Notes: generated by a model from the letters alone, not told the origin. Counted from the first letter of the stretch, positions 1 to 49,449 are shown. The stretch: DNA of 49,449 nt from Desulforadius tongensis (GCF_016907915.1 NZ_JAFBCW010000018.1:1-49449), one strand, 5' to 3'. Numbers and translations: made by a program.

Positions 1-83
1 GCAGAGCCCTATCCTCCCAGAGGGTAAGAGCCATTATAAGGTTAACCATTATTCAACGGAATTACCCATTTACACAAAATAAT

Positions 84-2096
84 TTACACTCCCTTTTTTT
101 TAGCTTCTGCAATAACTTTTTCAGCTATATTAGCCGGAACTTCTTCATAAGCGTAGAATTCCATCTTAAATTGCCCGCGGCCCTGGGTCATTGACTTCAA
201 GTCATTGGCATATTTAAACATTTCTGATTGAGGCACGTGGGCTTTAATAGTGGTACCGTCTTCATTTTGTTCAGTTCCCAGCACCCGCCCGCGCTTGGTA
301 TTAAAGTCGCCCATGATATCTCCCATAAATTCATCCGGTACGGTAACCTCCACATACATTACCGGCTCCAGCAGTACCGGCTTAGCTTTGGGAATACCAT
401 TTTTAAATGCCAATGATGCCGCAATCTTAAACGCCATTTCAGAGGAGTCAACGCTGTGGTACGAACCATCGTACAGTGTAGCTTTTATACCAACTGTGGG
501 ATAACCGGCCAACACACCGGTTTCCATTGCCTCACGCAGTCCCTTTTCCACAGCCGGGAAGTAGTTCTTCGGCACAGCACCACCGAATATTTCTTCATGA
601 AACTCAAAATCCCCTTCAGCCAGCGGTTCAAAGCGGATATACACATGCCCATACTGGCCGCGTCCACCGGACTGTTTCTTGTGCTTGCCTTCCGCCTCAA
701 CTTTGGCCCGAATTGTTTCCCGGTAAGGAACCTTGACATCCTCAGTGCTCACATCTACACCGTAACGATTTTTTAGTTTATTCATTACAATGTTCAGGTG
801 CGCTTCACCCATACCGGTTAACAACGTCTGCTTGGTTTCAGTATTCTTTTCCATTTTCAGCGAAGGATCTTCTTCAATTAATTTGTGTATGGCATCGCCC
901 AGTTTATCTTCGTCGTTTTTACTCTTGGGTATAATGGCCAGGGTATAGTTAGGTACAGGAAAATCAATGCCTTCCAGCTGTTCTTTGTGATCTTTATCGC
1001 ACAGTGTGTCACCGGAAACAGTTTCTGTCAACTTAACAACTACCGCCATATCACCGCATGGTACTTCCGGTGTTTGCTCCGAATTTTTACCTCTTACATA
1101 GAGCACCTGGCCAACCTTTTCATTCTTTTCTTTATTCGGGTTGTACACCTGGGTATCCCCTTTAAAGGTGCCGCGGAACACCCGGATAAAGTTCATGCGA
1201 CCGACATAGGGGTCTGCCAATGTCTTAAATACCAGGGCTGCCATTGGGCCCTCTTCGCACTTGGGTGCCGGCATGTATTGAGCCAAAAAGTGATCCAAAT
1301 TATATACACCAATGTTTTGGATAGCTGAACCGCTGAATACCGGCACAGCTTTAGCAGCAGCAATGGTTTTCTGCAGGCCCATTTTAATTTCTTCCGGAGT
1401 TAATTCTTCCCCTTCCAGGTATTTTAAAGTAAGCTCGTCATCGCTTTCAGCAGCAGCCTCTATTAGCATTTCACGGTATTCATCCAGTTGATCTTTTAAT
1501 TCGCCCGGTACTTCAATTTCTTTCGGCCTGCCGTCATTACCAAATTCATAAGCCTTTTGTTCCAGTATATCTACTATGCCTTTGAAATCCTGAGCTGCCC
1601 CTATGGGGAAGTTCACCGGTACAAAGTTGGCTTTGAACCTGCTCTTTAGTTCATCTAATAACTTGTTATAATCGGCATTTTCACGATCCATTTTATTTAT
1701 AAATACCGCCCGGGGAAGGTCAGATTTTTCGGTCATCTTCCAAATAATCTCATGCTGTACTTGTATACCGTCTACCGCGGAAAAAACAAATAAGCAGCTG
1801 TCCGCTACCCGCAGGGCTCCTTTAACTTCAAAAATAAAATCGGAAAAGCCAGGGGTATCCAACAGGTTTAATTTTATGCCTTCCCATTCTATAGGTACTA
1901 AACTGGTGTGTACAGTTGACTGACGAGCTGTTTCTTCCGGATGATAGTCCGCCACCGTATTACCTTCTTCAACTTTACCCATCCGGGAAATCAATCCTGT
2001 GTTAAACGCCATGGTTTCTATCAGTGATGTCTTACCGGTACCACCATGACCCACCAGGGCAATGTTACGGATTTTGTCCGTTGAATAGTTTTTCAA
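84..2096 (-). CDS. fusA2: Elongation factor G-like GTPase (EF-G paralogue)
   Basis: Translational GTPase of 670 aa. The G domain has the P-loop GHGGTGKTS near residue 17, DTPGFSDF near 80 and NKMD near 134, followed by domain II and EF-G III-V domains (the GRGQYGHV segment is typical of domain IV). The protein is a little shorter than canonical EF-G (about 690 aa), and the P-loop GHGGTGKTSL is typical of the second, EF-G-like paralogue found in many Firmicutes rather than of the main fusA in the str operon. No ribosomal protein genes are adjacent, which supports the paralogue call. The start is TTG at 2096 behind an AAGGGGGAG ribosome binding site. The role of the paralogue is not settled; ribosome-associated GTP hydrolysis is expected. 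Divergent from spoVB. Confidence 0.88.
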   Translation of the reverse strand: MKNYSTDKIRNIALVGHGGTGKTSLIETMAFNTGLISRMGKVEEGNTVADYHPEETARQSTVHTSLVPIEWEGIKLNLLDTPGFSDFIFEVKGALRVADSCLFVFSAVDGIQVQHEIIWKMTEKSDLPRAVFINKMDRENADYNKLLDELKSRFKANFVPVNFPIGAAQDFKGIVDILEQKAYEFGNDGRPKEIEVPGELKDQLDEYREMLIEAAAESDDELTLKYLEGEELTPEEIKMGLQKTIAAAKAVPVFSGSAIQNIGVYNLDHFLAQYMPAPKCEEGPMAALVFKTLADPYVGRMNFIRVFRGTFKGDTQVYNPNKEKNEKVGQVLYVRGKNSEQTPEVPCGDMAVVVKLTETVSGDTLCDKDHKEQLEGIDFPVPNYTLAIIPKSKNDEDKLGDAIHKLIEEDPSLKMEKNTETKQTLLTGMGEAHLNIVMNKLKNRYGVDVSTEDVKVPYRETIRAKVEAEGKHKKQSGGRGQYGHVYIRFEPLAEGDFEFHEEIFGGAVPKNYFPAVEKGLREAMETGVLAGYPTVGIKATLYDGSYHSVDSSEMAFKIAASLAFKNGIPKAKPVLLEPVMYVEVTVPDEFMGDIMGDFNTKRGRVLGTEQNEDGTTIKAHVPQSEMFKYANDLKSMTQGRGQFKMEFYAYEEVPANIAEKVIAEAKKKGV

Positions 2097-2306
2097 GTCT
2101 ACTCCCCCTTTTGTTTCTCCAATTTTTTACTAAATATTTCTCAATTACTTTCTTTATAGTATGACCAAAATTAAACAATTTTGGTATTTGCGTCCAAAAT
2201 ATTTTTTAGTTTTGCAATTTATTAAGTATTTAAATAATTGTACATGTGACATATTCTACAAACTCATATAATTTCCTTGTTTGAATAGAGAATTAATTTA
2301 TTTATT

Positions 2307-2313
2307 TTCGACA
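2307..2313 (-). promoter_or_regulatory. Possible Spo0A box upstream of spoVB
   Basis: The minus strand reads TGTCGAA, the core of the Spo0A box (TGNCGAA), about 70 bp before the spoVB start. A single 7-mer can occur by chance and spoVB is usually sigma-E dependent, so this is weak. The rest of the 2097-2382 spacer is AT-rich; no convincing sigma-E or sigma-G pair and no terminator was found. Confidence 0.25.
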
Positions 2314-2382
2314 TATTCATCCACATAGGTGCCGCCGGTAAAGCATAGACATTTTATACAATATTGTACAAGGGGTTTAACT

Positions 2383-3942
2383 ATGAAAAAGCAATCTTTT
2401 ATTTACGGTGCTCTTGTATTGCTGATAGCCAGTATTTTTAACCGGGCCGTCGGTTTCGCCTATCAAATTATCGTTATTCGTTTAATCAAACCCGAGGGAG
2501 TAGGCTTATTCAATATGGTATACCCGGTATATGTAATGGTAATGGTTTTGTCCACAATGGGTATCCCGCTGGCCATTTCCAAGCTGGTGGCGGAAGAAAT
2601 TGCCAGTAATAATACCCGGGGGGCATATAGAATATTTTATATCTGCCTCATTTTATTAATACTATCGGGAACACTATTTACCCTGGGCTTGTTTTTTGCC
2701 GCTCCATTACTTGTGAAATACTATTTTCCCAACCCCAAAGTTTATTATAGTTTCCTGGCCCTGATTCCCGGGATATTTATTGTATCCCTGTGCTCTGCCT
2801 TCCGGGGCTTTTTCCAAGGTTTACAGCAAATGACCCCCACCGCTGTAACTCAAGTAATAGAGCAGTTGGTACGGGTTACCGCCGGGTTAACAATTGCCTA
2901 TTTTTTACTGCCCCGGGGAGTGGAATATGCTGCCATTGGTATATCACTGGGAGTGGTGTGCGGCGAAATAACTGGTTTTCTGACCATGTTATTTATATAT
3001 CTACGTTCCCGCCCCCTGGCTCCCGGTTTCAGCGGCAGCTTTGAAACACTGGGCACATCTCTGCAGCGGATATTTTCTTTAGGTATACCGGTAACACTAA
3101 CCAGGTTTGTCTCCACTGCACTAATGAGTATCGATGCGGTATTAATTCCCCACCGCCTGCAGGCGGGTGGGTTAACTTTACAGCAGGCCACCGCTTTATA
3201 TGGACAGTTTGTAGGCATTGCCCAGACTTTACTGCTGACCCCGGGGGTTATTACAGCAGCGCTGGCCACCGCACTAATCCCGGCGGTTTCCGATGCTTTG
3301 GCCCAAAACAATATTAAATTGGTACAATCCCGTACTTCTGAAGCAATAAGGCTGACAAATATAGCTGCCTTCCCCTGTATCGTGCTGTTTTTATTTATAC
3401 CGGAGGAATTATGCAGGCTGCTCTTCGGCTACCAAGAAGCGGGGCAAAGTTTGGCCATTATGGCTTTAGGAGGTTTATTTTTGTACTTTTCACAAACAAC
3501 CACCGGTATATTGCAGGGCATGGGCGAAGCAATTCGCCCCTTTAAAAATTTGGTTATTGCATCTTCTTTCAAAATAGCGGGCATTTATTTTCTAACAGCC
3601 AACGCTGACTTGGGAATCAAAGGTACTTCAATGGCCATAGTGCTGTATTGTGTTATCATGGCCGGTTTAAATTATATTGACCTTAAAAAACTAACCGGTT
3701 TTCGAATGTATTTTGTAGTTTCAGTAATAAAACCATTTTTTTCTGCCGTGCTAATGGGTATTACCGTATGGTTTGTTAATAATAATATGTTTGCCATTAA
3801 CAATTCACCTGCCCTGTCAACCCTCACCTCAATATTTCTAGGTATTTCAGTTTACGTATTATCTTTAATAATAATGGGAGGCGTACCTCCCCAGGACATT
3901 GCACGAGTGAAAAAATTTTTTCAAAAAGCATTATCCAGGTAA
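2383..3942 (+). CDS. spoVB: Stage V sporulation protein B (MOP-superfamily lipid/polysaccharide flippase)
   Basis: Integral membrane protein of 519 aa with about 14 hydrophobic segments. The N-terminus (MKKQSFIYGALVLLIASI followed by NRAVGFAYQIIVIRLI) and the PEGVGLFNMVYPVYVM segment are typical of the SpoVB/MurJ-like branch of the MOP exporter superfamily. The length matches B. subtilis SpoVB (about 518 aa). In the family, SpoVB acts in the mother-cell-derived outer forespore membrane in spore cortex formation, probably moving a lipid-linked precursor. ATG at 2383 was chosen over an in-frame GTG 54 bases upstream because AGGGGT at 2371-2376 is correctly spaced for it. The next gene, a SASP, also belongs to sporulation. 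Other polysaccharide flippases of the family cannot be fully excluded. Confidence 0.85.
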   Translation: MKKQSFIYGALVLLIASIFNRAVGFAYQIIVIRLIKPEGVGLFNMVYPVYVMVMVLSTMGIPLAISKLVAEEIASNNTRGAYRIFYICLILLILSGTLFTLGLFFAAPLLVKYYFPNPKVYYSFLALIPGIFIVSLCSAFRGFFQGLQQMTPTAVTQVIEQLVRVTAGLTIAYFLLPRGVEYAAIGISLGVVCGEITGFLTMLFIYLRSRPLAPGFSGSFETLGTSLQRIFSLGIPVTLTRFVSTALMSIDAVLIPHRLQAGGLTLQQATALYGQFVGIAQTLLLTPGVITAALATALIPAVSDALAQNNIKLVQSRTSEAIRLTNIAAFPCIVLFLFIPEELCRLLFGYQEAGQSLAIMALGGLFLYFSQTTTGILQGMGEAIRPFKNLVIASSFKIAGIYFLTANADLGIKGTSMAIVLYCVIMAGLNYIDLKKLTGFRMYFVVSVIKPFFSAVLMGITVWFVNNNMFAINNSPALSTLTSIFLGISVYVLSLIIMGGVPPQDIARVKKFFQKALSR

Positions 3943-3956
3943 CCCAACTTTTTGGT

Positions 3957-3987
3957 ACTATAATCATTTATCAACCGCAGTATACTA
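3957..3987 (+). promoter_or_regulatory. Possible sigma-G promoter of the SASP gene
   Basis: ACTATA at 3957-3962 and TATACTA at 3981-3987 are separated by 18 bases. This resembles the forespore sigma-G pattern (-10 CATACTA) and lies 40 bases before the SASP start. The -35 half is poor, so this is an inference from position and gene type. Confidence 0.35.
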
Positions 3988-4026
3988 TTACAAAATAATA
4001 TTAAATTTACTAGGAGGGGAAGTACC

Positions 4027-4257
4027 ATGGCCCAATTCACAAATACCAATAAACTGCTGCCGGCTTCTGTCTTGGAGGCGTTTAAATATGAAATTGCCCA
4101 GGACATCGGCATAGATAATGAAATAAAAAATCGCGGTTGGGGCGGTATTTCTTCCCGGGACTGCGGCCGTGTAGGTGGTAAAATGGGCGGCAGTATGGTT
4201 AAAGTATTAATCCGCCAGGCTGAAGAAGCAATGGCCAATAACCAATTTTTAACTTAA
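4027..4257 (+). CDS. Alpha/beta-type small acid-soluble spore protein
   Basis: Protein of 76 aa with the two conserved SASP blocks: FKYEIAQDIGID, containing the region normally cut by the germination protease GPR, and GRVGGKMGGSMVKVLIRQAEE near the C-terminus. Alpha/beta-type SASPs coat spore DNA and protect it from UV and heat. They are made in the forespore and degraded at germination. A strong ribosome binding site (AGGAGGGGA, 4012-4020) precedes the ATG. The gene stands alone between spoVB and a terminator. The central stretch with RGWGGISSRDC is the Clostridia-type variant of the family. Confidence 0.93.
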   Translation: MAQFTNTNKLLPASVLEAFKYEIAQDIGIDNEIKNRGWGGISSRDCGRVGGKMGGSMVKVLIRQAEEAMANNQFLT

Positions 4258-4326
4258 TATTTGCTTTAGACTTGAAACCTTATTATAATAAATAAAAATA
4301 TAAAAAATACATTCCAGGTCAATGAT

Positions 4327-4357
4327 GCCCTACACACTTGTGTACGGGCGTTTTTTT
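4327..4357 (+). terminator. Rho-independent terminator after the SASP gene
   Basis: Stem GCCC-TACAC / GTGTA-(C bulge)-GGGC with loop ACTT, followed by GTTTTTTT. It lies 70 bases downstream of the SASP stop and just before nadE, separating the two transcripts. Confidence 0.8.
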
Positions 4358-4398
4358 AACACCTGTGTAAAAAACTGCTCTGAAAGAAGGGAGAATAT

Positions 4399-6300
4399 TT
4401 GAAAATAGCGCTGGCTCAAATGGAAGTTAGGCCCGGAAGGCCGGACATAAATACAAAAGTAATGTTAAACATGATCAAACGGGCCAAAAAAAACAAGGCC
4501 GACATGATTATCTTTCCTGAAATGGCCGTTCCCGGATACCTACTGGGTGATATTTGGGAACGCCAGTCCTTCCTTTTGGATTGTGAAAATTACGGTAAAC
4601 AGGTTATTGATGCATCGGATGAATTAATAATTTTATTTGGTAATGTGGCTGTAGACTGGCAAAAAAGAGGGGATGACGGAAGGGTTCGTAAATATAACGC
4701 CTTTTTCACTGCTCAAAACGGGAAATTGGTCGGCGGTGATAACTTCCCCTACCCTTTTAGAATTAAAACACTGCTTCCCAATTACCGTGAATTTGATGAT
4801 GAACGTCATTTTTACAGCTTAAGAAAATTGGCCCAAGATTTAGATTGCAGTCCCGAAGATTTATTGCGCCCGGTTTATGTTCAGTATAAAGGTAAAAAAC
4901 TGGGATTGGGGTGCACCATTTGTGAAGACGGTTGGAATGAAGAATATTCCATTAATCCCATTTCTTTAATCAGTAAAAACGGAAAAACGGACCTGTTTAT
5001 TAATATATCCAGTTCCCCTTTTACTTTGGGTAAAAACAACAAAAGACACCGCAACTTTTCCCGGCACGCCAGGGAAACCGGGGTACCGTTAATTTATGTC
5101 AACAACGTGGGTATTCAAAATAACGGTAAAACCGTATATACATTCGACGGGTCAAGCACTGTTTATAACAGCTGCGGTAATGTTGTTTATTTCTGCAGCC
5201 GCCCTTTTGAACAAAGTATGGATATTGTTGATCTGGATACAGCCACCGGTGCTGTAAATCTTCCCCGGTTGAAAGTGCCCAATGATGATAATATAACTTA
5301 TATTTACCAGGCTATCATTTACGGTATTAAAAAATTTACAGCTTCAATTGGCGTCAGTAAAGTAGTAATTGGTATTTCCGGAGGCATTGATTCTGCTGTA
5401 ACGGCGGCGCTGTACTGCCAGGCCCTGGGGGCCGGTAACATACTGCTGGTAAATATGCCCAATATTTATAATTCAAAAACCACTAGAAATTTATCCTTAA
5501 AATTAGCTAAAAATTTAAAATGTCTATATACCGTGTTACCAATCCAAAAATCAGTTGAACAGACTATTAAGCAAATTGAAAATACCCCGGTGATTAACTA
5601 TCAGAATAATAAAAAAACATATTTTAAGCTTAACTCTCTGATAGAAGAAAATATTCAGGCCCGGGACCGATCTTCTCGCATTTTAGCCGCTTTGTCCGCT
5701 GCTTTTGGAGGCGTGTTTACCTGCAACGCCAATAAAGCGGAATTAACAGTGGGTTATTCCACCCTATACGGTGATCAGGCCGGTTTCTTGGCTGCCCTGG
5801 CAGACCTGTGGAAACATCAGGTATATCAACTGGCCGATTATATTAACGAAGAAGTTTATCAGCAGCAGATTATTCCTCAAGAAATTATAGATCTGCCGCC
5901 CAGTGCAGAACTCAGCTTTGCGCAGTCGGTGGACGAAGGTAAGGGGGATCCGATAATTTATCCATACCATGATTATTTATTCCGTTCTTTTGTAGAAAGA
6001 TGGGATAGGGCAACCCCGGAGGATATTCTGGAGTGGTACCAGGCAGGAATACTGGAAAAAAAAATCGGCTGCAAACCCGGTTTGGTCGGGGAGGTGTTTG
6101 CCACCCCCGCTGATTTTATCGCCGATTTAGAAAAATGGTGGCGCCTGTATAACGGTATTGCACTGGCCAAAAGAATTCAGGCACCACCTGTCCTTGCCGT
6201 CAGCAGAAGAGCATTTGGTTTTGACCACAGGGAATCTCAGGTAGGTGAATATTACAGTCAACGGTATTACCGGTTAAAAGAAAAAATTCTTACTTATTAA
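4399..6300 (+). CDS. nadE: Glutamine-dependent NAD+ synthetase
   Basis: Two-domain enzyme of 633 aa that makes NAD+ from deamido-NAD+, ATP and glutamine, the last step of NAD synthesis. The N-terminal nitrilase-type amidase domain (residues about 1-270) shows the glutamate in FPEMAVPGYLLGD and the catalytic cysteine in CTICEDGWNEE. The C-terminal synthetase domain has the PP-loop ISGGIDSAVTAALY near residue 328. The length fits the glutamine-hydrolysing class. The start is TTG at 4399 behind GAAGGGAG (4385-4392). It converges with surE and overlaps its end by 11 bases. Confidence 0.93.
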   Translation: MKIALAQMEVRPGRPDINTKVMLNMIKRAKKNKADMIIFPEMAVPGYLLGDIWERQSFLLDCENYGKQVIDASDELIILFGNVAVDWQKRGDDGRVRKYNAFFTAQNGKLVGGDNFPYPFRIKTLLPNYREFDDERHFYSLRKLAQDLDCSPEDLLRPVYVQYKGKKLGLGCTICEDGWNEEYSINPISLISKNGKTDLFINISSSPFTLGKNNKRHRNFSRHARETGVPLIYVNNVGIQNNGKTVYTFDGSSTVYNSCGNVVYFCSRPFEQSMDIVDLDTATGAVNLPRLKVPNDDNITYIYQAIIYGIKKFTASIGVSKVVIGISGGIDSAVTAALYCQALGAGNILLVNMPNIYNSKTTRNLSLKLAKNLKCLYTVLPIQKSVEQTIKQIENTPVINYQNNKKTYFKLNSLIEENIQARDRSSRILAALSAAFGGVFTCNANKAELTVGYSTLYGDQAGFLAALADLWKHQVYQLADYINEEVYQQQIIPQEIIDLPPSAELSFAQSVDEGKGDPIIYPYHDYLFRSFVERWDRATPEDILEWYQAGILEKKIGCKPGLVGEVFATPADFIADLEKWWRLYNGIALAKRIQAPPVLAVSRRAFGFDHRESQVGEYYSQRYYRLKEKILTY

Positions 6301-7048
6301 TGGGCCACTTTTTCAGTTCTTCCAGGTACTGGTAGCTGGTTACGTCTATCTGGATAGGCGTAACAGAAATATACCCTTCTTTCACCGCGTAAACATCGGT
6401 TTCCGGGTCATCTTCATCCAGGTTTTCCGGCTCTCCGGCCATCCAGAAGTAGGTTTTTCCCCTAGGGTCAGTACGCTTGTCAAAAACATCAATATAACGC
6501 CTGTAACCCAACCGGGAAACCCGGATACCTTTTGGTCTTATGCCATTGGGAATGTTCACGTTGAGCAGTACCCCCCGGGGCAGTTTGCGCTTTATTACCT
6601 CGGGTACATATTCCTTAATAAATTCAACAGCATAGGTATAGTCAGGATTTTCCCAGGTGTTTATCGATATCGCCATAGAAGGAATTCCGTTAATAATTCC
6701 TTCATAGGCTGCAGATACCGTACCAGAGTACAGCACATCGGTACCTAAATTGGGTCCCAAATTTATGCCGGATATTACCAAATCGGGGGCTTTATCCATT
6801 ATTGCTTCCAGGCCTAATTTAACGCAGTCAGCAGGGGTGCCGTCTACTGCATAACCAATGGTGGTGCTGTTTTTATACTTAATTTTCTTGGTACGCAGCG
6901 GCCGGTACACAGTAATGCCATGGCCAGTGGCACTGCGCTCCCTATCCGGTGCCACCACTGTAACTTCACCCAATTCTTCCAGCGTTTTGCGCAGCACTTT
7001 AATGCCTTCGGCATAAATACCGTCGTCGTTTGATACTAAGAAACGCAT
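6290..7048 (-). CDS. surE: 5'/3'-nucleotidase SurE
   Basis: Metal-dependent nucleoside monophosphate phosphatase of 252 aa. The N-terminal VSNDDGIYAEGI carries the Asp-Asp metal ligands, with further family motifs SGINLGPNLGTDVLYSGTVSAA near 92 and NVNIPNG near 163. The family acts on 5'- and 3'-nucleotides and is linked to survival in stationary phase. It is the last gene of the leftward queD-folE-DUF4264-surE series. Its ribosome binding site (AGGAGG) overlaps the stop codon of the preceding small gene, so the two are probably translationally coupled. Confidence 0.94.
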   Translation of the reverse strand: MRFLVSNDDGIYAEGIKVLRKTLEELGEVTVVAPDRERSATGHGITVYRPLRTKKIKYKNSTTIGYAVDGTPADCVKLGLEAIMDKAPDLVISGINLGPNLGTDVLYSGTVSAAYEGIINGIPSMAISINTWENPDYTYAVEFIKEYVPEVIKRKLPRGVLLNVNIPNGIRPKGIRVSRLGYRRYIDVFDKRTDPRGKTYFWMAGEPENLDEDDPETDVYAVKEGYISVTPIQIDVTSYQYLEELKKWPINK

Positions 7049-7056
7049 ATGACCTC

Positions 7057-7236
7057 CTAGGTTTCGTAAATATTTATTGTCATTTTTTCCTCATCTTTGG
7101 TTAATCCAAAGATGAGATTTTTTTCTTTCAGTGTTTTATTTAAAAAGTCAACCACTTTGTACATATCTTTATAATGGGAAAAGGACTTATGAGCTATTAG
7201 CTCCAGCTTGGGTTCACGTTTTTCCCCTTCAGACAT
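7057..7236 (-). CDS. DUF4264 (YpmA-like) small protein
   Basis: Small protein of 59 aa. Its core (LELIAHKSFSHYKDMYKVV, then DFLNKTLKEKNLIFGLTKD and a C-terminal INIYET) matches my recollection of the DUF4264/YpmA family of short Firmicute proteins, whose function is unknown. The start ATG at 7236 follows CAGGAGGGAACC. The stop TAG is part of the TAGGAGG that serves as the surE ribosome binding site. A rightward reading of part of this stretch exists but has no comparable start site, so the leftward gene is preferred. Confidence 0.8.
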   Translation of the reverse strand: MSEGEKREPKLELIAHKSFSHYKDMYKVVDFLNKTLKEKNLIFGLTKDEEKMTINIYET

Positions 7237-7254
7237 TAAAGGTTCCCTCCTGTT

Positions 7255-7331
7255 CTACCCTGAAAAATGGTATCTTACTGAGTTCGGCAGCTGCTCACTT
7301 AAAAAATGTCCGCTAATGCAAACGGCTGCCG
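7255..7331 (-). repeat. Hairpin-plus-motif element, copy A
   Basis: In the leftward transcript a stem (CGGCAGCCG at 7331-7323 pairing with CAGCTGCCG at 7293-7285, one mismatch) is followed by CTCAGTAAGATACC, then ATTTTTCAGGGTAG, ending 13 bases before the AGGAGGG ribosome binding site of the DUF4264 gene. Copy B at 7987-8036 shares 30 of about 35 bases of the motif and has a different but equally placed stem. TACC and GGTA inside the motif can also pair. It may be a structured RNA or a dispersed repeat. Confidence 0.5.
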
Positions 7332-7389
7332 GGGTTCTCATCTCCTGTTGGTGCCATTTATGACACGAGTGTCTATCCTGAAAATAAAC

Positions 7390-7959
7390 TTATCTTAAAA
7401 TTAGTGAAAAGGCTTCTGCCCTGCTGGCCTGATTTTTTTCAAAAATCCCTCTTACTGCAGAGGTAACTGTTTTTGCTCCCGGTTTACGCACCCCTCTCAT
7501 GGTCATGCACATGTGCTCTGCCTCTATCACCACCACCACACCATAAGGGTCCAGTTTAGTCATTATACCATCTGCTATTTGTGATGTTAACCTTTCCTGC
7601 AGCTGCGGCCTTCTGGCGTAACCTTCCACCACCCGGGCCAGCTTGGACAGCCCGGTTACTTTCCCGTTTCTAGGTATATAAGCCACATGGGTGCGCCCGA
7701 AAAATGGAATTAAATGATGTTCGCACATGGAATACAGGGGAATATCCCTTACCAGCACCATTTCTTCATGTTCTTCGGAAAATATTTTTTCCAAATGTTT
7801 TAAAGGGTCTTCACGCAGGCCGCTAAAAACTTCTTTATACATTCTGGCCACACGCTGGGGGGTTTCCTGCAAACCTTCCCGGTCCGGGTCTTCACCAATG
7901 GCCTCCAGTATCATTCGCACTCCTCTTTCTATCTTAGCCATATCAAATCTTTCAGTCAC
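7390..7959 (-). CDS. folE: GTP cyclohydrolase I
   Basis: Homodecameric zinc enzyme of 189 aa that converts GTP to 7,8-dihydroneopterin triphosphate, the entry point of both folate and 7-deazaguanine (queuosine) synthesis. Zinc and active-site motifs are visible: [20 protein letters not shown] near 84-103 and [16 protein letters not shown] near 145-160. Full family length. The start is GTG at 7959 behind AAAGGAGAG. The neighbours queD, queC and queE upstream indicate that it feeds the queuosine precursor route here, although the product also serves folate. Confidence 0.94.
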
Positions 7960-7986
7960 GAAATGCTCTCTCCTTTAACTGCTATG

Positions 7987-8036
7987 CTACCCTGAAAAAT
8001 AGTATCCTGCTGAGCCGGCGCTCGGTCTGCCGGCTC
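7987..8036 (-). repeat. Hairpin-plus-motif element, copy B
   Basis: In the leftward transcript a perfect 8-bp stem (GAGCCGGC / GCCGGCTC, 8036-8029 and 8019-8012) is followed by AGCAGGATACT and ATTTTTCAGGGTAG, ending just before the folE ribosome binding site. See copy A (7255-7331): the motif is conserved while the stem sequence differs. One difference, TACC in copy A against TACT here, still pairs with GGTA through a G-U pair. Confidence 0.5.
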
Positions 8037-8087
8037 CTATCCGTGTCCGTAAATTCAGATGCGGTGCCGCAGTGCGGCATGAGCAAC

Positions 8088-8834
8088 TTAAAGCACGCCC
8101 ATGGTCTTATGGGTTTGACCTATTACCCTTACGTCTTTAAGGTATTCCAACCCTTGCTCCTGCCAGTGCAGCAGCTGCTGTGAACTGGGCGGATTTATAC
8201 CGTTGTGCGGGGTTACCGGTTGAATTACCAGCGTCACACCCGGTGCCTCTTCTTTTAACATCTGCCAAAGGATATTTAAATCTTCTCTGCTTGTTTTATC
8301 ACTGACCACTACTTTTATATACAAATATATTTCTCTGGATAATGCAATCCTTATAAACTCCCGGTGTTCATTCCAACAAGGTTTAATATTGGCCACACTG
8401 GGCAGTTTTATATCCATGCTGATAATATTAACATAATCTATTACCTGCCGCAGTTGGTTGGGCAAAGTGCCGTTGGTTTCTAAAAATATTCCGTACCTGC
8501 TGCCCTTTAAGCGGGGCAGCATTTTTCGCAGCAGCCCGTGATGCTGCAGCGGTTCCCCGCCGGTAATGCTCACCGAGTGATGTTTTGACAGGTGATAGTA
8601 TTTATGAATCGTTCTGACCACCTGTTCCAATTCCAGCGGCCACGGCAGGTATACAAACCGGCTGCTTCCAGAAACAGGTTCAATTTTACACCCTTTCTCA
8701 CCGACATTAATTGGCGTGTCACAATAGCAGCAGTTAAGGTTGCAGCCGGCCAGGCGCAAAAAAATCTGCCGGCAGCCCAGCAGCGGCCCTTCTCCCTGTA
8801 CACTGGAGAATATTTCTAACAGCGGTACATGCAA
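8088..8834 (-). CDS. queE: 7-carboxy-7-deazaguanine synthase
   Basis: Radical SAM enzyme of 248 aa that contracts 6-carboxy-tetrahydropterin to 7-carboxy-7-deazaguanine. The cluster motif C-x3-C-x2-C is in AGCNLNCCYCDT near residues 30-39, preceded by the family hallmark FSSVQGEGPLLGCRQIFLRL and followed by SITGGEPLQH near 110. It starts with TTG at 8834, only three bases after the stop of the DUF366 gene and in the same reading frame. The likely ribosome binding site is the GAGGAG inside the end of that gene. Part of the queD-queC-DUF366-queE-folE operon. Confidence 0.93.
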   Translation of the reverse strand: MHVPLLEIFSSVQGEGPLLGCRQIFLRLAGCNLNCCYCDTPINVGEKGCKIEPVSGSSRFVYLPWPLELEQVVRTIHKYYHLSKHHSVSITGGEPLQHHGLLRKMLPRLKGSRYGIFLETNGTLPNQLRQVIDYVNIISMDIKLPSVANIKPCWNEHREFIRIALSREIYLYIKVVVSDKTSREDLNILWQMLKEEAPGVTLVIQPVTPHNGINPPSSQQLLHWQEQGLEYLKDVRVIGQTHKTMGVL

Positions 8835-8837
8835 CCT

Positions 8838-9401
8838 CTAATCAACTCCTCTTACTTTACACCGGGCCATTTTTATGCTGTTTATCTCTGCCACATAGCG
8901 GGCACATATTTCAGCCGCCAGTTCCTCACTGCGATCTTCCGGCCAGCCCAACTCAGAAATGCTAACCGTCGGTACCGGAGTGTTGTGAGATGATATGTTG
9001 ATACCGGTATGAATCATTGTGGACACCGGGCTCAGTGTAGCTATGGACACTGAAAGTTTGCGGCTGCCCTGGTATAAATCGTCCCCCCGCCTTATCAGCC
9101 GGCAGCTGGTTTCTTCTTCCAATAGTTCTTTAATTATCGATATCAGCAGCCGCTGCCGGGTAACTGTCTTTTCCAGGTCCATATCGAAATGCTCGATTAT
9201 AAAGTGCAGCATATCCTCACTGTATATGCTGTCTCCTGCCCGTACATCGGCCAGGTCCACCATGTGGGATAATTGAACATCACATGAGCCTCGAAAACTT
9301 ATAATGCTGTCCCCTTGAATACCAAAATTTCTAAAGGCCCACAGCGAGCTAAGTTGTGAACCGTCATAATGGGTGATTTCTCTAACAAATTTATCAATCA
9401 A
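8838..9401 (-). CDS. DUF366 family protein
   Basis: Protein of 187 aa with no known catalytic motif. Segments such as YDGSQLSSLWAFRNFGIQGD and FRGSCDVQLSHMVDLADV match the DUF366 family as I recall it, which occurs in archaea and some bacteria. Its position between queC and queE, with very short spacers, suggests a role in 7-deazaguanine metabolism; this is inference from context. The start is TTG at 9401 behind GGAGG. The stop TAG is followed after AGG by the TTG start of queE in the same frame. Confidence 0.75.
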   Translation of the reverse strand: MIDKFVREITHYDGSQLSSLWAFRNFGIQGDSIISFRGSCDVQLSHMVDLADVRAGDSIYSEDMLHFIIEHFDMDLEKTVTRQRLLISIIKELLEEETSCRLIRRGDDLYQGSRKLSVSIATLSPVSTMIHTGINISSHNTPVPTVSISELGWPEDRSEELAAEICARYVAEINSIKMARCKVRGVD

Positions 9402-9418
9402 TTTAAAGCCTCCAATAA

Positions 9419-10084
9419 TTACTTGATTATTACATTGGCCTGTTCCAATCCCCGGTAAAAACGGCGGCAGCTTTCACACCGACCGCACATTTCCTCGCCA
9501 CCGTAATAACAGCTCCACACATGCTGCCAGGGCACCCCCAACCTCTGCCCCAGCTGCACAATTTCTGTTTTGTTCAGCCGCTGGGTATAGCTTACTACCC
9601 GCACTCCGTTGGCAGTGCTGTAACTCAAAGCTTCGTTGGCCGCTATAACATATTCTGCACTGTTATCAGGAAATGCTGCCGCCTCTTCGGCATTAAATCC
9701 GGTTACCACCAGCTGGCATTTTAGCGTTTCCGCAAAGCCCGCGGCAATATTGATAAAAATACCGTTTCTGTTAGGCACCCAAACTGCAGCAGCAGTTTCC
9801 CTGGCCCTGGGCAGGCAGTCTAAACTTTCTTTTTCCGGTGCCGGTATCTGTACATTATCGCTAATTAAAGCACTGTTCTGAAAGTGCTTAAAAAAATCCA
9901 GCTTTAAAACCCTGTGCGTTACGTTGTAATGTTCAGCCAGGGCCCGGGCATGTTTTATTTCCTGTTTGGCTGCCCTCTGTCCATAATCAAAGGTTAGGCA
10001 GAGTTCCACTTTTGACTCTCTCACAGCCTGGGCCAGGCAAACTGTGGAATCCAGCCCAGCCGAAAGCAATACTATACTTTTCAT
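9419..10084 (-). CDS. queC: 7-cyano-7-deazaguanine synthase (preQ0 synthase)
   Basis: PP-loop ATP-pyrophosphatase of 221 aa that amidates and dehydrates 7-carboxy-7-deazaguanine to preQ0. The PP-loop is LLSAGLDSTVCLAQ near residue 6 (Ala replaces the more common Gly in SGGLDS), and the zinc site is in CYYGGEEMCGRCESCRRF near the C-terminus. The start MKSIVLL at 10084 has GGGAGG about 11 bases upstream; a longer in-frame start 27 bases earlier lies inside queD and is less likely. The gene starts four bases after the queD stop, consistent with one operon. Confidence 0.93.
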   Translation of the reverse strand: MKSIVLLSAGLDSTVCLAQAVRESKVELCLTFDYGQRAAKQEIKHARALAEHYNVTHRVLKLDFFKHFQNSALISDNVQIPAPEKESLDCLPRARETAAAVWVPNRNGIFINIAAGFAETLKCQLVVTGFNAEEAAAFPDNSAEYVIAANEALSYSTANGVRVVSYTQRLNKTEIVQLGQRLGVPWQHVWSCYYGGEEMCGRCESCRRFYRGLEQANVIIK

Positions 10085-10088
10085 TTTA

Positions 10089-10478
10089 TTAATCCTCCCA
10101 GTAAATGGCACAAGCAGACGGAGACTCCCAAACTTTCACCCGGGACAGTTTTATTTCCGGGTAACTTTTGTTAATTTCATTTTTCACCCGGTTGTATATA
10201 TACCTGGATAAGTTTTCGGCAGTGGGATTGCTTTCTTCTTTCCCGCCGGCAAAGGCCGGTAATTGGTTGATATAGTTATGATCCAGTTCATCAATTGTTT
10301 TTTTGACAATTTTTTTCAGATCTTTAAAATCCATAAGCATGCCGATGGAATTAAGCCTGCCTCCCGAAACGGCAACTTCCACCGTCCAGGTGTGGCCGTG
10401 CACCCTGGAGCAATCGCCTTGATAACCGCACAGTCTATGGGCAGCATCAAAAGTTGTTTTTATCAATAACTCATACAT
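10089..10478 (-). CDS. queD: 6-carboxy-5,6,7,8-tetrahydropterin synthase
   Basis: Member of the PTPS family, 129 aa, producing 6-carboxytetrahydropterin from dihydroneopterin triphosphate. Zinc-binding histidines and the catalytic cysteine region are visible: FDAAHRLCGYQGDCSRVHGHTWTV (residues about 10-33) has the first His and the HGH pair. The C-terminal KVWESPSACAIY is also typical. First full-length gene of the leftward operon, with a strong GAAGGAGG ribosome binding site that overlaps the stop of a short upstream reading frame. Confidence 0.94.
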   Translation of the reverse strand: MYELLIKTTFDAAHRLCGYQGDCSRVHGHTWTVEVAVSGGRLNSIGMLMDFKDLKKIVKKTIDELDHNYINQLPAFAGGKEESNPTAENLSRYIYNRVKNEINKSYPEIKLSRVKVWESPSACAIYWED

Positions 10479-10491
10479 AAGGGTTCCTCCT

Positions 10492-10539
10492 TCAACAGTT
10501 AGTATGCTTCAACTGCCCAAGAATTACTATATTCTTCAT
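10492..10539 (-). CDS. Possible 15-codon leader peptide upstream of queD
   Basis: Reading frame MKNIVILGQLKHTNC with ATG at 10539, preceded by AAAAGGAG at suitable spacing. Its TGA stop lies inside TGTTGAAGGAGG, which is the queD ribosome binding site. This layout would allow translational coupling or attenuation-like control. No homology is known to me, and a chance frame of this size is possible. The rest of the 10540-10706 spacer shows no recognised riboswitch. Confidence 0.35.
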   Translation of the reverse strand: MKNIVILGQLKHTNC

Positions 10540-10706
10540 ATCTGCCAATTCTCCTTTTAATAAAATAGAAAACACAGCTATTTCAACACTAACTTTAAGT
10601 CGGACCTTATCTTAATTTGTTGGAAAAAAATAGTAATAATTAGCAGGAAAAGGAAGGCAAGGGCAGAAAATATATACTCAACTACGCCAGGAGGGAGAGA
10701 TACCAG

Positions 10707-11738
10707 GTGTGGAAAATTGACAAAGCCAAACTACTGCAGGCATTATCTTATACGCTGGAAACATGCGGTGCCTGCCGGTTGGCACTTCGTTACATACAAA
10801 AGGCCATTGAAATAAGTCCCCACAACTTTGATCTGCACATGCAGGCCTGCCGGTTATATTTAAAGGGCGGGCAGTTAGATAGTGCTGCCCACCACTGCAA
10901 AAAGGCCAACATTGGCGTTGGGCCGGGCGGTTTCTTATACTGGCTGAACAAAGCCTGTAACGATGCATACCTGTCTTCACAAAATAACAATTCGGGTGCC
11001 GGTAAAGTTGTAAAAAAAGAAGACGTGGCCAGCACCTTCAATAACACCGGATTGTATTTATTGGAAAGCGGGCGGTACAAAGAAGCAATTGCCTGTTTTA
11101 AGCAGGCTATTAAAGCCGGCCGTAAAGACCCGGTGGTGCTTACCAACATGGGGCTTGCTTATACCAAAATGGGCAGCCACAGCAATGCCCTTGCCGTACT
11201 GGAACAAGCTCAAAAAATGGGCTACAGCAGTTTGGAATTATTAATTCACAAGGGGTATAATCTTTTCTATCTGAATAAACTGGAAGAAGCGGTTTCCTGT
11301 TACGAAAAGGCCAGGGAAATTTCACCTGCAGACCCTTCTGTACTTTGTAATTTGGGTTCCTGTTACCAGCGGTTGAAAAAATATACCGCAGCAGTGGAAT
11401 GCTATAAAAGGGCCATTGAAGTAAGCCCCGAAGATGCTGCTTTATATAACAACCTGGCCCTGTGCCTGGAAAATCTTAATCAAACAGACGCGGCCATTGA
11501 TAACTATATTAAAGCTGTGGAAAAAAACCCGGGCAGCGCCACCATCATTACCAATTATGCTGCCTGCCTGAGCAAATTAGGACGCTGCGAAGAAGCACTG
11601 CAGCTGTGCGATAAGGCTCTTCAACTGCAGCCGGGCAATTATGAAACATGGGGATTAAAGGGCAACCTGCTGATGGATATAGGTAAAGCGTCCGACGCGG
11701 CCGAAGCTTACACCCGGGCATTGGGGCTGGCCGGTTAA
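10707..11738 (+). CDS. Tetratricopeptide repeat protein
   Basis: Cytoplasmic protein of 343 aa composed almost entirely of TPR units (about eight) with the typical spacing, for example AYTKMGSHSNALAVLEQAQKM, LGSCYQRLKKYTAAVECYKR and AIEVSPEDAALYNNLALCLE. No signal peptide or catalytic domain is seen. Such proteins are protein-protein interaction scaffolds; the partner cannot be read from the sequence. The start is GTG at 10707 with GGAGGGA at 10690-10696. It converges with the DNA-repair operon and lies opposite the queuosine operon. Confidence 0.85.
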   Translation: MWKIDKAKLLQALSYTLETCGACRLALRYIQKAIEISPHNFDLHMQACRLYLKGGQLDSAAHHCKKANIGVGPGGFLYWLNKACNDAYLSSQNNNSGAGKVVKKEDVASTFNNTGLYLLESGRYKEAIACFKQAIKAGRKDPVVLTNMGLAYTKMGSHSNALAVLEQAQKMGYSSLELLIHKGYNLFYLNKLEEAVSCYEKAREISPADPSVLCNLGSCYQRLKKYTAAVECYKRAIEVSPEDAALYNNLALCLENLNQTDAAIDNYIKAVEKNPGSATIITNYAACLSKLGRCEEALQLCDKALQLQPGNYETWGLKGNLLMDIGKASDAAEAYTRALGLAG

Positions 11739-11769
11739 ATGAAAAGCAATGACACCTTTTGGGCCCAGG

Positions 11770-14340
11770 TTACTGCCGCACTTCAACGGTTGAACCGTTT
11801 TCACCTTTGGTTACCACCAGCTGTACCGGAAAGGCATGTTTTAGTTCTTCAATATGGGTAATAACAATTATTTTTTCAAAGTCACCGGCGATGGCATTGA
11901 TAGCCTGTACCAACTTCTCTTTTCCCCGGGCATCCTGGGTACCAAACCCTTCATCTATTACCAGGGTCTGCAGCCTGGCACCCGCCCGCCGGGCCAGCAG
12001 CCGCGACAGGGCAATGCGCAGGGCAAAGTTAACCTTAAAGGCTTCGCCGCCGCTGAACATTTCATACCGGCGGGTGCTGGACTCATCGGAAATATATATT
12101 TCCAGCGTTTCCACCACCCGTTTACTGCTTTTGGCCGCTTTTTGGGTCACCAGCGCCACTGTCAAACGGCCTTCTGAAATTTGCTGCAGTATCCGGTTGG
12201 CCTCCTGCTCCAGTTCCGGAATGGCATTTTCAATAATAATGGCCTGGATGCCGTTTTTACCAAAGGCTTTTACCAGCTCGTTATAATAGTTCCTTTCCTT
12301 CTGGGCGGTTTCCCTTTCTGCCGTTAACCGCTGTTTCTCCTGTTCCAGCCGCCGGCAGCGGTCTAATTTTTCCTGTACAATGCCCAGACTGCGTTCCACT
12401 TCAGAAATGCGCTTCTGCACACCGGCCATTTTATCTTCAGCCGCTTCTAAACTGTGCTGCAGGCCGGTAAGTTCTTTCAGCTTAACGGAATGCTGCTGTA
12501 TTAACTCGGTTGTGCTGCCGGCAGCCCCATGTAATGAATGCAGGCTTTCTTCAAAATGCCGCAGGTTTTCCCTGCTGCTTTCCAGCGCCGCCCGGGCCCA
12601 CTGCAGGCTTTGATACTGCTGTTCATAATGCTTTAATTCAGCAATTTGTGCTTGTATTTGGTTGTGTTCGGCGGTGGAATAATTAATTTTTCTAATCTGC
12701 TGCCGGAGGTCTTTAATGGCATTTTGCTGCTGCAGGGCAAAATTTGCCTCGTTCAAGATCGCCTGCAGTTTATCAAATTCCCTCTGCAGCTCAGCCTGTT
12801 TTTGGGCCGCCTGTTTAGATTCATTTAACCGGTGCTGTAATATTGAGTATTCCTTTTCCAGCCCGCGGCAGTTATTTAACTTATCCTCCACCTGTTTTAA
12901 TTCATCCTGCGCCTGCCGGCACTTTTCATTCAAGCCGGTTATCTCCTGCCGCAGCTGCTCATGCTGTTCTTTTAACTGCTGCCCCTCTCGAATCATTTCA
13001 TTTAACACCTGTTCCCGGTGAACGCCGGACAGCTCGGTGCGGCACAGCGGGCAGCTGGCCACCGGTTGACGCAGTAGGGAATACTTACCCCGCAATTCCG
13101 ATATCTGCTCATTTATCCTGGCGGCCAACAATTCTTTAGCCTTTATCTCCTGGACATGGGATTGTACAGCTTCCTTTAATTCCTGCCGCCGTTCTTCCAG
13201 CTGTTTTAACCCGGCAAGCCCATCCTCCAGCAGGGCCAGTTCTTTTTCTAAACCTTTTCTTTGCTGTGAAAGGCTTTGGTAATGGTTTAGTTCACCCTGC
13301 AGCTGGACACATTGTTTTTCAATTTTCGACTGCTCATGCTGTACCTGCAGTTCCAGGTTCATCTTTTCTTCATTTAACTGCAGTAACCGGCGGGATTTTT
13401 CATTGTATTGTTTGTCCCTTTCCACCAATTGCTGCAGCTGCCGGTAATTGGATTCGATTTCACCGGCCCTGGCCACCAGTTCTTCGCCCTGCCGGAGCTG
13501 CTGCCGCAGTGATTTAACCCTCTCTTCTACGGCAGTAATCTGCTTTTGGTAGTCCTTTAACTGCGCTTCCAGTTCCTGCACCCTTTTCTGCACCTGCTGC
13601 AGTTCAGAAAGCCTGCTCCGTAAGCTGTCCACTTCTGACTGTACATCCTGGTATTCCCGGTACAGCAGGTTGTACTTTGCTTCCAGTTCTTTCTCCTGCT
13701 GCCGGTACCGTTCCATTTGGGAGAGTTCTTCAACCATTTCCTCCAGCTTGGCATCTATTTGGGCACACAGGGCCCCGGCTTTCCCGGCCTCTTCCCTGGC
13801 CAGCATTTCCAAGTCTCTGTACACAGATAACCCCAGTATCTCACCCAAAATCTTTTTCCGCTCCGCCGGTTTCATGGATGTAAAACTGTCCGCCCTGCCC
13901 TGCAGTATAAAGGATGAACTGGTAAAGGTGTGGTAATCCATGCGCAAAACTTGAATAATCTTTCGCTGGGTTTCACTGATACTGTCCGCCGTGATGGAAC
14001 GAAAGGCATTCCCGTCGTATACTTGAAATTCCAAAGAGGATTTTTTCCGGCGCTTGTCCCGGCGGCGGCAAACCCGGTAGGTATTTCCTTCCAACAAAAA
14101 AGTAAATTCCACTTCCATATCTTCAGCCCCGGAACGTATTAGATCATCTACCCCGGCCCCCCGCTCGTCGGTTCCCCTGGCCTGGCCCCAAACTGCCCAG
14201 GTAATGGCATCCAGCAGGGCCGATTTGCCATTGCCGTTATCGCCGGTGAGACAGGCCACATTAAAACCGTCAAATCGAATGGGATCAGATTGTGCACCGT
14301 AACTGATAAAATTTCTTAATTTCAACTCCACCGGAATCAT
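11770..14340 (-). CDS. sbcC: Rad50/SbcC-type exonuclease ATPase subunit
   Basis: SMC-like ATPase of 856 aa, partner of the Mre11/SbcD nuclease in double-strand-break and hairpin processing. The Walker A GDNGNGKSALLDAITW lies near residues 33-48. Two long coiled coils rich in Gln, Glu and Leu flank a zinc hook CPLC near residue 431. The ABC signature (MFSGGEAFKVNFALRIALSR near 763) and the Walker B (TLVIDEGFGTQD) follow. The length is close to archaeal Rad50 (about 850-900 aa) and shorter than E. coli SbcC (about 1050). The gene overlaps sbcD by four bases and is the last gene of the nurA-herA-mre11-rad50 operon. Confidence 0.92.
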   Translation of the reverse strand: MIPVELKLRNFISYGAQSDPIRFDGFNVACLTGDNGNGKSALLDAITWAVWGQARGTDERGAGVDDLIRSGAEDMEVEFTFLLEGNTYRVCRRRDKRRKKSSLEFQVYDGNAFRSITADSISETQRKIIQVLRMDYHTFTSSSFILQGRADSFTSMKPAERKKILGEILGLSVYRDLEMLAREEAGKAGALCAQIDAKLEEMVEELSQMERYRQQEKELEAKYNLLYREYQDVQSEVDSLRSRLSELQQVQKRVQELEAQLKDYQKQITAVEERVKSLRQQLRQGEELVARAGEIESNYRQLQQLVERDKQYNEKSRRLLQLNEEKMNLELQVQHEQSKIEKQCVQLQGELNHYQSLSQQRKGLEKELALLEDGLAGLKQLEERRQELKEAVQSHVQEIKAKELLAARINEQISELRGKYSLLRQPVASCPLCRTELSGVHREQVLNEMIREGQQLKEQHEQLRQEITGLNEKCRQAQDELKQVEDKLNNCRGLEKEYSILQHRLNESKQAAQKQAELQREFDKLQAILNEANFALQQQNAIKDLRQQIRKINYSTAEHNQIQAQIAELKHYEQQYQSLQWARAALESSRENLRHFEESLHSLHGAAGSTTELIQQHSVKLKELTGLQHSLEAAEDKMAGVQKRISEVERSLGIVQEKLDRCRRLEQEKQRLTAERETAQKERNYYNELVKAFGKNGIQAIIIENAIPELEQEANRILQQISEGRLTVALVTQKAAKSSKRVVETLEIYISDESSTRRYEMFSGGEAFKVNFALRIALSRLLARRAGARLQTLVIDEGFGTQDARGKEKLVQAINAIAGDFEKIIVITHIEELKHAFPVQLVVTKGENGSTVEVRQ

Positions 14341-15563
14341 CCGTAAATATCCCTCTCTTTCAATTTACGGTATAGACTTTCAGCCCGCTGCACCAGTTCT
14401 TCTTTATCACCGTTAACACCGGCAGTTTCCAGGTACTCCTTAAAGGCGGCCAAAGGGTCCAGTTTCTCATTCAGATTGGGGTTGCGTAATGCACCGTCTT
14501 CACCAGTCAGTTCACGATTTATCGAAGCCAGGTAGTAATAGTGCCGGTCAATAAACCGGCGCACCTGCCGGTGGTTGATATTGGCATAATCAGCGGCAGT
14601 ACATTCAATAATCAACCGCAGTATCGCCCGCTGATCGGCACTTTTTTCCACCCGTTCCAGTATTTCCGCTGTGGGGTCTTTGCCCTTGATTTTTACTCTA
14701 ACGGTAACAAAGGGCCGGGTGGACAGGGGGTAAAAATTATAGCTGCAGCGTCCTTTTTCAACTTCCACCAGCACATAACCCTTTTTCTCCTTTTCTTCAC
14801 CGAAATCTATGCGATCCAGGCTGCCGCTGTAAACCAGCGGCGGGTTTTCCGCCAGCACCTGCTGCCTGTGTATATGGCCCAGCGCCACATAATCAAATCC
14901 CCCCTGCTGCAGGGCAGAGGCAGGTACTGCCAGATCCCGCCCCACCATGATGCAGTGTTCCGAACCGGCCACCGCACCGGTTACCGTAATGTGGGCACAC
15001 AGCACCGCCGGAATATCCGGTTCCAGTTCCGCAGACAACCGTCGGGCTAAACCGGCAACGTTGGCGGCCATTTCTTCCTCCAGCTGTTCCAAAGTTTTAC
15101 CGCTATGCCCTTCCCTGCTCAACCACGAGCTGCGGGAAGGATAAGGAATGGCCGCCACCTGCACCGGACCGGATTTAGTATCAATTACGTACACCCGGGG
15201 ATGGCGCCCCACCGTTATCCCCGGCACCTGCAGGGTACGGTAAATATCTAAAGCGTTAGATTTACCCGCAGCGTTGGGTAAATCGTGATTGCCCACCAGC
15301 ATAAACACTTTAATTCCCGCATCCGAAAGCTTTTTCAGCCGCCTGGCCAGTGCATTTTGGTGTGTTTCAGAGGGCTCACGATTTTTAAAGGCATCGCCGC
15401 AAAAAAGCACCAGATCTACCTGTTTTTCTATGGCATCTTTAACCAGGCTGTCCAGCGAAACTAAAAAATCTCGCAGCCGGCTGTGCACACCGGTTTTGTG
15501 ATCAATACGCCCGTAATTTTCCACCCCGATATGCCAGTCGGCGGTGTGTAAGATACGTATCAT
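14337..15563 (-). CDS. sbcD: Mre11/SbcD-type DNA double-strand-break nuclease
   Basis: Calcineurin-like metallophosphoesterase of 408 aa and nuclease subunit of the Mre11-Rad50 complex. The five phosphoesterase motifs are present: HTADWHIG (6-13), LFCGDAFKNREPS near 53, VGNHDLPNAAG near 92, CAHITVTG near 190 and ALGHIHRQQ near 228. A C-terminal capping and Rad50-binding region follows. It sits 29 bases after herA and overlaps sbcC, so the four repair proteins are expected in similar amounts. Confidence 0.93.
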   Translation of the reverse strand: MIRILHTADWHIGVENYGRIDHKTGVHSRLRDFLVSLDSLVKDAIEKQVDLVLFCGDAFKNREPSETHQNALARRLKKLSDAGIKVFMLVGNHDLPNAAGKSNALDIYRTLQVPGITVGRHPRVYVIDTKSGPVQVAAIPYPSRSSWLSREGHSGKTLEQLEEEMAANVAGLARRLSAELEPDIPAVLCAHITVTGAVAGSEHCIMVGRDLAVPASALQQGGFDYVALGHIHRQQVLAENPPLVYSGSLDRIDFGEEKEKKGYVLVEVEKGRCSYNFYPLSTRPFVTVRVKIKGKDPTAEILERVEKSADQRAILRLIIECTAADYANINHRQVRRFIDRHYYYLASINRELTGEDGALRNPNLNEKLDPLAAFKEYLETAGVNGDKEELVQRAESLYRKLKERDIYG

Positions 15564-15592
15564 AGAATACCACCCGTTCTAAAAAACTTTTA

Positions 15593-17224
15593 TTACAACT
15601 CCAGATCTTCACCGTACATGCCATCTACCATTTCTTTAAACGCATTATCATTCTCCGCATAATCCGTTTCCCCAATCTCATTATAGAACTGTACATCGTA
15701 ATTCCTGGTTTTTATCACCACCGGCATGGGTACGGCATGTCCCATTATTAACGCCTGCTGCTTGGAATCCAGGCTGTACAGTATATTGCGCAGGTTTTTA
15801 GCATTATGTACCCCGGTTAAAAGGGCACTAACATCAGACTCATCGTCCAACTTACAGGCAATTTTGGTGCCAATTTGAGACATCACTTCACTGTCAATAC
15901 CCGACGTGCGCTGGTCCACCAGCAGCAGCGTCACATTATACTTGCGCATTTCCCTGGCAATGGTGGCAAAAATAGTATCTCTGGAAAGTTCGGGACTTAA
16001 AAAACGGTGCGCCTCTTCAATGGTTATCACCAGGTGTGGGGGCTTGTTCTCCTTGGTGGCCTGGTATTTTTCCATCCGCCTGACATACTCGGCGTGAATG
16101 CGCTTGGTAAGTATATTGGTTACCAGCATGTAGCCTAACAGTTGGGTACTGCCGAACTCAATAACCACATGCCTGCCGCTGTGAAGATACTGCATTATTT
16201 TATCCACCGCATCAAAGGGTACTTTATCCCGCATAAAGGGCAGGTCGTAAACCCGTTTCAACTTTCGCTGCAGTGCCTGCAGCGCCCCCAGGTGAAGACC
16301 ATGGTCTTCAGCATAGCTTTTTAATTCTTCAGCCCCCATTTCAATTAATAACTTAAACCAGTGCTGGGGGCCCATTTTACCGGACAGCAGGTGCATGGTT
16401 TCGGTGGCGGTGCTGTTTAAATTTAACTGGGACTGCAGCAGTAATATGTCCTCCGGGGTAATTTGATTGTACGCCAGGTGTATCTCATGGTCATACTTGG
16501 CCCCCCGGCGCCGGCTGGACTGGGAATCCAAAGTGAAAATAACCACCTGAGAAGAAAACAGCTGCTTTAAACCTTTAACATGGGATTCACGTTTTGTACC
16601 GTCACCCCGGTCTTCTTCCCTGGTGGCTTCCCAACCGTATTCATTGTGGGCATCAAAGATCAGGTTCACCGCCGCCCGGCTTTTAGTAATTCCAGCCAGT
16701 ATCAGCCGGGTAAGAAAGGTTTTGCCGGTGCCGGCCTTGCCGAAAATGCCGGTACAGCGCTCCACCAGTTTGGGCAGATTGACACAAACCGGGGTATCCA
16801 TTTCCAGGGGAGTACCCATGGAAAAGTACACTTTGTTGTCAGGGGCACCAAAAACACGGGCCACATCCTCACTGGTGGCAGTGCGCACCGGGGAACCGTG
16901 GGGGGGAATGGTGCGCACCGCCCGCACTTCCCCGGCCAGGTCTTTATCTGCCATCAGCATGGGATTTAAAGATATATTGCCAAAAATACTGTCCCCGATA
17001 ATAATTTCCCTGGCCAGTTCATCATCCTCTTCGTCAAAGGAATCTACCAGCACAGCTGGGTTGGTGGAGTCTATTTTTACATCCGCCACCAGCGAAAAGT
17101 AGCGGTACTTCTGCCCTTCAATAACTGCAAAATTCCCCACTTTAACATCTTCCACGGTATAATGGGGATCTAATTTTACTTCCACCCCTGCACTTAACGA
17201 CCCCCTGACAACTTTTCCCCTCAC
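15593..17224 (-). CDS. herA: HerA-type DNA translocase/helicase (FtsK-HerA ATPase)
   Basis: ATPase of 543 aa of the HerA family, hexameric DNA pumps that drive the NurA nuclease in 5'-end resection. The N-terminal ~110 residues form a HAS-barrel-like region (VVRGSLSAGVEVKLD onward). The Walker A is FGKAGTGKTFLTRLILAG near residue 165, the Walker B LVITIEEAHRFLSPE near 400, and a sensor/arginine-finger region LLVDQRTSGIDSEVMSQIGTKI near 437. The start is GTG at 17224, overlapping the preceding gene by four bases. HerA with nurA, mre11 and rad50 in one operon is the archaeal arrangement and uncommon in well-studied bacteria. Confidence 0.9.
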   Translation of the reverse strand: MRGKVVRGSLSAGVEVKLDPHYTVEDVKVGNFAVIEGQKYRYFSLVADVKIDSTNPAVLVDSFDEEDDELAREIIIGDSIFGNISLNPMLMADKDLAGEVRAVRTIPPHGSPVRTATSEDVARVFGAPDNKVYFSMGTPLEMDTPVCVNLPKLVERCTGIFGKAGTGKTFLTRLILAGITKSRAAVNLIFDAHNEYGWEATREEDRGDGTKRESHVKGLKQLFSSQVVIFTLDSQSSRRRGAKYDHEIHLAYNQITPEDILLLQSQLNLNSTATETMHLLSGKMGPQHWFKLLIEMGAEELKSYAEDHGLHLGALQALQRKLKRVYDLPFMRDKVPFDAVDKIMQYLHSGRHVVIEFGSTQLLGYMLVTNILTKRIHAEYVRRMEKYQATKENKPPHLVITIEEAHRFLSPELSRDTIFATIAREMRKYNVTLLLVDQRTSGIDSEVMSQIGTKIACKLDDESDVSALLTGVHNAKNLRNILYSLDSKQQALIMGHAVPMPVVIKTRNYDVQFYNEIGETDYAENDNAFKEMVDGMYGEDLEL

Positions 17225-17796
17225 TGCCGAATCCTCCTTATGATGGATTTAAACCGCTCGTAATCTGCTGCCAAAAGCCGACGCAGTTCATTGCCCACCC
17301 GGCGGTGGTAACCAATGACATCATCCTGATAAGCACTGGAGCTGCGCACCACTGCCGCCACCAGTTCATCTCTGGGTTCACAACCGGAAGCTAAAATGGT
17401 GCTGATAAAATTGAGGTTTTGGCCTATCTGCCTGTACTGTTCGCCGGTGCACCGCCGGACAAAGGAATGAATCCGTGCCGGTTGAGGGGGAAGATATCCC
17501 AGATATTTATTGTTTTGATAATGTCCCACCACCAGCACATCGAAATAGGTGCGCAGCAAATAAAAAATTTGCGGCTGTTTGCGGCGCAGCTCCTCTTCCG
17601 GCTGCCCGTAAGCCATTGGTCTTCGGGCCGGGTCCGTGCTGGCGGTGGTGGTGTTAAACACCACCCCAACAATACCGCCTTCACTGCTGTCCACCTGTAC
17701 AAAGGAACCAAAATCGGGAGCTTGATGCAGTTTTACCGCCTCACAGGTGAATTGGGTGGTTTTACTTTCTATTACTTCGCCGATATGGTCACTCAT
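17221..17796 (-). CDS. HAS-barrel-like protein of the nurA-herA operon
   Basis: Protein of 191 aa. Its N-terminal ~60 residues (IGEVIESKTTQFTCEAVKLHQ, then FGSFVQVDSSEGGIVGVVFN) resemble the HAS barrel found at the N-terminus of HerA and of F1/V1 ATPase subunits. The C-terminal half is helical and rich in Arg, with no nuclease or ATPase motif. It overlaps nurA by one base and herA by four, so it is very likely part of the same complex or its regulation. HerA in this operon already has its own barrel, so this would be a second, free-standing one. The family assignment is by recollection of the fold pattern. Confidence 0.6.
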   Translation of the reverse strand: MSDHIGEVIESKTTQFTCEAVKLHQAPDFGSFVQVDSSEGGIVGVVFNTTTASTDPARRPMAYGQPEEELRRKQPQIFYLLRTYFDVLVVGHYQNNKYLGYLPPQPARIHSFVRRCTGEQYRQIGQNLNFISTILASGCEPRDELVAAVVRSSSAYQDDVIGYHRRVGNELRRLLAADYERFKSIIRRIRQ

Positions 17797-18962
17797 TACA
17801 CCGGAACGCTCCTTTTGCGCATACTTTTACAGGTTATCTCTGATAACAAACCGCTTTCAATCAGTTTTCTATTAACCAGTTCATAAAAAACTTTACGATC
17901 GCTGCCGCTTACCACTGCCTGCCGGTGAGCCTCCGCCAGGCACACTGGGTAACCGCCGCCCTTTTGGGCTTGGTCTACCACAACGCTGTGTACAGTATTT
18001 ATGTACTCGGTATCCAGCGCCACCCACCGGGGCACTTCCACCCGGATAATCTCCATGCCCACGTTAACATAAAAGAAATAAATCCTGTGCTCACCATATT
18101 TCTCCAGCACCTTGGAATTAGACTTAAAAAGCGCCGAACGCCGGCCGTACTCTAACCAACCAGCAAATAAAGCGGCATCCCGCAGGCCGGATACCGATTC
18201 ACAGGGACTGTCAGGCTGTCCCCGGCGGGCACAGTGGTCGCAGTCCACCCGCAGCTGCGGGCACAGCTGCACCCGCAGCATGTTGATAACATCGGTACTG
18301 CGGCTCCCGGATATGTAACCGGCCAGCGGCACTCTTCTCTGCCGTAAACTCTCATAGCTGGACACTAACGCTGTTAAAAAATTTTCCGCCCACTTACCCT
18401 GCTGCTCTGCCGCCCACTGAATAAGGGTACCATCGGTTAGGGCCACCACGGTGCCTGCCTTACAGCGCCGGGACATTTTCACCAGTGCCTCTGCCTCTTC
18501 CAGGGTACGGAGAGCGGATACCCGCTGGCTGTCCACCAGCCTCTTTACTCCATCCTCTTCCATGTATAAATCTTCTTCACGATAATACAATTTGGGCTCG
18601 CTGTTTAGTTCCGCCCCGGGGTTATTCCCATATTCCAGGGCAGCGGTGCCAATATTTATTAAATAACACAACACCACCTCATGATGATCGGGAAAAAGCT
18701 GTGACCCGTCACTGGCTAAAACCTGATATTCGCCGGGAGGCGGCGGAAGTGGGTGAGTTACAGCCGCATCTTCTACGGGTTCAGCCACCAGCCAGGATGT
18801 TTTGCTCTCCTGCACCCGCTTCGCTATTTCTTTCAATCTTCCATTCAACTGGGACAGACTTTGGGCAGCTGCTTTTAACTTTTGTTTGTTATTATCGGCA
18901 TTTGCCCGGCAATGTTTTACCATCGCCTCTATATGGGGAAAAAGGCCGGATAAATCAAGCAT
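17796..18962 (-). CDS. nurA: NurA-type 5'-3' nuclease
   Basis: Nuclease of 388 aa with the NurA domain. The catalytic motif is LASDGSQLFPDHHE near residues 80-93 (Asp after Ala-Ser as in the family's DGS), with acidic residues further on: VVALTDGTLIQWA near 173 and the late WVALDTEYIN near 317. NurA degrades the 5' strand at DNA ends together with HerA. The start ATG follows GGGAGTG, and this is the first gene of the five-gene operon. A four-cysteine/histidine cluster (CDHCARRGQPDSPC, near 240) is a possible metal site. Confidence 0.85.
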   Translation of the reverse strand: MLDLSGLFPHIEAMVKHCRANADNNKQKLKAAAQSLSQLNGRLKEIAKRVQESKTSWLVAEPVEDAAVTHPLPPPPGEYQVLASDGSQLFPDHHEVVLCYLINIGTAALEYGNNPGAELNSEPKLYYREEDLYMEEDGVKRLVDSQRVSALRTLEEAEALVKMSRRCKAGTVVALTDGTLIQWAAEQQGKWAENFLTALVSSYESLRQRRVPLAGYISGSRSTDVINMLRVQLCPQLRVDCDHCARRGQPDSPCESVSGLRDAALFAGWLEYGRRSALFKSNSKVLEKYGEHRIYFFYVNVGMEIIRVEVPRWVALDTEYINTVHSVVVDQAQKGGGYPVCLAEAHRQAVVSGSDRKVFYELVNRKLIESGLLSEITCKSMRKRSVPV

Positions 18963-19090
18963 TTTCTAACACTCCCGATAAGCAGAACCATTGTTCGATA
19001 TATAATAATTCGACGGGCAGCATCTTTTCCCTTCAATATGAGCTTTAAAACTTTAACCACAAATCCGGCCTATACGCGCCACCGCGTCTT

Positions 19091-19471
19091 CTATAATATA
19101 TTTTTTATGGTTACCGCTTCCTTTTCCGGTATATGCTGAATCATCAATTTCAGTTCTGATAAATGCCCCAAAGAAAGGTCAATATTTTTTTGGGCAATGT
19201 ATTCTTTTATCCTGGCCAGGTTAAACTCAATATTGTCAATTTCCTGGTGATCCAGGAACACCGGCCACCAGTTTGCTTTTTTACGCCAGCTGTTCTCCAA
19301 AGCCTTTGTTTCTTCACCGGCCCTTTGCCAATCCTCTTTTTCAGCAGCCGTCATTATTTGATCAATATTTTGGGCCAAACTTTCCGCCGCTGCGGCTATG
19401 GTATGGTTTGTCCAAATTCCCAGTACAATAAACAGCGCGAATATCACTCCCAAAACTGCCAGTAATCTCAT
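19091..19471 (-). CDS. DUF4363 family protein
   Basis: Protein of 126 aa with one N-terminal membrane anchor (LLAVLGVIFALFIVLGIW) and a helical extracytoplasmic part (AESLAQNIDQIMTAAEKEDWQ and following). It resembles DUF4363 proteins, which in Clostridia often follow a yetF-type gene as here. ATG at 19471 has GGAGGG at the right distance; the in-frame TTG two codons earlier does not. It is the last gene of the spore-membrane operon. The function is unknown; I infer a partner of the YetF protein. The spacer to nurA (18963-19090) shows nothing notable. Confidence 0.7.
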   Translation of the reverse strand: MRLLAVLGVIFALFIVLGIWTNHTIAAAAESLAQNIDQIMTAAEKEDWQRAGEETKALENSWRKKANWWPVFLDHQEIDNIEFNLARIKEYIAQKNIDLSLGHLSELKLMIQHIPEKEAVTIKNIL

Positions 19472-19495
19472 AGCCAACCCTCCATAAACTTTACG

Positions 19496-20176
19496 CTAAC
19501 CAACCTTGGATTTTTTCTGATAAAACAATCTACCCCCGGTATCTAAACTGGCAAAAAGCACATCCTTTACATCTTTTACCCCCAATTTTTCCAGTTCCGA
19601 CTGCAGCCATTCTTCATTTAGGCTGCACTTAGCCAGATTTTCACGCAGTACTAAACCATCGATGATCAGTGTGGTGGGCAGTCCTTCATAGGTGGTGGAT
19701 ATATTCAAATCCTCCGGTATCACCGGCCTCTTTTGAGATTTGGGTATGACACTTAAATCCCCGCTGGTTTCTAATATGGCAAATTCAACGTCAGCAATGT
19801 TGGGTACATTTTTTACTCTCAATTGCTCCAATAAATCATTTATGTTGTATCTTAACCGCCGCAGTTCCTGATCAATAATTTTTCCGTTTTCAATTAAAAC
19901 GCTGGGTCTGCCGCAAATTATTCCCCGGGCTCTTTCACTTTTCAGGGAAAGATACGACAATGTCACCTGAAAAAGTACTAGGGTAATAATGGCTACAATT
20001 CCACTAACCAGCGGTACCCCTATGTCTGCCATGGGAATAACCGCCAGTTCGGCCAATAAAATTATAATTACCAGTTCAAAGGGCTGCAGCTGCCCTATTT
20101 GTCTTTTCCCCATCAGCCTCAGTGCAACTGCTATCAACGAAAATAAAATTATTGTCCGTATAATTATCAGCAGCAT
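19496..20176 (-). CDS. YetF/DUF421 family membrane protein
   Basis: Protein of 226 aa with three N-terminal membrane helices. The family hallmark RLMGKRQIGQLQPFELVIIILLAE lies in residues about 20-43, then a cytoplasmic DUF421 domain (CGRPSVLIENGKIIDQELRRLRYN near 88, and NVPNIADVEFAILETSGDLSV near 123). In spore formers such proteins are found with spoVA genes and influence inner spore membrane properties. It lies between the yhcN-type lipoprotein and the DUF4363 gene, and is paralogous to the larger DUF421 protein at 22581-23438. Confidence 0.85.
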   Translation of the reverse strand: MLLIIIRTIILFSLIAVALRLMGKRQIGQLQPFELVIIILLAELAVIPMADIGVPLVSGIVAIITLVLFQVTLSYLSLKSERARGIICGRPSVLIENGKIIDQELRRLRYNINDLLEQLRVKNVPNIADVEFAILETSGDLSVIPKSQKRPVIPEDLNISTTYEGLPTTLIIDGLVLRENLAKCSLNEEWLQSELEKLGVKDVKDVLFASLDTGGRLFYQKKSKVG

Positions 20177-20188
20177 GTATTTATTCCC

Positions 20189-20650
20189 CTAACCTTTCAT
20201 GTCTTCGTTTATTTTATTAACTTTCTGATCTATTTTCGGCAGTGATAATTGCTTCCCTGATTTAATTTGTTTTTCTATCTGCTGCAGCTGAAAAAACAGC
20301 TTTTTATCCGCTGTCACCCGCACCGTATACCCTTTATTTATTTTTTTAATTTTGTCATGTACCTGCTGTTTTATTTTTTGCAGCCGCAGCCGGTCAAACC
20401 CGCTTACTTTAATGGCTGCGGAAATGTTTTTATTAACCACCACCGCTGTGCTGTCTGCCACACCATCCACCGTTCGGACCGTTTTTTTAACCTGCTCGGC
20501 CAGCCCGGGATCTACTTTAATCTCTTTAACCGGTACAGCCTGCTGCTGGGGCTTTTCAGCCGGTGCATGCCCCACGGCACACCCGGCCGTTATAAACAAT
20601 AAAATCAGTAAAACAAGGGTTTTAAGGCTTTTCGCACTGAAGACAACCAT
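20189..20650 (-). CDS. YhcN/YlaJ-family sporulation lipoprotein
   Basis: Lipoprotein of 153 aa: signal peptide LVLLILLFITAGC with the lipobox cysteine near residue 23, then a YhcN-type domain (VDGVADSTAVVVNKNISAAIKV, then KIKKINKGYTVRVTADK). YhcN-type lipoproteins are forespore products found in the inner spore membrane. ATG at 20650 is preferred to one 18 bases upstream because GAGGGGG is spaced correctly. Within the spoVAC-AD-AE cluster, as in the mobile spoVA-2 operon of Bacilli. Confidence 0.82.
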   Translation of the reverse strand: MVVFSAKSLKTLVLLILLFITAGCAVGHAPAEKPQQQAVPVKEIKVDPGLAEQVKKTVRTVDGVADSTAVVVNKNISAAIKVSGFDRLRLQKIKQQVHDKIKKINKGYTVRVTADKKLFFQLQQIEKQIKSGKQLSLPKIDQKVNKINEDMKG

Positions 20651-20712
20651 AACATCCCCCTCATTCAAAACACATGGATGCTTTTACCTGCCGCTGATAT
20701 AAAGCGGTAAAA

Positions 20713-21066
20713 TTATCCCTTTGGCCTTACTAACAACGCGGCTATAAAGCCAAAAATTATGGCTGCAGAAATACCGGCACTGGTAACCTCAAAAATGCCG
20801 GTAAGAATGCCCACCAAACCGGTGGTTTCTGCTTCAGCCATGGCCCCGTGCACCAGCGAGTTGCCGAAGCTGGTTATCGGCACCGTTGCTCCCGCACCGG
20901 CGAAGTCTATTAATGGTTCATAGAGCCCCAGCCCGGACAAAACAGCACCCGATACCACCAGGGTACTCATGGTGTGGGCAGGAGTCAATCTAACCACATC
21001 TATCAGCAGCTGGCCGATAACACAAATAATTCCCCCCACCACAAAGGCCGTTAAATAACTCTCCAA
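20713..21066 (-). CDS. spoVAE: Stage V sporulation protein AE
   Basis: Small integral membrane protein of 117 aa with three to four helices and the family segments [50 protein letters not shown] and PITSFGNSL. It belongs to the SpoVAEb type. SpoVA proteins form the channel that moves dipicolinic acid into the developing spore and out at germination. It follows spoVAD by 13 bases. Confidence 0.92.
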
Positions 21067-21079
21067 GCTAATTCCCTCC

Positions 21080-22087
21080 CTACCGGTGATACTCTATGGA
21101 AACGGCATGAGCTATGCAAGGAATACTTTCCTTTTGCTGATACGATAAGGGTGAAAGCAGCGCCCCGGTGGCAACAATTAATATTTTTTTCAGTTCTCCC
21201 CTCTTCATCCTGTTTAATATGTGGCCGTAAGTAACGGCGGCGGAACAACCGCAGCCGCTGCCCCCGGAAAACACAGGCTGCTCGCCGCTGTAGATAAGTA
21301 AACCGCAGTCTGTAAATATCTCCCGGGGAATGTCTATATCATGTTTTGCAAACAGGTCGGCAGCAATTTTGTGCCCCACTTTTCCCAAATCCCCGGTGGC
21401 GATAAGGTCATATTCCCGGGCCGAAATGCGCAGATCCCTTAAGTGGGCGGTAATGGTGTCCACCGCTGCTGGAGCCATGGCTGCTCCCATGTTGAAGGGA
21501 TCTGTCATCCCCATATCCACCACCCTGCCTATGGTGGCGGAAGTAACTTTGGGCCCTTCACCATGGGAACTTAACAGCCCCACTCCGGCAGCGGTAACGG
21601 TCCACTGGGCGGTGTCAGGCTTTTGAGCCCCGTATTCATTGGGATACCGGAATTGTTTTTCCGCTGCCGCGTTGTGACTCACCGCACCGCAGATAACTTT
21701 TTCGGCCGCCTTACTCTCTATCAACAAGGCTCCCAGGGCCAGGCTTTCCATTGAAGTGGAACAGGCGCCAAAAAGACCCAGGTAGGGAAGCGCCAGGGTT
21801 CTGGCGGCAAAGCTGCTGGAAACAATCTGGTTCATTAAATCCCCACTTAAAAAGAACTGAATGTCTTCTTTTTTTAACCCGGCCTTTTCAATGGCATTTT
21901 CGCAGGCTTCCTCCAGCAGCTTTCTCTCCGCTTTTTCATAGCTGTCCTGGCCGAGCCACAAATCACCGTGCAGAATATCAAAGTCATCGGCCAGCGGCCC
22001 TTGGGCCTCAAAGGGGCCTCCCACCACCGAAGAAGAAATAATGGTGGGCCGGTTTGCAAAAACCCAGGTTTGATGGCCGTGCAGCAT
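21080..22087 (-). CDS. spoVAD: Stage V sporulation protein AD
   Basis: Thiolase-like fold protein of 335 aa that binds dipicolinic acid on the outer face of the inner spore membrane. Family segments: [26 protein letters not shown] at the N-terminus, [21 protein letters not shown] near 128, and the C-terminal [29 protein letters not shown] at 22087 is one base after the spoVAC stop and has GGGGGGAG upstream; an in-frame start 24 bases earlier is less likely. Confidence 0.95.
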
Positions 22088-22088
22088 A

Positions 22089-22568
22089 TCAGGCTCCCCC
22101 CAACGCAGCAATGGTTGTCTTTATCAGCGCAACTACAAAGGCGGCAAACACACCATAAGTAATAACCGATCCAGCCAATTTAAACATATTGCCGCCCACT
22201 CCAAGCACATAGCCTTCGCTGCGGTGTTCAATGGCCGCCGATGCAATGGAGTTGGCAAAACCGGTTACCGGAACAGCAGTGCCCGCCCCGGCCCACTGGG
22301 CCAAGTGGTCGTATATACCTAAGGAAGTTAAAATAACGGAAATCAAAATTAAAACGGCCACCGTGGGATTGCCCACTGTTTTTTCGGTAAAATTAAAATT
22401 CCAAAGAAAAAAATCCGAGATTACCTGGCCGAGGACGCAAATCCCGCCGCCCACTACAAAGGCCTTTAGAGAATTTAATGCCAGCGGCCGCCGGGGTTCC
22501 CTTTCCTTGGCAAAGGCTTGATATTCCTGCTGTACCGGGGTTAACTTTTTCTTTTTTTTGTTGGACAT
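22089..22568 (-). CDS. spoVAC: Stage V sporulation protein AC
   Basis: Membrane protein of 159 aa with a Lys-rich cytoplasmic N-terminus (MSNKKKKKLTPVQQEYQAF) and SpoVAC segments (NSLKAFVVGGGICVLGQVISD and PVTGFANSIASAAIEHRSEGYVLG). It is homologous to SpoVAE, and in B. subtilis SpoVAC behaves as a mechanosensitive channel. The start ATG at 22568 follows AGAGGTG; the in-frame GTG at 22577 overlaps that site. Coupled to spoVAD. Confidence 0.95.
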   Translation of the reverse strand: MSNKKKKKLTPVQQEYQAFAKEREPRRPLALNSLKAFVVGGGICVLGQVISDFFLWNFNFTEKTVGNPTVAVLILISVILTSLGIYDHLAQWAGAGTAVPVTGFANSIASAAIEHRSEGYVLGVGGNMFKLAGSVITYGVFAAFVVALIKTTIAALGGA

Positions 22569-22580
22569 GTGCAGCACCTC

Positions 22581-23438
22581 TTATTTCAGCAGTAAAGGTT
22601 TTAAATGCTCGGTTATCTCGCTCAACTCTTCAGCTGATCGGGCATACATTTTCTTAGCCTCAGCATCCTTAGTGCTCAGGGCGTAAATCTCACAGTCCGC
22701 CTGACATTTCTTTAATGTATAATAGGCCAGTTCCCTTGCTGTTGGTTTCGGTACTTTAACGGCATCATCAAACAGGTCCAAATAAAGCTGCCCCACAGAG
22801 TCCACCTGGGCGATAAAAACATTTTCCGGTGCCACCCCGGCCTTCTCCAGCTCTGTATGCAGCCAATTTCTGTTCAGTCCCATTGCCCTCAAAGGTTCAT
22901 CCATGATAATTCCATCCAGCATTACCGTTTGGGGAACTGTTTCCTCAGCCACATTTATACCCATTGTTTTGGCATTCAAGGGCTGCTTATCTTTTTTCAG
23001 GTGTACACTTATATCTCCATTGGGCTCCAGCAGGGCAAATTCCACATCGGCAACCTGAAAGATATTTTTTTGGCGCAGTTTGCTTAATAAATCCTCCGGT
23101 GTAAGCCGGGCCTCCATCAGCTTGTCCTCCAGCACTTTACCGTGATTGATTAAGATTGTTTCCCGGCCCTGAACAATATCCCTGACGATCTTATATTTTA
23201 AAGATAACAGGGAAATTAATATGGGCAGAACTGTCCATACCGCCAGTGCCACCAGCCCCTTGGAAACAGAAATAATATTTAAAGAAACGGCCGCGGCCAG
23301 CACTCCCAGCACAATGGCCGTTACCAAATCAAAAAAAGTTAACTGCGCAGTCTGCCTCTTACCCATCAATCGCACCAGCAGCAGGGTCAGGGCAAATAAA
23401 GCAGCTGAGCGAATAAGCACATTTAACCATTCCGGCAT
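22581..23438 (-). CDS. DUF421 (YetF) protein with C-terminal DUF1657-like domain (2Duf type)
   Basis: Membrane protein of 285 aa with three N-terminal helices and the hallmark LVRLMGKRQTAQLTFFDLVTAI, a DUF421 domain to about residue 205, and an added helical tail (ARELAYYTLKKCQADCEIYALS, then DAEAKKMYARSAEELSEI). The tail resembles the DUF1657 protein encoded just upstream. A DUF421-DUF1657 fusion corresponds to the 2Duf protein described from the mobile spoVA-2 operon, which increases spore heat resistance in Bacilli (established knowledge, from memory). ATG at 23438 is favoured by AAGGGG spacing. Confidence 0.78.
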   Translation of the reverse strand: MPEWLNVLIRSAALFALTLLLVRLMGKRQTAQLTFFDLVTAIVLGVLAAAVSLNIISVSKGLVALAVWTVLPILISLLSLKYKIVRDIVQGRETILINHGKVLEDKLMEARLTPEDLLSKLRQKNIFQVADVEFALLEPNGDISVHLKKDKQPLNAKTMGINVAEETVPQTVMLDGIIMDEPLRAMGLNRNWLHTELEKAGVAPENVFIAQVDSVGQLYLDLFDDAVKVPKPTARELAYYTLKKCQADCEIYALSTKDAEAKKMYARSAEELSEITEHLKPLLLK

Positions 23439-23464
23439 AATCAATTACCCCTTATAACAAGCAT

Positions 23465-23671
23465 CTAAAAACCTTTATATTGAGGTTCTTCAAATTCCAA
23501 AGTTTTCAACCGGTGCTGAAAATCTTCGATTATGTATTCCAGTTTATCTGCACTGTTTTTTAAAAGCTTTTGAGCCTGTTCCTCCTGTTCCACAGCAGCC
23601 ATATTTTTCAGCGCCGCCTGGGTACCTTTTAAGCTGGCCAGTGTTTGTTTAACATGTGATGCCACCGTCAT
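23465..23671 (-). CDS. DUF1657 family small protein
   Basis: Protein of 68 aa, all helical, starting MTVASHVKQTLASLKGTQAAL, matching DUF1657 proteins that accompany spoVA-2 type operons. ATG at 23671 has GGAGGTG directly upstream. First gene of the spore-membrane operon. CATACAC lies about 22 bases upstream of the ribosome binding site and could be part of a forespore promoter, but the -35 spacing is not convincing. The function is unknown. Confidence 0.82.
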   Translation of the reverse strand: MTVASHVKQTLASLKGTQAALKNMAAVEQEEQAQKLLKNSADKLEYIIEDFQHRLKTLEFEEPQYKGF

Positions 23672-23719
23672 TACTGTCACCTCCATAAAAATATTGTGTA
23701 TGTTTAACAGTGTTTTATA

Positions 23720-23747
23720 CAAAAAACTAGCCGGAAATCAATCCGGC
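23720..23747 (-). terminator. Rho-independent terminator after mgtE
   Basis: On the minus strand the stem GCCGGA-TTGATT-TCCGGC is followed by TAGTTTTTT. It starts 20 bases after the mgtE stop and ends just before the DUF1657 promoter region, separating mgtE from the spore operon. Confidence 0.85.
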
Positions 23748-23767
23748 AAACATTACTGTGCCAGGCA

Positions 23768-25126
23768 CTACATTAATTTGGAAATAAACATTGATGCCAG
23801 GCTGAAGTATATTGTTAAAGAAAAAATGTCATTCAATGTTGTAATTAAAGGGCCGGAGGCAACGGCGGGATCAATTTTAAAGCGATAAAGCAGCAGGGGA
23901 ATAATTGTTCCGGCCAGTGTACCGATAATCAAAGTCATAAACAAAGAACACCCCACCACCAAACCGAGAACTGGGTTTCCCCGCCAGATATAAGCAATTA
24001 CCGCAATCAGCACCCCACACACCATACCAATGATGGCACCGACGCCTATTTCCCTTAATATTAAGCGGGTTACCGTGTGGCGATCAATATCGTTAGACAC
24101 CAGTCCCCGCACCACCACCGCCAGGGATTGTGTGCCGGTGTTGCCTGTCATTCCGGCAATCATGGGCATAAAAAACGCCAGGGACACCACTTTTTGCAGG
24201 GTATCCTCAAAACCGCTGATAATTCTTCCAGAAATGATGCCAATAAACAGCAGCAGTATCAGCCAGGGCAGGCGGCGCATGGAAGCGGTTAACGCCCCTG
24301 TCCTAAAGTCTATGGCCTTACCCGAGGCAGAAAACTTTTCTATATCTTCATTGGCCTCCTCTATTACCACATCAATAATGTCGTCAACGGTAACTATTCC
24401 CACCATGCGTTTCTGGTCATCTACCACCGGCACAGCAATAAAATCATACCTTTCAATTATCCTGGCCACTTCCTCCTGATCCATGTCAACGGGAACGTAA
24501 ATTACCCGGCTGAACATAATATCCTCAATTTTATCCTCCGCATCGGCCAGCAGCAGGCCGCGATAAGATACAACACCAACCAGTTTTTTATTTTCATCCA
24601 GTACGTAAAGGTAGTATATATTTTCCGCAATTTTAGCAAAGGATTTCAGCTTGTCCACCGCTTCCCTGACGGTATAGTAGCTGCGAATCCACACGTATCT
24701 ATTGGTCATAATGCCCCCCGCCGTGTCGGGGGGGTAATGCAGCATATTTTGCACCGTTTGAGATTCTTCTCGCTTCATCAGGTTAAGATATTCATCTTTT
24801 TTATTCACCGAAAGTTCACTAAGCAGATCTACCAAATCATCATTTTCCATCACATCCATCACGTGAGAAGATTTTTCTACTCCCAGTTTATGTAAAATGT
24901 CGATCTGCTTATCTTTTTCCAGCTCTTGAACTAACCTGGCGATCTGTACCGGCGTCAACAGCACAATAAATTTATACCGGTGCTTTTCCGGCAGGTTTAT
25001 ATACAGCTTGGCTATATCATAGGGCTGCAGCTCGTCAATAATATTCTGCAATTCACTTTTATTTTGTTCCTTTACGTATTTGATAACAAGCAGCAGTATT
25101 TGATTTTCCGTCATCTGATGAATCAT
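23768..25126 (-). CDS. mgtE: Magnesium transporter MgtE
   Basis: Mg2+ channel of 452 aa. It has an N-terminal helical superhelix domain (to about residue 125), a CBS pair (PDTAGGIMTNRYVWIRSYYT near 132, and VVDDQKRMVGIVTVDDIIDVV near 235) and five membrane helices with the pore segment MPMIAGMTGNTGTQSLAVVVRGL near 322. The cytoplasmic domains sense Mg2+ and gate the channel. ATG at 25126 is preferred; an earlier in-frame ATG at 25144 has no ribosome binding site. The start region can be covered by a hairpin (25133-25181). Flanked by terminators on both sides, so probably monocistronic. Confidence 0.94.
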   Translation of the reverse strand: MIHQMTENQILLLVIKYVKEQNKSELQNIIDELQPYDIAKLYINLPEKHRYKFIVLLTPVQIARLVQELEKDKQIDILHKLGVEKSSHVMDVMENDDLVDLLSELSVNKKDEYLNLMKREESQTVQNMLHYPPDTAGGIMTNRYVWIRSYYTVREAVDKLKSFAKIAENIYYLYVLDENKKLVGVVSYRGLLLADAEDKIEDIMFSRVIYVPVDMDQEEVARIIERYDFIAVPVVDDQKRMVGIVTVDDIIDVVIEEANEDIEKFSASGKAIDFRTGALTASMRRLPWLILLLFIGIISGRIISGFEDTLQKVVSLAFFMPMIAGMTGNTGTQSLAVVVRGLVSNDIDRHTVTRLILREIGVGAIIGMVCGVLIAVIAYIWRGNPVLGLVVGCSLFMTLIIGTLAGTIIPLLLYRFKIDPAVASGPLITTLNDIFSLTIYFSLASMFISKLM

Positions 25127-25132
25127 ACTTTC

Positions 25133-25181
25133 ACCGCCCTGCATTACCGGTTTGTTAATTTAGTTTGTCCTGCAGAGCGGT
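25133..25181 (-). promoter_or_regulatory. RBS-covering hairpin in the mgtE leader
   Basis: In the mgtE messenger, ACCGCUCUGCA (25181-25171) can pair along all 11 positions, with one G-U, with UGCAGGGCGGU (25143-25133), leaving a 27-base loop. The 3' arm contains the GGGCGGTGA that must act as ribosome binding site, six bases before the ATG. The hairpin could therefore keep translation low. It does not match the Mg2+-sensing M-box that I know of. Confidence 0.5.
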
Positions 25182-25202
25182 AACTAGACAAATAATATTT
25201 GA

Positions 25203-25246
25203 AAAATTAAAAAGCACGGGAAGTATTAACTACTCCCTGTGCTTTT
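25203..25246 (-). terminator. Rho-independent terminator after copZ
   Basis: Minus-strand stem AAAAGCACAGGGAGT / ACTTCCCGTGCTTTT (one mismatch) followed by TTAATTTTTC. It lies 56 bases after the copZ stop. A smaller hairpin, TGCCGC-TAAA-GCGGCA, at 25277-25292 lies between the two and is not followed by a T-run. Confidence 0.75.
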
Positions 25247-25301
25247 AAGCTGAAACACCTGTTTTTTTTTTAACGGTGCCGCTTTAGCGGCATGTTAAAA
25301 A

Positions 25302-25514
25302 CTATACTACTTCGTATCCTTCCTCTTCAATGGCTTTAACAATATCATCCCTGGATGTTTGGCCCGGGTCATAGGTTACGGTAACATTTTTCTCTTCTAA
25401 ATCAGCAACCGCCTTTTCCACCCCGGGCAGCGCGGTTAAAGCTTTTTCCACCGCAGCGGTGCAGTGACCGCAGGACATACCTTGAACGTTAATTTTTTCT
25501 TCAGTAACAGCCAT
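25302..25514 (-). CDS. copZ: Copper chaperone (HMA domain)
   Basis: Single heavy-metal-associated domain of 70 aa with the Cu(I)-binding motif GMSCGHC (residues 12-18) and the ferredoxin-like fold end (EEEGYEVV). It delivers copper to the P-type ATPase CopA, encoded 24 bases upstream in the same direction. Good ribosome binding site (GGGAGGTACTT). Probably co-transcribed with copA and ending at the terminator 25203-25246. Confidence 0.92.
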   Translation of the reverse strand: MAVTEEKINVQGMSCGHCTAAVEKALTALPGVEKAVADLEEKNVTVTYDPGQTSRDDIVKAIEEEGYEVV

Positions 25515-25538
25515 GATAAGTACCTCCCGTTTTGAATT

Positions 25539-27944
25539 TTATTGTAATTTTACCTTCCTTAATCTTAAGGCATTGGATACCACGGAAACGGAACTAAAGG
25601 CCATGGCGGCACCGGCCAGGATGGGACTTAAGAACCCCAATGCCGCCACCGGAATTCCCACCGTATTGTAGACCAGGGCCCAAAAGAGGTTTTGCTTGAT
25701 GTTGCGCATGGTGGCCCGGGATAATTTAATGCTGTTTACCACTCCCATTAAGTCGCCTCGGATCAGCGTTATGTCCGCTGCTTCCATAGCCACGTCAGTA
25801 CCGGTACCAATGGCAAATCCCACATCAGCAGTGGCCAGTGCCGGAGCATCGTTTATACCGTCCCCCACCATGCCCACATGTTTACCCTGCTCTTTTAACT
25901 GTTTTATTTTTTCCGCTTTTTGATCCGGCAGCACCCCAGCCATTACATTGTTTATACCCACTTCTTTAGCAATTGCTTCAGCGGTGCGCCGGTTGTCCCC
26001 GGTAATCATCCATACTTCTATATTCATGTCCTGAAGTTTTTGAATGGCCTCCCGGGAATTTTCTTTTACCGTATCCGAAACGGCCACTATTCCCAGCGGT
26101 TGATTTTCCACCGCAACATACATGGCTGTTTTCCCTTGATTTTCTAAATCAAGGGCCTGTTCAACCAGTTCTGTTATATCAATTCCCTGTTCCGTTAACA
26201 ATTTCTCCGTTCCTATTAGTACCTTCTTGTTCTGCACCTGTACCGATATCCCGTGACCGGGAATGGCCCGGAAATGAGCGGTATCATACAGCTGAATGTT
26301 CTGCTCTTCGGCAGCCCTGACAACGGCCCTGGCCAGCGGGTGCTCCGAGGGAGATTCCGCCGATGCCGCCAACCTCAGCAGCTCCTGCGCGCTGATACTG
26401 CCAGCGGTAATAATGTCTGTCAATGAAGGTTCACCCCTGGTGATGGTGCCTGTCTTGTCCAGTACCACGGTATCCAAGCGGTGGGCGTTTTCCAGGTGTT
26501 CGCCCCCTTTAATTAATATACCGTATTCCGCCCCCTTGCCGGTACCCACCATAATTGAAGTGGGTGTGGCCAACCCCAGCGCGCAGGGGCAGGCTATAAC
26601 CAGCACCGCAGTAAAATTAATTAGTGCCCTGGTGAAATTACCGGCATCACCGAAGAAATACCACCCGAAAAAAGTCAGTACGGCAATACCCACAACGGTG
26701 GGTACAAAATAAGCTGAAATAACGTCCGCCATGCGCTGCACCGGTGCTTTGGAACCCTGGGCCTCCTCCACAATTTTTATTATTTGGGCCAGCGCGGTAT
26801 CCCGTCCCACCTTGGTGGCTTTATACTTAAAAGTACCCAGCTTGTTTATTGTGGCACCAATAACTTCATCCCCCACGCTCTTATCCACCGGAACACTTTC
26901 CCCGGTAAGCATGGATTCATCCACTGTGGAATGACCTTCTTCCACCACACCGTCCACCGGAATCTTTTCTCCCGGTCTGACCACCAGTATATCACCCACA
27001 ACTACTTCATCAATGGGCACTTCCTGTTCTCTGCCGTCGCGGATCACCCGGGCTGTTTTAGCCTTCAGTCCCATCAATTTGCGAATGGCCTCAGAGGTAC
27101 GTCCCTTGGCCTGGGACTCCAGCATTTTCCCCAGCAGCACCAGCGTAATTATAATGGCCGCACTCTCATAGTATACCTCATGTATCCCCAACCGGGAGCC
27201 AAAGAAAGTTACCACCACACTGTACAGGTAAGCAGCACTGGTACCCAGTGCCACCAGCACGGACATGTTGGCACTGCCGCCTTTGATACTTTTATAAGCA
27301 TCCCGGTAAAAATACCACCCGGGAATAAACTGTACCACCGAGGCAAAAACGAACTGCGCTTTGGGGTGAAAAATAACCAGCGGCATTAAACCGTGCAGTC
27401 TAAATACCATTACCAGCATATACAGGAAAAGCGGTGCAGAGAAAACAGCGGCAGTAATAAAATACAGCCGCTGGCGCTTTATTTCCTGCTGGCGTCGGGT
27501 CTTTTCCCGGTCTGCTCCTTCCCCATCATCAATATCTCCCGGTTTATAACCCAGCTGGCTGATTTTTCTTTTTATGTCTGCCGCCTCTAACTGGGCTGGA
27601 CTGTATTCCACCATCGCTTTTTCCAGTGCCAGGTTAACCGCTGCATTAATTACACCGGGCATTTTATTCAAGCCCCTCTCCACCCGGGCGGAACAGGCAG
27701 CACAGCTCATCCCAGTTATCGTTAGCTGAATCTTGTTTAACTGTACACCAAACCCGATACTCTTAATTTTTTCTATAATCTCCCCGGGCTTGACTGCGCT
27801 TTCATCATATTCCACCACAGCCTTTTCCAGCGCCAGGTTAACCTGAGCCGAATGCACCCCGTCCATCTTAGCCAGCACCCTCTCCACCCGGGCGGAACAG
27901 GCAGCGCAGCTCATCCCGGTTACTTTTAGAGTTAGATTGCTCAT
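25539..27944 (-). CDS. copA: Copper-exporting P1B-type ATPase
   Basis: ATPase of 801 aa exporting Cu(I). Two N-terminal HMA domains carry GMSCAAC near residues 10 and 79, and eight membrane helices follow. The transmembrane metal site is CPC in [15 protein letters not shown] near 451, the phosphorylation site is DKTGTIT near 496, and the hinge is [11 protein letters not shown] near 691. HP of the P1B nucleotide site is in SEHPLARAV near 537. The upstream region carries an 18-20-bp dyad and a near-consensus Fur box, so copper and/or iron control is possible. Confidence 0.95.
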
Positions 27945-27992
27945 ATACTCCCCTCCATTATTGGGATTCCTACTTTATTCTATAACCAACTT

Positions 27993-28012
27993 TAACTCTG
28001 TATACAAAGTTA
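27993..28012. promoter_or_regulatory. Inverted repeat (operator candidate) upstream of copA
   Basis: TAACTCTGTATACAAAGTTA is a 20-base dyad with one mismatched pair, centred about 58 bases upstream of the copA start. On the minus strand a possible promoter, TTGTAT-17 bases-TATAGA, begins inside it. Its core is not the CopY or CsoR consensus that I know, so the regulator is unassigned. Confidence 0.45.
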
Positions 28013-28014
28013 TA

Positions 28015-28033
28015 GATAATGATATTCATTATC
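28015..28033. promoter_or_regulatory. Near-consensus Fur box
   Basis: GATAATGATATTCATTATC matches the classic 19-bp Fur box GATAATGATAATCATTATC at 18 of 19 positions. It lies 71 bases upstream of copA and 120 bases upstream of the divergent 53-aa gene. Such a match is unlikely by chance, but which of the two genes it controls is not visible. Confidence 0.65.
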
Positions 28034-28152
28034 AATGTTTTACCAGTATTCTAGCACCTGCCATTTTTACTGTCAATATGTTTTAACTTTTTATCATGTT
28101 ATCGCTTGAAGCCGGCCAAAATAACTGTAAATATTTCTAAGGAGGAGAAACT

Positions 28153-28314
28153 ATGACCAAGAAAAAAAGAAAAATTGTGCATGGAGATCCTGCCAGGGGC
28201 AGTACCTGGGTACGTGAACCAACCGGCTCTGCCACCGCAGTAAATGTAGACGGCACAGAAGATCCCAACGATCGCACAAATCCGGGTAAGTTCAGTCATG
28301 AAAACAGTAAATAA
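28153..28314 (+). CDS. Hypothetical 53-aa protein
   Basis: Small protein beginning MTKKKRKIVHGDPARGSTWV and ending NPGKFSHENSK, with a strong GGAGGAG ribosome binding site seven bases before the ATG. The N-terminus is very basic; the rest is polar, with Thr, Asp, Asn, Pro and Gly and no membrane segment, suggesting a disordered or nucleic-acid-binding protein. I recognise no family. It is divergent from copA across a spacer with a Fur box. Real coding is supported mainly by the ribosome binding site and the sensible composition. Confidence 0.6.
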   Translation: MTKKKRKIVHGDPARGSTWVREPTGSATAVNVDGTEDPNDRTNPGKFSHENSK

Positions 28315-28344
28315 TAAAAGACACGCCCACTTCAAAAAACAGTA

Positions 28345-28374
28345 ATGAAAACCCCGGCAGCCAATTTGCCGGGG
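28345..28374 (-). terminator. Terminator hairpin after the radical SAM gene
   Basis: Stem CCCCGGCA / TGCCGGGG (8 perfect pairs, loop of 7) nine bases beyond the radical SAM stop. On the minus strand it is followed by TTTTCATT, a short T-run. It may also stop transcription of the 53-aa gene from the other side, although no T-run follows on that strand. Confidence 0.6.
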
Positions 28375-28383
28375 AACAAACTT

Positions 28384-28992
28384 CTAGCCATTGCCGTAAA
28401 ATTCCCGCACCCTAAACTCCACTTCCAGTTCTTCAGCTATTTTCCGGCAGGCCTCTATATCCACCCCCGGCCAGTTTACCACTGACAGCACCACTCTCGG
28501 TATATACTTTTTACACTGCCGGGCAAACTCCAACACCGCGCTGTAGGCTTCCTCGGGGGAATATTTTACAGGTTGACTCAGTTCCGCATAGGCACCAGCA
28601 TTTTGAGCATTCAGGCTTATGGAAATCACATCCACCAGCCCCGCCAGTTCGGGCACCACGTTCCTTTGGTGAATTATATTTGCCTGGCCGTTGGTATTGA
28701 TGCGAATTTGTTTTGCACCCAGTTTTTTAAATTCCGCCGCCGCTGCTATAACCAGTTCCAGTCTTATCAAAGGTTCCCCGTATCCGCAAAAAACCACCTC
28801 TTTATACCGGCCGGGATCTCCCACCGCTTCTAACAGTTCCTGCAGGTTGGGTTCACGGGAAAGCCAAAGATCATACCCCACACCTTCTTTGGTGCGGCGA
28901 ATACAGAAAACACAATTATTGGTACAGCGATTGGTAATATTTAAGTACAATGATTGGCCTATTGTATAAGCTACTGTCATTTGTTTATCCAC
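28384..28992 (-). CDS. Radical SAM protein (TatD-linked type)
   Basis: Short radical SAM protein of 202 aa. The cluster motif is C-x3-C-x2-C in NRCTNNCVFCIRR (near 20), and GYGEPLIRLE (near 77) is the SAM-binding GGE-like motif. The sequence resembles the small TatD-linked radical SAM family; tatD itself is not nearby. The reaction is unknown. GTG at 28992 is preferred because AAAGGAG sits seven bases upstream; ATG at 28980 is also possible. The C-terminus lacks extra cluster cysteines (SPASM). Confidence 0.75.
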   Translation of the reverse strand: MDKQMTVAYTIGQSLYLNITNRCTNNCVFCIRRTKEGVGYDLWLSREPNLQELLEAVGDPGRYKEVVFCGYGEPLIRLELVIAAAAEFKKLGAKQIRINTNGQANIIHQRNVVPELAGLVDVISISLNAQNAGAYAELSQPVKYSPEEAYSAVLEFARQCKKYIPRVVLSVVNWPGVDIEACRKIAEELEVEFRVREFYGNG

Positions 28993-29077
28993 CTTAACTC
29001 TCCTTTGTACCATTATATTCATATTTTATCACAGAACCCCATATTGTTATATTAAAATTTATTGGGGGGTAAAATAA

Positions 29078-29488
29078 ATGCGTTCACCAAAGAGGGAATC
29101 CAGTAACGGCCAGAATCCTTCCATCAGCTTTTCAGCCATTTACCAGGGTATACTGGTCTCCCTGGTTGTTTCCGCCGTTCTCAGCGTGCTGGCCGGCGCC
29201 ATTTATTACTTAACCAGTATTTCTGAAAGCACTTTACCATGGACGGCCTCCGGTATATTATGTATCAGCATATTCACCGGCGGTGTCTTTGCTTCCCAAC
29301 GGGTTGGGGCCAAAGGTTTATACCATGGATTGGGTATTGGCATCTTATATTTTATATTAATTTGGGTTGTGGCAGGATTTTTTTTACCCGGCCATGTATA
29401 TTTAGCCGGTTTTGCCACTAAGTTTCTGCTCTCGGTAATGGCAGGCAGCGCCGGCGGAATACTGGGAGTTGGTTTAAGCACTAAGTAA
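29078..29488 (+). CDS. TIGR04086 family membrane protein
   Basis: Membrane protein of 136 aa with four predicted helices (IYQGILVSLVVSAVLSVLAG, TASGILCISIFTGGVF, GLGIGILYFILIWVVAGFF and FATKFLLSVMAGSAGGILGV) after a polar N-terminus. The layout and the GG..ASxxVGxKGxxHG segment match the TIGR04086/YrzE family of unknown function in Firmicutes. The ribosome binding site TTGGGGGG is adequate. Followed directly by its own terminator, so monocistronic. Confidence 0.75.
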   Translation: MRSPKRESSNGQNPSISFSAIYQGILVSLVVSAVLSVLAGAIYYLTSISESTLPWTASGILCISIFTGGVFASQRVGAKGLYHGLGIGILYFILIWVVAGFFLPGHVYLAGFATKFLLSVMAGSAGGILGVGLSTK

Positions 29489-29498
29489 CTAATTTAAC

Positions 29499-29525
29499 AG
29501 GCTCAAACTATTTGGGCCTATTTTT
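29499..29525 (+). terminator. Rho-independent terminator after the TIGR04086 gene
   Basis: Stem AGGCTCAAA / TTTGGGCCT with one G-U pair and a three-base loop, followed by ATTTTTATT. Located 11 bases after the stop, between converging genes. Confidence 0.8.
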
Positions 29526-29535
29526 ATTATTCTTT

Positions 29536-30867
29536 TCAGGAAGTCTTCTGCACCTGATTTATCACCGGCAAATAAACCGTAAAGGTACTGCCTTTATTCC
29601 TTTTACTCTTTACCGTAATATATCCACCATGTTTATTTACCACTTGATAGCACATTGTTAAACCCAGGCCAACGTTATCATTTTTACCGCTGTAAAAGGG
29701 ATAAAATATTTTTTTCATGTCATCACCGGCTATCCCGGTTCCGTTATCTTTAAAGGTTATTTCAAATTCATTGGTTTGTTCATTGTAGGCTACATTGATA
29801 GTTAATACACCGCCGTTGGGCATGGCACCGATGGCATTAAGGGCCAAATTTAAAAAAACTTGCTTCATTTGGGTTACATCCATCACTGCCAGCGGCAAAT
29901 TGGGCTGATAAATTCTCTCCATAGTAACGTTATTAAAAACCGCATCACTGTCAATCAACACCGAAACCTCATCCAGTACATTTTCTATCTGGGTAAAGGT
30001 TAGATTGGGTTTACTGGGCTGGGATAACAGCATCATCTCTTTAATTATTGAATTAATAATCTCTGTTTCTTTTAATGCTACCCTAATATGTTGATAAGCT
30101 GTTTTATCACCGGCAAAACGTTCAGCCAGCAGCTGAAGCAGTCCCCTGGTGGTGGTAAGGGGATTTTTAATCTCGTGGGCCACACCAGCGGCCAGTTCGC
30201 TGATCATCGAAATTTTTTCTGCCTGCTGCATTTGTTCATATACTTTTTTGCGCTCGGTAATATCATAAGCAATTAATACCGCCCCAATTATCCCGTCGTC
30301 TAAACCTGAAATTAATTCCGTATTGATTAGTAAAATTTTTTCTTCATCATCATTTAAGTAAAACTGGTATATATAATCTGTCAAAGGTTTTTTGCTGCTT
30401 AATGTCTCTAAAAGCAGTTGTATGGGACAGTTGTTTTTTTCATCCGGGGCTGATGGTGGACATTTGAGGCATTGAAAAACCCGCTTAGCTTCTGGGTTGC
30501 ACATTATAATATCACCTGTACGCTCAACCACCATTACCGGCACGGGCAGTCTGCTGATAACCTGCTCCATAAGTATGTTTTTATTAACATTAAGCATTTT
30601 AAATAAATTAACTTCTATATTTTTCTTTTTCCATTCACTGTGTTTTGCAGAGATATAACAGCAAAAATCCAGGGGAAGCTTTTTTATTAACTTGTACAAA
30701 AAACCACAAGCCGCGGTCATTATTAATATGTTTATAAAACTGTAAATTAGGGCTGTGTTTTGCAAATATCCTTTCACCCAAAGAACAACGAAGCACATTA
30801 TACTTATTAAGGCAGAAACAATACAGCAGTATAATAAAATATGTTTTAGATTTAGTCTTTTCAACAC
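29536..30867 (-). CDS. Sporulation-type sensor histidine kinase (PAS, HisKA, HATPase)
   Basis: Membrane kinase of 443 aa. Two N-terminal helices (ILLYCCIVSALISIMCFVVL and ALIYSFINILIMTAACGFLY) with a very short outer loop are followed by a PAS domain (about 105-210) and the phospho-acceptor histidine in GVAHEIKNPLTTTRG near residue 232. The HATPase domain has the N box NLALNAIGAM and the G boxes DNGTGIAG and GLGLTMCYQV. A Cys-rich insertion in the PAS region (CLKCPPSAPDEKNNC) could be a redox or metal site. HEIKNPLTT kinases without a cognate regulator next door are typical of Spo0A-phosphorylating kinases of spore formers (inference). The start is GTG at 30867 behind GGAGG. Confidence 0.85.
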   Translation of the reverse strand: MLKRLNLKHILLYCCIVSALISIMCFVVLWVKGYLQNTALIYSFINILIMTAACGFLYKLIKKLPLDFCCYISAKHSEWKKKNIEVNLFKMLNVNKNILMEQVISRLPVPVMVVERTGDIIMCNPEAKRVFQCLKCPPSAPDEKNNCPIQLLLETLSSKKPLTDYIYQFYLNDDEEKILLINTELISGLDDGIIGAVLIAYDITERKKVYEQMQQAEKISMISELAAGVAHEIKNPLTTTRGLLQLLAERFAGDKTAYQHIRVALKETEIINSIIKEMMLLSQPSKPNLTFTQIENVLDEVSVLIDSDAVFNNVTMERIYQPNLPLAVMDVTQMKQVFLNLALNAIGAMPNGGVLTINVAYNEQTNEFEITFKDNGTGIAGDDMKKIFYPFYSGKNDNVGLGLTMCYQVVNKHGGYITVKSKRNKGSTFTVYLPVINQVQKTS

Positions 30868-30970
30868 AACATACCTCCGCGCAGCAAAGCCTGCTTTAGT
30901 TTTGTTAAAATTCCGACTAACTGTTATTCAACAATAATTTACCAATTCCTGCCTTAATTTGGTAATTTTT

Positions 30971-30978
30971 TTGTCGAA
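30971..30978 (+). promoter_or_regulatory. Possible Spo0A box
   Basis: TTGTCGAA is an exact match to the common Spo0A box core, about 100 bases upstream of the kinase start. It overlaps the T-run of the spoVM terminator, and the adjacent base composition makes a chance match possible. Confidence 0.35.
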
Positions 30979-31007
30979 AAAATACAGGGTGGTCAAAGAC
31001 CACCCTG
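30975..31007 (-). terminator. Rho-independent terminator after spoVM
   Basis: Perfect 10-bp stem CAGGGTGGTC / GACCACCCTG with a three-base loop, followed on the minus strand by TATTTTTTCG. It is 20 bases after the spoVM stop and shows that a short transcript ends here, which supports the tiny gene. Confidence 0.9.
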
Positions 31008-31027
31008 CCGAATGATAAGGTATATTT

Positions 31028-31093
31028 TTACTTGATTATTTTCATCAGCAGTGAACGTAAAAAACCGGGCAATTTTACATAATAAACGCGCAA
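31028..31093 (-). CDS. spoVM: Stage V sporulation protein M
   Basis: A 21-codon gene whose product contains YYVKLPGFLRSLL, matching the conserved FYTIKLPKFLGG core of SpoVM, including the proline at residue 9. SpoVM is an amphipathic peptide that recognises the convex forespore membrane and anchors the coat ATPase SpoIVA. The start is TTG at 31093, nine bases after GGAGGGG. An overlapping ATG frame of seven codons is discarded because it lacks the conserved core. A strong terminator follows. The C-terminus (MKIIK) is shorter than in B. subtilis (26 aa). No clear sigma-E promoter was identified in 31094-31249. Confidence 0.85.
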   Translation of the reverse strand: MRVYYVKLPGFLRSLLMKIIK

Positions 31094-31249
31094 GTCATAT
31101 CACCCCTCCAGAGTTTTAGGTTACTTTATCTTATTATTGAGGGGTATGAAATGTGCATATGCATTTGAAAAAATTCTCACCTGCCCTGAAAAGGGACAGC
31201 ACTTACCGCTTGCTGCTGAAAAACAAGAGTAAGGTTTACCGCATACCGG

Positions 31250-31753
31250 TTAAAATTTGGGCACTGATATTCTGCTGACCATTAAAAATGATAAACCAAG
31301 CATCAATACCAGCACCACTCCACCGTTTAAGTTCCTGTCCACCAGCATTAATAAAGCCATCAGCCCCCCGGCAACGGTAATGGGTACACCTTCGAATTTG
31401 CCGGAAAACGTTGTGGAATTAAAACGAGCCAGTCTTAGTGCACCGCACACCACAAAAATAATGGCTGCAGCCAGGCCGGGAATTCCCAGGGGCACCAGTG
31501 CCACCGCATAAGCTAATAAAGCCGGTGCCACACCAAAACTAACCAAATCCGCCAGGGAGTCCAATTCTTTGCCAAACAATGACGAAGCCTGCAGGCGCCT
31601 GGCTACCCTACCATCCATGCTGTCTAAAATTGTGGCCATCAACACCAACAGCGCTGCACCGGTGTAATTGTCCGCCATCAAAAATACCAGGGACAGCACA
31701 CCGGCAGTAAGATTGACAGCCGTTATTAAATTAGGAATATATTTACTGCTCAT
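31250..31753 (-). CDS. pssA: CDP-diacylglycerol-serine O-phosphatidyltransferase
   Basis: Membrane enzyme of 167 aa making phosphatidylserine from CDP-diacylglycerol and serine. The CDP-alcohol phosphotransferase motif D-G-x2-A-R-x8-G-x3-D-x3-D is complete in DSMDGRVARRLQASSLFGKE followed by LDSLAD (near 44-70). Several membrane helices follow. Its start overlaps the psd stop by 11 bases, giving a psd-pssA pair that makes phosphatidylethanolamine. Confidence 0.93.
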   Translation of the reverse strand: MSSKYIPNLITAVNLTAGVLSLVFLMADNYTGAALLVLMATILDSMDGRVARRLQASSLFGKELDSLADLVSFGVAPALLAYAVALVPLGIPGLAAAIIFVVCGALRLARFNSTTFSGKFEGVPITVAGGLMALLMLVDRNLNGGVVLVLMLGLSFLMVSRISVPKF

Positions 31754-32390
31754 CCGGGAGCCTCCCTATAACGGTTTCGCCACCCCGTACTTTATCTTTT
31801 TCCTTAACTAAAAGTTCTGTTTCCACAGGCAGATACAATTCCGTACAGGAACCAAATTTAATTAAACCAAATAACTCCCCCCGGCCAAGTTTATCTCCCA
31901 CGTTGGCCCAGCAGACTATGCGCCGGGCTATAAAACCGGTTACCTGGGTTACCATAACTTTCCACCTGCCGGTGTTAATACCAATATAGCTTTTTTCATT
32001 TAATTCCGATGCATGTCCTTTAAATGCCGGCAGAAATTTTCCGGGGCGGTATGAGCGGTATTCCACTTTACCGGCCACCGGGGCTCGATTTAAATGTACA
32101 TTAAAAATGGATAAGAATATGCTTACCCTTAAAGCTTTGCCCTTGATGTATTTATTTTCCTGTACTTCATTTATGGATAATATAACCCCGTCGGCAGGTG
32201 ATGTCACTATATTCTCACCCTGGGGGATTCTCCGCTTGGGATTGCGAAAGAAAAATGCCACAAACAGAAATAACACGGCGGGAATAACGGATAAATACGG
32301 GTTAATTAAATAAAATATTACTCCCAGTGCGGCCAGCACTGCCAAGTACAGCCAACCGTCCTGGGCAATGGGATATACTTTTTTACTCAT
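31743..32390 (-). CDS. psd: Phosphatidylserine decarboxylase (short type)
   Basis: Proenzyme of 215 aa that decarboxylates phosphatidylserine to phosphatidylethanolamine. Two N-terminal membrane helices (LYLAVLAALGVIFYLI and VIPAVLFLFVAFFF) precede FFRNPKRRIP. The catalytic domain has FLSIFNVHLNRAP near 92. The self-cleavage site is the Gly-Ser in LIKFGSCTELYLP near 180, where the serine becomes the pyruvoyl group. The short length fits the Psd type found with pssA in Clostridia. Confidence 0.92.
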   Translation of the reverse strand: MSKKVYPIAQDGWLYLAVLAALGVIFYLINPYLSVIPAVLFLFVAFFFRNPKRRIPQGENIVTSPADGVILSINEVQENKYIKGKALRVSIFLSIFNVHLNRAPVAGKVEYRSYRPGKFLPAFKGHASELNEKSYIGINTGRWKVMVTQVTGFIARRIVCWANVGDKLGRGELFGLIKFGSCTELYLPVETELLVKEKDKVRGGETVIGRLPDEQ

Positions 32391-32455
32391 TTCTTTTAAT
32401 ATAAAGCCTCCTCAAATAATATCAATACCTACCTATTTTAGCATTAATAATAAAA

Positions 32456-35260
32456 TCATTCTACTTTATAAAGCCAATTTTTTATGTTATTTAACATTTT
32501 AATCTTGTTTCCCCGCATGTGGCTGCTTACCGGAAGGGAGTTGAGAAACTTTTGACCGTACCTTTTATTTACTATCCGTTTATCCAGTATTATCACCGCC
32601 CCCCGGTCGTACCCCGTTCTAATCAGCCTGCCAAAGCCCTGCTTAAATTTAATTACCGCTTCCGGCAGGCTGAAATGGCGAAACCCGTCTTTATTTTCTT
32701 TAGCCAGCGCTTCCAGGCGTGCCTCTACCACCGGAACGTTGGGCGGCCAAAACGGCAGCTTTACCAGCACCACACAGGATAATGCCCGGCCGGGAATATC
32801 CAGGCCTTCCCAAAAACTGGCCGCACCAAACAGCACTGCCCGTTCACTTTCTTTAAATTCTTCCACCAGTCTTGTTCTTCCGCCATCTATGTCGTGGCCA
32901 AGGAGCAGTATATCCTGTTCTTCCAGCTGAGGTTTTAAACAATAGTACACCTTTTTTAAAACTTTATGCGCGGTAAAAAGCACCAGGGTACGGCCCCCTG
33001 AAACGGCTGCAATTTCACCGATCACCTCTGCTAAAGACTGTAAATATTCTTCCTCGGGTACTGTGCCGGGGGCGGGTAAATCGTTTAACACATACAACAG
33101 GCTCTGCCGGTCGTAGGCAAAGGGAGAATCTACCCGCAGCGTTTTTAGTTTATCAGGTTTTAGTAAATTAAGTCCACTGCGCTCTATAAAATGATCAAAG
33201 GAACCATCCACCGTCAGTGTAGCCGAGGTAAATATCACACAATTCTTCTCGCTGTACAGTGTGCTGTGCAGCAACTCCCCCACTTTAACCGGTACTGCGT
33301 GAATGGATATATGACCCGCTCCTTCTTCATTTACCTCGCCCTCTATCCAGTGCACCGTAATATCACTGTTACAATCACAGGTAAATGATATATCAGCCGC
33401 CAGTACTAATCCTGCTTCTGCCACCAACGCAGCTTCCCTGGCCACTTCACTTTCCCCGTCAATCATCTGACCTTCTATTTCTGCAGCCGTCTTTTGCAGG
33501 TGTTCAGACAGGGAATTGATACGCTGCACCAGGTTTTCAATTTCCACCTGCATAGATGAAAAATCGGTACCTTTTTTCAGCCGCACAGTGCACCTGGTTT
33601 GCTCAGGGTTCTGTTTTTTGGCAGCCAGGAAATGGGAAATACCGGCAAAAAATATTTCCGCCGCTTCCCGCACTTTATATTGTAATTCTTTTAAACCGGC
33701 CATATTTTCCAGCCACTGTCCCTGCTCCCCGGGTGCAGGCAGCTCTGCCAGCCTGGCGGTGATTTTGGAAACCCTGGTCAACCAGCGCGCTACCCCCGCC
33801 CTATTCACCTCTGTACCCAGGTGTTTGGTGGCAGCGTCTTCCAAATGGTGTGCTTCGTCTATTACCAGCACTTTATAAGCAGGTAATACCCTGCTTTCCA
33901 CCGCAATGTCTGAAAAAACCAGTGAATGATTGGCAATTATTATATCCGCTTGTTCCGCCCGGCGCTTGAGCCGGTTAACAAAGCACATTCTACGAAAGTA
34001 ACGGCATTTTTTGCCCAAACAACCATCGCTTTCGGCACAAACATTCTTCCACAGTTCAAAATCATCACCGTAGAAATTCAGCTCACTTCTATCCCCGGTA
34101 TCTGTTAGCGTAAGCCATACTAATATACGGGCGTAGAAACCCGCTTCTTTGGAATTGATATTTTTATCCCCCAGGGCTGCATACCAGCGGCGCAGGCAGA
34201 GAAAGTTACTGCGCCCCTTAACCAGGCAGGCTTTAAAATTCATACCGGAAAGGGACTGCAGCAGCGGTACATCCTTATGGCACAATTGTTCCTGCAGGTT
34301 TATGGTATGGGTGGACAGCACCACCTTTTGCCTGTTTTTTTTCGCCCACAGGACAGAGGGTAAAAGATAGGCCATGCTTTTACCGGTACCGGTACCGGCC
34401 TCTGACAGCAGGTAATGCCCATTGTTCAAAGACCGGGTAACCGCCCTGGCCATGGCCAGCTGCTGGGGGCGGTATTCATAATTTTTTATTACTTTACTCA
34501 GCAGCCCATCCTGGCCTAAATAACTGCTCACTTCATTTTCATCTACGGGCTGGAAGCCGTCTTCCCCCTGCCGGTTCCTGTATTGGAAAACCAGCTCTTC
34601 TTTCGGCGGCCGCAAACCGGTGATGGTGGCTATCCTGCGGTTGGAAAATTCCTTTGCCTTTCTCTGCCCCACCTGCTGTATTACGGTAAACCAGGGAGAA
34701 TGGGATTTTTCTAACAGAGTTATTAAGTCCAGCAGCAGGGGAATTTCAAACATGGACAAACGGTGCACCAGTTCCACCGCCAAAAATGCCGCTCCCCGGG
34801 CATCTTCCAGTGCCCGGTGCTTTACCGGCAGATCAACTGCGCACAATTTACAAAGGGTTTCCAGCCGGTGGTTAGCGGCATTGGGCAAAACTATGCGGGC
34901 CAATTCCACCGTATCGTAAATAACATTATTAATGGGATTGGCCAACGACCTACCCATGGCTGCAGAAATGAAATTTCTGTCAAACTGAACATTATGACCG
35001 AGGAGGGGATTATCGCCAATGAACTCTATTACTTCAGGCAAAATTTCTTCTATACCCGGGGCTTCAAGCAGCATTTCATCAGTAATTCCGGTTAACCTCT
35101 TTACTTTCACAGGTAATCTCATTCCCGGGTTAACCAGGGAATGATAAGATGCAGTTTCCACCCCATCCACCAGCTTCACCATTCCCACTTCAATTATCTT
35201 GTCCTTTTGCGGGTCGGTTCCGGTGGTTTCCAGATCTAAAGCCACATAAGTTCCATACAA
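32456..35260 (-). CDS. dinG: DinG-family helicase with N-terminal DnaQ-like exonuclease
   Basis: Protein of 934 aa. The N-terminal exonuclease domain of the DEDDh type has DLETTGTDP (9-17), GHNVQFDRNF (near 92) and HRALEDARGA (near 148). The XPD/DinG-type helicase has the Walker A EAGTGTGKSMAYLLP near 287 and the DEAH box LVIDEAHHLED near 465. Four cysteines in CAESDGCLGKKC and RRMC (near 407-425) look like the FeS-cluster ligands of XPD/DinG helicases. The C-terminal motif VI region is FGRLIRTGYDRG. The start is TTG at 35260 with only a weak ribosome binding site. Acts in repair of stalled forks and damaged DNA (family knowledge). Confidence 0.9.
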   Translation of the reverse strand: MYGTYVALDLETTGTDPQKDKIIEVGMVKLVDGVETASYHSLVNPGMRLPVKVKRLTGITDEMLLEAPGIEEILPEVIEFIGDNPLLGHNVQFDRNFISAAMGRSLANPINNVIYDTVELARIVLPNAANHRLETLCKLCAVDLPVKHRALEDARGAAFLAVELVHRLSMFEIPLLLDLITLLEKSHSPWFTVIQQVGQRKAKEFSNRRIATITGLRPPKEELVFQYRNRQGEDGFQPVDENEVSSYLGQDGLLSKVIKNYEYRPQQLAMARAVTRSLNNGHYLLSEAGTGTGKSMAYLLPSVLWAKKNRQKVVLSTHTINLQEQLCHKDVPLLQSLSGMNFKACLVKGRSNFLCLRRWYAALGDKNINSKEAGFYARILVWLTLTDTGDRSELNFYGDDFELWKNVCAESDGCLGKKCRYFRRMCFVNRLKRRAEQADIIIANHSLVFSDIAVESRVLPAYKVLVIDEAHHLEDAATKHLGTEVNRAGVARWLTRVSKITARLAELPAPGEQGQWLENMAGLKELQYKVREAAEIFFAGISHFLAAKKQNPEQTRCTVRLKKGTDFSSMQVEIENLVQRINSLSEHLQKTAAEIEGQMIDGESEVAREAALVAEAGLVLAADISFTCDCNSDITVHWIEGEVNEEGAGHISIHAVPVKVGELLHSTLYSEKNCVIFTSATLTVDGSFDHFIERSGLNLLKPDKLKTLRVDSPFAYDRQSLLYVLNDLPAPGTVPEEEYLQSLAEVIGEIAAVSGGRTLVLFTAHKVLKKVYYCLKPQLEEQDILLLGHDIDGGRTRLVEEFKESERAVLFGAASFWEGLDIPGRALSCVVLVKLPFWPPNVPVVEARLEALAKENKDGFRHFSLPEAVIKFKQGFGRLIRTGYDRGAVIILDKRIVNKRYGQKFLNSLPVSSHMRGNKIKMLNNIKNWLYKVE

Positions 35261-35347
35261 AATTCATACACCCACTGTTTCTAAAATTAATACGGTTAGT
35301 ACTTACTTGCACCCAAACAAGTTTGCTGCCAATTGTGTATCCCGGGC

Positions 35348-35719
35348 TTAGTTTGGCAGCTGCTGATCCACAGGCGCTTCCTTCTTATTTGTACTGCCGG
35401 TATCGCCGCTTTCAGGCCGCTGTTTTTGACCTTCCTCCAGCTGTATTTTCCCGGCATTAAATTTCTCCAGTTCACTGGCCAGCCGCTGGTTTTGGGCAGT
35501 TAGTTCACGTATTTTCATCATTGTACGCAGCTGCCTGGGCAAACCAAATAAAATGGTAATCAACGAGCCTCCGGCCACACTGCTTAAAATCACCAGCACC
35601 AGTGAAATATCGGAAAAGCGCCAGCCTAAAAATTTAATATCCACCGCTGTGGCGTTTTGTACGGCAAAAACAGCAACTGCCAGGGCAAATACCAGGCCTA
35701 ACACCACATAAAACTGCAT
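35348..35719 (-). CDS. LapA/DUF1049-domain membrane protein
   Basis: Protein of 123 aa with two membrane helices (VVLGLVFALAVAVFAVQNA and ISLVLVILSSVAGGSLITILF) and a short basic, coiled-coil C-terminal tail (LTAQNQRLASELEKFNAG onward). The spacing and the FAVQNATAVDIKFLGWRF segment match the LapA/DUF1049 family, involved in envelope assembly in other bacteria. The function here is unknown. ATG at 35719 follows AGGGGTGAC. Confidence 0.8.
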   Translation of the reverse strand: MQFYVVLGLVFALAVAVFAVQNATAVDIKFLGWRFSDISLVLVILSSVAGGSLITILFGLPRQLRTMMKIRELTAQNQRLASELEKFNAGKIQLEEGQKQRPESGDTGSTNKKEAPVDQQLPN

Positions 35720-35756
35720 TGCGTCACCCCTAAATTAAAAGAAAGAAATTAATATA

Positions 35757-36965
35757 TTAAATTCGCCTTTTGTTGGCAAATTCCTCTATCGCTGTATTAT
35801 ATATAAGTTTTACCGGCACACCGTTTAATTTGGCTGCTTGCAGACAATCCTCATACTCGGGAGCAATGTTTAAAATTTTATCCTGCTGCCGGGCCACCTT
35901 TACCCTCACCGTACCGTAACGGGTTTTTACCGGCACCAATTCTCTCTCCAGCATCCTGCGTTTGGCGGTATAACTGCGGTAGCCGATGGTGGTAGTTTCC
36001 TCCAGCAGTATTTGCCCCAAACGCTGCTCCAAACCCGGTGGTGCTATCAGGTGCAGTACCGTTCCGGGACGCCCCTTTTTCATTAGCACCGGAGATATAT
36101 ATACATCCAACGCACCGCTGTCCAGCAGCCGCTGGACAGCGGCGCTGTAAAATTCCGGGTTCATGTCATCTATATTGGCCTCAATCACCTGTACGGTGTC
36201 TGTATCATTTTCACTGCTAAAACTGCTTTTCAGTTCGCCTATATGCACCCGCAGCAGGTTGGGGATGGGTAATTCCCGTTCCCCACTGCCATAGCCCACA
36301 GCAGAGGTAACCATCTCGGGCATTGGTTCAAATTGTGTACAAACGGTGGTCAATATTGCTGCCCCGGTGGGGGTTACCATTTCCTCTTGAATATCTCCAT
36401 GGCGGCAGGGTACCCCTTGCAACAGCTCCACGGTGGCCGGGGCAGGCACCGGGATGATGCCGTGGGCACAATGTACAAAACCGGTACCGGTGGTAAGGGG
36501 GGACGATATCACCTTTTCAACTCCCAGTTTGTACAGCCCCACCGCGGCACCGACTATGTCAATAATGGCGTCCAGCGCTCCCACTTCATGAAAGTGTATC
36601 TGGTCAACGGTGGTGTCGTGGACTTTCGCCTCGGCCGCCGCCAGTCTCTCAAATATTTTCAGCGCCGTTTCTTTCACCGGTTGATCCAACGTGCTGCCAT
36701 TAATTATCTGCCGGATGTGATGCAAATTGCGGTGGTGATGATGGTGATGTTCGTAATCATGATGATGGTGTTCCACGTGTACAATAAATTTTGTACCGGT
36801 TATCCCGTGCTTCTTTACTTTTTTTGCTTCCACCCGCCAGCCATCAAGGTTAAGTTTGTTTAATTCCGCTTTTAATTCTTCTAGGGACAAGCCGGCATCC
36901 AGCAGTGCTCCCACTATCATATCGCCGGCAATCCCGGAAAAACAATCAAAATAAGCTGCTTTCAT
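35757..36965 (-). CDS. larC: Nickel-pincer cofactor biosynthesis protein LarC
   Basis: Protein of 402 aa that inserts nickel into the pincer nucleotide (CTP-dependent cyclometallase), the last step of the lactate racemase cofactor. The N-terminus is MKAAYFDCFSGIAGDMIVGAL. A His-rich stretch at residues 66-83 (about 12 His, with EHHHHDYEHHHHHH) is a likely nickel store. Both LarC1 and LarC2 parts are in one continuous frame, unlike L. plantarum, where a frameshift joins them. It overlaps larB by four bases. No larA-type racemase is in the window. Confidence 0.93.
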   Translation of the reverse strand: MKAAYFDCFSGIAGDMIVGALLDAGLSLEELKAELNKLNLDGWRVEAKKVKKHGITGTKFIVHVEHHHHDYEHHHHHHRNLHHIRQIINGSTLDQPVKETALKIFERLAAAEAKVHDTTVDQIHFHEVGALDAIIDIVGAAVGLYKLGVEKVISSPLTTGTGFVHCAHGIIPVPAPATVELLQGVPCRHGDIQEEMVTPTGAAILTTVCTQFEPMPEMVTSAVGYGSGERELPIPNLLRVHIGELKSSFSSENDTDTVQVIEANIDDMNPEFYSAAVQRLLDSGALDVYISPVLMKKGRPGTVLHLIAPPGLEQRLGQILLEETTTIGYRSYTAKRRMLERELVPVKTRYGTVRVKVARQQDKILNIAPEYEDCLQAAKLNGVPVKLIYNTAIEEFANKRRI

Positions 36966-37720
36966 TGTTCAACCTCTCCCAATTTATTTATTAGTGATGC
37001 TGTGTAACCAGCACCGAAACCGTTATCAATATTAACAACCGTTACCCCGGCACAACAACTGTTCAGCATAGCCAAAAGAGCGGCTAAACCATTAAAAGCG
37101 GCCCCGTAACCAACGCTGGTGGGCACCGCCACCACCGGCTTATCCACCAGACCGCCCACCACACTGGGCAGTGCTCCCTCCATGCCGGCCACCACCACCA
37201 GCACCCGGGCCTTTTCCAAAAGACTCCAGTTCATCAACAGGCGGTGCAGCCCGGCCACTCCCACATCATACAACCGTTCCACTTTATTGCCCATTACTTC
37301 TGCCGTGACGGCTGCTTCTTCAGCCACCGGCAGGTCAGATGTTCCGGCACAAACCACTAGAATGCTGCCCACCTGTTTTTGTTCCCCCTGGTACAGCGCA
37401 ATAACGCCGGGCAGGTGGTAGTATTTAGCCTGGGGTATAACCTTTTTAACTGACGCATACATCTCCGCGCTGGCCCTGGTGGCCAGTACATTGCTGCCGC
37501 CGGCAGCCAGGCTTTGAAAAATTGCCGTAACCTGCTCCACAGTTTTTCCCGCACAATAAATAACTTCAGGAAACCCCCGGCGCAGCCCCCGGTGATGATC
37601 TATCTTGGCAAATCCCAGTTCTTTGTAGGGCATATCTTTAATTAGTGCCAAAGCCTCATCTATACCTGTTTCACCGTTTTTTACCTGCTGCAGCAGTGTT
37701 TTCAACTGTTCTCTGTTCAT
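36962..37720 (-). CDS. larB: Pyridinium-3,5-biscarboxylic acid mononucleotide synthase LarB
   Basis: Protein of 252 aa with a C-terminal PurE/AIR-carboxylase-like domain (VVCAGTSDLPVAEEAAVTAEVMG near 122, VAGMEGALPSVVGGLVDKPVVAVPTSVGYGA near 177). LarB carboxylates and hydrolyses nicotinic acid adenine dinucleotide in the first step of nickel-pincer cofactor synthesis. The segment DHHRGLRRGFPEVIYCAGKT near 42 is typical of the family. It overlaps larE and larC by four bases each, so the three are an operon. Confidence 0.93.
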   Translation of the reverse strand: MNREQLKTLLQQVKNGETGIDEALALIKDMPYKELGFAKIDHHRGLRRGFPEVIYCAGKTVEQVTAIFQSLAAGGSNVLATRASAEMYASVKKVIPQAKYYHLPGVIALYQGEQKQVGSILVVCAGTSDLPVAEEAAVTAEVMGNKVERLYDVGVAGLHRLLMNWSLLEKARVLVVVAGMEGALPSVVGGLVDKPVVAVPTSVGYGAAFNGLAALLAMLNSCCAGVTVVNIDNGFGAGYTASLINKLGEVEQ

Positions 37721-38532
37721 TTTTCACCATCCCGATTCTGATTAATGGCTTTGTTCATACTGCCGCTGCTAAAACCATTTAAATCCACAGTAACATAAGT
37801 ATAACCGATGGCTTCAAAATGCCGGCAGATATATTCCTTGTTACTAATTAACTCAGCCACCTGCTGCGGCAGCACTTCAATGCGGGCTATATCACCGTGA
37901 TCCCGCACCCGCACCTGGGTAAATCCCAAGTTGAGCAGTAATTCTTCCGCCTCGGCAATGCGCTGCAGACGCCGGGGAGTAATTGGCTGGCCGTAGGGTA
38001 TCCTGGTGGCCAGGCAGGACTGGGACGGCGCATTCCAGGTGGGCAGCCCCCACATTTTAGATATCTGCCGCACTTCCGCCTTGGTTAAACCGGCCTGCTG
38101 CAGCGGGCTTTTGACATCCAGCCGGCGCACCGCCATCATACCGGGACGATGGTCAGTATTGTCGTCCAAGTTTGACCCTTCCGCCACCACTTGATACCCT
38201 TTATCCCGGGCAATTTTTTTTAACCTGCTCAGCCGTAAATATTTGCAGTGATAACAGCGGTCAGGGTTATTGCGTATAAAAGGCCGGTAATCAAGTTCAT
38301 CACTTTTTACCACCAGGTGCTTTACACCAAGCGCTGCCGCCACCTTGACAGCTCGCTGCAGTTCCCTGCGGGTAAAGGTCTCAGATATTAAAGTTACCGC
38401 CAGCACTTTATCCCCCAGTGCTCTTTGGGCCGCTGCCAGCAGCAGGGCACTGTCTGCTCCACCGGAGTAGGCTACCAGTATACTCCGGTATGAAGATAAA
38501 ATCTGTTTTAATTTATCAATTTTATTGTTAAT
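37717..38532 (-). CDS. larE: ATP-dependent sacrificial sulfur transferase LarE (ATT start)
   Basis: PP-loop enzyme of 271 aa that thiolates the pincer precursor. The PP-loop VAYSGGADSALL lies near residues 19-30, RCYHCKYLRL near 83 and the sulfur-donor cysteine in SQSCLATRIPYG near 169-180. A frame opened at the first ATG/GTG/TTG (38406) would lose the PP-loop, so the gene must begin further upstream. The open frame runs back to a TAG at 38533-38535, and the only plausible start is ATT at 38532, preceded by AAGTGGTGAT. The resulting length is close to L. plantarum LarE (276 aa). The codon before the TAG is ATG. Confidence 0.85.
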   Translation of the reverse strand: MNNKIDKLKQILSSYRSILVAYSGGADSALLLAAAQRALGDKVLAVTLISETFTRRELQRAVKVAAALGVKHLVVKSDELDYRPFIRNNPDRCYHCKYLRLSRLKKIARDKGYQVVAEGSNLDDNTDHRPGMMAVRRLDVKSPLQQAGLTKAEVRQISKMWGLPTWNAPSQSCLATRIPYGQPITPRRLQRIAEAEELLLNLGFTQVRVRDHGDIARIEVLPQQVAELISNKEYICRHFEAIGYTYVTVDLNGFSSGSMNKAINQNRDGEK

Positions 38533-38638
38533 CTACATCACCACTTTCCTAATTATTATCATACACTTTTTGCCAGGTTAAAAAAAGGAGAAACGTTATT
38601 TGATATGGTATACTACTCTGAAAAAGGTTGGTGAAAAA

Positions 38639-39367
38639 ATGATTAAATATTACACAGTCGAAGAAACACAAAGGTCTTTAGCTTATATCGAAGAACTGGT
38701 GGGCCAGGGTTGGATGGAAAAATGGGTACATAACATTAGGGATAATCACGGCAGAATGCATCATAACAACATCCCACCACTGGCGGTACGCTGGCTTAAG
38801 GCCAGTGATGAAATTGGTTATGCACAGCTTACCGGCTGTCTTAACCCTTCTGAAGAAACATTAAGGTTGGCAAATTTAGGAGAAAACTTATATACCTTAA
38901 GAAACACACCGGGTTTTAGGGAACAAATCCCCCTTATTAAAGGTGATATTAATATTTTTCGCCGCCTTTGTTACCGGCTGAGCGTAGCCGCAGATTACGC
39001 AGGGCAAAAAATTAAAGTTATTTTACAAAACGGCACGGAAAAACATGATTTGCTGGTACAGGCTGAAGAGAAAAAAACGGTTGTTACCACCGCCCCGCTG
39101 ATTCAAAACATCAACGAGATTGCTGCCGTTACTGCAGCAGCATTGAAAAGTGCCCTCTCCAAGCTGCCAAACAGCAGGGGCATGGTATATTTAGACCTGC
39201 CCCTTCCGGCTGCATTTTCGCCCCAGAAACTGCTGCAGCAGGTTAAAGAACAGCTGCAGATAAACGTTGAAGTGCCGGACAGTACACAGGTTGTACTTTC
39301 CACCACCTTTGCGGAAAAAAATGGTGCCCAAATGGGACTGCGCAGGGTTTGGTACGAATGGAATTAA
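38639..39367 (+). CDS. Hypothetical protein
   Basis: Cytoplasmic protein of 242 aa, beginning MIKYYTVEETQRSLAYIEEL. I recognise no family, motif, signal peptide or membrane segment. The N-terminal half has a charged, His-containing stretch (RDNHGRMHHNNIPP) and the C-terminal half looks alpha/beta. ATG at 38639 has GGTTGGTGA before it; an in-frame TTG at 38600 has a good GGAG nine bases upstream and would add 13 residues. Divergent from the lar operon and 54 bases before the flavoprotein gene, with which it may be co-transcribed. Confidence 0.6.
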   Translation: MIKYYTVEETQRSLAYIEELVGQGWMEKWVHNIRDNHGRMHHNNIPPLAVRWLKASDEIGYAQLTGCLNPSEETLRLANLGENLYTLRNTPGFREQIPLIKGDINIFRRLCYRLSVAADYAGQKIKVILQNGTEKHDLLVQAEEKKTVVTTAPLIQNINEIAAVTAAALKSALSKLPNSRGMVYLDLPLPAAFSPQKLLQQVKEQLQINVEVPDSTQVVLSTTFAEKNGAQMGLRRVWYEWN

Positions 39368-39421
39368 AAGAATAACTTTTTTACTCCTCCAGCATACTAT
39401 TATTACTTGGAGGTGTAAATT

Positions 39422-40297
39422 GTGAACGAAACAAACTATGAAATAGCAATTATCGGTTGCGGTCCTGCCGGGTTATCTGCCGCGATTAACACCAAAGTAC
39501 GGGGAAAAAAGCTGGTTTTACTGGGCTCTGAGTTTTGTACCCCTAAACTGCATAAAGCCCCCCACGTTAACAATTACCTGGGATTTCACAGCATCGGCGG
39601 CGAGGAATTAAGGCAAAAATTTTTAGGACATGTAAAAGCCATGGGAATTGAAATACTTCGCAGCCGGGTAACGGGCATAATACCGCAGGACGATGGTTTT
39701 GCCATCCAGGCCAGGGATAAGATATTTTACGCCCGGGCAGTGGTGCTGGCCACCGGTGTCAGTGTGGCCAAGCTGCTGCCGGGAGAAGAAGAAAAATTGG
39801 GATTAGGTGTAAGCTACTGTGCCACCTGTGACGGCGGGTTGTATAGAAACCGCACCGTGGCAGTGCTGGCTTATTCCCCAGAAGGAATTGAAGAGGCCAA
39901 CTACCTGGCAGGTATCTGCCGGAAGGTTTATCTCTTGCCCCTCTGCAAAGGCAGCCAAGAAATGCGTTCTAAAATTCATGAGCAGGTAGAAGTTATTGCC
40001 GATCAAAAACCCCTATCTATTGAAGGGGATAATTTGGTTTCTGCTTTAAAATTATCCCACCGCACGCTGGAAGTGGAAGGCGTATTTATCATCCGCGATG
40101 CCGTACTGCCGGACAAGCTGGTTCCCGGGCTGGAAATAGAAAACGGGGCCGTCAAAATAAACCGCGACCTGTCTACCAATATACCGGGGTTGTACGCCGC
40201 CGGCGATAACACCGGCCAGCCTTATCAACTGGCCAAAGCAGTGGGAGAAGGTCAGGTGGCGGCACTAAATGCGGTAAAATACATAGACAACAAATAA
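39422..40297 (+). CDS. Thioredoxin-reductase-like flavoprotein with altered nucleotide site
   Basis: Protein of 291 aa with the FAD Rossmann motif IIGCGPAGLSAAINT (residues 10-24), the redox CxxC in SYCATCDG near 131-138, and the C-terminal FAD motif GLYAAGDNTGQPYQLAKAVGEGQ. The second Rossmann motif of NADPH-dependent TrxB (GGGNSAxEEA) is replaced by AYSPEGIEEANYLA near 153, and the HRRxxxR phosphate-binding motif is missing. It therefore probably does not use NADPH. Ferredoxin-dependent flavin thioredoxin reductases of clostridia have such a loss (family knowledge). The start is GTG at 39422 behind GGAGG. Confidence 0.8.
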   Translation: MNETNYEIAIIGCGPAGLSAAINTKVRGKKLVLLGSEFCTPKLHKAPHVNNYLGFHSIGGEELRQKFLGHVKAMGIEILRSRVTGIIPQDDGFAIQARDKIFYARAVVLATGVSVAKLLPGEEEKLGLGVSYCATCDGGLYRNRTVAVLAYSPEGIEEANYLAGICRKVYLLPLCKGSQEMRSKIHEQVEVIADQKPLSIEGDNLVSALKLSHRTLEVEGVFIIRDAVLPDKLVPGLEIENGAVKINRDLSTNIPGLYAAGDNTGQPYQLAKAVGEGQVAALNAVKYIDNK

Positions 40298-40328
40298 TCC
40301 CCAGCACGTACAGACCCGGCTTTGGCAA

Positions 40329-40379
40329 AAAAGAGCATCTTAAAAAATGCAGATAACATGTTTTTTAAGATGCTCTTTT
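40329..40379. terminator. Bidirectional terminator
   Basis: A 19-bp perfect stem AAAAGAGCATCTTAAAAAA / TTTTTTAAGATGCTCTTTT with T-runs on both strands. It lies between the converging flavoprotein and DUF89 genes and serves both. Confidence 0.9.
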
Positions 40380-40406
40380 ATTTTTTAAAAAAGCCCGGCC
40401 GCTTCC

Positions 40407-41264
40407 TTACCTCGTAAAAAACACAACATCACCCAAATCTGCTCCTGCCACCTGGCTTACACCTTCACACTTTATTTTAAGCAGAAAGAAAATGCGATCT
40501 TTTGCCAGCTCTTCCTGTTCCAGAGATTCAAAATTAGCCTGTCCCTTTGAAATGACAAGATTTGTATCAGCCAACAGTTCCCTCACTTGTTTTGATATTT
40601 TATTGAGAGGCATACCGAGATAGCTGGACCCGGTGGTTATAACTTCTGCCACCCTATCCATTCCTACGTAAACAGCATCTTCCATAGTGGAATCATTTAA
40701 TACCGGGCCGCCTTTAACAACGTATATCACCCTTTTCCCCATACCTACCAGTTCTTCCACCAGCACTTTATCAAATACTATTTCCCCCGCATTGTCCCCC
40801 AAAATGAGTATTTCGTTAACTTTCTCCAGCTTATCAATAAACTTATCATAATCGTCTTTGGAGAAGCCAACTTTTAAACTGTATTTTAAACTGGCATCTA
40901 TATCAAAACTTCTGTTTATTCCCAGGTCAATCACATTTCCCGCTACAGACATTTTAAGGGCATCATAAAGCCTGTCCTCGGATTCCTTTAAGCGGTCCTT
41001 TAATTTCGGGTACAACTCCAGAGCCAGGTCATTTGAATATTTCTTTATTTTTTTATAAGGATCATCGCTGCCAATTTGCTTATATACTTTCATCAGTATT
41101 TCTGTTGAATTTTCCGCCGGGGTCCTGTTTCGATCCATAGTCTTTATGTCATCCATCAGGCGGTATAAAATCTCATGCTGCCTGTCTTCATCCACCCCGG
41201 CCATGTTCATACATGTCACCGCCTGTTTGAGATAACAATGTATACAATCTATATACGCTTTCAT
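40407..41264 (-). CDS. DUF89/ARMT1-like protein (metal-dependent phosphatase family)
   Basis: Protein of 285 aa. It has the N-terminal CIHCYLKQAVTC cysteine motif (residues 6-17) and the DUF89 phosphatase signature LILGDNAGEIVFDKVLVEEL near 148-167, with KGGPVLND and TTGSSYLG further on. Members are metal-dependent phosphatases thought to remove damaged or harmful phosphometabolites. ATG at 41264 follows GGGGGG; a longer in-frame start 24 bases upstream lacks a site. Last gene before the AT-rich accessory region. Confidence 0.85.
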   Translation of the reverse strand: MKAYIDCIHCYLKQAVTCMNMAGVDEDRQHEILYRLMDDIKTMDRNRTPAENSTEILMKVYKQIGSDDPYKKIKKYSNDLALELYPKLKDRLKESEDRLYDALKMSVAGNVIDLGINRSFDIDASLKYSLKVGFSKDDYDKFIDKLEKVNEILILGDNAGEIVFDKVLVEELVGMGKRVIYVVKGGPVLNDSTMEDAVYVGMDRVAEVITTGSSYLGMPLNKISKQVRELLADTNLVISKGQANFESLEQEELAKDRIFFLLKIKCEGVSQVAGADLGDVVFFTR

Positions 41265-41327
41265 ACTGCCCCCCCATTTCAGTATCAACCACTAAATTGA
41301 GTTTAAATCCCTTTGTATATTAAGAAA

Positions 41328-41354
41328 AGCCTTCCAAAATACGGAAGACTTTTT
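41328..41354. terminator. Small hairpin with T-run
   Basis: AGCCTTCC / GGAAGACT (one mismatch) with loop AAAATAC and a following TTTTT on the plus strand. No plus-strand gene ends here, so it may be a leftover from a lost gene or serve a promoter-region function. Confidence 0.4.
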
Positions 41355-41364
41355 CCACACGGGT

Positions 41365-41431
41365 AAGCGGGAGAAAAATTGAACTTCCAACCTCTTGCGT
41401 GTCAAAGCAAACTTAAATTCCCGGTAAGCCT
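41365..41431 (-). pseudogene. Decayed tRNA-Val(GAC)-like remnant
   Basis: On the minus strand an anticodon-arm-like TTTGC-TTTGACAC-GCAAG (loop one base too long, anticodon GAC) is followed by five variable-loop bases, a T-arm GGAAG-TTCAATT-TTTCT with the conserved TTC-A-A bases, and CCCGCTT. A D-arm-like GCTT..GGG..AAGT precedes it. The 5' acceptor strand is missing. The spacing of the 3' half fits a tRNA; it is not functional. It lies at the edge of the accessory region, where tRNA 3'-end fragments often mark integration sites. Confidence 0.35.
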
Positions 41432-41671
41432 TGCTGTTATATTATAACACAAAATCAAACTCACCGAACCCATAAGCCAACTTATTATTTTTCAAGCGCT
41501 TAAGGTTTACCAGCCCACCACTACTATTGATATATATCCACGCATGGTCTGGATGTAAAAAAAGTTAAGTAATTTTGCCGCCAAACTGAGAGAATTCCAG
41601 GACGAATACAATAAAAAACACATAGCAAGCAGCTTTACTACAATCAAAGAACCCAGGAAAGTGAACAATGA

Positions 41672-41704
41672 TGAGCTTCCCCCGAAAAAATAGGCACAAC
41701 AAAA
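41672..41704 (+). repeat. Left inverted repeat of the IS-bounded segment
   Basis: Inverted counterpart of 42915-42947; the shared core is CTTCCCCCGAAAAAATAG. It reads toward the interior of the segment. Confidence 0.7.
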
Positions 41705-41717
41705 TTTATCGTGTCCA

Positions 41718-41846
41718 TCAAACCGGGGGAAGGGCGATACCTCTCCTGGGTTTAGCTCTTTCATTGGATTCCAACTTTGAAGCATCTATGGCAGCATATT
41801 CGTTATTATCAATAACGTTAAGTCCCCGAAGCTTTTCTACAAGGCT
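41718..41846 (-). pseudogene. Transposase fragment (IS1182/IS4-like DDE type)
   Basis: A frame without start reads SLVEKLRGLNVIDNNEYAAI, then DASKLESNERAKPRR, before a stop at 41718-41720. The pattern AIDASKLESxExAKP is that of the first catalytic Asp block of IS1182-type transposases (AIDSTKLxSYEKxxP). Only about 42 residues remain. It lies inside the IS3-type ends and touches the C-terminal end of the lipoprotein gene in another frame. Confidence 0.5.
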
Positions 41847-42334
41847 TTAGTAGATTCAATATAGAAATAAATTCCAGAGTTCTTATCAATAATATCAGGC
41901 TTTACAATTCCTTTTGGTGTTTTGATAGAAATATTTTGATCTTTTGTGATTCCTGTATAAACTGTAAAACTCTTTCCCGATTGTGTTTTAGTGTCCCAGT
42001 TTATTTCAGGGGAATAAGCTTCATTATCATTTTTCTTCACGAGAATATCTTGATCAACTTTGTACCAAGCATACTGTCCATTTTTTTCACTTATACTTGC
42101 GATTCCCAATCCTAATCCGTCTGGTAAGTTTTTCTTATAAAAAATAAATGTTTCTCCATTTTTTTTGATTTTTCCTATGACATTTTCTTTTGTAATTTTT
42201 TCTTCTTTCATACCGTAATCAATTGCAATATTTTCAGTTTTAAACCATTTCAAGCTATCAATGCGATCATTTGTCGATCCAGAACAGCCTGTAACAATAT
42301 ACAAAATCATTAATAAGGTTAGAATTAGTTTCAT
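41837..42334 (-). CDS. Putative lipoprotein (cargo between IS ends)
   Basis: Protein of 165 aa with a lipoprotein signal (MKLILTLLMILYIVTGCSGS; lipobox VTGC) and a beta-rich, Lys-rich extracytoplasmic part (DGLGLGIASISEKNGQYAWYKV near 84). No family is recognised. ATG at 42334 gives a normal signal peptide but has no clear ribosome binding site; an in-frame GTG at 42367 would add 11 residues. The last residues (ESTKAL) coincide with the start of the IS1182-like fragment in another frame, so the original C-terminus may be replaced. The codon use is visibly AT-rich. Confidence 0.6.
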   Translation of the reverse strand: MKLILTLLMILYIVTGCSGSTNDRIDSLKWFKTENIAIDYGMKEEKITKENVIGKIKKNGETFIFYKKNLPDGLGLGIASISEKNGQYAWYKVDQDILVKKNDNEAYSPEINWDTKTQSGKSFTVYTGITKDQNISIKTPKGIVKPDIIDKNSGIYFYIESTKAL

Positions 42335-42459
42335 AAAATCTGGGCAAGAATACCCCATCCATAACACATTGGCGTTCAGTGGGAAAAGAATTGCCCCTTC
42401 CTCCTTTAATATTAGAAATAGCTAGAAAAGGATAACCAGGGCCCTAAAGAAAAAAGGCA

Positions 42460-42793
42460 TTGCCTGCAGCAAAAACCGCGCAGCCCGCTTGATGCGTGAT
42501 AACGGCATTACCGGCAAGACAAAGAGAAAATACAAAGCTACAACAAATTCAAAACATAATTATCCATTTGCTGAAAATCTGATTAATCAAAACTTTAATA
42601 TTGACCGCCCCAATCAAATTTGGGCAGCCGACAATACCGACGGATGAAGGCTGGCTTTACCTTGCAGCCATAGAGGATCTATTCCGCTGTCTTTGAATAT
42701 ATTGAGTTTTTTTACAATCGCATAAGACTGCATTCCTCTTTGGGATATATGTCCTCACTAGAATACGAGCAGGCTTTTAAAGCAGCTGTCTGA
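42460..42793 (+). pseudogene. Decayed IS3-family transposase (orfB)
   Basis: Frames read RLMRDNGITGKTKRKYKATT, then NSKHNYPFAENLINQNFNI, PNQIWAADNT, then after a frameshift [15 protein letters not shown], and after a deletion of roughly 100 residues [27 protein letters not shown], stop. These are the N-terminal, first-Asp and C-terminal blocks of IS3/IS150-type orfB. The middle of the DDE domain is gone, so the copy is inactive. It is followed by the right end of the element at 42915-42947. Confidence 0.85.
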
Positions 42794-42914
42794 TTAATTA
42801 TATGCTTTTAGGCGAGCCTTTGAGGGTTATCCAATACAAATCATAATGATTTATTTCCTTAAAATTTAATAAACATTGTTAAGAAATTCTATGAAAACAG
42901 GGAAAAACACGACG

Positions 42915-42947
42915 TTTGTTGTGTCTATTTTTTCGGGGGGAAGCTCA
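42915..42947 (-). repeat. Right inverted repeat of the IS-bounded segment
   Basis: CTATTTTTTCGGGG plus flanks, the inverted match of 41672-41704. It ends one base before the stop codon of the next lipoprotein gene. Confidence 0.7.
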
Positions 42948-42948
42948 A

Positions 42949-43749
42949 TTATAGATCTTTATGGGTGATAGCTTTTAATTTAAACGATTCGGTTTTCCCA
43001 TTCCAGTGAATATCTATAGTGTAAGTGTCTTCTTCTCTTGGAAGTGATCCATTACCACTAAAGTAACCTCCAGAAACATCATCTTGATTCAAAGTTTGCC
43101 CCGTACCAGCGGAACCGTCGCTACATTTATAATCAAAGGTAGTGACACTTTCATTATTACCTTTATAAGTAAGTACTGTTTTTTTGGTATGATAACTATC
43201 ATAATATATGTTTTCGTCTTCTAAATAGTATTCGTAGTATTTAACTGTAATGTTAGCTTTCCAGTGTTCTCCCTCGCCGGCAAAAACTAATTTCTTTGTA
43301 TCATGTAATTTTTCAAAAATGATTTTAGTTATATTGTTATAACCAAGAACATGAAATTCATGAACGTTTTCCGCAGCTAATGCTAGCACTATATTTTTAA
43401 CCTTAAAGTAAGGCGGAGAGAACACATCAAAATTTTGAAATTGAAGTTTATTATCATGTAAATAGTTACTACATTCCTTCGCTTTAGCGAAGGAATTAAA
43501 GACATATACAAGTAGGTACTGGTTGTTTAGTGCAGTTGATTGATAAATTAGTGGCTTAACTTCATTTATTGTGAGATGACTTGGTACTTCCTTATCGCTC
43601 TTAATTAATTTAACCCCTTCTTGTTTAAATACGTTTAGTACTTGTTCCGGAGTCACGTAACTGTCGGATTTACCACCTTTACCATTACATGCAGTAACAG
43701 TAATTAAAATTATAAGGAAAAGTGCTATTAGATAATACCTGATTTTCAT
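42949..43749 (-). CDS. Putative lipoprotein
   Basis: Protein of 266 aa with a lipoprotein signal peptide (YYLIALFLIILITVTACNGK; lipobox cysteine near residue 21). An N-terminal YVTPEQVLNVFKQEGVKL motif follows, and the C-terminal part is beta-rich (YTIDIHWNGKTESFKL). No family is recognised with confidence. The stop codon lies one base from the end of an IS-type inverted repeat, so the C-terminus may have been changed by the insertion. Good ribosome binding site (GAGGAGGG). The spacer 43750-43922 is AT-rich with no recognisable gene. Confidence 0.7.
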   Translation of the reverse strand: MKIRYYLIALFLIILITVTACNGKGGKSDSYVTPEQVLNVFKQEGVKLIKSDKEVPSHLTINEVKPLIYQSTALNNQYLLVYVFNSFAKAKECSNYLHDNKLQFQNFDVFSPPYFKVKNIVLALAAENVHEFHVLGYNNITKIIFEKLHDTKKLVFAGEGEHWKANITVKYYEYYLEDENIYYDSYHTKKTVLTYKGNNESVTTFDYKCSDGSAGTGQTLNQDDVSGGYFSGNGSLPREEDTYTIDIHWNGKTESFKLKAITHKDL

Positions 43750-43922
43750 ATTATCCCTCCTCTTCTATATTGTCATTTTTTGTTCATTTTTACTTGACGG
43801 TTACAGCCCCAGGATATTCGCGATTTACTCTTACAAACTCTTTTACATTAAACCTTTCATTTGTTTATCTATGTCATTTCATAAAGCTATTACTTGTCCT
43901 TCATAGTTCATAATATATTACC

Positions 43923-45314
43923 TCACTGTTGTATAAATACTTGTGGAAGTTGGATAATTGCCTTCATTCCTTTTCCTATTTCACTTTCCAGCACAAGTTG
44001 ACCATGATGTGCTTGGCAAATTCGTGCAACCATTGGCAGCCCCAGCCCATGTCCATTATGAACGAGGCGTTTTCTACTTGATGAATATGGAAGCTCTATT
44101 AAATCAGAAAGTTCATTACGCGGCACACCTTTTCCATTGTCAGATACAATAAAACAGCATGTTTGGTTATCTGAAGAAAGACATGTTTTTAATAAAATTT
44201 TGCACCCATTTGGATTATGTGTAATACTATTTTGCACTAAATTATTTATAGCCCTAAGAAGCAATTTTTCATCAGCCTTTACTTTGATATTCTCATCAGG
44301 AATATCTAAAGTAATCGTAAATCTTTCATCCAACCCATTGTTAAGAAACTCCGAAGCAACCTGCCTTGCAAGCATAGACAAACGAATAGATTTTAAGTTT
44401 AACGGCTGCATTTCATATTCCAGCATAGATACAAGGTTCAAGTCACTGACAAGGGAACGGAGTTTTTGAGCCTGCTGCCGGATAATCCCAGCCTGTTGTC
44501 TCTGCTCTACAGGCACAGTCATATTTTCCTCCAATTCACTAGCATAACCAAGCACCATCGAAAGTGGGGTACGTATATCATGTGAAATGCCTGCTATCCA
44601 GTTAGAACGTGCTTTATCCCTTGCCCTGAGTGCAGCATTTTTTTCTTGCAGCATATCCGAAGTATGATTAATGCTTTCGGCGAGGTCACTGAAAATGCCT
44701 TTTACTTCAACATAAGTAGGTTCTTCATTTGAAAGAGCATGTACCCCAGCAATAAGAGGCCTTACAGATTTTATAAGCCTTGTGCCTATTAAAATTGATA
44801 AAAATAAAGCCAATGCAATATTTCCTATAAACAAAGTAACTGTCCTCATTGGCAGAGAACTTATCCAACTAACAGGAAAATAAAATTGATATTTAGCATA
44901 ATTTTCTTTGGGATAACCAATAACAACAAGTCCGTCATTATGCTCCCAAACAAAAACCGGATAATCCATTAGATAGTTTCGTGAAAACTTCGCTGCTTCA
45001 ATCAGGGTATAAGAAAGTGGAATTTCTTCAGGTAATTTGTAATTCCATCTCACTTTTCCAGTGCTATCTATAAGCATTGCCCATGCGTGTTCTTGCTCTA
45101 ACAAATTTTTAGCAGACTCACCCAAAACATAGTTTGAGTCCTTACGTTCAAGCTCTAACACTACATTTCTGAGTACATTTTTCGGAGACTGCTCCCCGTA
45201 CATTCCGTTGAACACAACGGAACCCAGCATAATAAGATTGAATATAAATAGGAAAATGCATATTAAAATTGTCACACCTATAAACCGACGTAAAATACGC
45301 GTAATGCCATCCAT
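43923..45314 (-). CDS. Sensor histidine kinase of a peptide-antibiotic type two-component system
   Basis: Membrane kinase of 463 aa. The first helix is near residues 12-34 and the second near 166-186 (LFIGNIALALFLSILIGTRLI), with an outer sensor domain of about 130 residues between them. A HAMP-like linker follows, then HisKA with the acceptor histidine in AGISHDIRTPLSMVLGY near 245. The HATPase boxes are NNLVQNSITHN, DNGKGVP and GHGLGLPMVARIC. It lies five bases after the response regulator gene and is divergent from a BcrA-type ABC transporter, which it probably controls. Confidence 0.88.
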   Translation of the reverse strand: MDGITRILRRFIGVTILICIFLFIFNLIMLGSVVFNGMYGEQSPKNVLRNVVLELERKDSNYVLGESAKNLLEQEHAWAMLIDSTGKVRWNYKLPEEIPLSYTLIEAAKFSRNYLMDYPVFVWEHNDGLVVIGYPKENYAKYQFYFPVSWISSLPMRTVTLFIGNIALALFLSILIGTRLIKSVRPLIAGVHALSNEEPTYVEVKGIFSDLAESINHTSDMLQEKNAALRARDKARSNWIAGISHDIRTPLSMVLGYASELEENMTVPVEQRQQAGIIRQQAQKLRSLVSDLNLVSMLEYEMQPLNLKSIRLSMLARQVASEFLNNGLDERFTITLDIPDENIKVKADEKLLLRAINNLVQNSITHNPNGCKILLKTCLSSDNQTCCFIVSDNGKGVPRNELSDLIELPYSSSRKRLVHNGHGLGLPMVARICQAHHGQLVLESEIGKGMKAIIQLPQVFIQQ

Positions 45315-45319
45315 ATTTA

Positions 45320-46030
45320 TTATTCCTTTTTCACCATTAACTTATATCCTAATCCTCTTACAGTAAGAAGACTTTTAGGTTTAGATGGATTCATCTCAAT
45401 TTTTTCCCGTATCCGTCTAATATGCACCATCAAACTATTTTCATAACCATAATAATCCCCGCCCCATACTGCTTCACATAAAGCATCGCTAGTAACAATA
45501 CGTCCCCTATTTTCATACAACTTCAAAAGAAGCGCATGCTCTTTCGCTGTTAATGGCTGTTCTCCTCTATTACTACGTACTACAGCGCTTTCTAAATCGA
45601 TAGTACACCCTTCCACCATGAAAACTGGCAGCTGCTGCGTCACTGTAGTAGTATAAACACGTTTGAGTATAGCCGTAAGTCGAAGAATAAGCTCTCGCGG
45701 CAAAAAAGGCTTAACAATATAATCATCCGCGCCCAGTCCAAGACCTAATAAACGATCTTGATCCTCCCCTTTTGCTGTTAGAAAAAATATCGGCATTTGA
45801 GAAAACTGTCGTATGGATGAAAGCAGCGTAAAACCATCGCCATCTGGAAGCATAACATCAAGAATTGCAATTTGCGGCTTAATTGAATGACAAATTTTCA
45901 AAGTCTCCTCACAGTTTGCAGCAAGATATATACGAAAAAAACCTTCTTTTCGTAAAAAACCCTCTATCATTTTTCTGATTTCAGGCTCATCGTCCACAAT
46001 AAGTATTTTTTTATTTTTTATATTTTCCAT
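45320..46030 (-). CDS. OmpR/PhoB-family response regulator
   Basis: Regulator of 236 aa. The receiver domain has the acidic pocket VDDEPE (12-17), the phospho-acceptor Asp58 in AILDVMLPDGD and a conserved Lys in DDYIVKPF. The C-terminal winged-helix domain (LTAKEHALLLKLYENRGRIV, then IRRIREKIE) binds DNA. ATG at 46030 is preferred because GGTGG is six bases upstream, while the earlier TTG directly abuts it. Pairs with the kinase downstream; two direct repeats at 46102-46119 are a likely target. Confidence 0.92.
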   Translation of the reverse strand: MENIKNKKILIVDDEPEIRKMIEGFLRKEGFFRIYLAANCEETLKICHSIKPQIAILDVMLPDGDGFTLLSSIRQFSQMPIFFLTAKGEDQDRLLGLGLGADDYIVKPFLPRELILRLTAILKRVYTTTVTQQLPVFMVEGCTIDLESAVVRSNRGEQPLTAKEHALLLKLYENRGRIVTSDALCEAVWGGDYYGYENSLMVHIRRIREKIEMNPSKPKSLLTVRGLGYKLMVKKE

Positions 46031-46101
46031 TTTCAACCACCAATTCTATTATACATAAAAATTATAACATTTTTATTAAATTTCCGTATTTAGCATAAAT
46101 T

Positions 46102-46119
46102 TAAGGTTACCGTAAGGTT
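46102..46119 (+). promoter_or_regulatory. Tandem direct repeat, candidate response-regulator site
   Basis: TAAGGTT-ACCG-TAAGGTT: two identical 7-mers with an 11-base period, in the spacer between the regulator and the ABC transporter operon, 82 bases before the ATPase start. The 11-base spacing is that of OmpR/PhoB-type dimers on DNA. Confidence 0.5.
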
Positions 46120-46200
46120 CGCTTTAGATTCAAGAAAGGTGAAGATGCTATGATGATGCTGCATTAATTGCACGAAAAATATATTGGAGTTGAAATCTGA

Positions 46201-47112
46201 ATGAATACAATTGTATCAACACACAACTTGTCTAAATATTTCAATGGCATTTGTAGAGTTAATGAAGTTAATCTGACAGTATACAAAGGGGATATTTACG
46301 GATTTCTCGGTCCTAATGGAGCAGGAAAATCCACTACCCTTAAAATGCTGTTAGGACTGGTTAAACCCACAAAGGGAGATGTAATAATTTTTGGTAAGAA
46401 ATTCAATAAAAACCGTCAGTCAATTTTAAGTCAAACAGGTTCACTTATTGAGTCCCCATCCTATTATGGACATTTAACAGGGTTGGAAAATATGCGTATC
46501 CTCCAACGCCTACGCAATGTATCAAATAAAAAGGTACAGGAAGCTTTACATATTGTCCGATTGGAAAAACAACAAAACAAACAAGTAAAGCACTATTCAC
46601 TAGGTATGAAGCAGCGGCTTGGTATCGCAATGGCTTTAATCAATTTTCCCAAACTTTTAATACTTGATGAGCCAACCAACGGACTCGACCCTAACGGTAT
46701 TAGAGAAATCAGGGAACTGATCAAATCATTACCACAGCGTTATGGTACCACTGTTTTAATTTCTACTCATCTTTTATCAGAAATTGAACAAATGGCTACC
46801 TCTGTAGGCATTATAAATGATGGAAAGCTTTTATTCCAAGGTGATATAAACTTACTGAAGGCAAAAAGCAAATCTTATATTTCCATAAAAACACAGAATA
46901 ATAAGCTAGCTAAAAAAATATTACTTGCAGAAGGGTATGAACTTAAGCAAAACAATGATCGTTTAATTTTTGAAAATCTACCAGATGCACATATAGCATA
47001 TTTAAATAAACTTCTTATAGGACAGGGTATTGATGTTATTCGTATTGAGGAACATAGAAAAAGTTTAGAAGATATTTTCCTTGAACTTACAGGAAGGGAG
47101 CGATCTCTTTGA
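46201..47112 (+). CDS. BcrA-type ABC transporter ATP-binding protein
   Basis: ATPase of 303 aa: Walker A GFLGPNGAGKSTTLK near 37, Q-loop SQTGSLIE, signature YSLGMKQRLGIAMAL near 137, Walker B LLILDEPTNGLDP near 155, and the H-loop in ISTHLLSEIE. A C-terminal extension of about 80 residues, as in BcrA, follows. Such transporters export or detoxify bacitracin, lantibiotics and other cell-wall-active peptides. It starts after TTGGAG and overlaps the permease gene by four bases. The substrate cannot be read from the sequence. Confidence 0.9.
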   Translation: MNTIVSTHNLSKYFNGICRVNEVNLTVYKGDIYGFLGPNGAGKSTTLKMLLGLVKPTKGDVIIFGKKFNKNRQSILSQTGSLIESPSYYGHLTGLENMRILQRLRNVSNKKVQEALHIVRLEKQQNKQVKHYSLGMKQRLGIAMALINFPKLLILDEPTNGLDPNGIREIRELIKSLPQRYGTTVLISTHLLSEIEQMATSVGIINDGKLLFQGDINLLKAKSKSYISIKTQNNKLAKKILLAEGYELKQNNDRLIFENLPDAHIAYLNKLLIGQGIDVIRIEEHRKSLEDIFLELTGRERSL

Positions 47113-47861
47113 TTAAAGCTGTAACCTTAGAATTTTTCAAACTACGTCGCAAAAAGATATTTCTAATGATTACCTTATTTTTAGGCTTCGAAATATTATG
47201 GGCTTTTATGTCCGTCAGTATTTCTTTGTCTCGTAATCCCAATAGTCCTGTTTGGGAATCTATACTTACAACCACAGCTTCTATGAATGGATTATTTTTA
47301 CCTATAATATGTGCTATTGTAAGTTCTCGTATCTGCGACATGGAGAATAAAGGTAATACTTGGAAATTGCTGATATCCTCAAACATGAACCGTAAATCTA
47401 TATACGCATCCAAATATCTATGTTCTTGTACACTACTATTATATGGCATTGTTTTACAAGCCTTTGCTATAACAGTTTTTGGTATTGTGAAAAGTTCTAC
47501 CGGAATGTTACCCCTATCTCTAATAACACGCTTTATTGGAGGCGCTATGCTAGCTTCTATGATCATACTTGCATTACAGCAATGGATAACACTAGCTATT
47601 AAGAACCAAGCTTTTGCTTTATGTTTTGGAATGATTGGTGGTTTTCTAGGAATGACCGCCTATTTTTTCCCTGAGACCGTACGACGAATTATTATTTGGT
47701 CTTACTATACTGAACTATGCCCTATTAAATATCATGTTACGAATGGGTCGCTTGAATTTATTAAGCAAAATCCCGGAATAGGTATGCTAACTACAGCTTT
47801 TTTATTGGTTATATTTTTTTATATGTCGGGAAACTATCACTTTTCCCGACAAGAAGTTTGA
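47109..47861 (+). CDS. ABC-2 type permease (lantibiotic/bacitracin immunity type)
   Basis: Membrane protein of 250 aa with six predicted helices. The N-terminal LEFFKLRRKKIFLMI is the usual opening of BcrB/SpaE/MutE-type permeases, and ICDMENKGNTWKLL is also typical. Paired with the ATPase upstream and a second permease downstream that is broken, so export may be impaired. Confidence 0.85.
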   Translation: MIKAVTLEFFKLRRKKIFLMITLFLGFEILWAFMSVSISLSRNPNSPVWESILTTTASMNGLFLPIICAIVSSRICDMENKGNTWKLLISSNMNRKSIYASKYLCSCTLLLYGIVLQAFAITVFGIVKSSTGMLPLSLITRFIGGAMLASMIILALQQWITLAIKNQAFALCFGMIGGFLGMTAYFFPETVRRIIIWSYYTELCPIKYHVTNGSLEFIKQNPGIGMLTTAFLLVIFFYMSGNYHFSRQEV

Positions 47862-47874
47862 AGGAGGAATTGAT

Positions 47875-48129
47875 ATGTTTAAAAAAAGTATTTCGGCTGA
47901 ATGGTTAAAGCTGCGTCATTCCCGTATCTGGCTTGTGCTTATTACCCTCCCCATTATAAGTGTATTACTGGGGAGCATTAATTACCATTTTAATCAAGGT
48001 GTATTACAAAATGAATGGTACAGCCTTTGGACGCAGGTAAGCCTATTTTACGGAGAATTTTTTCTTCCCATTCTTATTGCCATATGTTGTGCCTATATCT
48101 GCAGAATTGAGCTGTTTATGGCAGAATAA
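47875..48129 (+). pseudogene. Truncated second ABC-2 permease
   Basis: Only 84 codons of a permease that is normally about 240 aa. The N-terminus (SAEWLKLRHSRIWLVLITLPII) and first two helices are intact. Similarity stops after CAYICRIE near base 48110, followed by six unrelated codons and a stop. The break is probably an insertion or deletion caused by the mobile elements that follow. Ribosome binding site AAGGAGGAATT intact. Confidence 0.8.
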
Positions 48130-48196
48130 AAATGTAAGGTTTGGCAGCCAATTTATGTAGGTCAATTACTAGAACAAGAAAGTAAAAACCACTTGT

Positions 48197-49449
48197 CAAC
48201 ATCCCCTAACCCAAATTACACTTCCTGTATGCGAGCAAAAAGTGTACAGGGGGTTTAAAAGGAGATGTTACAAGTGGCTGAAATAAATTATATCAGGTTT
48301 TTAGCAAACAAAAAAGACCACAGCTATGCTGATATTAGCAGGCAAGTCAAAAGAGATCCCAGGACAGTTAAAAAGTACGTAGAGAAAGAAAATTGGAGTC
48401 CTAAGAAAAGACCAAAAGAGCAGAGAAAAGCACCGGTAATGGATCCGGTGAAACCTTTAATTGATAAATGGCTGGCTGAAGATATGAAAAAGAACAAGAA
48501 GTACCGCCGCACTGCTAAAAGAATATATGATATGCTTTGTGAAGATCATGGTTTCAAAGGTTCTTATCGCAGTGTTAGAGCCTATGTCAGCAAGAAAAAG
48601 AAAGAGTTACTTCAGGATAAAGATTGCTCATTACCGTTAGAATCTAAGCCAGGCACAGCACAGGTTGATTTTGGTGAAACACCATTTAAATACAAAGGAG
48701 GAACTGTTAAACTATCTTACTTGGTTCTTTCTTTTCCGTACAGCAATTCCTTTTACTTTCAAGTATTTAAGGGACAGAACAAAGAGTGCTTTATGGAGGG
48801 GTTAAAGAGAATATTCCACTACATAGGTGGTGTGCCAAAGACAATTCGCTTTGATAACCTATCTCCAGCAGTAGTAAAAATACTACCTAATGGTGAGCGG
48901 AAACTTACCGAAGAATTTTACCACTTTGCTTTTCATTACGGCTTTGAATATGAGTTTAGTAACCCAGGTAGGGGAAATGAAAAAGGCCATGTTGAAGCAA
49001 TGGTTAAGTATATACGAAATAATTTTTTGCTACCAGAGCCTTGTATTAATAACTTAGAAAAGTACAATCAAACTTTGTGGCAGCTAGCAGAAGATGATAG
49101 GCATCGATTCCATTACAAAAAGGATAAATTGATTACCAATCTCTTTGAAGAAGATAAAGAACAATTATTAATGCTGCCAGCCAAAGAATATGAAGTTTGC
49201 CACTACCAATGGGCAAAAGCTGATAAATATGGCAAAGTAACTGTTGATAAAAAAATCTATTCCACCTCCCCACGCTTTGCCAGAAGCAAAGTGCTGGTAA
49301 AAGTAACTTTTAATACAGTGGAAGTTCTTGATGAGAATTACCAGACTGTAGTGTCACATGAACGGCTTTATGGTAGAGAAAAAGAATCCATGCAGTGGCA
49401 GCCATATCTGATGTTAATGGCAAAAAGACCAATGGCAATGAAGTATACT
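48197..49449 (+). mobile_element. IS21-family insertion sequence (left part)
   Basis: A candidate left end, TGTCAACATCCCCTAACCC, begins near 48197; IS21 elements start with TGT. The istA gene follows and runs off the window. The exact boundary is uncertain; 48112-48196 may belong to another element. istB would lie beyond the window. Confidence 0.65.
48274..49449 (+). CDS. istA: IS21-family transposase IstA (partial, open at window end)
   Basis: At least 392 codons with no stop before the window end. The N-terminal helix-turn-helix is YADISRQVKRDPRTVKKYV (near 16), and the DDE integrase core has Asp in GTAQVDFGETPF near 131, Asp in TIRFDNLSPAV near 190 and Glu in NEKGHVEAMVKYIR near 240. These are typical IstA features. 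GTG at 48274 is nine bases after GGAG; the in-frame ATG at 48265 abuts that site. The copy appears intact up to the window end. Confidence 0.88.
   Translation, partial: MAEINYIRFLANKKDHSYADISRQVKRDPRTVKKYVEKENWSPKKRPKEQRKAPVMDPVKPLIDKWLAEDMKKNKKYRRTAKRIYDMLCEDHGFKGSYRSVRAYVSKKKKELLQDKDCSLPLESKPGTAQVDFGETPFKYKGGTVKLSYLVLSFPYSNSFYFQVFKGQNKECFMEGLKRIFHYIGGVPKTIRFDNLSPAVVKILPNGERKLTEEFYHFAFHYGFEYEFSNPGRGNEKGHVEAMVKYIRNNFLLPEPCINNLEKYNQTLWQLAEDDRHRFHYKKDKLITNLFEEDKEQLLMLPAKEYEVCHYQWAKADKYGKVTVDKKIYSTSPRFARSKVLVKVTFNTVEVLDENYQTVVSHERLYGREKESMQWQPYLMLMAKRPMAMKYT

Follow-up and report, generated by a model that had tools for sequence, protein, structure and literature searches.

A HerA-NurA and Mre11-Rad50 operon as the probable substitute for AddAB in Desulforadius tongensis

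Desulforadius tongensis carries a five-gene operon, nurA-HAS-herA-mre11-rad50, which probably acts as an SOS-controlled DNA-end resection system replacing AddAB. It lies within a stretch of 49,449 nucleotides, here called the window, which is one contig of a 2.58 Mb genome (99.6% complete). Relatives of this bacterium code either for such a set or for AddAB, so that the operon probably does the job of AddAB. We lean with less assurance towards a broader proposal: HerA-HAS-NurA and Mre11-Rad50 would be a complete SOS-regulated replacement for AddAB-SbcCD that Bacillota have exchanged several times in one piece; the HAS protein would be a new essential subunit, and NurA would hold a metal or Fe-S site.

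Genes of the operon and their products

The five genes (Table 1) are on one strand and overlap by 4, 4 and 1 bases, with a single spacer of 29 bases. The overlapping same-strand ORFs and the gene order conserved in six Bacillota families suggest that they form a single transcription unit. This layout had been described in an earlier note based on sequence reading, together with intact catalytic motifs in each gene and an archaeal-type resection set of HerA-NurA with Mre11-Rad50. Family searches and motif reading confirmed all three points.

Table 1. Operon genes, candidate operator and bordering genes, numbered from the first nucleotide of the window
Feature	Position	Strand	Support or remark
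LexA (SOS)-type operator GAACAATGGTTC, just upstream of nurA	18986..18997	(-)	candidate, by sequence
nurA, NurA-family nuclease, 388 aa	17796..18962	(-)	Pfam NurA PF09376 E 9e-32
Stand-alone HAS-barrel protein, 191 aa	17221..17796	(-)	Pfam HAS-barrel PF09378 E 9e-6
herA, hexameric translocase ATPase, 543 aa	15593..17224	(-)	HerA DUF87 PF01935 E 8e-27
mre11/sbcD nuclease, 408 aa	14337..15563	(-)	TIGR00619 E 3e-45, 155 bits (family cut-off 77.65 bits)
rad50/sbcC ATPase with zinc hook, 856 aa	11770..14340	(-)	Pfam AAA_23 E 5e-19, Rad50_zn_hook E 2.5e-5, SbcC_Walker_B
DUF4363 gene, left border of insertion, end of spoVA cluster	19091..19477	(-)
TPR-repeat gene, right border of insertion	10707..11738	(+)	same neighbour in G001, G003

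Mre11 has all its phosphoesterase motifs (DWH, GDAF, GNHD, AHIT and GHIH). Rad50 features Walker A GDNGNGKS, the hook CPLC, FSGGE and VIDEGF, and its closest solved chain is the archaeal-type Rad50 3aux (E 3e-25). The pair thus combines the phosphoesterase motifs with the Rad50-type ATPase and zinc hook that define SbcCD/Mre11-Rad50. HerA has an intact Walker A (GKAGTGKT) and the conserved IEEAH and DQR motifs, and its own HAS barrel is weakly recognisable by Pfam (residues 4-68, E 0.046).

NurA retains the DGS and DGT motifs and the invariant residues D85, E156, D177, Y338 and H346. The NurA-family profile retrieved no NurA chain among the solved chains, and fold comparison alone gave a match: the AlphaFold model resembles solved NurA structures, 3taz among them and 2ygk most closely (E 9e-11). 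NurA proteins from operons of the kind found here, called type A below, share a four-cysteine motif (C234-x6-C-x2-C-x9-C in D. tongensis) in 22 of 23 cases, other phyla included; it is absent from those of type B. The four cysteines could form a metal or Fe-S site.

The stand-alone HAS protein is predicted to consist of a HAS barrel followed by a helical tail (model pLDDT 90.6). Over its first ~157 residues the fold resembles the N-terminal domain known from HerA structures (Foldseek E 4e-7 to 4d2i; VIA Z up to 14.6, rmsd 3.4 over 113 residues). Sequence comparison links the two weakly (hhalign probability 11.5), and the likeness was accepted because structure comparison settled it. The N-terminal domain of HerA docks NurA in Deinococcus (PMC9960219), so the HAS protein, matched to that domain in fold, is likely to be an adaptor between HerA and NurA. 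It is apparently a third subunit not previously described: no report of a solo HAS subunit was found in the open-access papers searched, outside which lies a 2004 FtsK-HerA comparative study that may mention it.

The type A order, with an Mre11 of ~410 aa and a Rad50 of ~855 aa, is found identically in eleven further genomes, spread with D. tongensis (G000) over six Bacillota families (G001-G003 in its own family f1; G075 in f53; G379 in f31; G083 in f61; G372 in f99; G123, G157, G262 and G392 in f81), and in one Tectomicrobia contig. Such recurrence argues that the order is not due to chance. The view of the earlier note that bacterial SbcC/SbcD stands apart from HerA/NurA proved too narrow, the linkage recurring in many Bacillota families. 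A three-gene form, nurA-HAS-herA, occurs in Latescibacterota, Gemmatimonadota and Armatimonadota, and cyanobacterial herA genes are without such neighbours. The contig scan across phyla says little on Bacillota, of which there were hardly any among the matches listed. Type B operons, which are those of the other families that carry NurA, code for NurA, HerA and two short proteins, an Mre11 (~325 aa) and a Rad50-like ATPase (~440-535 aa in most). No HAS gene was recognised in type B loci.

Distribution relative to AddAB and exchange of the operon

A profile search of the D. tongensis genome gave no AddA or AddB above the family cut-off, and the only sbcD is that of the operon. By these cut-offs the genome lacks both a complete AddAB and a second SbcCD, which were among the findings that the earlier note had set as a test against its proposal. 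Among 41 relatives, AddA above cut-off was found in 28 and NurA in 14, with both in one and neither in none; the distribution of AddB agrees with that of AddA. The order was surveyed through 85 genomes of at least 90% completeness. AddA exceeds the cut-off in 69 of them, and in a seventieth a fragment of AddA lies at the end of a contig. NurA is present in each of the other 15 (13 from a wider NurA survey, G017 and G029 from the search of the 41 relatives), and no genome is without both. Type A and type B operons are both opposite to AddAB within the order. The sole overlap of AddA and NurA is G012, where nurA and herA stand as a lone pair next to a recombinase and mre11 and rad50 are missing.

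The opposition between NurA and AddA in the order has a Fisher p of 9e-16, a value that ignores kinship and overstates independence because the genomes are related. Contrasts within families are better evidence. The operon is present, in single copy, in every f1 member that lacks AddAB. Only about six lineages of the order carry the NurA state, as would fit an accident of shared ancestry in which a few lineages lost AddAB and gained HerA-NurA. This explanation is highly improbable, however, in view of the families in which both states are found, at least three in the order (f1, f8 and f18) and three more in the phylum (f31, f33 and f81), and of the absence of any order genome devoid of both genes.

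At the scale of the phylum (398 genomes), strong AddA occurs in 9 of 72 NurA-positive genomes versus about 213 of 326 NurA-negative ones, the NurA counts at this scale being lower bounds because the wider survey missed two known cases; about 113 genomes have neither protein above cut-off. The opposition at this level is strong, not absolute. An operon and canonical AddA are found together in G083 (type A) and in G057, G087, G125 and G159 (type B where read), and family f65 has the type B operon alongside canonical AddA.

Another explanation is that the operon is dispensable in D. tongensis and that DNA ends are resected by a divergent AddA/AddB-like pair coded elsewhere in the genome (G000:C14). 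The helicase motifs of the two proteins (1085 and 997 aa), Walker A GAGTGKT included, are intact, as are their nuclease motifs of RecB type, but they score far below the AddA and AddB cut-offs and lie beside a WYL regulator. Long AddA-like frames are found both in NurA-positive genomes (G000, G001, G023) and in genomes with canonical AddAB (G030, G033, G443, G459, G461, G470), and are missing from NurA-positive ones such as G003, G018, G022 and G032, so that the presence of the pair does not follow AddAB loss. In G003 the operon is present with no AddAB-like protein at all. The pair was rejected as the AddAB substitute on this distribution, and dispensability of the operon is quite improbable.

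Replacement of AddAB by the operon would involve SbcCD as well. The AddAB-bearing members of f1, f8 and f81 have the order addB-addA-sbcD-sbcC, with an SbcC of ~1200 aa or more. In a tree of 28 SbcD/Mre11 proteins, those of type A operons and those linked to addA form separate groups, each with 100/100 support, and both kinds are found inside f1 and inside f81, two unrelated families. Whole operons were therefore exchanged. A single Bacillota grouping is compatible with the HerA tree, in which G372 and G083 sit on long branches. In the AddAB-bearing sister G004, the DUF4363 and TPR genes adjoin at 112 bp with nothing between them, and addAB-sbcDC is on another contig. From this empty site, we read the five genes as a single block that was either acquired or, in G004, lost. 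A swap in place, with NurA-HerA taking the position of AddAB ahead of a common sbcDC, was discarded, as the SbcD lineages differ and the operon is at another locus.

Control and chromosomal context

A LexA-type palindrome, CGAACAATGGTTCT, precedes nurA. The exact form GAACnnnnGTTC occurs once in the window, with 0.38 expected, and CGAACnnnnGTTC is found twice in the whole genome: before nurA and inside a coding region, which we take to resemble spoIIE from reading its sequence. The site is exact and equally placed in all four f1 carriers (G000-G003) and has a variant form in G083; elsewhere it is not exact. Upstream of the addB, sbcD and type B nurA genes that were examined, no such site was found. 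Sites of this kind serve as LexA operators in C. difficile, whose LexA was studied on GAACnnnnGTTC/T operators (PMC4234289). The palindrome suggests that the operon is under LexA (SOS) control. Promoter scans gave 12 sites versus 12.7 expected, a chance level, with none usable in the nurA leader. In f81 the operon comes directly after recA-recX, as we name these genes from reading their sequences, and nurA overlaps the end of recX.

The left flank of the operon in the window is a spoVA sporulation cluster, and on the right come the TPR gene and, beyond it, queuosine, GTP cyclohydrolase and further genes. The operon starts 128 bp downstream of DUF4363, the end of a spoVAC-spoVAD-YhcN-YetF cluster on the same strand (~90 bp in G003). 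Read-through from spoVA could thus express it in the forespore, as a repair system for sporulation or germination. We consider this unlikely: ~3 kb separate the two in G002, other families place the operon elsewhere (beside recA-recX, purD and others), and the SOS-type site suggests that it has its own control.

It is very unlikely that the operon is primarily an anti-phage or anti-plasmid nuclease, in which HerA-NurA would degrade incoming duplex DNA as Sir2-HerA and HerA-DUF4297 do and Mre11-Rad50 would be an accessory. HerA proteins do serve in defence, and the PADLOC HerA profiles match the HerA of the window (best 103 bits), with no match for its nurA or HAS. Antiviral action was also proposed for archaeal HerA-NurA, which degrades both strands (PMC12977600). 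Against this role, the flanks are core genes and no mobile or defence genes were recognised in the window; the single-copy operon is distributed in opposition to AddAB; and the LexA-type operator and the recA-recX linkage in f81 accompany it. The lone nurA-herA pair of G012 is more defence-like and co-occurs with AddAB. Of the roles that the earlier note had offered, recombination repair is best supported, anti-phage processing is disfavoured by the chromosomal context, and the spore role is suggested only by the spoVA adjacency in f1. Anti-phage activity may still be a side function of the resection system, by analogy with AddAB and RecBCD, which also degrade foreign DNA.

Proposed mechanism and related systems

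In the resection system proposed here, DNA damage would free the operator ahead of nurA from repression by LexA. Mre11-Rad50 would bind, tether and open the broken ends, or clear them when blocked. The HerA hexamer, once loaded, would pump duplex DNA into the NurA dimer, whose digestion would leave single-stranded DNA for RecA. The HAS protein, a putative paralogue of the NurA-docking domain of HerA without the ATPase, would be an adaptor or regulator between the two. We infer in this scheme DNA-end resection itself, the protein complex, its strand polarity, RecA loading and the roles of the HAS subunit and of the four cysteines.

The arrangement of the operon has precedents. The archaeal HerA-NurA-Mre11-Rad50 operon of Sulfolobus and Thermococcus codes for the same four enzymes in one transcription unit, and shares the HerA hexamer with its HAS barrel, the RNase H-like nuclease NurA and the DNA-damage context. 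The operon described here differs in being bacterial, in its extra HAS subunit, four-cysteine NurA and LexA-type control, and in alternating with AddAB. Deinococcus and Thermus have a bacterial NurA-HerA like that of the window (PMC9960219, PMC5448004). In Oceanithermus NurA-HerA is linked to sbcDC in the order nurA-hepA-sbcD-sbcC (PMC5448004), and D. radiodurans is reported to lack Mre11-Rad50 (PMC12977600). Unlike for the window operon, neither a separate HAS gene nor a pattern of AddAB replacement is reported for these three genera. A 2023 study called bacterial NurA-HerA rare and restricted to few bacteria (PMC9960219). No report of AddAB replacement by HerA-NurA in Bacillota was found in the open-access papers searched, and this replacement pattern and the HAS subunit appear to be new.

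Defence systems based on HerA (Sir2-HerA, HerA-DUF4297, TdpAB) also pair a HerA hexamer with a nuclease or effector, but the partner is different and Mre11-Rad50 and the LexA-type site are lacking. They usually sit in defence islands. The D. tongensis operon, flanked by core genes, has neither a recognised island or mobile context nor a known effector partner, HerA being paired with NurA.

The function of HerA-NurA is disputed: the Thermococcus proteins degrade both strands, and a 2026 study doubts resection and suggests an antiviral role (PMC12977600). The natural swap makes this question testable. The either/or distribution relative to AddAB across a whole order is natural evidence for a role in break repair. 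The broader proposal, if true, would show HerA-NurA to be a break-repair system in bacteria. Direct genetic comparison is possible between sister species that have the operon and those that lack it, and the HAS-barrel subunit and the cysteine motif are open to biochemical testing.

The AddAB-SbcCD operon of Bacillota occupies the same functional slot, joining a helicase-nuclease and SbcCD in one operon. Its helicases are unrelated SF1 enzymes with RecB-type nuclease domains, a combination found in none of the five window proteins; its SbcC has ~1200 aa or more versus 856 aa, and its SbcD is in another clade than the window Mre11. The exchange of one such set for the other points to end-resection machines as interchangeable modules in bacteria.

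A compact operon and the reach of nurA-HAS-herA

The compact type B operon, apparently a minimal resection operon, occurs in many Bacillota families with a distribution that is likewise opposite to that of AddAB, and its Rad50-like ATPase has mostly 440-535 amino acids. Tectomicrobia, Latescibacterota, Gemmatimonadota and Armatimonadota carry the nurA-HAS-herA arrangement of the type A operon (nurA-HAS-herA-mre11-rad50). The related herA of Cyanobacteria, by contrast, has neither nurA nor HAS beside it. Four cysteines of type A NurA, kept across phyla, suggest a zinc or Fe-S site; the motif is absent from type B NurA.

Coordinates of the features
Feature	Location	Remark
Divergent AddA-like and AddB-like helicase-nuclease pair	L024:6277-13874 = G000:C14:20276-27873	motifs intact
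TPR gene	window 10707-11738	
Exonuclease (RNase_T) domain fused to DinG-like helicase	window 32456-35260	934 aa
Cysteine motif C-x6-C-x2-C-x9-C	window 18201-18263	nurA codons 234-254
Type B operon, nurA-herA-short mre11-short rad50	L028:5192-10484	
Type B equivalents	L029-L036, L044, L048, L051, L052, L054, L055	
nurA-HAS-herA and related herA loci	L058:5888-13882; L059, L063, L064, L066, L071, L074, L076, L107	outside Bacillota
recA-recX, then type A operon	L040:8560-11441; L042:3247-6146	family f81
Lone nurA-herA pair	L037:9318-12379	genome G012
Orphan mre11-rad50 pair, type A size	L153:1418-5229	genome G037; without nurA or herA

Neighbourhoods in other Bacillota

In f81 recA-recX immediately precedes the type A operon and nurA overlaps the end of recX. 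The lone nurA-herA pair of the AddAB-bearing G012 may be a defence version; a site-specific recombinase adjoins it. The orphan pair of G037 is present in addition to a type B operon.

Other genes of Desulforadius tongensis

The AddA-like (1085 aa) and AddB-like (997 aa) proteins are encoded beside a WYL-domain regulator. Long AddA-like frames resembling this one are distributed patchily, in NurA+ and AddAB+ genomes alike. Relative to its neighbours, the TPR gene is flipped when compared to two operon carriers of the same family (G001, G003) and to an AddAB-bearing sister lacking the operon at that site (G004), which suggests a one-gene inversion in D. tongensis.
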